Virus record (IMG/VR): IMGVR_UViG_3300043015_000828
Span: 1 to 39,312 of that record
Strand: one strand, 5' to 3'
DNA: 39,312 nucleotides
DNA from: a virus
Part shown: piece after piece, positions 1 through 39,312 of the stretch
Layout: each line of letters starts with the position of its first letter
How positions within the stretch are numbered: the stretch's first letter is position 1
Program-made: the position numbers and the translations under genes
The notes under the pieces: model-generated
What the model saw: the letters and a program-made list of their open reading frames with translations, nothing else
The model's database searches: none
What the model was told of the DNA's origin: nothing

Positions 1-160
1 GGAACACTTCAATCCAAACTTTAAAGTGAAATATGTGTCTGTGCTTGTATCCTAAAAAGGATACATCATATTCATCACCTGTTGCGGTTGCAGGGTTTGT
101 GTCTGCACCAGGGTAGTAATGTATACCCTCTTTACTAAATGTTACCCATATACTTCTCAT
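1..160 (-). CDS. Conserved phage hypothetical protein, 3' part outside window
   Basis: An open frame starts at the ATG at 160-158 and runs off the window edge, giving at least 53 residues. The visible protein begins MRSIWVTFSKEGIHYYPGA and contains an aromatic/basic patch, KHRHIFHFKVWIEVF. Its start codon overlaps the stop of the upstream gene by one base (TAATG), which argues for translational coupling in the same operon. No catalytic motif is recognised. The His-rich FHFKVWIEV stretch looks like a beta-strand core. Function unknown; whether it is full length cannot be judged here. Confidence 0.7.
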   Translation of the reverse strand, partial: MRSIWVTFSKEGIHYYPGADTNPATATGDEYDVSFLGYKHRHIFHFKVWIEVF

Positions 161-393
161 TAATCATCTACCTCCGGATCAAATGTATTATCATCTTTAT
201 ATGGATTGCCACCTTCATACCAACTTCCTTCTTTTTCTTCATCTAAAGGATTTGTAAGTATATCATGTCTTTCTATTAATGCTTTATCTTTCATATCTTC
301 CTCAGTAATATTGCACCAATTACACGGTTCACCATGTAATGTTTGTGTTGTGCCACTATTGCCACATTCATGTGTCCAAAACTTAGTCGTCAT
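160..393 (-). CDS. Small acidic hypothetical protein with zinc-finger-like N-terminus
   Basis: A 77-residue protein. The first 30 residues hold His8, Cys10, Cys24 and Cys27 (HECGNSG...EPCNWC), a spacing that could bind one zinc ion. The remainder is acidic and probably disordered, ending in DPEVDD. The start overlaps the end of the 58-residue gene upstream by 11 bases, and its stop overlaps the next gene's start by one base, so it sits inside a tightly packed operon. A strong sigma70 promoter lies about 120 bases upstream, within the preceding gene. The zinc binding is inferred from Cys/His spacing alone; function unknown. Confidence 0.7.
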   Translation of the reverse strand: MTTKFWTHECGNSGTTQTLHGEPCNWCNITEEDMKDKALIERHDILTNPLDEEKEGSWYEGGNPYKDDNTFDPEVDD

Positions 394-559
394 AAAGATA
401 TTCTAATATCTCTTCTGGAAATTCTGCACCATTTTTAACGCAAAATTTTACAATAATTTCAAAAAACTCTTGTATATCATCATAATCGCTAAAGTCACAA
501 TCCAAATCTACTGTAGTTATTATACCATCATTATCGGTACTTGTCAACTGTATTTTCAT
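383..559 (-). CDS. 58-residue acidic hypothetical protein
   Basis: Translating 559 to 383 gives an uninterrupted protein that starts MKIQLTSTDNDG and ends EEILEYLYDD. It is supported by packing: its ATG overlaps the upstream TGA as ATGA, and its stop lies 11 bases inside the next gene. It is strongly acidic, with one predicted amphipathic helix (DDIQEFFEIIVKFC). The coding sequence also contains a perfect TTGACA-17-TATAAT promoter. No family is recognised. Confidence rests on operon geometry and composition like its neighbours. Confidence 0.65.
   Translation of the reverse strand: MKIQLTSTDNDGIITTVDLDCDFSDYDDIQEFFEIIVKFCVKNGAEFPEEILEYLYDD
519..547 (-). promoter_or_regulatory. Consensus sigma70 promoter inside a small gene
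   Basis: On the minus strand TTGACA (547-542) and TATAAT (524-519) are separated by 17 bases, a full consensus match. It lies within the 58-residue gene and would transcribe the 77-residue gene and those beyond. No ATG follows at the six-base distance seen at other early promoters of this window, so a leadered transcript is expected. Confidence 0.6.
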
Positions 560-1068
560 TTTATTATTTCATCCTTGGTGTATTTGGTCCAGTCTGTAAA
601 TTGTTTTCTATCCATAAGTTCATGTACACTATGAGTCCACACACCTGGATTAGATTCGTTAAAACCTATATCATCTATTTTTAAAGTTGCATTATAATTA
701 AGTTCTTTTATAAATGGCAACTTAACACTTATCATTGGAATAAACGTACTTCTCTTACACCAATTATTAAGTAATACTTCTTCATGCAGGTTAATATCGT
801 AATCAAGAGTAACCCAAATGTCTGCGTCTAACAAAGTGTTAATAACAAATGTCCATTCTTTCCATTCTTCTTCACTGTCTGGTTTGAAACTCTGATTGGC
901 ACCTAAATAGATATGTGGGCATCCATTGTTTAATGCTCGTGCTAATATCTCTTTAGGATTTTGCACACCAATAACAAATAAAGTTCTTTGACCGTAAGCA
1001 GGACTATGCTCCACTTCAGTGCCAATAAAAAATTTTGTGTCATCAGTGTGACCTTCTCTATTCTTCAA
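556..1068 (-). CDS. Conserved hypothetical protein next to the TGT/DpdA-like gene (TTG start)
   Basis: A 170-residue protein. The start is TTG at 1068-1066, preceded by GGAG seven bases upstream, and it overlaps the end of the transglycosylase-like gene by 11 bases. No in-frame ATG exists near the N-terminus. The sequence alternates strands and helices (TLFVIGVQNPKEILARAL, HIYLGAN, DIWVTLDYD, PMISVKLPF), suggesting an alpha/beta or partial barrel fold. No radical-SAM cysteine triad or QueD-type zinc histidines are visible. Its overlap with the DpdA-like gene makes a joint role in base modification a reasonable but unproven inference. Confidence 0.7.
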   Translation of the reverse strand: MKNREGHTDDTKFFIGTEVEHSPAYGQRTLFVIGVQNPKEILARALNNGCPHIYLGANQSFKPDSEEEWKEWTFVINTLLDADIWVTLDYDINLHEEVLLNNWCKRSTFIPMISVKLPFIKELNYNATLKIDDIGFNESNPGVWTHSVHELMDRKQFTDWTKYTKDEIIK

Positions 1069-2644
1069 AGAATTGCTCCATCATTGCAGGGTCCATCATT
1101 ATATCATGAAAGTCTCTTTCTTGATCTTCAAATATTTCACTTGATCCAGTATCTTCTTCTTCAAAGAAAGCATTTACTGGTGCATCAGGATCTTCACTTT
1201 GAACTTTATATATACCAAAGTTAATTTGCTGTATAAGTTTATCATACTGATCAATCAGTTCATGTGGATTAGGACAAGCAGGATCTAATACTTCTTGTAC
1301 AAAACTGTCAAACGCAATTACGTCTGCAGGTACATAAGGAGATATGTCATTTGTTGCTTTACTTTTCTTATCATTTATAAAGTCTTTGTAAGACCAATTT
1401 ATTCTATGTTTTTCAATATCAACTAGTCTGTTTGCTTCTTGTACTGCTGATATATGATTAAACACACTATGCCCCATATATAAAATATAACTTAGTGTAT
1501 CCCAACTTGTAGAAGTTTTTTCTTTTGCTTTACCATTTCTATCTAAGTCACCTTCCGCCATACAACATAAGTCACCGATAGTAAGTCTATTCATAACAGG
1601 TGAATGACCAAAAGGTGCAGGAAGTTTAGAACCTTTAAATTTTTGATTATCAAATGCTCTATCCATAAAGTAACCAAATCTTTTGCCTTTATTCTCAAAT
1701 ATGTTGTATGCATAAGTTTGTCCATATGCTGTATTAACAAACGGTGATGCCGCATCAAACGATAGTGTGATGTTAGGTGAATCATGTTTACGCAACATTC
1801 TTTGAATACTGGTTAAGTGACATGCCCATTGCAGTCTGCCAGTACCAAGAAAGTGAATCCAGCCTTTGTCTTTAAGTAAACCATCTTCGCGGAGTTTTAG
1901 AATTCGCTTTAGCACACATCTCATATTACGCATGTTTATACCTGCAAATGCATAACCTTCTAGTGCTTTCGATTCATCTCCGTATACGTCTTTAACAAAT
2001 GCCGGATCACTGAAATGTTTAACTGCATCATACCAAACATCTGACGTATATTCATCAGAACCTGATAACACATTTAAAAATTTACACTTCTCTGGATTTC
2101 TATTCTTTAAAAAATAATCTAAGTTGAGAACTGATATATCTACTGTATCTTGGAAATCAGTAAGTCCTGTTTTTTCGCTATATGGTGGTGCCGCCGCAAA
2201 GCCTGGAATATCTAGTGTCATTGCCCAATCGGCTGTATGTTCTTCCCATTTAAGAATTTTCTCACACAATGCCAATCTTGCAGGATCATTAAGATCTTTG
2301 GCATTACTCCAATCCATTTTAAGTACACCAGTAGCAATCTGGAATCCACCTGAATCGCCTAGTATCATAGTTTTATTACGATCTCTGCCTTGAATCATGG
2401 CTTCATCTTTATCACTTTTAGTAGTGTCTAACATGGCATGACCAGCCGAATATAAACCATATGGATAGTGAAAATAACTATCATCTTTAAGAAAATCTAA
2501 ACCTGCAAGACCTTTTTCAAACCCTTCAATAGTTCTATACTCATCTGGGTTATCTAAAAACTTCTGTAATTGTTTTGTATAAAAACTACTAATAGCAGGT
2601 AAGTAGACTGCATAGTCGCTTTGTGTCTTGCCTAAATCACTCAT
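1058..2644 (-). CDS. tRNA-guanine transglycosylase-like / DpdA-type DNA base-exchange enzyme
   Basis: A 528-residue protein with ordered TGT-fold landmarks: DSGGFQ (97-102, with the first conserved Asp), TLDIP (143-147), GYAFAGI (230-236), IHFLGTG (263-269) and SFDAASP (295-301, candidate nucleophile Asp297). Queuine tRNA-ribosyltransferases exchange guanine for a 7-deazaguanine base. The phage and bacterial DpdA branch does this in DNA, protecting it from restriction. The length, the phage setting between the clamp and a small partner gene, and the lack of an obvious CxCxxC zinc site favour DpdA over true TGT. The deazaguanine synthesis genes (FolE, QueC/D/E) are not in this window. The transglycosylase fold is fairly sure; DNA as the substrate is inferred. 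Confidence 0.8.
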   Translation of the reverse strand: MSDLGKTQSDYAVYLPAISSFYTKQLQKFLDNPDEYRTIEGFEKGLAGLDFLKDDSYFHYPYGLYSAGHAMLDTTKSDKDEAMIQGRDRNKTMILGDSGGFQIATGVLKMDWSNAKDLNDPARLALCEKILKWEEHTADWAMTLDIPGFAAAPPYSEKTGLTDFQDTVDISVLNLDYFLKNRNPEKCKFLNVLSGSDEYTSDVWYDAVKHFSDPAFVKDVYGDESKALEGYAFAGINMRNMRCVLKRILKLREDGLLKDKGWIHFLGTGRLQWACHLTSIQRMLRKHDSPNITLSFDAASPFVNTAYGQTYAYNIFENKGKRFGYFMDRAFDNQKFKGSKLPAPFGHSPVMNRLTIGDLCCMAEGDLDRNGKAKEKTSTSWDTLSYILYMGHSVFNHISAVQEANRLVDIEKHRINWSYKDFINDKKSKATNDISPYVPADVIAFDSFVQEVLDPACPNPHELIDQYDKLIQQINFGIYKVQSEDPDAPVNAFFEEEDTGSSEIFEDQERDFHDIMMDPAMMEQFFEE

Positions 2645-2647
2645 AAT

Positions 2648-3394
2648 TTAACTCTTTGCAGGTAATAGATATGTATATTTTGCTAAACCACTGTCTACAA
2701 TAATTTGTAATAAACCTTGATCGTTTATGCTCATAACAACATTACTTGTTTTACTTAAATTTAAAATTTTAAGTACAATATCTAAAGGCCATCTCCAATC
2801 TTTAGTAACACTACCATCAATATCACTATTAATTAAAATTTTTGTTCTGTCACTTACGCCATCACCAATATGGAACCATAAACTAGTACCATCTGTCTTT
2901 GGACTAAAGTATTGTTCAAAGGCACCTAATACATTGTTAAAGTACTGTAAGTCTTTTAGATTCTTTTCACTAGGTATAATATTAATATCAAAATCAGCAC
3001 CTTTGAATTTAATACTTTTAAGTTGCTGGTTAATAACATCTTCTAGCATAAATCTATAATGTGCGTCATTACCTTCTGGACTTATAAATTCTACTTCAAC
3101 AGGAGTATCAACTCCATTACGATCTTGCCTTACAACTTTAATTGTAGCACCTTCTTCATCGAAGCCAGGATAGTTTAAGTCACCTTGTAAAATACCTAAT
3201 CTACTAAGTCCTATTGTAGAATCTACAAAGTCTGGGACCGCAGTATGTGTTTCGCCTTTAAAGATAACAGTTTTTTCAGCATCAACAGTTTCTACTTCTG
3301 TTTTATCTAATGTTCCTGTAATCTTTACCATGTCAAAGATGCCTAAGCCATGTGTATGTTTTAATACATCTTTTAAAATATCTTTAATTGCCAT
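2648..3394 (-). CDS. 45: T4 gp45-like DNA polymerase sliding clamp
   Basis: A 248-residue protein matching the size and layout of T4 gp45, the trimeric ring that tethers polymerase and, in T4, activates late transcription. Seen: an N-terminal helix followed by GIFDMVKITG, the central LGILQGDLNYPGF segment that parallels the gp45 LGILSLVND region, and a C-terminal strand-rich half. The start at 3394 is preferred over an ATG 15 bases upstream because GGAG lies nine bases before it. A perfect sigma70 promoter precedes it at 3421-3448. The polymerase gene lies immediately upstream, and the DpdA-like gene starts three bases after its stop. Confidence 0.85.
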   Translation of the reverse strand: MAIKDILKDVLKHTHGLGIFDMVKITGTLDKTEVETVDAEKTVIFKGETHTAVPDFVDSTIGLSRLGILQGDLNYPGFDEEGATIKVVRQDRNGVDTPVEVEFISPEGNDAHYRFMLEDVINQQLKSIKFKGADFDINIIPSEKNLKDLQYFNNVLGAFEQYFSPKTDGTSLWFHIGDGVSDRTKILINSDIDGSVTKDWRWPLDIVLKILNLSKTSNVVMSINDQGLLQIIVDSGLAKYTYLLPAKS

Positions 3395-3420
3395 ATTGTT
3401 TTTCTCCAAGAATATAACTT

Positions 3421-3448
3421 ATTATACATGTTTATTTAGATTTGTCAA
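3421..3448 (-). promoter_or_regulatory. Consensus early (sigma70) promoter of the clamp gene
   Basis: TTGACA (3448-3443) and TATAAT (3426-3421) on the minus strand are separated by 16 bases. Unlike most early promoters here, the start codon lies about 26 bases beyond the -10 box and has a GGAG ribosome-binding site, so the clamp mRNA has a normal leader. Confidence 0.85.
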
Positions 3449-3479
3449 GGTTTTTATTGCCATTTTTTTCGATTTCTTT

Positions 3480-6164
3480 TTAGAAATCAAAAAATGCTTG
3501 TAAAGTTTCACTTTCATTCATTCTATCTAAATCAAAGTTCATTGCGCCTAACACATTATGTAATTTTTTATCTAATACTGCTTCTTCCATACCATCTTCA
3601 TCAAACGGCAAATCTTTAAACCACTGTGGCAGTTTAAGTTCATCTGTAGGATATGCTACACTCGTATACCCCATTGGATTATTCTTAAGTCTACACACAA
3701 TAACTTTAGCACCATCAGTAACTGGCATACTATAGTTGTCGCTGTTTGCTTTTTTAAGATTGTTCCAATTAATACTTGCTCTAACATGGCCTGGAATCAT
3801 ATTACTTTTGCCTTCATTTTTTACTGCTTCTAACTTATGCAGTCTATAGTTTTCTGGTACTGATGCTTGTTCTAACAACTTCTGTGTGTACATAGTTAAG
3901 TTGTTACATCTTTTAGGCATACCTTTGAGCCACGGGTCTAAACTTTTAAACTCTGCTTTGAGTTCTTTTATTCTTGCAATAACTTTGTCTTCACCTTCTG
4001 CATTAAGCGACATAAGTAGTAATTCTTCTAACCAATCTTGCACAAACTCTGGAGTATCTGATCTTTTGATATCTAACCCCATGATCTTTAGTTTGCCACC
4101 TTCTGGACGCCAACCTTCTAAGTCCAATACATTAATTGCATATCTTTTCTTTGTAATAAAAAGACCTGATCTACCAACTACCTCTCTACCTGCTTTCATA
4201 ACTTGTCCTGCTACTAACGGAACATTAAATGTGTCTTTTAACCATTGAGGGAATGTATCACTAACAGTATCTGAAATATGATCATATAACTTAGTAGCAC
4301 TTTCTAAATTTAATTCTTCGCCTTCTGGCAAGGCACTAGTGGCAGTAAAGTATACAGAGTCAGTATCACCGTAAATAATTGTATCTCCGGTATGATCATA
4401 TTTACCAGTGAGCATTTTATTTGTTTCTGCACCCATATGTTTTGTAATCATTCTGCCTGTAAGTGTAGTACTCTGACCAATACGTTTATCAAAGAACCTA
4501 CAGCCTGGATTCAATATCGCACCATACAAACTGTTCAAGTTAATCTTTTTAACCAATTGCCTCTTATCCCAAAATGCCTTCTCGGCATCAGTAGTTGCCT
4601 CTTTCTTTTTGGCCTGTAGTTCTTGCCTTTCTGCATACCAACGCTCTAACAAACCAGGCACAATGCCTTGCACATCAGTTGTAAATATTGTACCATTAGC
4701 ACTAATGTTCCATGGTTGGCCGCTATTGAATACTAAGTTATATACGTCAGCACCTGTTACTTCATGTGTAGTACCATCTTCCATGTCTAAATGCATTGTA
4801 TGATTAACATCTTTGGCCATAGTCATTTCATATTCATTGCTACCGAACTTACCTAACCAAGCATCTGCAAATGATTTCTTTTCTAATGAAATCTTTTCAT
4901 TTATTTCTTGTTCTGTATAATCTTGTCTAAGTTGTCCTACAATCGTTTCTGCACCCATGTTCAATGCTCTGAACACACTAGGGTATAGACTGTTTAAGTC
5001 CATACTGCCTATCCACTCATGGAATCCTTTTTTAGGAAAAGCCACATAGGCACCTGCCGCTGTAGTATCTTCTTCAGGTACACGTTTTCTATCTGGTACA
5101 ACCATATTGCGTCTATGTGCTTCATTAATAATTGCTTGTTCTGTAGTTGCCACAGCACCCATTGTTACAGGAAGTAATACAGTATTGTCATGTGCAATAG
5201 TGTTAGCCAAGTCAATGAACTGTAGTTTTTGATCTAACTTATGTAATAAAATTGTGTCTTGAATATTATACTCTAAAAACTTGAGAAAGTCGTGATTGTA
5301 AAGTCTATCCAACGAACCTTCATAGGCTACCTTCTTCTCACCTATTTCCATTTCACCGATATAGTCTAGTCTGTAACTGTGTCGCTCTTCATAGTTATAC
5401 TTTCTATACAGTTGTAAATAGTCTAAATGTACACGACCTACTAGGTCATAACTAACATTTTCGTTACCATACTGCTCAAACTTTCTTTCTTTAGGCAACT
5501 TGTTCATAAGGCACATACGTCTAGTCTGTGCTTTACCTAACGTTCTAATTATACGATTCATTGTGTAAGGAATATCGTAACCTTCTGAATTCCAACCACT
5601 TAGTACATCTGCATCTTCTATAAGATCTAGAAATGTTTCTAACATCTCTGCTTCAGTCCTATATAAGATAACTTCTGGAAGTTCTGTTGCAATTTCTTGT
5701 GCTTGTTCCCAAGTTAAAGTCTTAGGAGGAACTGCTAAACATATCATTGCATCCATCCAATCTAAATAAACACCTATTGCAGTAATTGGTGTAAAGGGAT
5801 CGTTAGGTGAACTATATCCACGTTGTGGATCAAAGTCTACCTCAATATCAAAAAATGCTGTATGCAGTTTGGGAGGTTCTGCTCCGTTGAAATGCTTTGC
5901 TAGTGTTTTATTGATTGGCCTAACATCACTTTCATACAATCCGTTGTGTTTATTAATGCCAACATTTTTTCTAAAATCTTTTTCTGATTTACACCTAACT
6001 TCAGATACTGATTCCCCATATATACTCTTATGCTTACCTCTAGGATCTTTATAAAAAAAGTTGTATTCAGGTTGTAATTCTGTGTAGATTCTTTTGCCGT
6101 CAACACGCTCGACAACTGTAATAATGTCCTTAGTTTTATCGTGGAAGGCGTCTACATAACTCAT
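3480..6164 (-). CDS. 43: T4 gp43-like family B replicative DNA polymerase
   Basis: An 894-residue protein, almost the length of T4 gp43. The 3'-5' exonuclease motifs are complete: DIE (106-108), NSEGYD (192-197) and YNIQD (299-303). The polymerase motifs are complete: A, DLNSLYPS (389-396); B, KKINLNSLYG (539-548); C, YGDTDS (598-603) with both catalytic aspartates. It should copy the phage genome with the gp45 clamp and gp44 loader also encoded here. A promoter TTGACT-17-TACAAT ends six bases before the ATG, so translation is probably from a leaderless mRNA with no Shine-Dalgarno. No truncation or inserted intein is seen. Confidence 0.97.
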   Translation of the reverse strand: MSYVDAFHDKTKDIITVVERVDGKRIYTELQPEYNFFYKDPRGKHKSIYGESVSEVRCKSEKDFRKNVGINKHNGLYESDVRPINKTLAKHFNGAEPPKLHTAFFDIEVDFDPQRGYSSPNDPFTPITAIGVYLDWMDAMICLAVPPKTLTWEQAQEIATELPEVILYRTEAEMLETFLDLIEDADVLSGWNSEGYDIPYTMNRIIRTLGKAQTRRMCLMNKLPKERKFEQYGNENVSYDLVGRVHLDYLQLYRKYNYEERHSYRLDYIGEMEIGEKKVAYEGSLDRLYNHDFLKFLEYNIQDTILLHKLDQKLQFIDLANTIAHDNTVLLPVTMGAVATTEQAIINEAHRRNMVVPDRKRVPEEDTTAAGAYVAFPKKGFHEWIGSMDLNSLYPSVFRALNMGAETIVGQLRQDYTEQEINEKISLEKKSFADAWLGKFGSNEYEMTMAKDVNHTMHLDMEDGTTHEVTGADVYNLVFNSGQPWNISANGTIFTTDVQGIVPGLLERWYAERQELQAKKKEATTDAEKAFWDKRQLVKKINLNSLYGAILNPGCRFFDKRIGQSTTLTGRMITKHMGAETNKMLTGKYDHTGDTIIYGDTDSVYFTATSALPEGEELNLESATKLYDHISDTVSDTFPQWLKDTFNVPLVAGQVMKAGREVVGRSGLFITKKRYAINVLDLEGWRPEGGKLKIMGLDIKRSDTPEFVQDWLEELLLMSLNAEGEDKVIARIKELKAEFKSLDPWLKGMPKRCNNLTMYTQKLLEQASVPENYRLHKLEAVKNEGKSNMIPGHVRASINWNNLKKANSDNYSMPVTDGAKVIVCRLKNNPMGYTSVAYPTDELKLPQWFKDLPFDEDGMEEAVLDKKLHNVLGAMNFDLDRMNESETLQAFFDF

Positions 6165-6170
6165 ACTTGT

Positions 6171-6199
6171 ATTGTACAGCAGATTAGTGCTGAAGTCAA
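6171..6199 (-). promoter_or_regulatory. Early promoter giving a leaderless polymerase mRNA
   Basis: TTGACT (6199-6194), a 17-base spacer and TACAAT (6176-6171) on the minus strand. Only six bases (ACAAGT) separate the -10 box from the ATG, which places +1 at or beside the A of the start codon. Confidence 0.75.
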
Positions 6200-6206
6200 A
6201 TGATTA

Positions 6207-6473
6207 TTAAAGGGTTTTACCAACGACTTCTAAAATTGTTTCTAATTCGTCAAAGTTATTACGTTCATCTGTAAACTTAGCCTTATGTGCAACTTTTACG
6301 GCTTTCATTAAAATGCTTGGTTTTAATTGCATTTCTTCTGCTATAGCCTTTACAGTATCACGTAAGCCTTCATTTAGAGCATCTACTTCGTAAAGTACTT
6401 GGTCGCCTTCTTGAATTAATTTTTTAAGTCTTGCGATTTCTTCTTGATTGAATGTTTTGTTGAATCCTGACAT
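6207..6473 (-). CDS. dsbA: DsbA-like double-stranded DNA-binding protein
   Basis: An 88-residue protein resembling T4 DsbA and its marine-phage relatives. The N-terminal helix has EEIARLKKLIQEG. The middle contains LNEGLRDTVKAIAEEMQLKPS, close to the conserved core of the family, followed by a basic helix (VKVAHKAKF). In T4, DsbA binds near late promoters and modulates late transcription. Here the gene has AGAGGT as ribosome-binding site, an early sigma70 promoter and a late-type box upstream, so both phases may supply it. It lies just upstream of the polymerase gene. Identification rests on length and the central motif. Confidence 0.72.
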   Translation of the reverse strand: MSGFNKTFNQEEIARLKKLIQEGDQVLYEVDALNEGLRDTVKAIAEEMQLKPSILMKAVKVAHKAKFTDERNNFDELETILEVVGKTL

Positions 6474-6498
6474 ATTTACCTCTTTGTATCAACATTAA

Positions 6499-6506
6499 TA
6501 TTTATT
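6499..6506 (-). promoter_or_regulatory. Late promoter-like box AATAAATA before dsbA
   Basis: The minus strand reads AATAAATA, one base from the T4 late consensus TATAAATA, 25 bases upstream of the dsbA start. It lies downstream of an early promoter for the same gene, suggesting successive early and late use. Confidence 0.45.
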
Positions 6507-6517
6507 TGTGTTGTAAC

Positions 6518-6546
6518 AGTATAACAGGTATTATCGGCTAAGTCAA
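6518..6546 (-). promoter_or_regulatory. Early sigma70 promoter for dsbA
   Basis: TTGACT (6546-6541), a 17-base spacer and TATACT (6523-6518) on the minus strand, in the short gap after the upstream gene's stop. The resulting transcript has a leader of about 38 bases that contains the late box and the ribosome-binding site. Confidence 0.7.
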
Positions 6547-6549
6547 CTG

Positions 6550-6753
6550 TTATTTGAGGTTTATATTAATATCTAAAGGTTCAGATATAGTTGGAGTAGT
6601 TTTATCGGTTGGTATATTAAATGTTAATACACCTTTGTATCCTGGAAAAGGTTGAAAAGTAATTTGTTCTAAGATGTTTCTATCAGTAACCCTATTATTA
6701 TTTTCATCAAATGCAACAAATTCGTTGTCCACGTAATGGACGGTTATGATCAT
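6550..6753 (-). CDS. Small hypothetical protein
   Basis: A 67-residue protein, MIITVHYVDNEFVAFDENN..., with strand-rich character (ITFQPFPGYKGVLTFNIPTD). Its ATG overlaps the stop of the 102-residue gene by four bases, indicating coupled translation. No Cys/His cluster, membrane segment or known motif is seen. The two early/late promoters of dsbA begin right after its stop, so it is the last gene of its own transcription group. Confidence 0.6.
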   Translation of the reverse strand: MIITVHYVDNEFVAFDENNNRVTDRNILEQITFQPFPGYKGVLTFNIPTDKTTPTISEPLDININLK

Positions 6754-7058
6754 ACTTCTACTGATGCTTCAAATGTAAATTGTATATCTTCGAACTCATC
6801 AAAAAGAACTTCTGATATTTTATCGCCTTCTTCTGCATCAATCTCGTCTACAAGAATAATTTCATATATCCACATATCGCCTTCAGAATCTTCGCTGGTA
6901 TAACCAATAACTTCTATACCAACTTGTTCTTTTTCTTCATCGTATGCAGTAAGTACTTTTGTTGGTACAACACTTTGCACAATGTCGTGATACACAATAA
7001 CGTCCTCATCACTGAGTTCTTCTCGTGTCAACATTCTTACAAAGTGTTTAGTGAACAT
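6750..7058 (-). CDS. Acidic hypothetical protein
   Basis: A 102-residue, strongly acidic protein (many Glu/Asp; for example EEKEQVGIEVIGYTSEDSEGD). It has alternating hydrophobic strands (MWIYEIILVDEI) and no membrane segment. It follows the EF-hand membrane protein by five bases and overlaps the next gene by four, so all three probably share the late promoter at 7419-7426. A DNA-mimic role is possible from its charge but is pure speculation; the function is unrecognised. Confidence 0.6.
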   Translation of the reverse strand: MFTKHFVRMLTREELSDEDVIVYHDIVQSVVPTKVLTAYDEEKEQVGIEVIGYTSEDSEGDMWIYEIILVDEIDAEEGDKISEVLFDEFEDIQFTFEASVEV

Positions 7059-7063
7059 ATAAT

Positions 7064-7393
7064 TTACTTACCTTTAGCAAATGCTTGAGCACCAAAGAAT
7101 GCGGCAACAATACCTGCTACTGCTACAAAGTATGTTGGTGCCATACTGCCTAGTGTTTTTTGTGCTTCATCTAAGCCGGCTAAACTTGCAACTACAACCG
7201 CAAACGGATATAATAGCATTCCAAATAATGAGAACCATGCCATCTTACGTTGGGCATCTCTCATAGCATCTGCGTCTTCTAATTCTTTACGTTTAAATTC
7301 GAGGTACATAGCCTCTTCTGCTTTTGACACTTTACCATCTCCGTTTGTATCGGCAGGATGGTGTGTCGCTGTTTTGGTTACTTCTTCTGTCAT
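7064..7393 (-). CDS. Two-helix membrane protein with an EF-hand calcium-binding loop
   Basis: A 109-residue protein. Residues 15-26 form a textbook EF-hand loop, with Asp15, Asn17, Asp19, Gly20, Ser23 and Glu26 at the calcium-ligand positions. A charged helix follows (27-50), then two hydrophobic segments at about 52-74 and 84-104 ending in a basic tail (FAKGK). It is preceded by GGTAGGAG and a late box at 7419-7426, so it should be made late. Size and two membrane helices are compatible with a holin, but the cytoplasmic or periplasmic calcium site is unusual for one. The real role is unknown. Confidence 0.75.
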   Translation of the reverse strand: MTEEVTKTATHHPADTNGDGKVSKAEEAMYLEFKRKELEDADAMRDAQRKMAWFSLFGMLLYPFAVVVASLAGLDEAQKTLGSMAPTYFVAVAGIVAAFFGAQAFAKGK

Positions 7394-7418
7394 GTAATAC
7401 TCCTACCTATTGTAGTAG

Positions 7419-7426
7419 TATTTATC
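7419..7426 (-). promoter_or_regulatory. Late promoter box GATAAATA
   Basis: GATAAATA on the minus strand, 26 bases upstream of the EF-hand membrane gene, with a GGTAGGAG ribosome-binding site between them. It overlaps the stop codon of the upstream 220-residue gene. Confidence 0.65.
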
Positions 7427-8087
7427 AGTTATTAATGACTTCAGATATATTAGTTCTGTTGATAATAGTTTCAATACCGTTGTGATAACGTCCTCTATTT
7501 TGAGATTTTACATAGCCTTCAATTTTAATATTGGTGCCTGGCTTTATAAGTTTATCAGCAAAAAATTTAAGAATATGTTTATCGTCTACACTACATGAAA
7601 TTAGATAACTCATTGTCTTAGGAATATATCGTACATATTCAATAGTTGCATCAAAAGAACTTCTATTATTTAATTCTCCAATTGCTTGGCTAGTAGTAGA
7701 TAATTGTGTTTCTCTACTAGTCCAATTGTCTTGATCTATTTTATTAATATATACTCTAGGTAAACTAGAAGCCATTCCAATTTTATCTTTACCGATTTCA
7801 ACAGTATTTACTAATTTAAGTACATTAGATTCAAAGTCAGTAAGTTCACGTTCTATTGCTTTGAAACTTAATCCTTTTAAATAGTCTATAACTTCTACTG
7901 CTAAATCTCTATCTTCTTGTAAAACGGCTACTTTGTTTTCAGAGAAAAAATAAGAATATAACAAGTCGCTATTAGCCTTTTTGCCTTCATGTTTTTTATC
8001 TAGTTGAACTGCTTGTTTACTAATAAATCCATTATTAATTCTATGAATGGCACAACTAACTGATATAACTTCTAATGTTGGGAACAT
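7425..8087 (-). CDS. Hypothetical protein, possible OB-like C-terminus
   Basis: A 220-residue protein of unknown family. The N-terminal part (EVISVSCAIHRINNGFI) and the middle are mixed alpha/beta. The last 80 residues read as strands with basic loops (SYLISCSVDD, GTNIKIEGYVKSQNRGRYHNGIETIINRT), which recalls an OB-fold nucleic-acid-binding domain. GAGGTAG supports the ATG at 8087. It starts two bases after the HAD-phosphatase gene stop, so the two are co-transcribed from the early promoter at 8684-8712, which would fit a nucleotide or DNA metabolism role. The OB suggestion is pattern-based only. Confidence 0.65.
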   Translation of the reverse strand: MFPTLEVISVSCAIHRINNGFISKQAVQLDKKHEGKKANSDLLYSYFFSENKVAVLQEDRDLAVEVIDYLKGLSFKAIERELTDFESNVLKLVNTVEIGKDKIGMASSLPRVYINKIDQDNWTSRETQLSTTSQAIGELNNRSSFDATIEYVRYIPKTMSYLISCSVDDKHILKFFADKLIKPGTNIKIEGYVKSQNRGRYHNGIETIINRTNISEVINN

Positions 8088-8089
8088 TT

Positions 8090-8677
8090 CTACCTCGTAA
8101 TTAAATTATAAATTTCTTTCCAATTCTTAACAACTGTAGCATCACCTTCATAATCCATGTTATGGCCATGCTCTACAAGTATACCTGTAAGTCCTACATT
8201 AATACCTGCTTGTAAATTTTCTGGTTTATCTTCTATCCAATAGTTACCAGCATACTTAGGTCCATATTCTGCAAGTATTTCATTTTTATCTGCACCAGTA
8301 TCTAAACACACTACCTCTATAAATGCATCACCAAATAATTTATTAAGATTTCGAGTTCTTAATTCTTTTGCATATGGGTCTAAACTTAAACTTGTAATTG
8401 CTATGAACTTGTATTGATGTTGCTCGTGTAACTTTTTGACAAAGTATTGAGCGTCTCTAAGCGGTGGCAAAAATCCTATTGCCGCACTTTCGTTAAACAC
8501 TTTTACCATTTGGGAACCTTGCTCTTTGCTTATACCATAACGGTCACCAACATTATACATTGTTTTGTATCCTTCCACAGTTGAATGTCCGTGATGTTCC
8601 ATCCAAACTGAGAAGCCTTCTTCCCAATCTAATACTACACCATCGCAGTCTGTTAATATAATTTTATCTTTTTTCAT
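8090..8677 (-). CDS. HAD-superfamily phosphatase, 5'(3')-deoxyribonucleotidase type
   Basis: A 195-residue protein with all four HAD motifs: I, DCDGVV with Asp10 nucleophile and Asp12 acid/base; II, AITS (Thr95); III, Lys131 in ADKNEIL; IV, WIEDKPEN with Glu149-Asp150. Proteins of this layout dephosphorylate (deoxy)nucleoside monophosphates, or in some cases other small phosphates. I chose the second ATG (8677) because a consensus promoter places the transcript start exactly there; the ATG at 8683 abuts the -10 box and would not be transcribed. It is first in an early operon with the 220-residue gene. Confidence 0.82.
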   Translation of the reverse strand: MKKDKIILTDCDGVVLDWEEGFSVWMEHHGHSTVEGYKTMYNVGDRYGISKEQGSQMVKVFNESAAIGFLPPLRDAQYFVKKLHEQHQYKFIAITSLSLDPYAKELRTRNLNKLFGDAFIEVVCLDTGADKNEILAEYGPKYAGNYWIEDKPENLQAGINVGLTGILVEHGHNMDYEGDATVVKNWKEIYNLITR

Positions 8678-8683
8678 ACACAT

Positions 8684-8712
8684 ATTATACTAGTTTTATT
8701 AATCAAAGTCAA
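8684..8712 (-). promoter_or_regulatory. Early promoter giving a leaderless HAD-phosphatase mRNA
   Basis: TTGACT (8712-8707), a 17-base spacer and a perfect TATAAT (8689-8684) on the minus strand. Six bases later is the ATG at 8677, where +1 is expected. The -35 box lies back-to-back with the divergent gene on the plus strand. Confidence 0.85.
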
Positions 8713-8720
8713 CCTTTTTT

Positions 8721-8728
8721 GTTAAATA
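8721..8728 (+). promoter_or_regulatory. Late-like box before the divergent plus-strand gene
   Basis: GTTAAATA, followed by five bases (GTAGT) and then ATG. The TAAATA core and the five-base gap match two minus-strand late genes (starts 29019 and 38485). No Shine-Dalgarno is present, so a leaderless late mRNA is likely. Confidence 0.5.
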
Positions 8729-8733
8729 GTAGT

Positions 8734-9309
8734 ATGGCAAAAACAATAAATTTATTCCCTAATTATGTATTTGAAGGCACATTACAAATAGATAGTACTA
8801 TTAAAAATACATTACGAAAAGACTTAATAAAAGATTTAGACTCAGGCAAGGCTCAAAAAATGAACTTTGGGTCTATTACAGATAGAGAAATACCTTTAGA
8901 AAATTCATTTCAACAACTAGCATTTCTAATGGGGAATACATTTATAAACCATGCAAAGAAACAATTCTTAGATGTTAAAACAGAAGTAGACATACTAAAC
9001 CCATATATAGTAAGTATAAAACCAGATCATAGTTATCCTATAAACATGGAATCATGTAGATGGTACAATGGGTGCTGTTGGCTACAATCTACTAATAAAG
9101 GTAGTCATTTATACTTAGAAGATTTCTCTATTAGAACTTATGCAGATAGACATAGAACACAAAAACGAAACTTTTCAGTAGCACCTAGAAACTTTAAATA
9201 TATATTTTGGCCTTCACATATCCCATGGGGATTCACTCCGAATCAAAGTATGGTAGATACGCAATTATTGTGTTTAAGTTTTCTTGTAAGTGATAGAAAG
9301 GGGCCGTAG
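8734..9309 (+). CDS. Degenerate 2OG-Fe(II) oxygenase-like fold protein
   Basis: A 191-residue protein on the plus strand. The C-terminal run FWPSHIPWGFTPNQS (158-172) followed by LLCLSFLV mirrors the end of phage 2-oxoglutarate/Fe(II) oxygenases, which read roughly FPSWLxHGVxPNxS...ISF. The usual iron ligands look absent: no HxD is seen around 105-128, and the distal His position is Trp165. That suggests a structural or non-catalytic derivative, perhaps a virion or fibre-associated protein. Start: the ATG at 8734 is preferred to an upstream TTG because of the late-like box five bases before it. The stop lies in a terminator hairpin. Family assignment is tentative. Confidence 0.6.
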   Translation: MAKTINLFPNYVFEGTLQIDSTIKNTLRKDLIKDLDSGKAQKMNFGSITDREIPLENSFQQLAFLMGNTFINHAKKQFLDVKTEVDILNPYIVSIKPDHSYPINMESCRWYNGCCWLQSTNKGSHLYLEDFSIRTYADRHRTQKRNFSVAPRNFKYIFWPSHIPWGFTPNQSMVDTQLLCLSFLVSDRKGP

Positions 9310-9315
9310 CCCCTT
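9298..9315. terminator. Bidirectional hairpin between converging genes
   Basis: AAGGGGC (9298-9304) pairs with GCCCCTT (9309-9315) around a four-base loop. The stem contains the stop codon of the plus-strand gene. It separates that gene from the minus-strand 53-residue gene ending at 9322. The T-tracts on either side are short, so termination may be partial. Confidence 0.6.
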
Positions 9316-9321
9316 AATTGA

Positions 9322-9483
9322 TTAATACCAAGGGTTATTTGCTATGTAGTCAGGTAAACTTCTCTCAGGTTCTCTGGGGAAATTATATCTTACACTAGAT
9401 AACTTATTTTCAGGCTTGCTGAATTTTTTGGACAAATCACGTTTCACTGCACGTTTGAATTGTGCTATTTGATACTTAGTCAT
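9322..9483 (-). CDS. 53-residue basic protein under a glutamine riboswitch
   Basis: The protein starts MTKYQIAQFKRAVKRD and ends DYIANNPWY. The N-terminal third is a lysine/arginine-rich helix (KRAVKRDLSKKF); the C-terminal part is proline- and aromatic-rich. AAGGAG lies upstream of the ATG at 9483. The leader carries two tandem glutamine-riboswitch-like aptamers, the arrangement known as glnA RNA or 'Downstream-peptide' RNA, in which a short ORF follows the aptamer. In cyanobacteria such small basic proteins include glutamine synthetase inactivating factors. No clear sequence match to IF7 or IF17 is seen, so that role is a hypothesis from the context. Confidence 0.75.
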   Translation of the reverse strand: MTKYQIAQFKRAVKRDLSKKFSKPENKLSSVRYNFPREPERSLPDYIANNPWY

Positions 9484-9504
9484 GTCATCTCCTTTTACAA
9501 AGAT

Positions 9505-9563
9505 GCGTTCCTTCGGTACTATTACCTACTTCCGTTCACTGCTACATTTAGAGTGAATGAACG
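9505..9563 (-). promoter_or_regulatory. Glutamine-riboswitch-like aptamer, proximal copy
   Basis: A three-way junction on the minus strand. P1 is CGTTC (9563-9559) with GAACG (9510-9506). P2 is TTCACT/AGTGAA. The conserved linker is CGGAAGTAG (9534-9526). P3 is GGTA-ATAG-TACC. It closes with CGAAGGAACGC. These conserved strings match my knowledge of the glnA/Downstream-peptide glutamine riboswitch. Just downstream, CATCT (9505-9501) can pair with AGATG (9490-9486), enclosing the ribosome-binding site. This gives a plausible translational switch next to P1. Confidence 0.82.
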
Positions 9564-9569
9564 ATTTCG

Positions 9570-9615
9570 GCGTTCCTTCGTCTTATGACTACTTCCGTCT
9601 CTTTCGAGATGAACG
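9570..9615 (-). promoter_or_regulatory. Glutamine-riboswitch-like aptamer, distal copy
   Basis: A second copy of the same fold with compensated stems. P1 is CGTTC (9615-9611) with GAACG (9575-9571). P2 is TCTC-GAAA-GAGA. The linker CGGAAGTAG (9597-9589) is identical. P3 is GTC-ATAA-GAC. The closing string CGAAGGAACGC is identical. P2 and P3 differ in sequence from the proximal copy but still pair, which is covariation within a single transcript. A further hairpin (TGTAAC...GTTACA, 9633-9616) precedes it at the expected 5' end. Confidence 0.82.
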
Positions 9616-9638
9616 ATGTAACATTGCTGTTACATATT

Positions 9639-9646
9639 TATTTATC
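9639..9646 (-). promoter_or_regulatory. Late promoter box GATAAATA before the riboswitch
   Basis: GATAAATA on the minus strand (followed by a second overlapping AATAAATA at 9642-9635) lies directly after the tail-fibre terminator. Transcription should begin near 9633 and run through both aptamers into the 53-residue gene. Confidence 0.65.
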
Positions 9647-9648
9647 AT

Positions 9649-9672
9649 AAAAAAAGGGCTCCTAAGAGCCCT
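9649..9672 (-). terminator. Intrinsic terminator after the tail-fibre gene
   Basis: On the minus strand AGGGCTC-TTAG-GAGCCCT forms a seven-pair stem followed by a run of seven T. It ends transcription of the 9692-12916 gene immediately before the next late promoter. Confidence 0.88.
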
Positions 9673-9691
9673 ATAGAGTCATTGCTAACTA

Positions 9692-12600
9692 TTATACATA
9701 ATTGTAATGTACACTTGCAACCATTACACCAGAAGTTGTTGTAGCCGGTGTGCTACCATCTGCCTGCATGAATTGAACTTGTACACTAGCATTCTTAGTT
9801 AGTGTATCATCACCATCAAGTTCTACAATGTATGAACCGAGAGTTGATGCATCTGCGTCAACCGCCGCTACTATTGTATTACCTGAACCGCCATTTTCTT
9901 TAACAAGAATATGGTTAAATGAACCACCACTAAATGCTGTACTTACTTTAAATACAATCTTTTCAGCATAGTAAGTTCTACCTGCAACGTTTGGCACAGT
10001 ACCAATGTCAAAAGTAGTTGCACTACTGTCCGCAGTAAATGACGCTCTTAATAAGAGGCCGTCACCACCATTGTTTTCAACGTAGTCAATAACTGCCGCT
10101 GAAGTTGGAATAGTAGTATCATTGTCATTATTGCTAATGCCATCTGCTTCATCAACAAACTTAGTAACAGCAATGCTCTCACCTGAGTCTGTTAATGTAC
10201 CAAAACTTACTGCACCACTGATTGTAGCACTTGTACCAATCAACCCTGCCGCTTCAAAGTCAGCCGCTGTTAGTGTCAAGTCACCTGTACCTGAACCATC
10301 AGCAGTTGTTGTAGCCGCCATGAATCTATCTTCACTCTGATCCCAACCTAAGAATCCGTTATCGCCATCTGAACCTCTTTCAAGGATAAGACCGATATCG
10401 TTAGGGTTAGCACCAGTTAAGCCTGATTGTAAAACAAGTAATGTATCTTCAATAGTTGTGTTAGTTGAGTTTACACTTGTTGTTGAACCACTTACAGTTA
10501 AGTTACCACCAACTGTTACATCACCTGATGTAGCAATACTAGTAACACCTGTTAGAGCACCTGCACTCAAAGAAGCAGTACCATCAGTAATTGTTGTAGC
10601 ACTAACACTTGTTAGACCACTTACTGAATCTGCTAATGCAATAGTAAGATTACCACCAGACATGCTAGTTGTAATTTCATTGCTTGTGCCTAGGATACCT
10701 AAGTTAGCACTATCAAGATCAATTGATCCTGTAGTTGAATCACCGTCAACATTTAATGTTGCCGCACCAACTGAAGCATCAACGTATGCTTTAACTGATT
10801 GTTGTGTAGGAATCAATGTAGCACTATCTGATGCCATATTGTCCTCATCAACGAATGCAGTAACAGTGATTGAACCGTCACTTAATGAACCAAACTGTAC
10901 TGTGCCTGAAGCAGTAACATTTGTTACGCCTGTTAAAGCACCACTGCTCATAGAAGCAGTACCGTCAGTTAATGTTCCACCAGTTAATGTACCTGAACCA
11001 GTAATGTTAGTTGCACCAGTAATAGCACCACTTGTTGCTGTTAAAGTACCGTCAGTTAAACTGCCGCCTTCAACTGCACCACTAAATGTTGCATTTACAC
11101 CTGATGTAATATTACCAGAATTAATACTTAATGTACCGTCAGTTAATGTACCACCTGTTACAGTTCCTGATGTAGTTAATGCACCAGTTAAGCCAGTAAG
11201 GGCTCCACCTGTCATTGTTGCTGTACCGTCAGTAAGACTACCACCAGTAATAGCACCTGAGGCTGTAACTGCTGTTAAGCCTGTTAGTGTACTATCTAGT
11301 GTAATCGTAACATCATCCGCTGAGTTAGAAGTAGTAATGTTGTTACCACCTAATAACTTCAACTTATCAGTTGCTAATGCTACAACGTTATCCGCCGCAT
11401 CGTCTGATTGGATTGTTAGTGAAGTAGAGATACTTGCTGTACCAGCCGCTGTGATTCTACCTTGCTGATCTACTGTAAAAGTAGGAACTGCTGTAGAACT
11501 ACCATATGCTCCTGGAGTTACCGCAGTATCATCTAGGTCAATTGCACCACTTGTTACAGTAATACCAGTGTCGCCACTAATATATGCATCTATGGCACTA
11601 TTTGCTCTTGCAGTTGTATAATAAAGGTTTGACCCTTCACTTAAATTACCAGTGTTATGGTTAGCAATACTGCTAACTGTACCAGTTACATCACCAGTTA
11701 CATCACCTGTTAAGTCACCTTCAAAAGATGAAGCCTTAACATTTTCTGAACCAAAGTCCCACTCATCACCAACTGATGTGTAAAGGATTTGTTTGATTAC
11801 ACCGTTTGCATTTGCTTCAAACCCAGCATCAGTGTCTGCACCGTTACTGTTTACTCTGAAGATTGCATCTTCAGTTTGTACGGTTGTTGATTCAATTACA
11901 GTTTGCGTACCTTGTACTGTTAAGTTACCAGTAATTGTGGCATCACCTGCAATGCTAATCGCACTAGAAGTAATATCATCTGATAAGAAACTACCTGTAA
12001 CACTTAGGTTATTACCTATTGTTACGTCATCAGGTAAACCAATTTGAATTTGGTTATCACTAACTGTTGTTTCTATTTCGTTACTTGTACCTACAAAGTT
12101 AAGGGTATCTGTTCCAACTGTTACAGTATCATCACTGCCATTATCAGCACCGATTGTTAATACACTTGAAGTTGCCGCAGTAGTAACTGCTGTGATTTGC
12201 CCTTTAGCATTAACAGTAATTACTGGAATAGCACTTGAACTACCAAATGAACCTGTATTACTATTAACAGTAGGTAATGTGGTTGTGATAGATGCAGTAT
12301 CACCAGCGTCTTGGAAAGTTGCACTTCCAGTAATGTCGCCAGTTAATGCTACAGTAACCGCTGATGAAAGACCATCTGCGTCATCTGCCACACCTGTTAA
12401 ATTTCCTGTAAAGCCGGAATTTGCTGTTATTGTTGTTCCTACAATAGTACTTGCACTATTGGCACCAATAGCAGTTCCATCAATGGCGCCGCCATCAATA
12501 TCTATACTGTTTGAAGCCTGAGTTGCAATGTTACCTAATCCTAACGCAGTTCTGGCACCTGAGGCTGAAGTTGCCCCTGTACCACCCTGTTCTACTGGAA

Positions 12601-12916
12601 GTTGACTAGTACTATCAATTAAAGTTGAATCACTTAATGAAATATTACCAGCACTTGCTGTACCGCTAGAAAATGTAACTATACCTGTAGAGGAACTAAA
12701 GTCTTGGCCAGTACCACCGTATTGTGCGCCTATAGACGTTGCTGTCCAACTACCTGATGTTACACTACCAAAACGTATGTCTTCTAGTGTTGAGCCATCT
12801 GATTGAGTTAGATCAAATCGGTTATTACTAGCATCGTACTTTAAACGACCGCCACTTTTACCCATTTGAACGTCTGACGATATACCTTTGATACCAAAGT
12901 TTTTAATATCCGCCAT
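9692..12916 (-). CDS. Long repetitive tail-fibre-like structural protein
   Basis: A 1074-residue Gly/Ser/Thr/Ala/Asp-rich protein. The N-terminus (MADIKNFGIKGISSDVQMGKSGG) and early GGTGATSASGARTALGLGNIA are typical of phage fibre modules. The centre holds tandem 28-residue units built on GGTLTDGT...SGALTGVT. Two GxxGSSxxxPxxTVDxxGxIT modules are shared with the 955-residue fibre. The C-terminal domain is a globular beta region (ADGSTPATTTSGVMVASVHYNYV). It likely forms a trimeric beta fibre for host attachment. AAGGAG lies before the ATG, a late box stands at 12968-12975, and an intrinsic terminator follows. Confidence 0.82.
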   Translation of the reverse strand: MADIKNFGIKGISSDVQMGKSGGRLKYDASNNRFDLTQSDGSTLEDIRFGSVTSGSWTATSIGAQYGGTGQDFSSSTGIVTFSSGTASAGNISLSDSTLIDSTSQLPVEQGGTGATSASGARTALGLGNIATQASNSIDIDGGAIDGTAIGANSASTIVGTTITANSGFTGNLTGVADDADGLSSAVTVALTGDITGSATFQDAGDTASITTTLPTVNSNTGSFGSSSAIPVITVNAKGQITAVTTAATSSVLTIGADNGSDDTVTVGTDTLNFVGTSNEIETTVSDNQIQIGLPDDVTIGNNLSVTGSFLSDDITSSAISIAGDATITGNLTVQGTQTVIESTTVQTEDAIFRVNSNGADTDAGFEANANGVIKQILYTSVGDEWDFGSENVKASSFEGDLTGDVTGDVTGTVSSIANHNTGNLSEGSNLYYTTARANSAIDAYISGDTGITVTSGAIDLDDTAVTPGAYGSSTAVPTFTVDQQGRITAAGTASISTSLTIQSDDAADNVVALATDKLKLLGGNNITTSNSADDVTITLDSTLTGLTAVTASGAITGGSLTDGTATMTGGALTGLTGALTTSGTVTGGTLTDGTLSINSGNITSGVNATFSGAVEGGSLTDGTLTATSGAITGATNITGSGTLTGGTLTDGTASMSSGALTGVTNVTASGTVQFGSLSDGSITVTAFVDEDNMASDSATLIPTQQSVKAYVDASVGAATLNVDGDSTTGSIDLDSANLGILGTSNEITTSMSGGNLTIALADSVSGLTSVSATTITDGTASLSAGALTGVTSIATSGDVTVGGNLTVSGSTTSVNSTNTTIEDTLLVLQSGLTGANPNDIGLILERGSDGDNGFLGWDQSEDRFMAATTTADGSGTGDLTLTAADFEAAGLIGTSATISGAVSFGTLTDSGESIAVTKFVDEADGISNNDNDTTIPTSAAVIDYVENNGGDGLLLRASFTADSSATTFDIGTVPNVAGRTYYAEKIVFKVSTAFSGGSFNHILVKENGGSGNTIVAAVDADASTLGSYIVELDGDDTLTKNASVQVQFMQADGSTPATTTSGVMVASVHYNYV
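10870..11290 (-). repeat. Tandem 28-residue repeats in the tail-fibre gene
   Basis: About five copies of an approximately 84-base unit encode GG(S/T)LTDGT....SGA(L/I)TGxTxxTxSG. The recurring DNA core GTACCGTCAGT (plus strand) appears at about 84-91 base spacing. Such units probably stack as turns of a beta-helical shaft and can change number by recombination. Confidence 0.75.
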
Positions 12917-12967
12917 TTATGTTCTCCTTAAGATTTCTAATTCGAATTATGAGTCTCCTCATGTATG

Positions 12968-12975
12968 TATTTATC
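12968..12975 (-). promoter_or_regulatory. Late promoter box for the 1074-residue fibre gene
   Basis: GATAAATA on the minus strand, about 50 bases before the start. The leader contains a small hairpin (ATGAG-GAGA-CTCAT) and the palindrome TAATTCGAATTA before AAGGAG. Confidence 0.65.
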
Positions 12976-12993
12976 TAAAAATGTTAAAAGAGT

Positions 12994-15009
12994 TTAAACG
13001 TAAGTAAGTGTGACGGTAACATTTCCAGCGGATGCTTGATAATGATTACACCTTACTCTTATGACTTGATCTTGTGTCTCTGTAGCAGGATACACATAAT
13101 CTGGCGTGGTAACAAAGTCAGTAGTTTCTGTGAGATCGTTACTTACTTCATCTACATAAATATCGGCATCTGCAATAGTACCTACTTCAATATTAGGTAA
13201 TACATTGCCACTATAACCAGTAAATGCTGTATCGACATTTACAGTAACATTCATTATTTTTCTGCCTGGAGATATATTTCCTAAATTGTTTGTTGTGCTA
13301 TTACCAAAGCCTCCTGCAGGCATTGTAAATGTTGTAGATAATGTTTTAGCATCTACAGTAGCACTATCTTGGTTAGATATCTCTTCCCAGGAACTACCTG
13401 TATACAAATATAATCCCCACTCACCATCACCTTTGTTGGTAACGTATGCTTGGTCACCTGCCGCTGGTACAAGAGCATCTCTGGCACTTATTGTACCTAC
13501 CACTGTAGTACCACCTGTACGCACACCTTGTTCAATGTTCATTGCTAACGGTATGCTACCAGTATGTGCAGAACCTATTCCTGTTTGTGTTTGGAATAAA
13601 TCCGAATCTTCAAAAATTAAAACTTCGCCACCATCTGATCTTGTTAACCTCAACTTATCTGCATTAGTGGCACTTGTACTTGCCGGCAATCCTGATATAT
13701 TACTAACACCTACATAATAATATCCGCCGGTGTCTGCATTACCGTTGCTAATAGATATAGCATTACCATTGACTTCTGATAATGTTAATACTGTTGCTGT
13801 TGCAGTTACAGTTAAGTTGGCTATGTTAGCCGCATTAATATCTGTAGCCATATCTTGTGGTGTACTAACAGTAGCATACACACTACCATTGCTGGTAAAG
13901 TTAATAAGTGTGTTGCCACTACCACTATCAATGTATGCACTAAAAGGTGTATAACCGCCTACTAATCCATATATTGTATTAGGTCCATCTGAGGTTATTG
14001 TGTTTTCTAACGGCAATACTGATGCTACAATATTATGATTGCTGGTTTCAGCATTTATTTGCTCTGCGATCTCACTAACATTAGATTCGCCGCCTGTACC
14101 ACTAAAGGTTATTGGTATGCTATTAAATGTTATAACATTGCCGTCACCTAATACAGGGTTACCTTGGTCTCCTGTTAATTCTGTAGGTACAGCACTTTGT
14201 ATGTTTAAGAATGCAACTTTGTTGGTTCCAGAACTAGTATTACTGAGAGTCCCGTCAGAATCAACATAAATGTAATCGCCTTGACTTCCTGGTATTGTTG
14301 GATCAAAATCTATAATTCTGTTATTAGGTAATACCATAAAATAATCAGGTCCTGGTCCTGATTCTGTAACAACGCCTATCATTCTATCTGCTGTTAGCGA
14401 ATTTGCTTTTGAAAAACCTTCACTAGTAACACTTATAACATCACCTTTAGTAAAACCATGTGCTGTTTGTTCTAATACATAATTTACTTGTGGGTTAAGA
14501 TACTGAAACCTACTCATTACTAATGCATAGAAACTACCGGCTACTGTTGTTGGCAATGGATCTAACATAGGTAATCCATTTTCGTTAACACTAAAAATTA
14601 CTGCGGCTCCTGTATTAAAAATACCATTACCACTTGTACTTGCAAATGTGTTATAACGTAACCAATCTTCAACCACACATGTTACTTCTGTTTTTGTTTT
14701 TGCTGATATAGAAATAATCTTTAAACATTGACCTGACGTAGCACCTGCTATCCAATCTCCAACAACAACATCTAAACCATTGTATTGAAAATCATCACGT
14801 GTTAAATGAGAACCATGAGTTTGAGCAGTTACAGTAAATGTAACTGTCCATTGATAGTACCTAGGACTTCCTGCTGATTCGTACCATGGATCAGCACTTC
14901 CATTAGCATGAGGCCAATAACTTGAACCTGTAATAGAAGTCGCACTAACACCTAACACCTTATTAGGATAGTTTAGTTTTATTTGATTACTTCTATAACT
15001 AGTAGACAT
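12994..15009 (-). CDS. Large virion structural / fibre-associated protein
   Basis: A 671-residue protein rich in Ser, Thr, Gly, Asn and Val, with beta-strand character throughout and no enzyme motif. Segments such as QTAHGFTKGDVISVTSEGF and GTISARDALVPAAGDQAYV resemble modules of marine myovirus virion proteins. The last domain (GNISPGRKIMNVTVNVDTAFTG ... ASAGNVTVTLTYV) resembles the C-terminal domain of the 1074-residue fibre, suggesting a shared attachment or folding cap. It starts ten bases after the collagen-like fibre gene stops, has no promoter of its own, and so should be expressed with it late. Exact position in the virion is unknown. Confidence 0.7.
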   Translation of the reverse strand: MSTSYRSNQIKLNYPNKVLGVSATSITGSSYWPHANGSADPWYESAGSPRYYQWTVTFTVTAQTHGSHLTRDDFQYNGLDVVVGDWIAGATSGQCLKIISISAKTKTEVTCVVEDWLRYNTFASTSGNGIFNTGAAVIFSVNENGLPMLDPLPTTVAGSFYALVMSRFQYLNPQVNYVLEQTAHGFTKGDVISVTSEGFSKANSLTADRMIGVVTESGPGPDYFMVLPNNRIIDFDPTIPGSQGDYIYVDSDGTLSNTSSGTNKVAFLNIQSAVPTELTGDQGNPVLGDGNVITFNSIPITFSGTGGESNVSEIAEQINAETSNHNIVASVLPLENTITSDGPNTIYGLVGGYTPFSAYIDSGSGNTLINFTSNGSVYATVSTPQDMATDINAANIANLTVTATATVLTLSEVNGNAISISNGNADTGGYYYVGVSNISGLPASTSATNADKLRLTRSDGGEVLIFEDSDLFQTQTGIGSAHTGSIPLAMNIEQGVRTGGTTVVGTISARDALVPAAGDQAYVTNKGDGEWGLYLYTGSSWEEISNQDSATVDAKTLSTTFTMPAGGFGNSTTNNLGNISPGRKIMNVTVNVDTAFTGYSGNVLPNIEVGTIADADIYVDEVSNDLTETTDFVTTPDYVYPATETQDQVIRVRCNHYQASAGNVTVTLTYV

Positions 15010-15019
15010 AAATTATACC

Positions 15020-17887
15020 TTACCCAAACATAACCATTCTGACCCACGCATGGGTTGTTGTACCAAAGCCGCCTCTACTTGCACCAGTTTCTGTTTCTCT
15101 TAATCTAATACTCATTGCTACTGGGCTTGCCGCATCAAACAATGTAGGAGAACCACTTGAACCTCCTCCTGGAACTTCATGAAATGTTACTGATGTATCA
15201 AATGGTATCATGTTATATTTGTTGTTAGTATAATCATATCCATAAAACATTATTGAAGCAGGTGGTATGTTATATGTACCACTATCAAATGTTATAGTAA
15301 CTTCTCCGCCACTTGCACTATCGATATTAATACTTGAAATACCTGAGGTAACATTTGATGTACCACTTAATTGTCCGCTACTAGCATAATTAAGTTTAAA
15401 CATTTCAACAGAGGCACCGCCTCCTCCACCGCCGCCTGATATAGTAGATTCAGTAACACCTGTAATTCTACCTTGTTGATCAACTGTAATTCTTGCACTT
15501 TTTGTAGAACTACCATATGTGCCTGGAGTAACTGATGTATCGTCTAAATTTACAGTAACAGTACCACTAGTACCGCCGCCACTTAATCCGGTTCCTGCTG
15601 TGACACCTTCTATGTCTCCAGATCCGCCACCGCCTGTTCCTAGTATAGACGTTAAGTCTACTGTGCTACCGCTACCACTGATTGTGATAACATTGCCTAC
15701 TAAACTTAATGTTTGGTTGTCAGTTTCGCTTGTTAAGTAACTGCTTAGGTCTGGTGGAGTAAATGTAAATACACCACTACCACTATTATATGCTAAACTA
15801 CCACTGCCACTTGCACTTGCTGTTGTAACACTTACATCATTTAGTCCAGCACCCTGAGGACCAGTAGCACCTACATTACCCTGTGGTCCTTGTGGACCTG
15901 TAGCACCAGTATTACCCTGTGGTCCAGTATCACCCGTATCACCTTGTGGTCCCTGAGAACCTGTAGCACCTGTTGGACCCACTGGGCCTCTTATATTACC
16001 TAAATTTTGTACAGATGTATTTGAATATGTTAGTATGAGATCATTACTAGTAATTACTGCATTAGTAATTCCTGTACCAGTTGCACCAGTTGAACCAGTA
16101 TTACCCTGTGGACCCTGAGGTCCTGTTGCGCCTACTCCTGATAGATCAATAGTTGTTCCATCGTATGTTAGGTCACTACCTGCTAAACTAATTGTTGGTC
16201 TTGTTTGCAAGTCACTGTATGTTCCAGTGAATGCAACTGTGCTTAATTCTGTATTGCTATTTGCTAATGCATTGGCAACTTCTGCCAAACTGTCTAAGTT
16301 TACATTAGCACCACCTATAAGTTTTGTAACTTCTGCATCAACGTATGCCTGCATGTTTGTATTTGCAGTTGTGGCCTCTGAACTTGTTTGGTAAACACTT
16401 AATGCTGTTGTAAGATCAACTGTATCATTGTTACCACTGATTGTAATAACATTACCTGAAATACTAAGTGTTTGCTCTAGTGCTGATAAGTCTACATTAT
16501 TACCACCGCTAATACTTAAATTAGAAGCCGCTGAATCCCAACTTAAATTTTGTGCATCATTGTCTACATTACTGTAACCCTGAGCATCTAAATATACTTG
16601 AACTTCTGTGTTGCCATATGCAACATTACTATAACTGTTTGTACTTAAGAAACTTGCAACATTAGAATCACTATAATTACCACTGCCGCCGCTTTGTGCT
16701 ACCCAGGCATAATCACTACCATTCCAACTTAATACATCATTGGTACTTGCACCACTTACATTTAGGTGTGCATCTACTCCAGCAGTATCTATGCCACCTG
16801 CACTTGTATCTGCTGGTGTAAATGTAAATACACCTGCATTGTCATACGTTAAACTGCCGTTACCACTTGGTGTTGCTGTTGTTACACTAAAATCTGTTAA
16901 AGTAACATTACTACCACCACCTGAACCTGTTTGGTCTCCTGCTTCAAATTTACTTGTACTACTATTCCAAACTAAAACTTGTCCGTTTGTAATGCCTGTT
17001 GCATCTACATCATTAAGTCCAGATAAATCTAAAAGGCCTGCTAGTGCTGTGGCATTTGCACTAACTGTAACCTTATCTTCGCTCGGTGTTGTGGTCCAAT
17101 CAAATCCTGTACCACCTTCAAATGTTAAAGTATCTTCAGCCTGATCAGCACTTAATGTTGTTTGTCCACTTACTGCAATATTTTTATATGCTAGTTGTAC
17201 ATTACCTCCGGAACCACCTGACACATTGCCTGTAACGTTGACCATATCAACGTTTTGTATTCTTCCATAAGTGTCAACTGTAATTTGAGGAATATGTGTT
17301 GTATTACCGTACACACCTGATGTAACGCCTGTTGCAACTAAATTTAATGTAGCATTAGAATTTACACCTGAACCGCCAGTTACAGTAAGTTGCCCTGAGG
17401 TACCTATTACGTTTCCTACATAACTTGCATTTAAACTTTGTGCTTCTTCTACTGTTGTTGCAACTGGTGTAACAGCAGTTATTTGTCCTTTGCTGTTTAC
17501 TGTAATTGTAGGTACATAAGAACTATTGCCGTATGTTCCAGCAATATTAGAAATGTCTGCAATATAAACACCATTACTGTTTGCAGTTAGTCCACCGCCA
17601 CTGCCTGCTTGTACATTTAGAGTAAGTCCACTTTTATTAAGACCATTGCCCATACTGTAAACATCAGCAGTACCTGGTTTCCAATTGCCGTCGTTATTAT
17701 AAACTAGAACTTGGCCAGCACTAGGAGTATAAGCACCAGATGTAATTACATCTGATATCATATCCATTTCTAAATCTGTTTGATGAACTTCTACATTACC
17801 GTTTGGTCGTACTCTTAAAAATTTACCAGCAGTAAGGCTGGAAACGTCTACGTCATCTAATGTTATGAAGGTGTTTGCAAATGCCAT
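15020..17887 (-). CDS. Collagen-like tail-fibre protein
   Basis: A 955-residue protein. The N-terminus ([26 protein letters not shown]) precedes repeated fibre modules with the signature GxYGxSxxxPxITVDxxGRIT in three copies. Two Gly-X-Y stretches (for example [16 protein letters not shown]) would form a collagen-like triple helix shaft. The C-terminus is Gly-rich ([17 protein letters not shown]) and ends in a globular beta domain. Such proteins form trimeric side or distal fibres in marine T4-like phages. A late box lies at 17918-17925 and AGGA precedes the ATG. It is first in a two-gene late transcript with the 671-residue protein. Confidence 0.82.
15847..15993 (-). repeat. Collagen-like Gly-X-Y coding repeats
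   Basis: Nine-base periodic sequence encoding uninterrupted Gly-X-Y triplets ([19 protein letters not shown] and following). A shorter second block lies at about 16076-16138. High local similarity between triplets makes length change by slippage or recombination likely. Confidence 0.8.
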
Positions 17888-17917
17888 CCAAGTTGTCCTA
17901 AATTAGTGTTATAACAC

Positions 17918-17925
17918 TATTTATC
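17918..17925 (-). promoter_or_regulatory. Late promoter box for the collagen-like fibre operon
   Basis: GATAAATA on the minus strand, 31 bases before the start codon. A perfect 14-base palindrome (AGTGTTATAACACT, 17905-17918) abuts it and spans the expected start site. Confidence 0.68.
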
Positions 17926-17929
17926 AACT

Positions 17930-18364
17930 TTATGCAGAAAGAATTACTCTGGAGATTTGACCGTAACTTGAATCGTATGTTTCGCCATCACCTATATGTT
18001 CTCTGTCCATATAACATCTAACAAAGGTAAAGTTTCCCTGGAATGTATACGCCGCTGAACCAGTTGCTGGATCATTAGCATTAAATTGTATGTATCCATC
18101 TGGATTATATGCAACTGCCTGATCAGTTAAACTGCCGTATATAGTAGTGTCTGGTACTAAATCAAACCAATCTGTACTAGTTGGTTCTAAAGATAATGTA
18201 CATTGGATTCTAAATCTGCCAACAAATTCTGCATAAGTAACTTGGAGTGTATGATAGCCATCACTATATCCGTAATAAGCATCACCTTTAATTTCTGTCC
18301 CGTACTTATTCATGTCTGTGCCTGATGCATCAAACATGTTCATACTTCTTCTGTTTATTGGCAT
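17930..18364 (-). CDS. Virion-type hypothetical protein
   Basis: A 144-residue protein, beta-rich, with patterns such as YHTLQVTYAEFVGRFRIQCTLS and AAYTFQGNFTFVRCYMDREH. It looks like a small beta-sandwich domain. GAGGAAT precedes the ATG, and a late box (18388-18395) lies only 23 bases upstream, so it is a late gene. Its position directly upstream of the fibre cluster suggests a tail or baseplate decoration protein. No enzymatic motif is recognised, and the family is uncertain. Confidence 0.65.
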   Translation of the reverse strand: MPINRRSMNMFDASGTDMNKYGTEIKGDAYYGYSDGYHTLQVTYAEFVGRFRIQCTLSLEPTSTDWFDLVPDTTIYGSLTDQAVAYNPDGYIQFNANDPATGSAAYTFQGNFTFVRCYMDREHIGDGETYDSSYGQISRVILSA

Positions 18365-18387
18365 AGTATTCCTCTAAATGATAATAC

Positions 18388-18395
18388 TATTTATC
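18388..18395 (-). promoter_or_regulatory. Late promoter box GATAAATA
   Basis: GATAAATA on the minus strand upstream of the 144-residue gene and just beyond the lysozyme stop codon. It gives a short leader that includes GAGGAAT. Confidence 0.65.
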
Positions 18396-18397
18396 AC

Positions 18398-18862
18398 TTA
18401 GACTTTTTCTAATCTTTCCATTAAACGTTCAGCACGATTAGTAACCTGTCGGTACCATTTTGAATCTCTGCCTTCAACGCCGGCTTGTTTCCAGTCTTGT
18501 TCTTCAAGTGCTTTCTTAAAGTTTTTAAATCCTGATAATCTTGTTCTGCCCATATTAAACATCATGTTTACTAATATTTGTTGAACTTCGTCTGGCCAAT
18601 CACCAAAGTCTTCATATAATACTTCACACTCTGATATTGCAGTATCTAGATCTTTTTCAAAACATTCTTTCACTCTATCCTCATCTACAGGAGTTCCTAC
18701 TGGCTTTCCATATTCTGGGTCTGATTCTAAAACCAAATGGCCAACACCAAATGTTGGTAATCCTAAATGATCGTGATATACTTCGTATACAACACCTTCA
18801 TCTATTTTTAATTGTTCAAAGACTGCTTCTCTATCTAACGTTGTGTCTTTTCTAAAAAACAT
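18398..18862 (-). CDS. e: T4-type lysozyme (endolysin, GH24)
   Basis: A 154-residue protein aligning along its length with T4 lysozyme. The catalytic pattern is present: Glu22 in KIDEG, Asp31 in YHDHLG and Thr37 before FGVGHL. The C-terminal half keeps NMMFNMGRTRLSGFKNF and the SKWYRQVTNRAERL motif. It cleaves the N-acetylmuramic acid to N-acetylglucosamine bond in peptidoglycan. No signal peptide is seen, so release needs a holin. The ribosome-binding site GAGGAG overlaps the stop of the 216-residue gene upstream. The spanin genes are at 26.8-27.7 kb, so the lysis functions are split. Confidence 0.93.
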   Translation of the reverse strand: MFFRKDTTLDREAVFEQLKIDEGVVYEVYHDHLGLPTFGVGHLVLESDPEYGKPVGTPVDEDRVKECFEKDLDTAISECEVLYEDFGDWPDEVQQILVNMMFNMGRTRLSGFKNFKKALEEQDWKQAGVEGRDSKWYRQVTNRAERLMERLEKV

Positions 18863-18871
18863 ATATTCTCC

Positions 18872-19522
18872 TCAATATAATCGAATCTTCTGTATATTTA
18901 CAATATAATCAGAAAAATTGATCTTTAAAAAGGCAGATACTTCTTTTAAATCTTCTGATTTGCAATACAGAAAGTTATCTACCCATATTCTAGAATTTGA
19001 ATTGTACCATTGAGCCATTGTAAAATTTTCTTTTACAAACGAGTAAATGTCCTCTCTAAGTTTTACTGTATCTATAACAGGACTTTTATAAGGCACATAA
19101 AATTCTATTTTAGTATCGTATTTACTATACCAATATTTATTTCTATATATTATACTAGGTGTAAAAGTTTCTAACATTTTGATATTGTCTTTATCGATAG
19201 GACCTACAATGTTTACAACAAGATGTCCATAATTTTCTATAACAGTATCGATAACGTCTAAATTATTTGTATATAAATTTATGCTACTAGTATTTTCAAA
19301 AATTTTATATTCATGTGAATATGTAAACATATCGTACAACTCAATACCCATTTTTCTTATTTCAGGAATATTATAGTGTGTATTATTACCTTCTAATCTT
19401 ATCTTATATGGATACTGATAGAAGAATATAATACTGCTAGGCTCGACTGAAAAGCCTTTATACTTAGTACCTAAAGGTGTTACTAGTTGCCCTGTTCGTA
19501 ACTCAATTGGTTGTAAATTCAT
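18872..19522 (-). CDS. Hypothetical protein downstream of ClpA
   Basis: A 216-residue protein of unrecognised family, rich in Tyr, Asn and Ile. It has a mixed alpha/beta pattern: SSIIFFYQYPYKIRLEG, NYGHLVVNIVGP, TKIEFYVPYKSPV, and a terminal KINFSDYIVNIQKIRLY. It begins 20 bases inside the ClpA gene and has no clear ribosome-binding site, so it depends on coupling. Two repeated ferredoxin-like halves are possible but not established. The tight link with ClpA might mean an adaptor or substrate, which is speculation. Confidence 0.62.
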   Translation of the reverse strand: MNLQPIELRTGQLVTPLGTKYKGFSVEPSSIIFFYQYPYKIRLEGNNTHYNIPEIRKMGIELYDMFTYSHEYKIFENTSSINLYTNNLDVIDTVIENYGHLVVNIVGPIDKDNIKMLETFTPSIIYRNKYWYSKYDTKIEFYVPYKSPVIDTVKLREDIYSFVKENFTMAQWYNSNSRIWVDNFLYCKSEDLKEVSAFLKINFSDYIVNIQKIRLY

Positions 19523-21692
19523 ATGTGTCTGTGTATGTTACTTCTATATTGATATCTTTAAGATCTTCAAATACAATCTTTTTACTCAATGGCTTTTTAA
19601 TATTTTCTTCGAACGCTCGTTTTAACGGTCTAGCACCCATGCTAGGCTCATAGCCATCTTCTGCTAATTGCTGTCTAGCAACATCAGTTAATGAAATAGT
19701 AATTGAACTTTCATTTTCTTGTAATAGATTGTTTGTTTCTTTTACTAATTTATCAACAATAAGTAACATAAGATCTTTACTTAGTTTATTAAATCGTATT
19801 ACAGAATCTAATCTATTTCTAAACTCTGGTGTAAAGAATTTTTCAACTGCTTTACTGACTGCACTAGATTTAGTTTGATCACCGAAACCAATTTTCTTTG
19901 TTTCTGCATCAGCGGCGCCTAAGTTACTTGTCATTAGTAATACAACATTACTAAAGTCTACAACTTTACCTGTTGCTCCTGTAAGTCTGCCATCGTCCAT
20001 TACTTGTAGCAATACTTGTAATACTTCTGGTGCGGCTTTCTCTACTTCATCTAACAGCAATACACAATTAGGATTCTCTTCTACTTCTGCAAGTAATTGT
20101 CCTTGACCCATCTTACCTTCAGCATGTCCAACATAACCTGGAGGAGCACCAATCAGTTTACTTACACTATGTCTTTCCATGTACTCAGACATATCAATTT
20201 TTACTAACTTAGATTCAAGTTCTTCTGCTAATTGTTTTGCTGTTTCTGTTTTACCAACTCCAGTAGGTCCTACAAATAAGAAAGAACCAATTGGTTTATT
20301 CTTTTCTCTGAGTCCGGATTTACTTACAACTATGCTTTCAACAATTTTATCTATTGCTTCGTCTTGTCCAAACACTTTTGTTTTAATTCTGCTATCTAAT
20401 GTTTTATATCCATCTTTGCTATCAGTGTCAACAACATCTTTACCTATATTAGATATTTTACTAATTACTGAAACAATATCTGATAGTTCAACTACCTTAT
20501 CTCCTCTAAGTTTTACTGTAGCACCTGCGGCATCAACTACATCTAATGCTTTGTCTGGAAATGCTTTGTTCTTAATATATCTATCACAGAGATCTACTGC
20601 TTTTTCTAATATACTTTCTGAGTAAGTAACTTTGTGGAATGTTTCGTAGTAATTATTTAAACCTTTAAGAATTTGTTTAGTGCTTTCAATATCAGTTTCT
20701 TTAACATCTAGCCTAGCAAATCTACGCATCAATGCTCTATCTTTTTCAAAACTATCTGCAAATTCATCTGGTGTTGTTGCACCAATAGTAAGTAGTTTGC
20801 CTTTACCTAAGATAGGTTTTATCAAATTAGCAATGTCTACACTACTACCACCTGCACTACCGGCACCCATTATCATATGTATTTCATCTATAAACAAAAT
20901 AGCATTAGGACTATCTTCTAATGTTTCTAATACGTTCTTAAATCTTTCTTCAAAGTCACCTCTATATCTAGTGCCAGCAAGTATATCACCTACACTTAAA
21001 CTATAAACAATTTTATTCTGTATTGCGTCTGGTACTTCGCCGTCTACAATTCTTTTTGCAAGTCCTTCTGCTATAGCAGTTTTACCTACACCAGGCTCTC
21101 CAATAAGAACACAATTATTCTTTTTACGTCTTGCAAGAATATGTACTAGATCATCTACTTCCGTGTGTCTTCCTATTAATTTATCTATTTTGTTTTCTTG
21201 TGCTTCGTGATTTAAATTTTTTGTAAAGTCTTCTAAAAGTTCTTGATTTTTGTTGCTTCTAAATTTATTCTCTAAAAATTCTATTACATTATTTTTGTTA
21301 GCACCATTAAGATTTACAAAGTAACAAGCAAAACTGTTTTCTTCGTTTAAGATGCTTACAAATAAATCTAGTGGTTTTATCTCAGTTCGTCCTGAGAAGA
21401 TAACTTGGGCAAGACAACGTTGTATGACCCTCTCTATGCTTACAGTTTTCTTTGGTAACCCTTTTGCACCATATGTAGAAACTAAAGCATTTAAGTTAGG
21501 ATCATCTAGATAATGATTTATATCTTCTATAATATTTTTAGATACAACGTGCATATCATCTAATAATTCAAGTACCGATTCTTCTTCTAACAGACACATC
21601 ATAATATGTTCTAAAGTAACATATTCGTGCTTCTTGTCAGTAGCAAACGATACAGCATTTTCTATGATATTATCTATATACTTGCTTTCCAT
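19503..21692 (-). CDS. clpA: ClpA-type AAA+ unfoldase
   Basis: A 729-residue protein close to bacterial ClpA in length, lacking the ClpB middle domain. It has an N-domain (1-145, with [12 protein letters not shown]). AAA1 carries Walker A GEPGVGKT (198-205) and Walker B ILFIDE (265-270). AAA2 carries GPTGVGKT (475-482), pore loop GYVG (519-522) and VLLLDE (544-549). Residues 601-603 are IGF, the loop that docks ClpA/X onto ClpP. It should unfold proteins using ATP and feed them to ClpP; a phage ClpP lies at 38.5 kb. It overlaps dnaJ upstream by 23 bases. Confidence 0.93.
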
Positions 21693-22467
21693 AATTATGT
21701 TTTTCCTTAATATTATTTAAAGTTTGCTTGTCTTCGTCGTCAGTTATCTTGGGCACATCTAAATCTATAATAATATATAGATCACCTACAATAGAACTGT
21801 TAGGTTTAATCATACCTAAGCCTTTCATTTTCAATCTACTGCCTGGAGCAGTACCCGGCGGAACCGTTAGTGTATACCTTTTGTTATCTAGATGTCTTAT
21901 AATAACTTCGCACCCAGTCATAGCATCAATGGCATTGATATTAAATCGTTGAAAGAGGTGTCTTCCATCTCTCCCCCAATTTGTAGGAGCATCAATATGA
22001 ATTCTCACAATCAAGTCGCCCGGTGGAAGTTCCCTATATCTAACAGGACCTTTGCCACTTAATCTTAATTTAGAGCCTACATCTAATCCTTGATCTATTT
22101 TAACAGTAAGGTTTGCGTATCCAGTATTTACAACTATATCAGTACCTGTATAAGCCTGCAACAATGTAATAGAAACATCTACTACTCCGTCAGGGTTTCT
22201 ACTTGGCTGCCTACGTTGTCCAAATATATCTCCGAATATATCACCAAAGCCTCCGCCACCTGCGAACTGTTCAAAAGGATTAGGATTATCATATTGAGCC
22301 CTTTTGTTTGGATCACTTAGAACTTCATATGCTCCCTGTATCCTTTTAAACTGTTCTTGATCACCACCTTTATCAGGATGATGCTTACTCGCAAGTTTGC
22401 GGTATGCTTTCTTTATATCCTGTTCTGTCGCGTCTCGTTGTACGCCAAGAGTATTGTAGTGATCCAT
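21670..22467 (-). CDS. dnaJ: DnaJ/CbpA-type J-domain co-chaperone
   Basis: A 265-residue protein. The J domain occupies residues 1-62 with the HPD motif at 30-32 (KHHPDKGG) that activates Hsp70 ATPase. A Gly/Phe-rich linker follows (66-83), then a two-part substrate-binding domain (about 94-255, including LRLSGKGP and LKMKGLGM). The DnaJ zinc-finger cysteines are absent, so it is of the class B/CbpA type. No phage DnaK is in the window, so it probably acts with host DnaK. The promoter at 22474-22502 leads directly to the ATG without a leader; clpA and the 216-residue gene follow. Confidence 0.92.
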
Positions 22468-22473
22468 AAACTT

Positions 22474-22502
22474 ATTATACTGCCATATGGATTAGAAGTC
22501 AA
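22474..22502 (-). promoter_or_regulatory. Early promoter giving a leaderless dnaJ-clpA mRNA
   Basis: TTGACT (22502-22497), a 17-base spacer and TATAAT (22479-22474) on the minus strand, then six bases to the ATG. It lies immediately after the terminator of the TonB-receptor gene. Confidence 0.85.
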
Positions 22503-22503
22503 G

Positions 22504-22529
22504 AAAAAGGGTGCCAAAAAACACCCTTT
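22504..22529 (-). terminator. Intrinsic terminator after the TonB-receptor gene
   Basis: On the minus strand AAAGGGTG (22529-22522), a loop of eight bases and CACCCTTT (22513-22506), continuing into a T-run. It isolates the receptor gene from the dnaJ promoter that follows. Confidence 0.85.
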
Positions 22530-22548
22530 ATTCTGTTCTTGGATTCGT

Positions 22549-25500
22549 TTAGAAAACGTATTTAAGTCCAAGTTGTAAGCGGTAAGTACTTCTATAGTAA
22601 TTGGTAACTTGGTTATCAATTCTATCTATGTTCATACCATAAGCAGGTCTGTATTCATAAGACCAACTACCATCACCATTGTTGATAGGAGTTGCTTCTG
22701 CAATACTTCTTGCTGTTCCGTTTGCTTTGGTTTGTTTACCCCAATCGCTATCAAGCAAGTTGAGTAAGTTTTCAACGTCAAGTGTAATTATAAATTTATC
22801 CTTGTCTGTTAAACCTAGTCCAGGAAGTTCCTGTGTAAATTTAAAGTCAAGTCTGTAATTCCAATCTGTTTCAAACTCATTAATTGGTGCAAAACCACCT
22901 GCATACTTACCTAACCCTGAGGCGGCAATGTAGGCATTAAAGTCGTCTGCAAACCAACTTGGTATAATTACGTCAGTTCCAGATCCGTCTGGGACATAGA
23001 ATGCCGCAGTTTCGTCTCTTGTTGACTCTCTGTCAAGACCCCATAAAGCACCATCTTTGTATTGTCCTAATGTGTATGAGAAAGGCTCACCACTTACAGC
23101 ACTAACAATAAATGTAAATCTACTTGGAGAATTTTCAAACCAGTTAGCAGTATAGTTACCTACAAAACTAAATGTGTGTTCTCTTTCGTAAACTGATCTA
23201 TGCATTACGTCTTCATTAAAGTCATCATACTTAGTAGTATACTTAAAGTTAGAAATGTTTCTACTTGAAGTTAAGTTACCAACAGTATCAACATCTTGCC
23301 ATGTGTAGTTTGCATAAAAGTCAAACCCATTTTCAAATGCTTTACTTACACTAACTGCAAACAATTCGCTTTCGCCTTTGCCTGTGTTAGTTAGTAACAT
23401 GTCATAACCTCTATAATCATAGAAACGTTCCATTGCTTTACTACATAAACTATAGTCTGCGTATATATCTCTGCCATCTGGTCCAACACCAATTGGTAAG
23501 TTGGTAACAGGTATATCACAGTTGGCTACGCCGGCAAATGCTGGATTACCAAGTCTAAGTTGTTTGTAGTGTAAGTCTTTGTCAGTTCTAGTCATTAAGA
23601 AGTCTGCACTCATGTAGTATCCATCGCCCATTACCCAATCAGCACCTACAGAAAGTTTTAACTCTCTTGGTAACTCAAAGTTTGGATCTAGGATATCTGC
23701 AAATGCAGGTATAAAACCTTCCTGACCAGGTTGATAAATGTAACTGTCAAATGTTGTTGTATCAAAACCATCGAACCCTGCGGCCGCTGATAATGGTACG
23801 TTAGCATTTTGGATACCAATACCGTCATTACTGAAAGTACCGCCCATCCATACATTAGGTCTACCACCTGTAAAGTATCCAGCACCACCTCTGAACGTTA
23901 GTTCTTGGAAAGCACCGAAGTCGTCTGCGTCATAAACAAAACTTACTCTAGGTAAAAATACATCTTTACCGTCTAGGCTGACATCATTTCTGATACCATA
24001 ATAGCCGTTAAGTGTATCATTATACTTAGGTGCATCGTCCATTGAGATTTTCTCATAACGTGCGCCGTAGTTAAGTGTAAGTCTATCACTGTAATCCCAA
24101 GTATCTTGAACATAGTAACTAGTTGTTTCTATTTCGAAGAAAGCGGCTCCATCTGCTGGGTTACCACTTGGGGAGTTTCTATAGTCAATGCTATAAGGAT
24201 TCTTGTTCTCAAAGTCCTCAATACTTGCGTATTCAAGAACACCGTCTGAGTATGCAACGAACCCGTTTGCTACATCAACACCATTTTTAGAAATACCTGC
24301 AACCAATTCATGTGAACCAATTAAGTAAGATAGTTCAAACTCTAATTCACTTGATTGTGTTTCTAAAAAGTTGTAATGTCTAAATGGATCAGGTCCTACT
24401 AGGACTTGTGGTCCTCTATCGCCTTCTCCTAACTCTACGATTGCTCTCATAAAGTCATCGCCACCAACACTTGCTTGTGAAGTTTCAACAAGTCTATCAC
24501 CATATCTAAATGTAGTAGATAGTCTGTCATTCCAATCACTAAACACTTGGAAACTGTCTGCTGTCAAGTCTGTAGTTTTAATATAGTTACCACTTGTGAG
24601 TGCTAATACTGTATTTGAACCACCGTACTCTCTAACGTCATTGTTTTCTGATGTCTGGTTTGTGTATGTTGCTCTGTGTGAGTCATTAATGTTCCAGTCT
24701 AGTTTAATTAGCATATCTTCATCAAGTAATGAATTAACACCACCTGAGGCCGAACCTGCGTCATACCCATACACATCATTAGCAATGCCAATAATTCTGT
24801 CTGCGTCTGCTACAGTTACGCCATCAACTTCTCTAAGGGCACCACTACCTGATGCTCCCCAGATGCCTGGTTCACTTTTCTCAAATTTGTCATAGTTTAC
24901 AAAAAAGAATAACTTATCCTCAAGGATAGGTCCGCCTAATGTAAACCCTTTTGTGTCTTCCTCAAACTCACCAACAGTAAGTTCTTGGCCGTCAATCTCA
25001 TCTCCAACCCAACTATCGCTAGTTGTAAAGCCGTAAACAGATCCTGACAGTTCGTTGGTACCTGACTTAGTAACAACGTTAATAACACCTGCTGTTGACC
25101 CTGAGTCTCTGACATCATAATCTACAACACTAACAGATACCTGCTCTACTGAGTCAAGTGATAGAGGAGATTTAACTCCAGGATAACCACCATACTCTAG
25201 ACCAAAGTCATCTGATTGCCCAATACCGTCAACTTGAAATTGACTGTATCTAGCATTGGTACCTGCAATCGAAATACTTTCAGTATCATCGCCATTAAAA
25301 GAAATACTATAAACATTCACAAAAGGTTGTGTTGCTACTGCATCTTTAATGTCTCTGTTGACACTGGCAATATCCATAATCTGATCGCCGGTTAATGTGC
25401 TTCTAGGTCCTGTAATAAGACCTGAAGTATTTGTTGCCTGTCCAACAACAACTAGTTCTTCAACTGAATCTGTACTTCTAAGAGTAAGTTTAACTCTGGA

Positions 25501-25803
25501 AGTTTCAGACAGTTCAAGATAAATGTTGTCTAACTCAGCATATCCATCTGCACCAAAAACAAGGACCCTGTAAGGACCACCAACACGTAGATTCCTAGCA
25601 AGGAATACTCCGTCTTCGTTTGTTATTTGTGTTGACGTTGAACCTGACGGTTCATGGATAATGGAGACGTCTGCTCCTGATACGACCGCACCAGTAGAGT
25701 TCAGAATTGAACCTCTGATTGCGGAAGTAGTTTCTTGGGCAAATACCGGTACACTTATTAAAAGTGTTGCCGCTAACCCAAGGAATAGTTTGCGAATATT
25801 CAT
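22549..25803 (-). CDS. Complete Oar-like TonB-dependent outer-membrane receptor
   Basis: A 1084-residue protein with a signal peptide (1-22, cut after VFA), a carboxypeptidase-regulatory-like beta-sandwich (about 27-110), VEELVVVG at 114-121, a plug domain (about 130-255, with INVVTKSGTNELSG), and a long beta-barrel ending in an aromatic residue (LQLGLKYVF). This is the layout of bacterial Oar-type transporters, not of any phage structural protein. The start at 25803 has AGGAG eight bases upstream; longer frames lack it. A perfect TATAAATA late box, a leader with two hairpins, and a terminator surround it. It would sit in the host outer membrane; substrate unknown. It is very unusual in a phage. 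Confidence 0.93.
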   Translation of the reverse strand: MNIRKLFLGLAATLLISVPVFAQETTSAIRGSILNSTGAVVSGADVSIIHEPSGSTSTQITNEDGVFLARNLRVGGPYRVLVFGADGYAELDNIYLELSETSRVKLTLRSTDSVEELVVVGQATNTSGLITGPRSTLTGDQIMDIASVNRDIKDAVATQPFVNVYSISFNGDDTESISIAGTNARYSQFQVDGIGQSDDFGLEYGGYPGVKSPLSLDSVEQVSVSVVDYDVRDSGSTAGVINVVTKSGTNELSGSVYGFTTSDSWVGDEIDGQELTVGEFEEDTKGFTLGGPILEDKLFFFVNYDKFEKSEPGIWGASGSGALREVDGVTVADADRIIGIANDVYGYDAGSASGGVNSLLDEDMLIKLDWNINDSHRATYTNQTSENNDVREYGGSNTVLALTSGNYIKTTDLTADSFQVFSDWNDRLSTTFRYGDRLVETSQASVGGDDFMRAIVELGEGDRGPQVLVGPDPFRHYNFLETQSSELEFELSYLIGSHELVAGISKNGVDVANGFVAYSDGVLEYASIEDFENKNPYSIDYRNSPSGNPADGAAFFEIETTSYYVQDTWDYSDRLTLNYGARYEKISMDDAPKYNDTLNGYYGIRNDVSLDGKDVFLPRVSFVYDADDFGAFQELTFRGGAGYFTGGRPNVWMGGTFSNDGIGIQNANVPLSAAAGFDGFDTTTFDSYIYQPGQEGFIPAFADILDPNFELPRELKLSVGADWVMGDGYYMSADFLMTRTDKDLHYKQLRLGNPAFAGVANCDIPVTNLPIGVGPDGRDIYADYSLCSKAMERFYDYRGYDMLLTNTGKGESELFAVSVSKAFENGFDFYANYTWQDVDTVGNLTSSRNISNFKYTTKYDDFNEDVMHRSVYEREHTFSFVGNYTANWFENSPSRFTFIVSAVSGEPFSYTLGQYKDGALWGLDRESTRDETAAFYVPDGSGTDVIIPSWFADDFNAYIAASGLGKYAGGFAPINEFETDWNYRLDFKFTQELPGLGLTDKDKFIITLDVENLLNLLDSDWGKQTKANGTARSIAEATPINNGDGSWSYEYRPAYGMNIDRIDNQVTNYYRSTYRLQLGLKYVF

Positions 25804-25834
25804 AACCACTCCTGTTTCGCTTTGTGTGTTTAAC

Positions 25835-25859
25835 AAAAAATAGGAGGAATTCTCCTATT
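25835..25859 (-). terminator. Terminator-like hairpin in the leader of the receptor gene
   Basis: AATAGGAG (25859-25852) and CTCCTATT (25846-25839) form an eight-pair stem around a five-base loop, followed by a T-run, between the late promoter and the ribosome-binding site. Position and form suggest an attenuator that limits read-through into the receptor gene. Confidence 0.65.
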
Positions 25860-25869
25860 ACAATGCACC

Positions 25870-25887
25870 TGTAAGATAAATCTTACA
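25870..25887 (-). repeat. Perfect inverted repeat at the 5' end of the receptor mRNA
   Basis: TGTAAGA-TTTA-TCTTACA on the minus strand forms a seven-pair hairpin beginning at the expected transcription start. It could stabilise the mRNA 5' end or work with the following terminator-like hairpin. Confidence 0.6.
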
Positions 25888-25891
25888 CTCA

Positions 25892-25899
25892 TATTTATA
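25892..25899 (-). promoter_or_regulatory. Perfect T4 late promoter TATAAATA for the receptor gene
   Basis: TATAAATA on the minus strand. It is the only exact match to the T4 late consensus that I found upstream of a gene here; other late boxes read GATAAATA or variants. It points at the TonB-receptor gene. Confidence 0.75.
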
Positions 25900-25951
25900 G
25901 ATACATTTTTAAGATGTATGAAAGATTGGTGTAAAATAACTCAGAAAAAAA

Positions 25952-26752
25952 TTATAATATCTGTTTAATTTTTGTATATAAAATAGATGCATAATCTATT
26001 TGATCGGAGGGTTCTATATGGTACACATACTGTGAACGATAATCGGGATTTTCAATCATTCTTTTACTGTATATATCAACAGGCTTTTCTCTTACTAAGT
26101 TTTGTTCTGGAATGATTGACCATTTGTCTTCGTATTCATCTGTAGGTTGCACAGGTGCATGATCAATTATATCAGGGTACCCTGGTGCCATTATAAATTG
26201 TATATTATTTTGTTGTAATGAATGTACTGCACTTTCTACGTAGAAATACTGTTTGTGTGCTTCTATCTCATAGTCATAATTGTGTGTATAAAATTGTTTC
26301 CATGTTGTCCATTGTTGCTCAGTAATTTTTTTCTTTACTGTATCAGGCCCCCATGACTGTTTTAAGTGATCGAAAGATTTATCTAACCCCATAGAGTTTA
26401 AACTTTCAGCAGTAATTATTTCAGCACCGGAAGAATCTTTTGCCGGATTGTTATTACTATCTTTATAATCTCTATACGATACATCTTGTAATCCTTTGTG
26501 CGGGTAGTACTTTCTGCTGTTTACCATATGCCATTCGACACGTTCTACATTTGTCCATACTACTACAACAAGATCAAACTTTTCTTTTATTGCTTGTTCA
26601 ACTTGTAATCTTATAATAAAATTTGATGCACTAGGTCTTGCAAAGTTTTTATACTCGGCACCTAATAGATTAGATAAGTGTGTTCCAAAACCAGTATTAG
26701 GATTTTTCTCACATTCAGAACTCCAACTACAACCACATACTGCTAACTTCAT
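25952..26752 (-). CDS. SGNH/GDSL-hydrolase-like protein
   Basis: A 266-residue protein starting MKLAVCGCSWSSECEKN. The CGCSWSS segment after a first hydrophobic strand takes the place of the GDS motif of SGNH hydrolases. NFARPSASNFIIR and LVVVVWTNVERVEW could supply the Gly/Asn blocks, and EPSDQIDYAS near the end resembles the region that holds the final catalytic pair, although the expected DxxH is not clear. SGNH enzymes cleave esters of sugars or lipids; in phages they may trim surface glycans. The gene follows the spanin gene by 11 bases, so late expression is likely. Activity is uncertain. Confidence 0.6.
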   Translation of the reverse strand: MKLAVCGCSWSSECEKNPNTGFGTHLSNLLGAEYKNFARPSASNFIIRLQVEQAIKEKFDLVVVVWTNVERVEWHMVNSRKYYPHKGLQDVSYRDYKDSNNNPAKDSSGAEIITAESLNSMGLDKSFDHLKQSWGPDTVKKKITEQQWTTWKQFYTHNYDYEIEAHKQYFYVESAVHSLQQNNIQFIMAPGYPDIIDHAPVQPTDEYEDKWSIIPEQNLVREKPVDIYSKRMIENPDYRSQYVYHIEPSDQIDYASILYTKIKQIL

Positions 26753-26763
26753 AGCAACATGTA

Positions 26764-27360
26764 TTATGTGTCAGAACCTGACCCGAACTTGATAGGATTT
26801 AAACTTTTGATTGCTTTGTTGTCTTTAACTTCTATTTCTGCGCCAATACCTTTTTGTCCATTAGGTAAAGTTACTTCTCTATAGTAAACAATAACTTCGC
26901 CCATCTGTTTGATGTAACGTTTAATCTCCTGCATATTGGCACTCATAACTTCATAGTCGCCAATTGTAGTTGCAACAAAAACAATGTCTCCATTATTTTG
27001 TTTTTTCATTTCATCAATAAACTGATCAAAGTATGTATAATCATCAGGCCACTCAGGATATTCTCTATCTGCTTTGTCACAAACTTTAGGTCTAGTAACA
27101 CTAGGTGTACCATCTTCTTTTATAATTTGATTACCTTTGTCATCTAAACGAGGTATTTGAGCACACCTGTTTGTTATCCTTGCTTCTGATACAACATACC
27201 ATTTAGGTGATGTCATTTCAATAGGACGAGGTAATGCTGGTTGCATGATATCAATTTCCATTGGCTTGGAAACAATTTGCACTGGCTTAGTGCCGAATGT
27301 TGAACAACCGCTAATCAGGAATAACAGGAGTGTCAAGTTCAAAAATTTTCTGTGTGTCAT
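26764..27360 (-). CDS. Outer-membrane spanin-like lipoprotein (o-spanin)
   Basis: A 198-residue protein with a lipoprotein signal: basic start MTHRKF, hydrophobic LTLLLFLISG, then Cys19 for lipidation. The mature part is periplasmic and proline-containing near its start (PALPRPIEM). The gene begins 50 bases inside the end of the coiled-coil inner-membrane gene, the overlap typical of Rz/Rz1 spanin pairs. Spanins fuse inner and outer membranes in the last step of Gram-negative lysis. At nearly 200 residues it is much longer than classical Rz1, so an additional domain is present, or it is another lipoprotein. Confidence 0.7.
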   Translation of the reverse strand: MTHRKFLNLTLLLFLISGCSTFGTKPVQIVSKPMEIDIMQPALPRPIEMTSPKWYVVSEARITNRCAQIPRLDDKGNQIIKEDGTPSVTRPKVCDKADREYPEWPDDYTYFDQFIDEMKKQNNGDIVFVATTIGDYEVMSANMQEIKRYIKQMGEVIVYYREVTLPNGQKGIGAEIEVKDNKAIKSLNPIKFGSGSDT

Positions 27361-27694
27361 CTTCTATTCCCTCAAATACGGCATCTGTTGCCTTGTTAAT
27401 TCTAAGTTCTACAAGGCCTGGCTTTGCAGTTGCTAAACTATCTAAATTATGTTTAGCAAATATTTGCAAATACTGTGCCTTCTCTGCTTCAATCTGAGCA
27501 TTCTTTCTGCTCATATTTTGCAAGGCTTTACCTTGCTTTTCAAAATTTTCTTTTAGTGCCTCCATAGCGGCTTTTTGCTCTTCTACAGCAGATACTAATT
27601 GAATATTGTTTGCTTTCAATGTTACATTATCAGAATAAAAATAATAGGTACTTAAACCTAGTACTATAATAATGCCTATAAAAAACTGATTCAT
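27311..27694 (-). CDS. Inner-membrane spanin (Rz-like)
   Basis: A 127-residue protein with one N-terminal membrane segment (3-21, FFIGIIIVLGLSTYYFY). A long helical coiled-coil follows (about 28-75), then the segment HNLDSLATAKPGLVELRINKAT, which resembles Rz-type proteins. It would be anchored in the inner membrane with its coiled coil in the periplasm, touching the partner lipoprotein whose gene overlaps its 3' end. It lies in the late transcript starting at 29025-29032. Topology and overlap make the assignment good; sequence alone would be weak. Confidence 0.78.
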   Translation of the reverse strand: MNQFFIGIIIVLGLSTYYFYSDNVTLKANNIQLVSAVEEQKAAMEALKENFEKQGKALQNMSRKNAQIEAEKAQYLQIFAKHNLDSLATAKPGLVELRINKATDAVFEGIEDDTQKIFELDTPVIPD

Positions 27695-27700
27695 CTGTGT

Positions 27701-28492
27701 CTAACTCGCTTTTGTTACTAGTATGTCTGTATGAGTAGGATTATATATTACAATGTACTCATCAATTGGCATTGCTCTCATTTCTCCGAGCATTGCATTT
27801 AATTTTGAAATTGCTACTTTGTCAAAGTCTGTTTTAATAGCACTCTCCGAAATGCCAACTTCTGCCATTACTTCTGTGCCGTTACCAAAGTTTACAATTT
27901 CTAAACTAGCAATATCTCTTGAACCACGCATATGTAATCTATTATCATTAATGCCTGCTTCTAAGATACTACTTGCTTTTAAAAATTCTAAAATTTTATT
28001 TGTATTATTGTTTGCTTCTTCTTCGAGACGCTCTTGTTCTGCTTTTTGTTCTGATTCAAATTGCTGTTCTTTCCATTCAGTAGGTGTAAGATATTCATCA
28101 GGATTAGTTTGAACAAATTGTGAAAGCAGTATGTCGTTTAATTCAAATGTGTCTTCATCAAGCGGTGTTTTAAACTCCCAACCTAATTTACCTGATAGCC
28201 TTTCTACTTCTACAACTAAAGACTTAATATTGTCTATAACATTTTCATTTCTATCTAATTCTACAAACACCATATAGTTTCCATCTGGATTTGGATTAGG
28301 AGAAACTTCTACATCACGTATTTCAACAATACTGTTATTTAAAAAATGATATAAATCTTTGCCAGGTGCATCTTCGTTTACATTAAACCCTAATACTAAT
28401 ATATCTCTAGCATCACCTGTCTTAGGCTCGTACTCATCTATACTTAAATTTTTAAGTACAGTATTTTCTAAGTCACCTTCTCGCAATGGCAT
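27701..28492 (-). CDS. Hypothetical protein with central coiled coil
   Basis: A 263-residue protein. The N-terminal domain is strand-rich (ARDILVLGFNVNED, GNYMVFVELDRNENV). A Glu-rich helix (about 143-160, SEQKAEQERLEEEANN) links to a C-terminal domain (FLKASSILEAGINDN ... YIVIYNPTHTDILV). No catalytic motif is recognised. It shares a TAATG junction with the 176-residue gene upstream and lies seven bases from the i-spanin, so it is late. A virion-associated role is more likely than an enzyme. Confidence 0.6.
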   Translation of the reverse strand: MPLREGDLENTVLKNLSIDEYEPKTGDARDILVLGFNVNEDAPGKDLYHFLNNSIVEIRDVEVSPNPNPDGNYMVFVELDRNENVIDNIKSLVVEVERLSGKLGWEFKTPLDEDTFELNDILLSQFVQTNPDEYLTPTEWKEQQFESEQKAEQERLEEEANNNTNKILEFLKASSILEAGINDNRLHMRGSRDIASLEIVNFGNGTEVMAEVGISESAIKTDFDKVAISKLNAMLGEMRAMPIDEYIVIYNPTHTDILVTKAS

Positions 28493-29019
28493 TATATTAA
28501 TCCTTGATTCATTTGCTGATTATCAATCTGTGTTTGAGTATCTACTTCTTCAGTATTAACAACCTCTTCGTTATCTGTTTTAATTTTTTCTGATTTGAAC
28601 TCATCGACAAATCTTCTAGGCATACTTATTTTAATAGTCCAAACTGGCTGTTGTATAGTTTTTGCTTTAAAATGTTGTGAGCCATCTTCTCTGACTGCTA
28701 CTTCAACATCTGCAAACGATTTAACTTTTCTAGGAGATATCAAAGTATCTCTATTAAACTCGACCAAACAATCTCTTGCTAGTAACCTTTTTGCACCGTC
28801 TGGGTCTGGCATCTGTTTATGAGGATACATAAGTGTAACTTCTACAAAATGTCTGCTTACATTAGGACCTTCAAGAACTTCGCCTTTATCCCAATTTTTA
28901 AATGCATATAAATCTAGGCTGTCTAATACGCCTTCAAATTCTAAAAGCATGTCTAATAAAGTATTAGTTTCTGATATCTCTACTATTTTATCATTTAATA
29001 TTTTTGTTGATATAGTCAT
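28492..29019 (-). CDS. Hypothetical late protein, leaderless start
   Basis: A 176-residue protein starting MTISTKILNDKIVEIS. It is alpha/beta in the first 130 residues (VSRHFVEVTLMYPHK, PVWTIKISMPRRFVDEF) with a Gln/Asn/Glu-rich tail that looks disordered. The ATG at 29019 is preferred over an upstream TTG because it stands five bases after the late box GATAAATA, with no ribosome-binding site. It heads the late lysis transcript that includes the spanins. Function unknown. Confidence 0.62.
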   Translation of the reverse strand: MTISTKILNDKIVEISETNTLLDMLLEFEGVLDSLDLYAFKNWDKGEVLEGPNVSRHFVEVTLMYPHKQMPDPDGAKRLLARDCLVEFNRDTLISPRKVKSFADVEVAVREDGSQHFKAKTIQQPVWTIKISMPRRFVDEFKSEKIKTDNEEVVNTEEVDTQTQIDNQQMNQGLI

Positions 29020-29024
29020 ACAAC

Positions 29025-29032
29025 TATTTATC
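29025..29032 (-). promoter_or_regulatory. Late promoter box of the lysis transcript, leaderless
   Basis: GATAAATA on the minus strand, then GTTGT, then ATG. The same spacing is seen at 8721-8728 and 38491-38497. Transcription probably starts at the A of the start codon. Confidence 0.68.
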
Positions 29033-29111
29033 AAAAGATTAACAACGCAGTTTTATCTTTGATAAACTTTAGTAAGTAATATATGTAATATGATAATCAA
29101 CCATATAAAAA

Positions 29112-29170
29112 GTTGGAACACTAACACATTGTTCAACCGTGTAGGGCATTTTCCCTGTCACGGTTTTTTT
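29112..29170 (+). terminator. Leader RNA of phoH ending in a strong terminator hairpin
   Basis: A first imperfect hairpin (GTTGGAAC with GTTCAAC, 29112-29136 region) is followed by AACCGTG (29135-29141) pairing with CACGGTT (29159-29165), reinforced by AGGG/CCCT inside, then seven T (29164-29170). A box TATAAAAA at 29104-29111, one base from the late consensus, could start this RNA. Since no gene lies upstream on this strand, it is either an attenuator of phoH or a roughly 60-base small RNA. Confidence 0.72.
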
Positions 29171-29190
29171 ATGGCTACAAGGAGAAATTT

Positions 29191-29937
29191 ATGTCCAGGA
29201 AGGCTAGAAAACAGAATGCAAACAAATATAGAAAACAAAAAGGAGGAGACTATTTGAAAATAATACAAGGGGGAGCCCTACAACGAATAAGAAGAAAGGA
29301 AGTTAATATTGTACCTCGAAACTTCCACCAAGATGACTTACTTGGTTTACTAGAGGATAAAAATATCAACATAGTGTTTGCCATAGGGCCAGCAGGAACA
29401 GGTAAAACACTAATCTCAACATTAGTAGGCATCAAAGCCTTAATGCAAAACAAAATCAATAAAATGGTAATAACAAGGCCAGCAGTTTCAGTAGATGAAC
29501 AGCATGGTTTCTTGCCTGGTACATTACAAGAAAAAATGGCACCATGGACGAGGCCTATTATGGATTGCTTCGAAGATTACTATTCACCAGACCAAATAGA
29601 GTTCATGCTCAATGATAATAAAGTTGAAGTAGCACCGTTGGCATATATGAGAGGACGAACGTTTAAAGACTCTTATATTATAGCAGACGAAATGCAAAAC
29701 GCAACTGATAATCAAATGAAAATGTTACTAACAAGAATAGGAGACAATAGTAAGTTAGTAGTAACAGGTGATTTACATCAGCATGAAAGAGGTTTTGAAA
29801 ATAACGGATTGTTCCGTATTATGGAAAGGTTACAAAAGACATCATCAGACAGAATTAAGATGATTAACTTTGATCACCGTGATATTGAAAGACATCCTGT
29901 AGTTTCAGAAGTACTAGATTTGTATAACGGTAGTTAA
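29191..29937 (+). CDS. phoH: PhoH-like P-loop ATPase
   Basis: A 248-residue protein on the plus strand. The basic N-terminus (SRKARKQNANKYRKQK) precedes a PhoH ATPase domain with Walker A GPAGTGKT (66-73), the PhoH-typical ITRPAVSVDEQHGFLPG (94-110) and Walker B YIIADEMQN (162-170). Phage PhoH is common in marine myoviruses. Its role is not settled; it may act as an RNA helicase or ATPase, and was first linked with phosphate stress. AAGGAG lies nine bases before the ATG. A terminator-like leader precedes it. Its end overlaps the convergent gp44 gene by four bases. Confidence 0.92.
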   Translation: MSRKARKQNANKYRKQKGGDYLKIIQGGALQRIRRKEVNIVPRNFHQDDLLGLLEDKNINIVFAIGPAGTGKTLISTLVGIKALMQNKINKMVITRPAVSVDEQHGFLPGTLQEKMAPWTRPIMDCFEDYYSPDQIEFMLNDNKVEVAPLAYMRGRTFKDSYIIADEMQNATDNQMKMLLTRIGDNSKLVVTGDLHQHERGFENNGLFRIMERLQKTSSDRIKMINFDHRDIERHPVVSEVLDLYNGS

Positions 29938-30857
29938 GAATAATTTAACTGTAACTCGATAAGTGTAGCCGCTAGATTTATTTCTGGGTCAGCACATAAA
30001 CTGCTCTTGGCCATACCATTACGAATTATAACGACTGCTTGATCTTGCTGTATATCAGTTTGTCCCCATAGTTCTAAATTGCGATACATAAATCTGAATA
30101 TTTCATCATACTCTTCTGGCCTTGCACTTGTTACTATAATGTTTCTAGCATCTTTGTAGTTGCCTTGTTTAAATAATTCAATTGCAGTTACCATCCAATC
30201 ACTACTATCGCCATCTCCGGCTTGAGGTTGTTGTAATACATTATCAACAACATTCTGTTGAACAGAGTTTATAGTTTTTCTTAAGTCTGGATAATTTGCT
30301 TTCACAAAGTTGTCTAATGTTTCTATGTTTACATCTACACCTTCAGCAATGCAAATCTCTGCAATTCTGGCTGTGAACTCTGTTATGTCTTGCTTTTCAA
30401 TTCTAAAGCCTTGACATCTACTGTGTAGTGCAGGAAGTATTTTATGTGGTTCATTACATGTTAGAATAAATCTACATGTAGTGTGATACATCTCCATTGC
30501 ATTCCTTAAGGCCGCTTGTGCTCCTGGGCTCATATAATCTGCTTCATCTAATAGCACATACTTCATATCACCAAAAGGCATAGTGCCTGCAAAGTTATTA
30601 ATAATATCTCTGATATCATTTATTCTACCATCACTACTTGCATTAATATACAATATATCAAAATCATTAACTTCTAATTCACTTAACAAAACTTTTGCTA
30701 ATGTAGTCTTACCTGTACCTGCAGGTCCACTGAATAACAAATGAGGAAGTACACCCTCATCTACCCAAGCCTTAACCTGATTCCTTTGATTGTCATCTCT
30801 AAATACATAATCGACAATTGTCGATGGACGATATTTTTCTACCCATAAATCTTTCAA
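29934..30857 (-). CDS. 44: T4 gp44-like clamp-loader ATPase
   Basis: A 307-residue AAA+ protein. WVEKYRPSTIVDYVF opens the RFC-type domain. Walker A GPAGTGKT (44-51), LLDEAD (102-107) and the sensor SRC motif (146-148) follow, with the helical collar at the C-terminus. It loads the gp45 ring onto primed DNA together with gp62. I chose the TTG start at 30857: GAGGA lies seven bases before it and no ATG is available. The TTG overlaps the upstream stop (TTGA). No gp62 is recognised nearby. Confidence 0.94.
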   Translation of the reverse strand: MKDLWVEKYRPSTIVDYVFRDDNQRNQVKAWVDEGVLPHLLFSGPAGTGKTTLAKVLLSELEVNDFDILYINASSDGRINDIRDIINNFAGTMPFGDMKYVLLDEADYMSPGAQAALRNAMEMYHTTCRFILTCNEPHKILPALHSRCQGFRIEKQDITEFTARIAEICIAEGVDVNIETLDNFVKANYPDLRKTINSVQQNVVDNVLQQPQAGDGDSSDWMVTAIELFKQGNYKDARNIIVTSARPEEYDEIFRFMYRNLELWGQTDIQQDQAVVIIRNGMAKSSLCADPEINLAATLIELQLNYS

Positions 30858-31108
30858 TGTAATGTCCTCTTTTGTTTTTTATATTCCCTTATAGCAAGTT
30901 CATCTTCTGCTATGTTATACAATTCGTATTCGGATATATCATCTAGTATAACACGAAATTGTTCATCGTCAACTTCTAATTTAATTTGTTTTATCGCAAC
31001 TGCTAGTAATACACTAGATATTGTAATTATGTCATGACCGTCCATAACATAGTCATCCATAATATCTTGTATAGTAGTAATCAGTAGTTTAAGTTGACTG
31101 TCGTCCAT
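30854..31108 (-). CDS. Small acidic hypothetical protein next to gp44
   Basis: An 84-residue, largely helical acidic protein (LKLLITTIQDIMDDYVMDG, ISSVLLAVAIKQIKLEVDDEQF) with a basic tail (REYKKQKRTLH). It occupies the position upstream of gp44 but is far shorter than T4 gp62 and shows no gp62 signature. Its stop overlaps the gp44 TTG start, so expression is coupled. A regulatory or loader-associated role is possible but unsupported. Confidence 0.62.
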   Translation of the reverse strand: MDDSQLKLLITTIQDIMDDYVMDGHDIITISSVLLAVAIKQIKLEVDDEQFRVILDDISEYELYNIAEDELAIREYKKQKRTLH

Positions 31109-31250
31109 ATCCTTTTCTATTTGCTTGGTACCATTTTACACTACATTCTGCATCACAGAAAACATGTTTCTGATCTGCTGTGTGATACTTTACTGCTGAT
31201 GCAGATAATTGCTTTTTACATTGGCTACAAGTCAAAGAAAATAAGTTCAT
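31089..31250 (-). CDS. 53-residue zinc-ribbon-like protein
   Basis: The protein is MNLFSLTCSQCKKQLSASA... with Cys8-x2-Cys11 and Cys32-x3-Cys36 (VFCDAECSVKW), a likely one-zinc knuckle of the TRASH/zinc-ribbon kind, and a basic tail. The ATG forms an ATGA overlap with the upstream stop, and its 3' end overlaps the 84-residue gene by 20 bases. Both features support translation although the gene is short. Such proteins often bind nucleic acid or another protein; function unknown. Confidence 0.72.
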   Translation of the reverse strand: MNLFSLTCSQCKKQLSASAVKYHTADQKHVFCDAECSVKWYQANRKGYGRQST

Positions 31251-31483
31251 CCTAAAATCTGAGAAGTACTCGAGTCTTCGTATCCGCCTAGTTTATTAAA
31301 CTTTCTAGTAGTTGTTGTTTTCTTAATACAATTAACGCCACCAGCATCTGTAACTTCATAAGAAGTAAATTCTTGTTGAATTAAGTTTTCTCTAGGTTGT
31401 TCGAATATCATATCATTTTTATAATCAGATATTACTCTTGCTGTTTTGTTAAATGTTGCTTGGGTTATATTATCTTTTTGCAT
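31247..31483 (-). CDS. Small hypothetical protein, leaderless early gene
   Basis: A 78-residue polar protein (MQKDNITQATFNKTARVISD...), ending STSQILG. It has no membrane segment and no Cys pair. I use the ATG at 31483, not the longer frame from GTG, because TATAAT ends exactly six bases before it. It is first in the operon leading to the zinc-ribbon protein, the 84-residue protein and gp44, so it is probably made early. Confidence 0.65.
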   Translation of the reverse strand: MQKDNITQATFNKTARVISDYKNDMIFEQPRENLIQQEFTSYEVTDAGGVNCIKKTTTTRKFNKLGGYEDSSTSQILG

Positions 31484-31489
31484 AATATT

Positions 31490-31517
31490 ATTATACACTA
31501 TTAATCTTTTCTGTCAA
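31490..31517 (-). promoter_or_regulatory. Early promoter of the gp44 operon, leaderless
   Basis: TTGACA (31517-31512), a 16-base spacer and TATAAT (31495-31490) on the minus strand, then six bases (AATATT) to the ATG at 31483. The -35 box lies inside the end of the 442-residue gene. Confidence 0.87.
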
Positions 31518-32829
31518 GCATTAAATCCATAAAATCTTTTTGTAAAAGCCATAGATGTTGTTTTGATACAGCACGGTTTTTATTTTGTTTAAGTCGGTCA
31601 ACTATGTCATTATTAATTGCTGGAAATTCTCTAGCAGATTCTAACATTTGGTCTATACGTTGTGTAGTTCTTGGTTCGCTGTCATAATCAAACTTATTGT
31701 AATCCTGTAGCATATCAAAACCTAGTAGTTGCTCTATAGTTTTGCAAGAATCATGTCTAGCATTTAAAAACATAGGTAACCCATATATAAATCCTTTAAA
31801 AGTTTTTTCTGTAATATCTATTACTCGCATAGGCTTGGTTGGATCTATAGGTTCTTCTCCATGATAGTCTGAAAATGTTTCTTGAACTATGTATAATTGA
31901 ATGTTACTGATCAAATCAGTATTAAACGAATCATAATTATCTAGGCCGGCACCAGGATTAATTTCTATAAATTTATCTTGATCTTCTAAAACACGTTTTT
32001 TATTAAACGAATTTTTCCATGGCCAACTCATAAGCCTAGGTGCTTTACCAAATAATTCTAAGTACTCATCGACATATGGATTTTGTTTATAAGTGTTTGA
32101 GAGTTTTGCATCTTCCATTTGCTGAAACACATCATTAAACTTATTCATATTCCATTCAGTATCAAGTAGCATACCTTCATGGTGCATTTGAACAATACAT
32201 TGTGCCCTACCAGGCCTGAACATATTGCTAGGTGCAAAATAACGTATAGGTGCTTGTTTATTTTTATAAGTGTAAATTAAGTTTGGCTCGTCTATGAATG
32301 GCTGTTCTTTTAATACTTTAGAGTACCAGTACCCAAAATAACATAAATTTTGAATAATGTGTTTAAAGTTGCACCTATCTTTTACGTTGTCTCTATTACA
32401 GCCAGCATTAGAACAATAAAATCTACTGTAATCGATTTCTCCAACAAATCCTGTCTTGCCTCTTTGATCAAAGTTGCCAGGTAGTAATGTTTCATTATTG
32501 TAATCAAGTACAAGTTTTACATTACTATGATCATCTAATCTATATAAGTCGTCTAACATAGTAGGTTCAATTTTTTCTAATTGTTGTATAAGAGGATAAT
32601 TCATAGGAACAAAAACAACATTTACACAATTAGGTAATACTTCTACATCGTTATAAGATTTAGTAAAGACACATTGATAATTAATACCTATATCAAATTC
32701 AGGATCAACTTTAGAAACATATGACTGCATGAACTCGTAATACTTGAACGTGTGGATATGCTGATTGGATTCAGCAAAGTAGCCAGGTACCATGCTTTCA
32801 TGGAATATTAAATTAACATCTAGTTTCAT
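31501..32829 (-). CDS. Putative glycosyltransferase-like protein
   Basis: A 442-residue protein. The region VIDITEKTFKGFIYGLPMFLNARHDSCKTIEQLLGFD (about 337-373) matches a pattern in phage and bacterial sugar transferases, xTEKTxKxxxxGxPxI...LGF, where the Glu often contacts the nucleotide sugar. The N-terminal half (MKLDVNLIFHESMVPGYF) is alpha/beta. It overlaps the UDP-glucose dehydrogenase-like gene by four bases and is grouped with a sulfotransferase, supporting a role in modifying a surface or virion glycan. Donor and acceptor are unknown, and the family assignment is tentative. Confidence 0.5.
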   Translation of the reverse strand: MKLDVNLIFHESMVPGYFAESNQHIHTFKYYEFMQSYVSKVDPEFDIGINYQCVFTKSYNDVEVLPNCVNVVFVPMNYPLIQQLEKIEPTMLDDLYRLDDHSNVKLVLDYNNETLLPGNFDQRGKTGFVGEIDYSRFYCSNAGCNRDNVKDRCNFKHIIQNLCYFGYWYSKVLKEQPFIDEPNLIYTYKNKQAPIRYFAPSNMFRPGRAQCIVQMHHEGMLLDTEWNMNKFNDVFQQMEDAKLSNTYKQNPYVDEYLELFGKAPRLMSWPWKNSFNKKRVLEDQDKFIEINPGAGLDNYDSFNTDLISNIQLYIVQETFSDYHGEEPIDPTKPMRVIDITEKTFKGFIYGLPMFLNARHDSCKTIEQLLGFDMLQDYNKFDYDSEPRTTQRIDQMLESAREFPAINNDIVDRLKQNKNRAVSKQHLWLLQKDFMDLMLDRKD

Positions 32830-33638
32830 CTATAAGTATTATTCTTTTTAATAACCTTATCTAAGACATCTAATTTGACCCCAATAAGTTTAGCATAATA
32901 TATTAATGCATTTGTGTCCTTAGGAAAACAATGTCCGCCAAAGCCTTGCTTACCGTCTGTGCCAGGTACTTGCATATGACTATCGCCTATACGTGGGTCA
33001 TTCTTTACCATCTCAGTAAACTGATCCCAAGATGCATGAGCACCGCTATTTTTAAACAGATCATATATTTCATTGAAGAACGTAACCTTTGTTGCTAACC
33101 AACTATTAATAGTATACTTGATAAGACTTGCTGTGATTAAGTCTACTTTAAATGTAGGGACAATTTTTACAGCACTATATCTTATGTATGCCTTTTCAAC
33201 TGCGTCACAGTCTCTCCATTTACCGCCTAGTATCTGCATGTTAGGTTCTATAAAATCTTGAAGTGCATTTGCTTCTGTGAGGAACTCTGGGTTATATACT
33301 AATTTCAAAGATTTGAAATCAGATTTCATTTTTGTTAAATGGCTTGGAGTAATTGTGCTTTTTATTACAACTATTCCTTTATAGCCTAAAGTGACTAATG
33401 TAGATAATGCTGTTCTAACGTAATTTACATCTACATCTAAATGAGTTTGTTGTTGAGGCGTAGGCAAACATATAAAACATATTGAAGGATCAAATGCTAT
33501 CATATCTTCTAATGTGTTATCATTATACTTTGGATCTATTATAAATTGATCTACATTTTTGTTAAATCCATTGCTAACTGCTGAACCTACAAAGCCTTTA
33601 CCTACAATAGCCAACTTTAGTGTTTTATTAGAACTCAT
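32826..33638 (-). CDS. UDP-glucose/GDP-mannose dehydrogenase-like protein, short form
   Basis: A 270-residue protein. Residues 8-18 form the NAD-binding Rossmann start (LAIVGKGFVGS). The central domain carries VYNPEFLTEANALQDF (114-129) and the catalytic motif GFGGHCFPKD with Cys237 and Lys240. Full enzymes are about 400 residues and continue into a UDP-binding domain; this one ends 33 residues after the catalytic Cys. Such enzymes oxidise UDP-sugars to uronic acids. The ATG at 33638 is favoured because AAGGAG lies ten bases upstream. The missing domain may mean altered substrate or dimer contacts. Confidence 0.82.
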   Translation of the reverse strand: MSSNKTLKLAIVGKGFVGSAVSNGFNKNVDQFIIDPKYNDNTLEDMIAFDPSICFICLPTPQQQTHLDVDVNYVRTALSTLVTLGYKGIVVIKSTITPSHLTKMKSDFKSLKLVYNPEFLTEANALQDFIEPNMQILGGKWRDCDAVEKAYIRYSAVKIVPTFKVDLITASLIKYTINSWLATKVTFFNEIYDLFKNSGAHASWDQFTEMVKNDPRIGDSHMQVPGTDGKQGFGGHCFPKDTNALIYYAKLIGVKLDVLDKVIKKNNTYR

Positions 33639-34392
33639 ACTTTCTATACTCCTTTCTTGGGTGTGCATTATCTACCCTGTAATAATATTTGCTTTTTAAT
33701 AACTGTTCGTAAATATCCTGCTCTGGACATATAAAATTTTTGAATCTATCGTCCTTTACTAAAATGTTTTGTATTATATTATTCATGTGTGATGATATTT
33801 TAGATGAATGGTGTACAGGAAAGTCTATGTTATATTCTTTAGCACCATAGTAAGAAAGATCAACAACATTAACAATCTGTAAATTTTTTAAATTGTTACT
33901 ATCTGCATGATTAATAAATGTATCTATATGGGCTAACCAGTTATCAACATGTGGGTCGCGGTTAATGCCAAAGTCTGGTATGTTACTATTTTCATTGACT
34001 AGCCAAAAGTTTATTACTTTATCTAATGCATGCCACCATGCTTGTTTAGTGTGCCAGTAAGATAACATTTTATCAAAAGCAACATCATTTTCTATATTTG
34101 TTTTAGCACCCCTACCAAGAATATTATCTAAATCTACTAGAGAATGATTAAAAACAATTTCTTTTATACCTGAAATATATCTATCTGCCGGATGCCTAAT
34201 TAAAAATGTTATATCTCTGCCATTACTCAACTCTTGTAGTACTTCTGCCTCTGTAGTATCATAATCTTTATAAGGAGGATTTAGTTCTAATCCCCAGCCG
34301 CCTAAAGTCTGTGTTGCTGTTTTACCTGCGGTAATAATTATATGTGTAAGGTCGCGACTTACGAAATGCTGAAGTTTATGAAAAGGTAACAT
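33628..34392 (-). CDS. Sulfotransferase family protein
   Basis: A 254-residue protein. HIIITAGKTATQTL (17-30) has the place and form of the 5'-phosphosulfate loop, and LIRHPADRYISG (64-75) matches the 3'-phosphate-binding motif RxPxxRxxS of PAPS-dependent sulfotransferases. These transfer sulfate from PAPS to sugars, lipids or proteins. The gene is coupled (TAATG) to the 88-residue gene upstream and overlaps the dehydrogenase gene downstream by 11 bases, so one operon encodes sugar oxidation, transfer and sulfation. The acceptor is unknown, perhaps host surface polysaccharide or fibre glycans. Confidence 0.72.
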   Translation of the reverse strand: MLPFHKLQHFVSRDLTHIIITAGKTATQTLGGWGLELNPPYKDYDTTEAEVLQELSNGRDITFLIRHPADRYISGIKEIVFNHSLVDLDNILGRGAKTNIENDVAFDKMLSYWHTKQAWWHALDKVINFWLVNENSNIPDFGINRDPHVDNWLAHIDTFINHADSNNLKNLQIVNVVDLSYYGAKEYNIDFPVHHSSKISSHMNNIIQNILVKDDRFKNFICPEQDIYEQLLKSKYYYRVDNAHPRKEYRKYEF

Positions 34393-34658
34393 TACGATAC
34401 AAACGGAACTCCGTCTCTACCTTGTAGACGTGCTATTGCTCTGTTTTCTCGTTGTTCTTCGAGCCACTTGTCTTCATCTACATAAGTAGGGCAATCGTCT
34501 CGTGCTAGTAAACGATCACATTCCATTTTTATTTCGTATATTTTTTGCTTACAGCCCCAGCCATTGTATCCGTCTATCCGAGGATCAGTCATTACACCGT
34601 ACCATTGATATAACTGTTCTTTGATTGTTTCTGGATTTGTTTTTTGTATATAAGGCAT
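34392..34658 (-). CDS. Conserved-looking small hypothetical protein
   Basis: An 88-residue polar protein (MPYIQKTNPETIKEQLYQWYGVMTD...). It is mainly helical and rich in Trp, Asp and Arg, with single cysteines that do not form a clear metal site. A stretch of about ten residues (YNGWGCKQKI) could be a turn. It is coupled at both ends: its start overlaps the membrane mini-protein stop (TAATG), and its stop overlaps the sulfotransferase start. Function unknown. Confidence 0.65.
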   Translation of the reverse strand: MPYIQKTNPETIKEQLYQWYGVMTDPRIDGYNGWGCKQKIYEIKMECDRLLARDDCPTYVDEDKWLEEQRENRAIARLQGRDGVPFVS

Positions 34659-34816
34659 TATTTTTTTCCTGATTCATTGCCTATAGCAACTATTATTAAA
34701 AAGATTGATAATAACAGCCACCAAGCAGATAATTGGTCCCATATAACTGAAACCAGTAAGATACTTCCTACAGCACCTGTAGTTGATATGCTAGTTTTAT
34801 TTCCTGGCATTCTCAT
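34658..34816 (-). CDS. 52-residue membrane mini-protein
   Basis: The sequence MRMPGNKTSISTTGAVGSI is followed by two hydrophobic stretches (about 14-26 and 31-45, WWLLLSIFLIIVAIG) and a polar tail (NESGKK). It could be a hairpin of two membrane helices. The ATG overlaps the upstream TGA as ATGA, and the stop overlaps the next ATG by one base, so it is embedded in the operon. It might be a small holin, an antiholin or a membrane adaptor; there is no sequence evidence to choose. Confidence 0.65.
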   Translation of the reverse strand: MRMPGNKTSISTTGAVGSILLVSVIWDQLSAWWLLLSIFLIIVAIGNESGKK

Positions 34817-35172
34817 AATGTTTTTTTCTGTACTGCGTCTTTAATTGAATTTATATTTACGTCTTGTGGTTTAGAATCGCTTACTGCTAAACAACCTGTA
34901 GGATCTACTTTCCAAATCTTTTCGTCTGGCTCTAGTCGTTCGTCTTGTACCTTTAATCCTTCTGTCCATCGGCCATATTCAACTAATACCCATTCGCCTT
35001 TATTAAGCCAATCTATATCAGGCCCTAGTTCAAATACTTTAAACCATCGTGGGGTAATACCTGTTTCTTTTCCCATAGTTGATTTTATAATAATACCTGA
35101 CTGAGTAGTCTGGTCGCCAAAGTCGGCATCTGTACAAAAGATATTATCTTTAAGTGGCTTTATCCTCGCCAT
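34813..35172 (-). CDS. 31: T4 gp31-like co-chaperonin (GroES functional analogue)
   Basis: A 119-residue protein. The start RIKPLKDNIF, the mobile-loop region FGDQTTQSGIIIKSTMGKE, and WFKVFELGPDI followed by KGEWVLVEYGRWT follow the GroES/gp31 beta-barrel pattern. In T4, gp31 replaces GroES on host GroEL to fold the major capsid protein. The ATG at 35172 is favoured over 35181 because AGGAGG is nine bases upstream of the former. It overlaps the disordered 156-residue gene by 23 bases. Together with DnaJ and ClpA/P it forms a phage proteostasis set. Confidence 0.85.
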   Translation of the reverse strand: MARIKPLKDNIFCTDADFGDQTTQSGIIIKSTMGKETGITPRWFKVFELGPDIDWLNKGEWVLVEYGRWTEGLKVQDERLEPDEKIWKVDPTGCLAVSDSKPQDVNINSIKDAVQKKTL

Positions 35173-35620
35173 CCGGTGCATCCTCCTGTGTGTAATACGG
35201 AACCATATCTATATCACCGTTGGAGAGTTCTACCTCTTTGAAGCCTAATGGCTCTTGATTATCAAAACTCTCACCTTGTGGTGCCTCTGGTTCTGGTTGC
35301 TTTTGTGTGTCTGGTTTAATCTTAGTTGTTCTAATATTTTCTTTTTGTGTCTTAGCAGTTTTAACATCTGCTGTAGAACTGTCTAAAGGTTGCTGACTTT
35401 CTTGGCCTTTTATTGATTGTTGTGCTGTACTGCTTTTAGGATTGTCTTTGTAGTATGCTCTTACTCGTTCTTCTTTAGGTGTTACAATGTTGCCATACTC
35501 ATCTAGTACATTGCCTTGTGCATCGGTACGCATGTTGCCAACAGCAGGACGGTCGCCTTGTTGAGCAAAGAGTTGATCTAAATCTATAATTTGACCGTTG
35601 TTAGTTCTACGTTGTACCAT
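35150..35620 (-). CDS. Low-complexity hypothetical protein
   Basis: A 156-residue protein. The first 50 residues (NNGQIIDLDQLFAQQGDRPAVGNMRTDAQGNVLDEYG) look folded or at least conserved in style. The rest is rich in Gln, Lys, Pro, Ser, Thr and Glu and is probably disordered. It starts at a TAATG junction with the DnaE-like gene. A late-type box (CATAAATA) lies 30 bases upstream. The character suits a scaffold, linker or virion-assembly protein, which is inference. Confidence 0.65.
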   Translation of the reverse strand: MVQRRTNNGQIIDLDQLFAQQGDRPAVGNMRTDAQGNVLDEYGNIVTPKEERVRAYYKDNPKSSTAQQSIKGQESQQPLDSSTADVKTAKTQKENIRTTKIKPDTQKQPEPEAPQGESFDNQEPLGFKEVELSNGDIDMVPYYTQEDAPDGEDKAT

Positions 35621-36087
35621 TATTTTAAAAATTCCTTTATATGTAACTTATATTTATGTGAGTCTACTTTATGAACACCCAATAAATAGAGTATATAACT
35701 AGAAACACAACTTCCTCTGCCTACTCCCCATACTAAATTATTTTTACGCATAATGTCCATAATGTAAATTAAAAGTTGTAATATGGGATATAATCCTCGT
35801 TCTTTGTACATAGAAAGTTCCTGTTCTACTCTGGCGGTTATGATATTATCGTCTTGTCCTGACGTTGGAACCTTATTGCGTATATATGTTTCCACATCTA
35901 ATTCTTTATAGTGTTGCGGTATGTTAAACTCTTTACTAATAAGTGCTTCGTTACTAATAGGCAAAAGTTCTAATTGGTCACATAAACTATTAAACTTGTC
36001 TACTTCACTAAAGGCAACATCATGTATAGACTCTCCTCTATATAATAATTCTAAACCTTGTTGTTCAGTTGCCAAGAAATTGCTCAT
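35620..36087 (-). CDS. Stand-alone fragment of a DnaE-type (family C) polymerase palm
   Basis: A 155-residue protein. ARVEQELSMYKERGLYPILQLL (85-106), then NNLVWGVGRGSCVSSYILYLLGV (116-138) and LHIKEFLK at the end correspond to the PHP-palm junction of bacterial DNA polymerase III alpha. There the same stretch reads about GPGRGSGAGSLVAYxLGI...LFERFL, and GRGS helps bind the nucleotide triphosphate. The protein stops before the catalytic aspartates, so it cannot polymerise alone. The phage has its own family B polymerase. It is the first gene behind an early leaderless promoter. A dominant interactor of the host replisome is conceivable but not shown. Confidence 0.75.
   Translation of the reverse strand: MSNFLATEQQGLELLYRGESIHDVAFSEVDKFNSLCDQLELLPISNEALISKEFNIPQHYKELDVETYIRNKVPTSGQDDNIITARVEQELSMYKERGLYPILQLLIYIMDIMRKNNLVWGVGRGSCVSSYILYLLGVHKVDSHKYKLHIKEFLK
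35651..35658 (-). promoter_or_regulatory. Possible late box inside the DnaE-like gene
   Basis: CATAAATA on the minus strand, 30 bases before the 156-residue gene, could add late transcription of the gp31-like chaperonin group. It also encodes His-Lys-Tyr in frame, so it may be coincidental. Confidence 0.3.
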
Positions 36088-36093
36088 AGTTAT

Positions 36094-36121
36094 ATTATAC
36101 TACAAACATAAAAATTGTCAA
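36094..36121 (-). promoter_or_regulatory. Early promoter giving a leaderless mRNA (DnaE-like to gp31-like operon)
   Basis: TTGACA (36121-36116), a 16-base spacer and TATAAT (36099-36094) on the minus strand, then six bases (ATAACT) to the ATG at 36087. The -35 box overlaps the stop of the upstream 238-residue gene. Confidence 0.88.
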
Positions 36122-36834
36122 TCGTTATTTTTGTTTTTGTTTTTAAAATCTATATGAACAAGTTCGCCTTTTGTATCTGCATTGGTGGGCGATAATTGAT
36201 TTGTGATCTCTCTGTGAAAACGTTCTACATGGTTGCCCATTTCATTAATATCACTTTGACGTTTTGCATCACTTAAGAATTCATCTAACTCTTCTTGATC
36301 TTTAGCATAGTTATCAAATGTGCTAAAGTCTTTTCTAAACCACCATGGTGTTTCCCAAAAACTAAGTTCACCTATCCAAGATTCCATAGTAGGCAATGCT
36401 TCATATATGCCATCAACATTAACATAATTATATTTAAGACCGTCGCCGTATTCTAAACTTACCATATCTATCTCACTTGCTTCGTGACATATAGAATTTA
36501 ACTTTGCATGTAAGGCAGGCAGTAATGTTGCTTCAGATACATTAGGCAATACAATAAAATTATTATCAAACTCTACTAAAAATTTATTTGTAATGTCTGC
36601 TTCATCAAATGAATATACAATGCTTTGATAAAGATTCTTTTCTAAAAAATCGTTACAAGTTTGAAAACTAACATTTTGGTATAAAAATACATCTTTATTG
36701 CTAACATTTTCTAATAACTGTGTTCTCAAACTGTATGTAAATTTTCCGTTTACAGATCTTACTTCTCTATTTCCTGAATCTACAAATGTAAGATATAATG
36801 GAATAGTTTTTAATACGTGAAATGTGTTATTCAT
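36118..36834 (-). CDS. Hypothetical protein, possible fibre or capsid accessory
   Basis: A 238-residue protein. The N-terminal half is strand-rich and hydrophobic (FHVLKTIPLYLTFVDSG, NKFLVEFDNNFIVLPN). The C-terminal third is charged and helical, ending in a basic KNKNKNND tail. No known motif is found. AAGGAC lies before the ATG, and it overlaps the 155-residue gene by eight bases. It is last in a group of unknown genes (38485 to 36118) that begins with the late-like box at 38491-38497. Confidence 0.6.
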   Translation of the reverse strand: MNNTFHVLKTIPLYLTFVDSGNREVRSVNGKFTYSLRTQLLENVSNKDVFLYQNVSFQTCNDFLEKNLYQSIVYSFDEADITNKFLVEFDNNFIVLPNVSEATLLPALHAKLNSICHEASEIDMVSLEYGDGLKYNYVNVDGIYEALPTMESWIGELSFWETPWWFRKDFSTFDNYAKDQEELDEFLSDAKRQSDINEMGNHVERFHREITNQLSPTNADTKGELVHIDFKNKNKNND

Positions 36835-37294
36835 CTTTGTCCTTTGAAAATAATGTCGGTATGTCGTCTAATAATTCTTTGTGCTGTTCTTCAAAATTTG
36901 CTTTCTTGTTTTGTGCTACACGTTCTGCTGTAGTATCGTCTGGTGCATTCCTAACAGCAGGTTCAACTGCTTCTTCTTTAACAGGTCCGTGCCTGTCATA
37001 ATAAAATTTTGCTAAATGAGTTACGATCTCTTTTTTAGTATAATCCGGGTAATATTCTGTAGATTCTATTTCGCCTATGTCAATAGTTTTTGTTTCTTCT
37101 TCAAGTACTGCTTCGTTTTGTCTAAATATTTGAATGTCATTATATCGAGCCTGTGCAAGAGATATCATTCCTTGTAGTTGATTACGCATAGGAGATGTTT
37201 CGCTAAGTTTAAAATATTTGTCGTGAAGTTTTTTAATCTCTTCTAAGACATCATCTTCTTTAAGTGACTGTATTTTTTCCCAATAATCAAACAT
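36827..37294 (-). CDS. Helical charged hypothetical protein
   Basis: A 155-residue protein, mostly helical and charged (VLEEIKKLHDKYFKLSE, MISLAQARYNDIQIFRQNE), with a probable coiled-coil half followed by an acidic, Ala-rich tail. It overlaps the genes on both sides by eight bases. This looks like a small assembly or chaperone-type protein, but no family is recognised. Confidence 0.6.
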   Translation of the reverse strand: MFDYWEKIQSLKEDDVLEEIKKLHDKYFKLSETSPMRNQLQGMISLAQARYNDIQIFRQNEAVLEEETKTIDIGEIESTEYYPDYTKKEIVTHLAKFYYDRHGPVKEEAVEPAVRNAPDDTTAERVAQNKKANFEEQHKELLDDIPTLFSKDKDE

Positions 37295-37502
37295 GTTTAT
37301 CTAAATTTATTCTAAAGAATGCTAAAGTAGACTGTTCAGCAAATCTAATCTCTTTTCCTTTTACCTGAAAGTCCCTATTTGTAAATCCTAACTCATCACA
37401 TATATGGTTTATAATAACTGTGCTAACATCACTTGTAATTCTATTAGGACGCCAATCTAACCAGTTAGTAAAATTTTTTAGATTATCTTGTCTCGTTTGC
37501 AT
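37287..37502 (-). CDS. Small hypothetical protein
   Basis: A 71-residue protein starting MQTRQDNLKNFTNWLDWRP, with a short helix-strand pattern (VSTVIINHICDELGF, LAFFRINLDKHV). It overlaps the VOC-like gene by 20 bases and the next gene by eight. Its single cysteine does not form a metal site. It may be an adaptor to its neighbours; nothing more can be said. Confidence 0.58.
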   Translation of the reverse strand: MQTRQDNLKNFTNWLDWRPNRITSDVSTVIINHICDELGFTNRDFQVKGKEIRFAEQSTLAFFRINLDKHV

Positions 37503-38331
37503 AATAACTGTCTAATGTAGTTTCTTGTATGTGTAGGTATTGTTTACGTTGCCTAAAAATAATATCTAGAGAACCAAATACATTACCTAAAAAGTTTTCT
37601 ATAGTATAACTTTGTTCGTTACCCCAGGCCTTACAGTTATATGCATTTATCTTAAAATCTAATTTACCTAACGATTGCTGGTTAGTTAAATCAAATGTAG
37701 GAATTTCTAGATTATTAGATACAAAGAATGCAGTTGCTTTAAATACATCATGTGTATCTACTAATAGTGTAGGCACACCTTTATCTTCGTGATTAGCCTT
37801 ACTACACATAATTGTAAATTTTTTATTAGGTGAAACAAATTTTGAATAGTTATCAGATACATCAGTGTAACTAAAACCTAATTCGCTAAAATGTTTAAAT
37901 ATCTCGTTGTTAAAAACATTTAACTTAATACCTGTAAAATTTTTAAAAGCAGACACAGAAGGTGTAGTTGAATTAACTATAGTATAAGAATTTTCTATAT
38001 CAGGATCTATTTGATTTTCTTGAATAACGTATGTATCGATTCCAAACGAATTTTCTATTTTAAAAAAATCACTAGTACCATCAAACTTTGCATCAGATGT
38101 ATTGATGTCTTCTATACTGCCTAACACACCTAAGCCGCTTATGTAAGGCATGCAATTGCTTGTAGTTTTGCGTAATAGAAAAATACATTCACGATGATTC
38201 CAAAAACCTACTTGGCCCATTTTATGTTGACTTCTATGAATGAAACCTAATTTAATTAAATCGTCAGTGATGCTTTCTGTAGAATATACAGCAGGGTCGT
38301 AAGACAGTTCTAAGAAACTAAAGTCAGCCAT
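37483..38331 (-). CDS. Two-domain VOC/glyoxalase-like protein (tentative)
   Basis: A 282-residue protein. Two similar halves are seen: FSFLELSYDP...LIKLGFIHRSQHK...FWNHRECIFLLRK (3-57) and GIKLNVFN...HFSELGFSYTD...KFVSPNKKFTIMCS (about 140-190). Both read like the beta-alpha-beta-beta unit of vicinal oxygen chelate proteins, such as 4-hydroxyphenylpyruvate dioxygenase. The metal ligands (His, His, Glu) are not clear, so it may be a binding or structural variant. The start at 38331 fits the eight-base overlap with the upstream mini-gene. The fold is a low-confidence inference. Confidence 0.4.
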   Translation of the reverse strand: MADFSFLELSYDPAVYSTESITDDLIKLGFIHRSQHKMGQVGFWNHRECIFLLRKTTSNCMPYISGLGVLGSIEDINTSDAKFDGTSDFFKIENSFGIDTYVIQENQIDPDIENSYTIVNSTTPSVSAFKNFTGIKLNVFNNEIFKHFSELGFSYTDVSDNYSKFVSPNKKFTIMCSKANHEDKGVPTLLVDTHDVFKATAFFVSNNLEIPTFDLTNQQSLGKLDFKINAYNCKAWGNEQSYTIENFLGNVFGSLDIIFRQRKQYLHIQETTLDSYYANETR

Positions 38332-38485
38332 CGGAATCACTTTTAGTGTCTGCTGTATCACAAGTACCACAGCACTCTGGAGTTCCGCAGTTTGTGTGTT
38401 TTTCCTTTTTTATCTTGTTAAACAAAAAGCCGTCTGGTCTTGCTCGATTATCTATATCGTTAGGATCAAATTTTTCTATATTCAT
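38324..38485 (-). CDS. 53-residue cysteine-cluster protein, leaderless late start
   Basis: The protein MNIEKFDPNDIDNRARPDG... contains CGTPECCGTC near its end, four cysteines in ten residues, likely a compact metal site, then an acidic tail. The ATG stands five bases after a CTAAATA late-like box with no ribosome-binding site. Its stop overlaps the next gene by eight bases. It was found by reading the strand directly and is shorter than a 60-residue ORF cutoff would keep. Confidence 0.65.
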   Translation of the reverse strand: MNIEKFDPNDIDNRARPDGFLFNKIKKEKHTNCGTPECCGTCDTADTKSDSDG

Positions 38486-38490
38486 ACTGT

Positions 38491-38497
38491 TATTTAG
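38491..38497 (-). promoter_or_regulatory. Late-like box CTAAATA, leaderless start
   Basis: CTAAATA on the minus strand, followed by ACAGT and the ATG of the cysteine-cluster gene. The TAAATA-N5-ATG register matches two other late genes of this window. Confidence 0.55.
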
Positions 38498-38533
38498 TAT
38501 GAAAATTCTAAATCAATGCTATGATACTGAAAC

Positions 38534-39121
38534 TTATCTTTTAGTAATGATTTCGTCTACAAGACCAAAGTCTAATGCTTCTTGTGAAGTCATGAAGTTA
38601 TCACGATCCATCGCCGCCTCAAACTCTTCATAAGTTTTACCTTTAGTATTATGTAAAACGTATGCTTCTGTTAGTTCCTTTTTAATACGGATAATCTCAT
38701 TAGCACGGATTTGAATATCACTTGCTTGTCCACTTGCACCGCCTAGTGGTTGGTGTATCATATGTCTTGCACCTGGTAGCATAAACCTTTTGCCTGCCGC
38801 ACCTGAGTTAGCAAGGAATGAGCCCATGCTGGCCGCTTGTCCCATTACAATAGTTGATACATCTGGCTTAATGTATTGCATTGTGTCGTACATTGCCATA
38901 CCACTTGTAACAACTCCGCCTGGTGAGTTGATATAAAAATTAATGTCTGCATCACTGTCCTCTGCTTCTAAAAAGAGTAACTGAGCACAAATACTGTTAC
39001 TAACAGCATCATTAACCTCACCGTTTAAAAAAACTATTCTTTCTTTTAATAGTCTACTATAGATATCATAACTGCGTTCGCCGTTAGATGTTTTTTCAAT
39101 TACGTATGGTACAAAATTCAT
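38534..39121 (-). CDS. clpP: ClpP serine protease subunit
   Basis: A 195-residue protein with full ClpP signatures: Ser98 in [10 protein letters not shown], His123 in [10 protein letters not shown] and an Asp at about 174 in [11 protein letters not shown] complete the triad. [16 protein letters not shown], near the oxyanion-forming region, is intact. The size is that of mature bacterial ClpP, without a long propeptide. It forms two seven-membered rings that digest proteins fed by ClpA or ClpX; the phage ClpA at 19.5-21.7 kb has the IGF docking loop. GAGG lies before the ATG. Its ATG forms an ATGA overlap with the SufE-like gene's stop. Confidence 0.95.
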
Positions 39122-39312
39122 ATAGCCTCACTTGATAATTCACGTATTCTGTTTATAATGCTTTGCATTCCTCGTTGCCTTTGAACGGTTAGAAACTTAG
39201 TTACATCAGAGAAGTGTTTCAAACTAAGTGTTTCAGTATTAGTCATACTGTTTGCTTCTTCTGTTATAACCTTCGCTACACCCTTAACAATAAATGCATC
39301 GCTGTCTACAAC
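39118..39312 (-). CDS. SufE-like Fe-S cluster assembly protein, N-terminal part outside window
   Basis: An open frame enters from the window edge and ends at 39118 after 64 residues: [21 protein letters not shown], then [30 protein letters not shown]. This follows the C-terminal half of SufE, where SxAxIVxGxxxx...F......L...R.xGxxxxxxRI is typical. SufE passes sulfur from SufS to the SufB scaffold. The catalytic cysteine region should lie beyond the window. Its stop overlaps the clpP start, so the two genes are coupled. A bacterial-type Fe-S gene in a phage would be an auxiliary metabolic gene. Confidence 0.65.

Follow-up and report, generated by a model that had tools for sequence, protein, structure and literature searches.

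Which signal is read by the leader of a 53-codon open reading frame (ORF) in the genome of a T4-like phage, and how is this signal passed on to the ribosome? We analysed a window of 39,312 bases, which is the whole stretch of viral DNA considered here. An earlier note on this DNA had proposed that two copies of one glutamine-riboswitch-like fold precede the ORF in a late leader, and that a stem beside P1 can mask the ribosome-binding site. In the direction of transcription, the unit and its flanks comprise the following features.

9655-9672, minus strand: intrinsic terminator AGGGCTC-TTAG-GAGCCCT with T-run (terminator scan), at which the tail-fibre-like gene upstream (9692-12916) ends, parted from the riboswitch unit
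9639-9646, minus strand: T4-type late promoter GATAAATA (motif)
9617-9634, minus strand: 5' hairpin TGTAAC-AGCAAT-GTTACA at the leader start (predicted fold; inferred transcription start)
9567-9617, minus strand: aptamer 1, type I glutamine riboswitch (RF01739) with short P2, 60.8 bits
9564-9570, minus strand: linker CCGAAAT (sequence); its base 1 is the C60 equivalent of aptamer 1, and the RF01739 match to aptamer 2 starts within it
9502-9565, minus strand: aptamer 2, type I glutamine riboswitch (RF01739) with long P2, 60.3 bits
9486-9505, minus strand: hairpin CAUCUUU-GUAAAA-GGAGAUG hiding the Shine-Dalgarno (SD) sequence (covariation, energies); its base 1 (9505) corresponds to C60 in aptamer 2
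9489-9494, minus strand: SD sequence AAGGAG (sequence)
9322-9483, minus strand: 53-codon ORF P0001, basic (pI 10.1), with a predicted N-terminal helix (3-21) and a conserved LPxYIxxNPWY at the C-terminus; its small-protein family occurs behind glutamine aptamers (sequence, family comparison, model)
9298-9315, minus strand: inverted repeat AAGGGGC-TACG-GCCCCTT, rich in G+C, in the gap where the 53-codon ORF and the 2OG-Fe(II) oxygenase-like gene converge (sequence)

Two type I glutamine aptamers in one leader

When the whole window was scanned with 4227 Rfam families (cmscan), two matches exceeded the curated scores and both were to RF01739, the glnA or type I glutamine riboswitch family: 9617-9567 (minus strand, 60.8 bits, E 3.5e-11) and 9565-9502 (minus strand, 60.3 bits, E 5e-11), the gathering score being 35 bits. 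They cover the intervals 9570-9615 and 9505-9563, for which the earlier note had predicted covariance-model hits, and bear out its claim that one fold occurs twice. The note had given the identity of this fold as glnA/Downstream-peptide. The glnA part of this assignment stands, whereas the Downstream-peptide part does not: RF01704 (Downstream-peptide or type II) resembles the window leader in having a related ligand site and in preceding very short ORFs (17-100 amino acids), but the best score for this family under permissive settings was 10.8 bits (E 4.1), and because this is below the cut-off of 33 the leader is not a member.

Both copies have a three-helix fold with the conserved CGGAAGUA and GAAGG...ACG. 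The elements CGGAAGTAG and CGAAGGAACGC are common to both and unchanged, as is the core string CGGAAGUAG, and the P2 and P3 helices pair in both copies despite their different sequences (UCUC/GAGA versus UUCAC/GUGAA in P2, GUC/GAC versus GGU/ACC in P3), just as the earlier note had described. G22 and G23 in J2/3, and C60 directly after P1, are likewise kept in both copies; this numbering was checked against the construct sequence in PMC5393176, in which C60 is printed directly 3' of the P1 3' strand. G23 joins P1 upon ligand binding, with C60 as its partner, and the pair forms only in the bound state (PMC11477058).

The aptamers are arranged head to tail with a short linker between them, forming two complete aptamers in one leader in front of one gene, and the terminator scan found no terminator-like site between them on the coding strand. 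Judging by these sequence features, the window leader would bind glutamine as a type I riboswitch with two aptamers in tandem.

A single late gene

A TATAAATA-type late promoter lies directly upstream of the leader in the form of GATAAATA (9646-9639), in support of the earlier description of the leader as late. Elsewhere in the window, the GATAAATA motif stands ahead of further genes for structural proteins (12968, 17918, 18388 and 25892). Similarly, 63 of the 80 distinct viral tandem leaders among the matches listed have a late promoter motif at most 110 nt upstream, compared with 4% of shuffled sequences. Given the terminator before the leader, the late promoter, and the ORF converging on the oxygenase-like gene, the riboswitch unit is a single late gene. 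The inverted repeat at 9298-9315 was absent from the terminator-scan results; it is possibly the end of both convergent transcripts.

A family of small basic proteins behind glutamine aptamers

The 53-codon ORF expected after the leader is present at 9322-9483 on the minus strand, with the SD sequence AAGGAG 5 nt upstream of its ATG. Using a pattern for two successive aptamer cores, we found tandem glnA aptamers in at least 119 IMG/VR viral loci and, among the matches listed, a small ORF follows the second aptamer in every readable tandem locus. The 66 distinct products among these matches are 32-65 amino acids long, all with a pI above 9 (median 10.2), and contain 22% Lys+Arg; by comparison, 49% of 57 other small SD-led ORFs from the same contigs have a pI above 9, with 14% Lys+Arg, kinship being ignored in this control. 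Where testable among the matches listed, the median dN/dS is 0.12 over 1015 non-independent ORF pairs, which argues that the small ORFs are real genes.

The P0001 family has two invariant elements, an initial M-T and a terminal P-x-Y-x3-N-P-x-Y, and a YRGVRY stretch like the repeats of DUF4278 is present in some members. A protein-only alignment search of viral contigs, carried out with no RNA reference, returned 32 loci, all of which (32/32) lie behind glnA aptamer sequence: 26 behind tandem aptamers, five behind one recognisable copy and one behind a copy cut by the contig end. The AlphaFold model of P0001 contains one confident helix (residues 3-21), the remainder being weak (pTM 0.37). Searches of Pfam, NCBIfam, PHROGs and PDB sequences with P0001 gave no useful match, Pfam PF14105 (DUF4278) did not match it, and no close relative was present among 50,697 phage records.

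A covarying hairpin that hides the Shine-Dalgarno sequence

The stem CATCT/AGATG, which the earlier note had seen beside P1, is present and pairs 9505-9501 with 9490-9486; it extends to seven pairs (9505-9499/9492-9486) that take in the GGAG of the ribosome-binding site. Across 54 distinct leaders among the matches listed, the bases from C60 of the second aptamer onward pair with the SD region, and the stem occurs in compensatory forms (CAUCU/AGAUG, CAAUCU/AGAUUG, CACC/GGUG, CACCC/GGGUG, CACUC/GAGUG, CAUUUUC/GAGAAUG and others). Counted over 16 distinct strand pairs, 79 of the 96 possible base pairs are present, compared with 68.7 +/- 2.1 for swapped strands, a figure that ignores kinship. None of 20,000 strand shuffles reached the observed pairing; kinship is ignored here as well, but the changes on both sides of the helix are direct. 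In this test the 3' strand was placed by position only, and the mis-anchored strand pair CACCTA/GTGTTG counts against the helix. In total, covariation in phages as well as in SAR86 genomes supports the proposed masking of the ribosome-binding site by this stem.

Mutual exclusion of the SD helix and the ligand-bound aptamer would depend on one shared base, C60, apart from which the hairpin and P1 have no overlap and could coexist. In the energy model, loss of the C60 pair costs the hairpin a median of 2.4 kcal/mol over 52 leaders and 2.6 kcal/mol in the window, and blocking this pair changes the mean unpaired level of the SD from 0.28 to 0.30 over 52 leaders and from roughly 0.04 to 0.15 in the window. 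Because blocking C60 raises the modelled SD accessibility only slightly, loss of this pair is perhaps insufficient alone, and tertiary strain or coaxial stacking may have to add to it.

A likely translational ON switch

Combining these data, we consider it likely that the unit is a late monocistronic gene of a T4-like phage, probably with a SAR86-type marine gammaproteobacterial host, in which the tandem type I glutamine riboswitch functions as a translational ON switch. In this model, (i) in the absence of glutamine the bases right after P1 of aptamer 2 would pair with the SD region and hide it, (ii) in the presence of glutamine G23 would enter P1 and pair with the C directly after P1, and (iii) by taking the first base of the hairpin (C60), G23 would leave an SD hairpin that is shorter and weaker, allowing the ribosome to start. 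Since G23 claims base 1 of the stem as its partner in the ligand-bound state, glutamine binding should weaken the SD stem. We infer the ON direction, and translational activation is the simplest reading: C60 is shared between the hairpin and the pair with G23, no terminator was found on the coding strand from aptamer to ORF, and the glutamine riboswitches of both known types switch expression on (PMC6316151).

The adjacency of the two elements can also be read the other way round: glutamine would stabilise P1 of aptamer 2, stacked on the SD hairpin, and keep the hairpin closed, so that the mini-protein would be made at low glutamine. P1 directly adjoins the hairpin, coexistence is possible apart from C60, and the SD stays hidden in constrained folds in which the aptamers are formed; however, C60 is unable to pair with G23 and with the hairpin simultaneously, and the activation by ligand of both characterised glutamine riboswitch types (PMC6316151) also makes an OFF switch unlikely. 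Control by termination or antitermination of transcription is a common mode among riboswitches, but it is hardly credible in a leader whose coding strand, from aptamer 2 to the ORF, gave no terminator-like site in the terminator scan, and thus no stem with a T-run, and in which the hairpin that is actually there covers the SD and covaries. Alternatively, the RNA could be the active product, with the tandem aptamers titrating glutamine or serving as a regulatory RNA and the ORF being incidental. While the ORF is very short and the leader strongly conserved, the protein is under purifying selection (median dN/dS 0.12), its M-T and L-P-x-Y...N-P-x-Y positions are conserved over 23 sequences, and a glutamine sponge is implausible for a ligand at millimolar concentration; we regard this possibility as very improbable.

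Under translational activation by glutamine, the second aptamer upstream would probably make the response steeper, because the two P1 helices can cross-pair and must fold together. Cross-pairing across the short linker is possible since both P1 helices are identical in sequence, and when the minimum-energy fold is predicted for the free leader of the window, it includes a cross hairpin between the P1 3' strand of aptamer 1 and the P1 5' strand of aptamer 2, with a probability of about 0.44. Such a hairpin would couple the folding of both aptamers and may make them cooperative. This agrees with Weinberg et al. 2010 (PMC2864571), who linked tandem glnA RNAs to more digital regulation. Given that single-copy family members exist (5/32), the tandem arrangement is a refinement and non-essential.

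Two further pairings were considered. Pairing of UAGUCAU in aptamer 1 with AUGACUA in the start region is part of the minimum-energy fold of the window and scores slightly above swapped pairs (5.26 versus 4.85), but the bases are invariant and this candidate was rejected. In many tandem loci the linker after aptamer 1 pairs with P3 of aptamer 2 (CAUUAUC/GGUAAUG, CAUUGUU/GGCAAUG), with a mean helix of 5.32 versus 4.97 for swapped strands, a small effect for which kinship was ignored; this coupling is absent from the window linker CCGAAAT.

Comparison with known glutamine riboswitches

Glutamine riboswitches of phages have been described before (PMC9004378, PMC9964418), and so have tandem glnA RNAs (PMC2864571). 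Both copies in the window match RF01739 end to end at about 60 bits with CGGAAGUA, GAAGGAACG and C60 kept, and they share with this family the leader position ahead of a nitrogen-status type gene. The window differs in being a tandem in a lytic T4-like phage, with a late promoter and a small-protein family that has no database name, whereas cyanobacterial members precede gifB/DUF4278 genes. Among marine T4-like phages, glnA-type RNAs have been described in methylophage Melnitz and pelagiphage Mosig (PMC9004378) and in cyanophage S-CREM1, the latter as one match of 44 bits with no mechanism given (PMC9964418). The Melnitz riboswitch was tied to ssrA (tmRNA) by its authors, with tandem copies unmentioned (PMC9004378); in contrast to Melnitz and S-CREM1, the window combines a tandem with a platform that covaries and hides the SD, and its target is a small basic protein. 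The tandem arrangement itself is shared with the RNAs of Weinberg et al. 2010, which in the passages of that paper concerned (PMC2864571) come from cyanobacteria and marine metagenomes and stand mainly before nitrogen genes, with no phage context or platform described there. Our literature search found no earlier description of a tandem glnA copy in a phage, of a covarying SD hairpin starting at C60 or of the P0001 small-protein family.

A known sensor class occurs here as a recurring cassette on at least 119 viral contigs, the readable ones all preceding a very small, strongly basic ORF, which suggests that marine phages may read cellular glutamine to time one small effector. In addition, an expression platform backed by evolution is now available for a tandem glutamine riboswitch. 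As a separate observation, one of the viral loci carries a match to freshwater-2 RNA (RF02980; L001 3748-3835, 64.7 bits) shortly downstream of its tandem glutamine riboswitch unit.

Virus, host and cellular relatives

The genes of the window include those for a T4-type DNA polymerase, clamp loader, PhoH, a 2OG-Fe(II) oxygenase-like protein, an AAA protease, tail fibres and an Rz-like spanin. Among 50,697 phage records, the nearest polymerases are at most 47% identical and mostly from jumbo T4-like phages, and there is no DNA-level match to the window.

A genome scan identified tandem glnA aptamers, among the matches listed, in SAR11-type, SAR116, SAR86, SAR92 and betaproteobacterial genomes; the alphaproteobacterial ones among these matches precede ammonium transporters and glutamine synthetase-like genes, functions being read from the protein starts. 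Cellular relatives of P0001 were found in the SAR86 order only (6/203 genomes, versus 1/369 genomes drawn from its whole class, that one being the query genome itself). In one SAR86 family of 35 genomes, the protein and above-cut-off RF01739 matches occur in the same five genomes and in no others, the matches lying directly upstream of the protein gene. One SAR86 copy (L174) is near ilvBNC on a 74 kb contig and is therefore chromosomal, and the SAR86 leader and platform are nearly identical to the phage versions. These observations point to a SAR86-like host and suggest that the cassette has been exchanged between phage and host. In the literature we found neither a report of the P0001 family in SAR86 nor a link between SAR86 and glutamine riboswitches; the effector family and its likely host group, SAR86, can now be named.

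The window also encodes a 1095-amino-acid TonB-dependent-receptor-like protein (22549-25836, minus strand; OMP_b-brl_4 E 8e-32, CarboxypepD_reg, TonB_dep_Rec), preceded by a TATAAATA late promoter at 25892-25899. It has a relative in one phage record only (26% identity) and relatives in 26 of 35 genomes of a SAR86 family, mostly 33-38% identical.

Several cellular tandem leaders have other arrangements or targets. In L141, L144, L166, L132 and many SAR11-type loci, aptamer 2 can be enclosed by pairing of the linker CAUGC-AA-AGUUAU with a downstream AUAGCU-AA-GCAUG; these leaders precede 428-amino-acid ammonium-transporter-like proteins, and sometimes two tandem leaders lie 2 kb apart. In SAR86, tandem glnA aptamers are found before a protein of 756-779 amino acids that is TonB-dependent-receptor-like by its N-terminus (L139, L227, L235, L247), and two leaders (L142, L150) apparently contain, further downstream, a third element of the CGTTCA type. 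The same tandem leader and SD hairpin also precede other small proteins, with FFPYYL as their last residues, in SAR86 and gammaproteobacterial loci (L168, L183, L211, L241, L167, L136, L197) on chromosomal contigs (482 kb for L168).

A possible link to glutamine synthetase

What could a glutamine-gated mini-protein do? IF17 is a basic inhibitor of cyanobacterial glutamine synthetase, the synthesis of which is turned on by a glutamine riboswitch. The window resembles this gifB/IF17 system with its DUF4278 proteins in that a small basic protein would be activated by glutamine. It differs from it in that the window protein has no DUF4278 or IF7 match and in that phage and host are non-cyanobacterial. 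We tentatively consider that P0001 is an inhibitor like the glutamine synthetase-inactivating factors: as glutamine builds up late, the small basic protein would bind host glutamine synthetase and slow it, saving ATP and glutamate, which is compatible with an ON switch. The phage L016 shares synteny with the window over the fibre gene, tandem aptamers, oxygenase and HAD-like gene; at the position that P0001 takes in the window, flanked by the fibre and 2OG-Fe(II) genes, it encodes a DUF4278 protein (Pfam E 3e-9), and DUF4278 proteins occur in other phages with tandem leaders as well (E 6.9e-8). DUF4278 covers the N-terminal part of IF17, and the YRGVRY stretch of some P0001-family members is similar to its repeats. 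Moreover, all 66 distinct products have a pI above 9 versus 49% of control small ORFs, and IF7 and IF17 act via positive charges and arginines. However, P0001 matches neither Pfam or NCBIfam families nor a solved structure, inhibition by IF17 resides in the IF7-like half at its C-terminus and not in DUF4278, and the controlled proteins belong to several dissimilar families. The sequence comparisons suggest, more generally, that the phage proteins may act on nitrogen assimilation, possibly on glutamine synthetase.

Taken one step further, and just as speculatively, marine T4-like phages might use a glutamine-gated mini-protein of the inactivating-factor type as an auxiliary metabolic regulator, in which case a cassette of tandem riboswitch, SD hairpin and small basic protein would move between phages and SAR86 chromosomes, with the protein part swapped between MTKYQ...NPFYP and DUF4278 types at one phage locus. 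We found no earlier description of such a swap in the literature. The recurring cassette makes it testable whether phages have taken over the cyanobacterial logic for stopping glutamine synthetase.

Two observations were made alongside. A ferredoxin-like protein with 4Fe-4S cysteine motifs is encoded beside the riboswitch cassette of L016 (2526-2855, minus strand) and is absent from the window. In SAR86, SAR92 and Cellvibrionales genomes (L163, L219, L239, L149, L184, L194, L214), DUF4278-like proteins with YRG repeats are found behind tandem glnA aptamers; the platform in these loci is different and longer, and the Pfam scores of the proteins scanned are close to the cut-off or exceed it.
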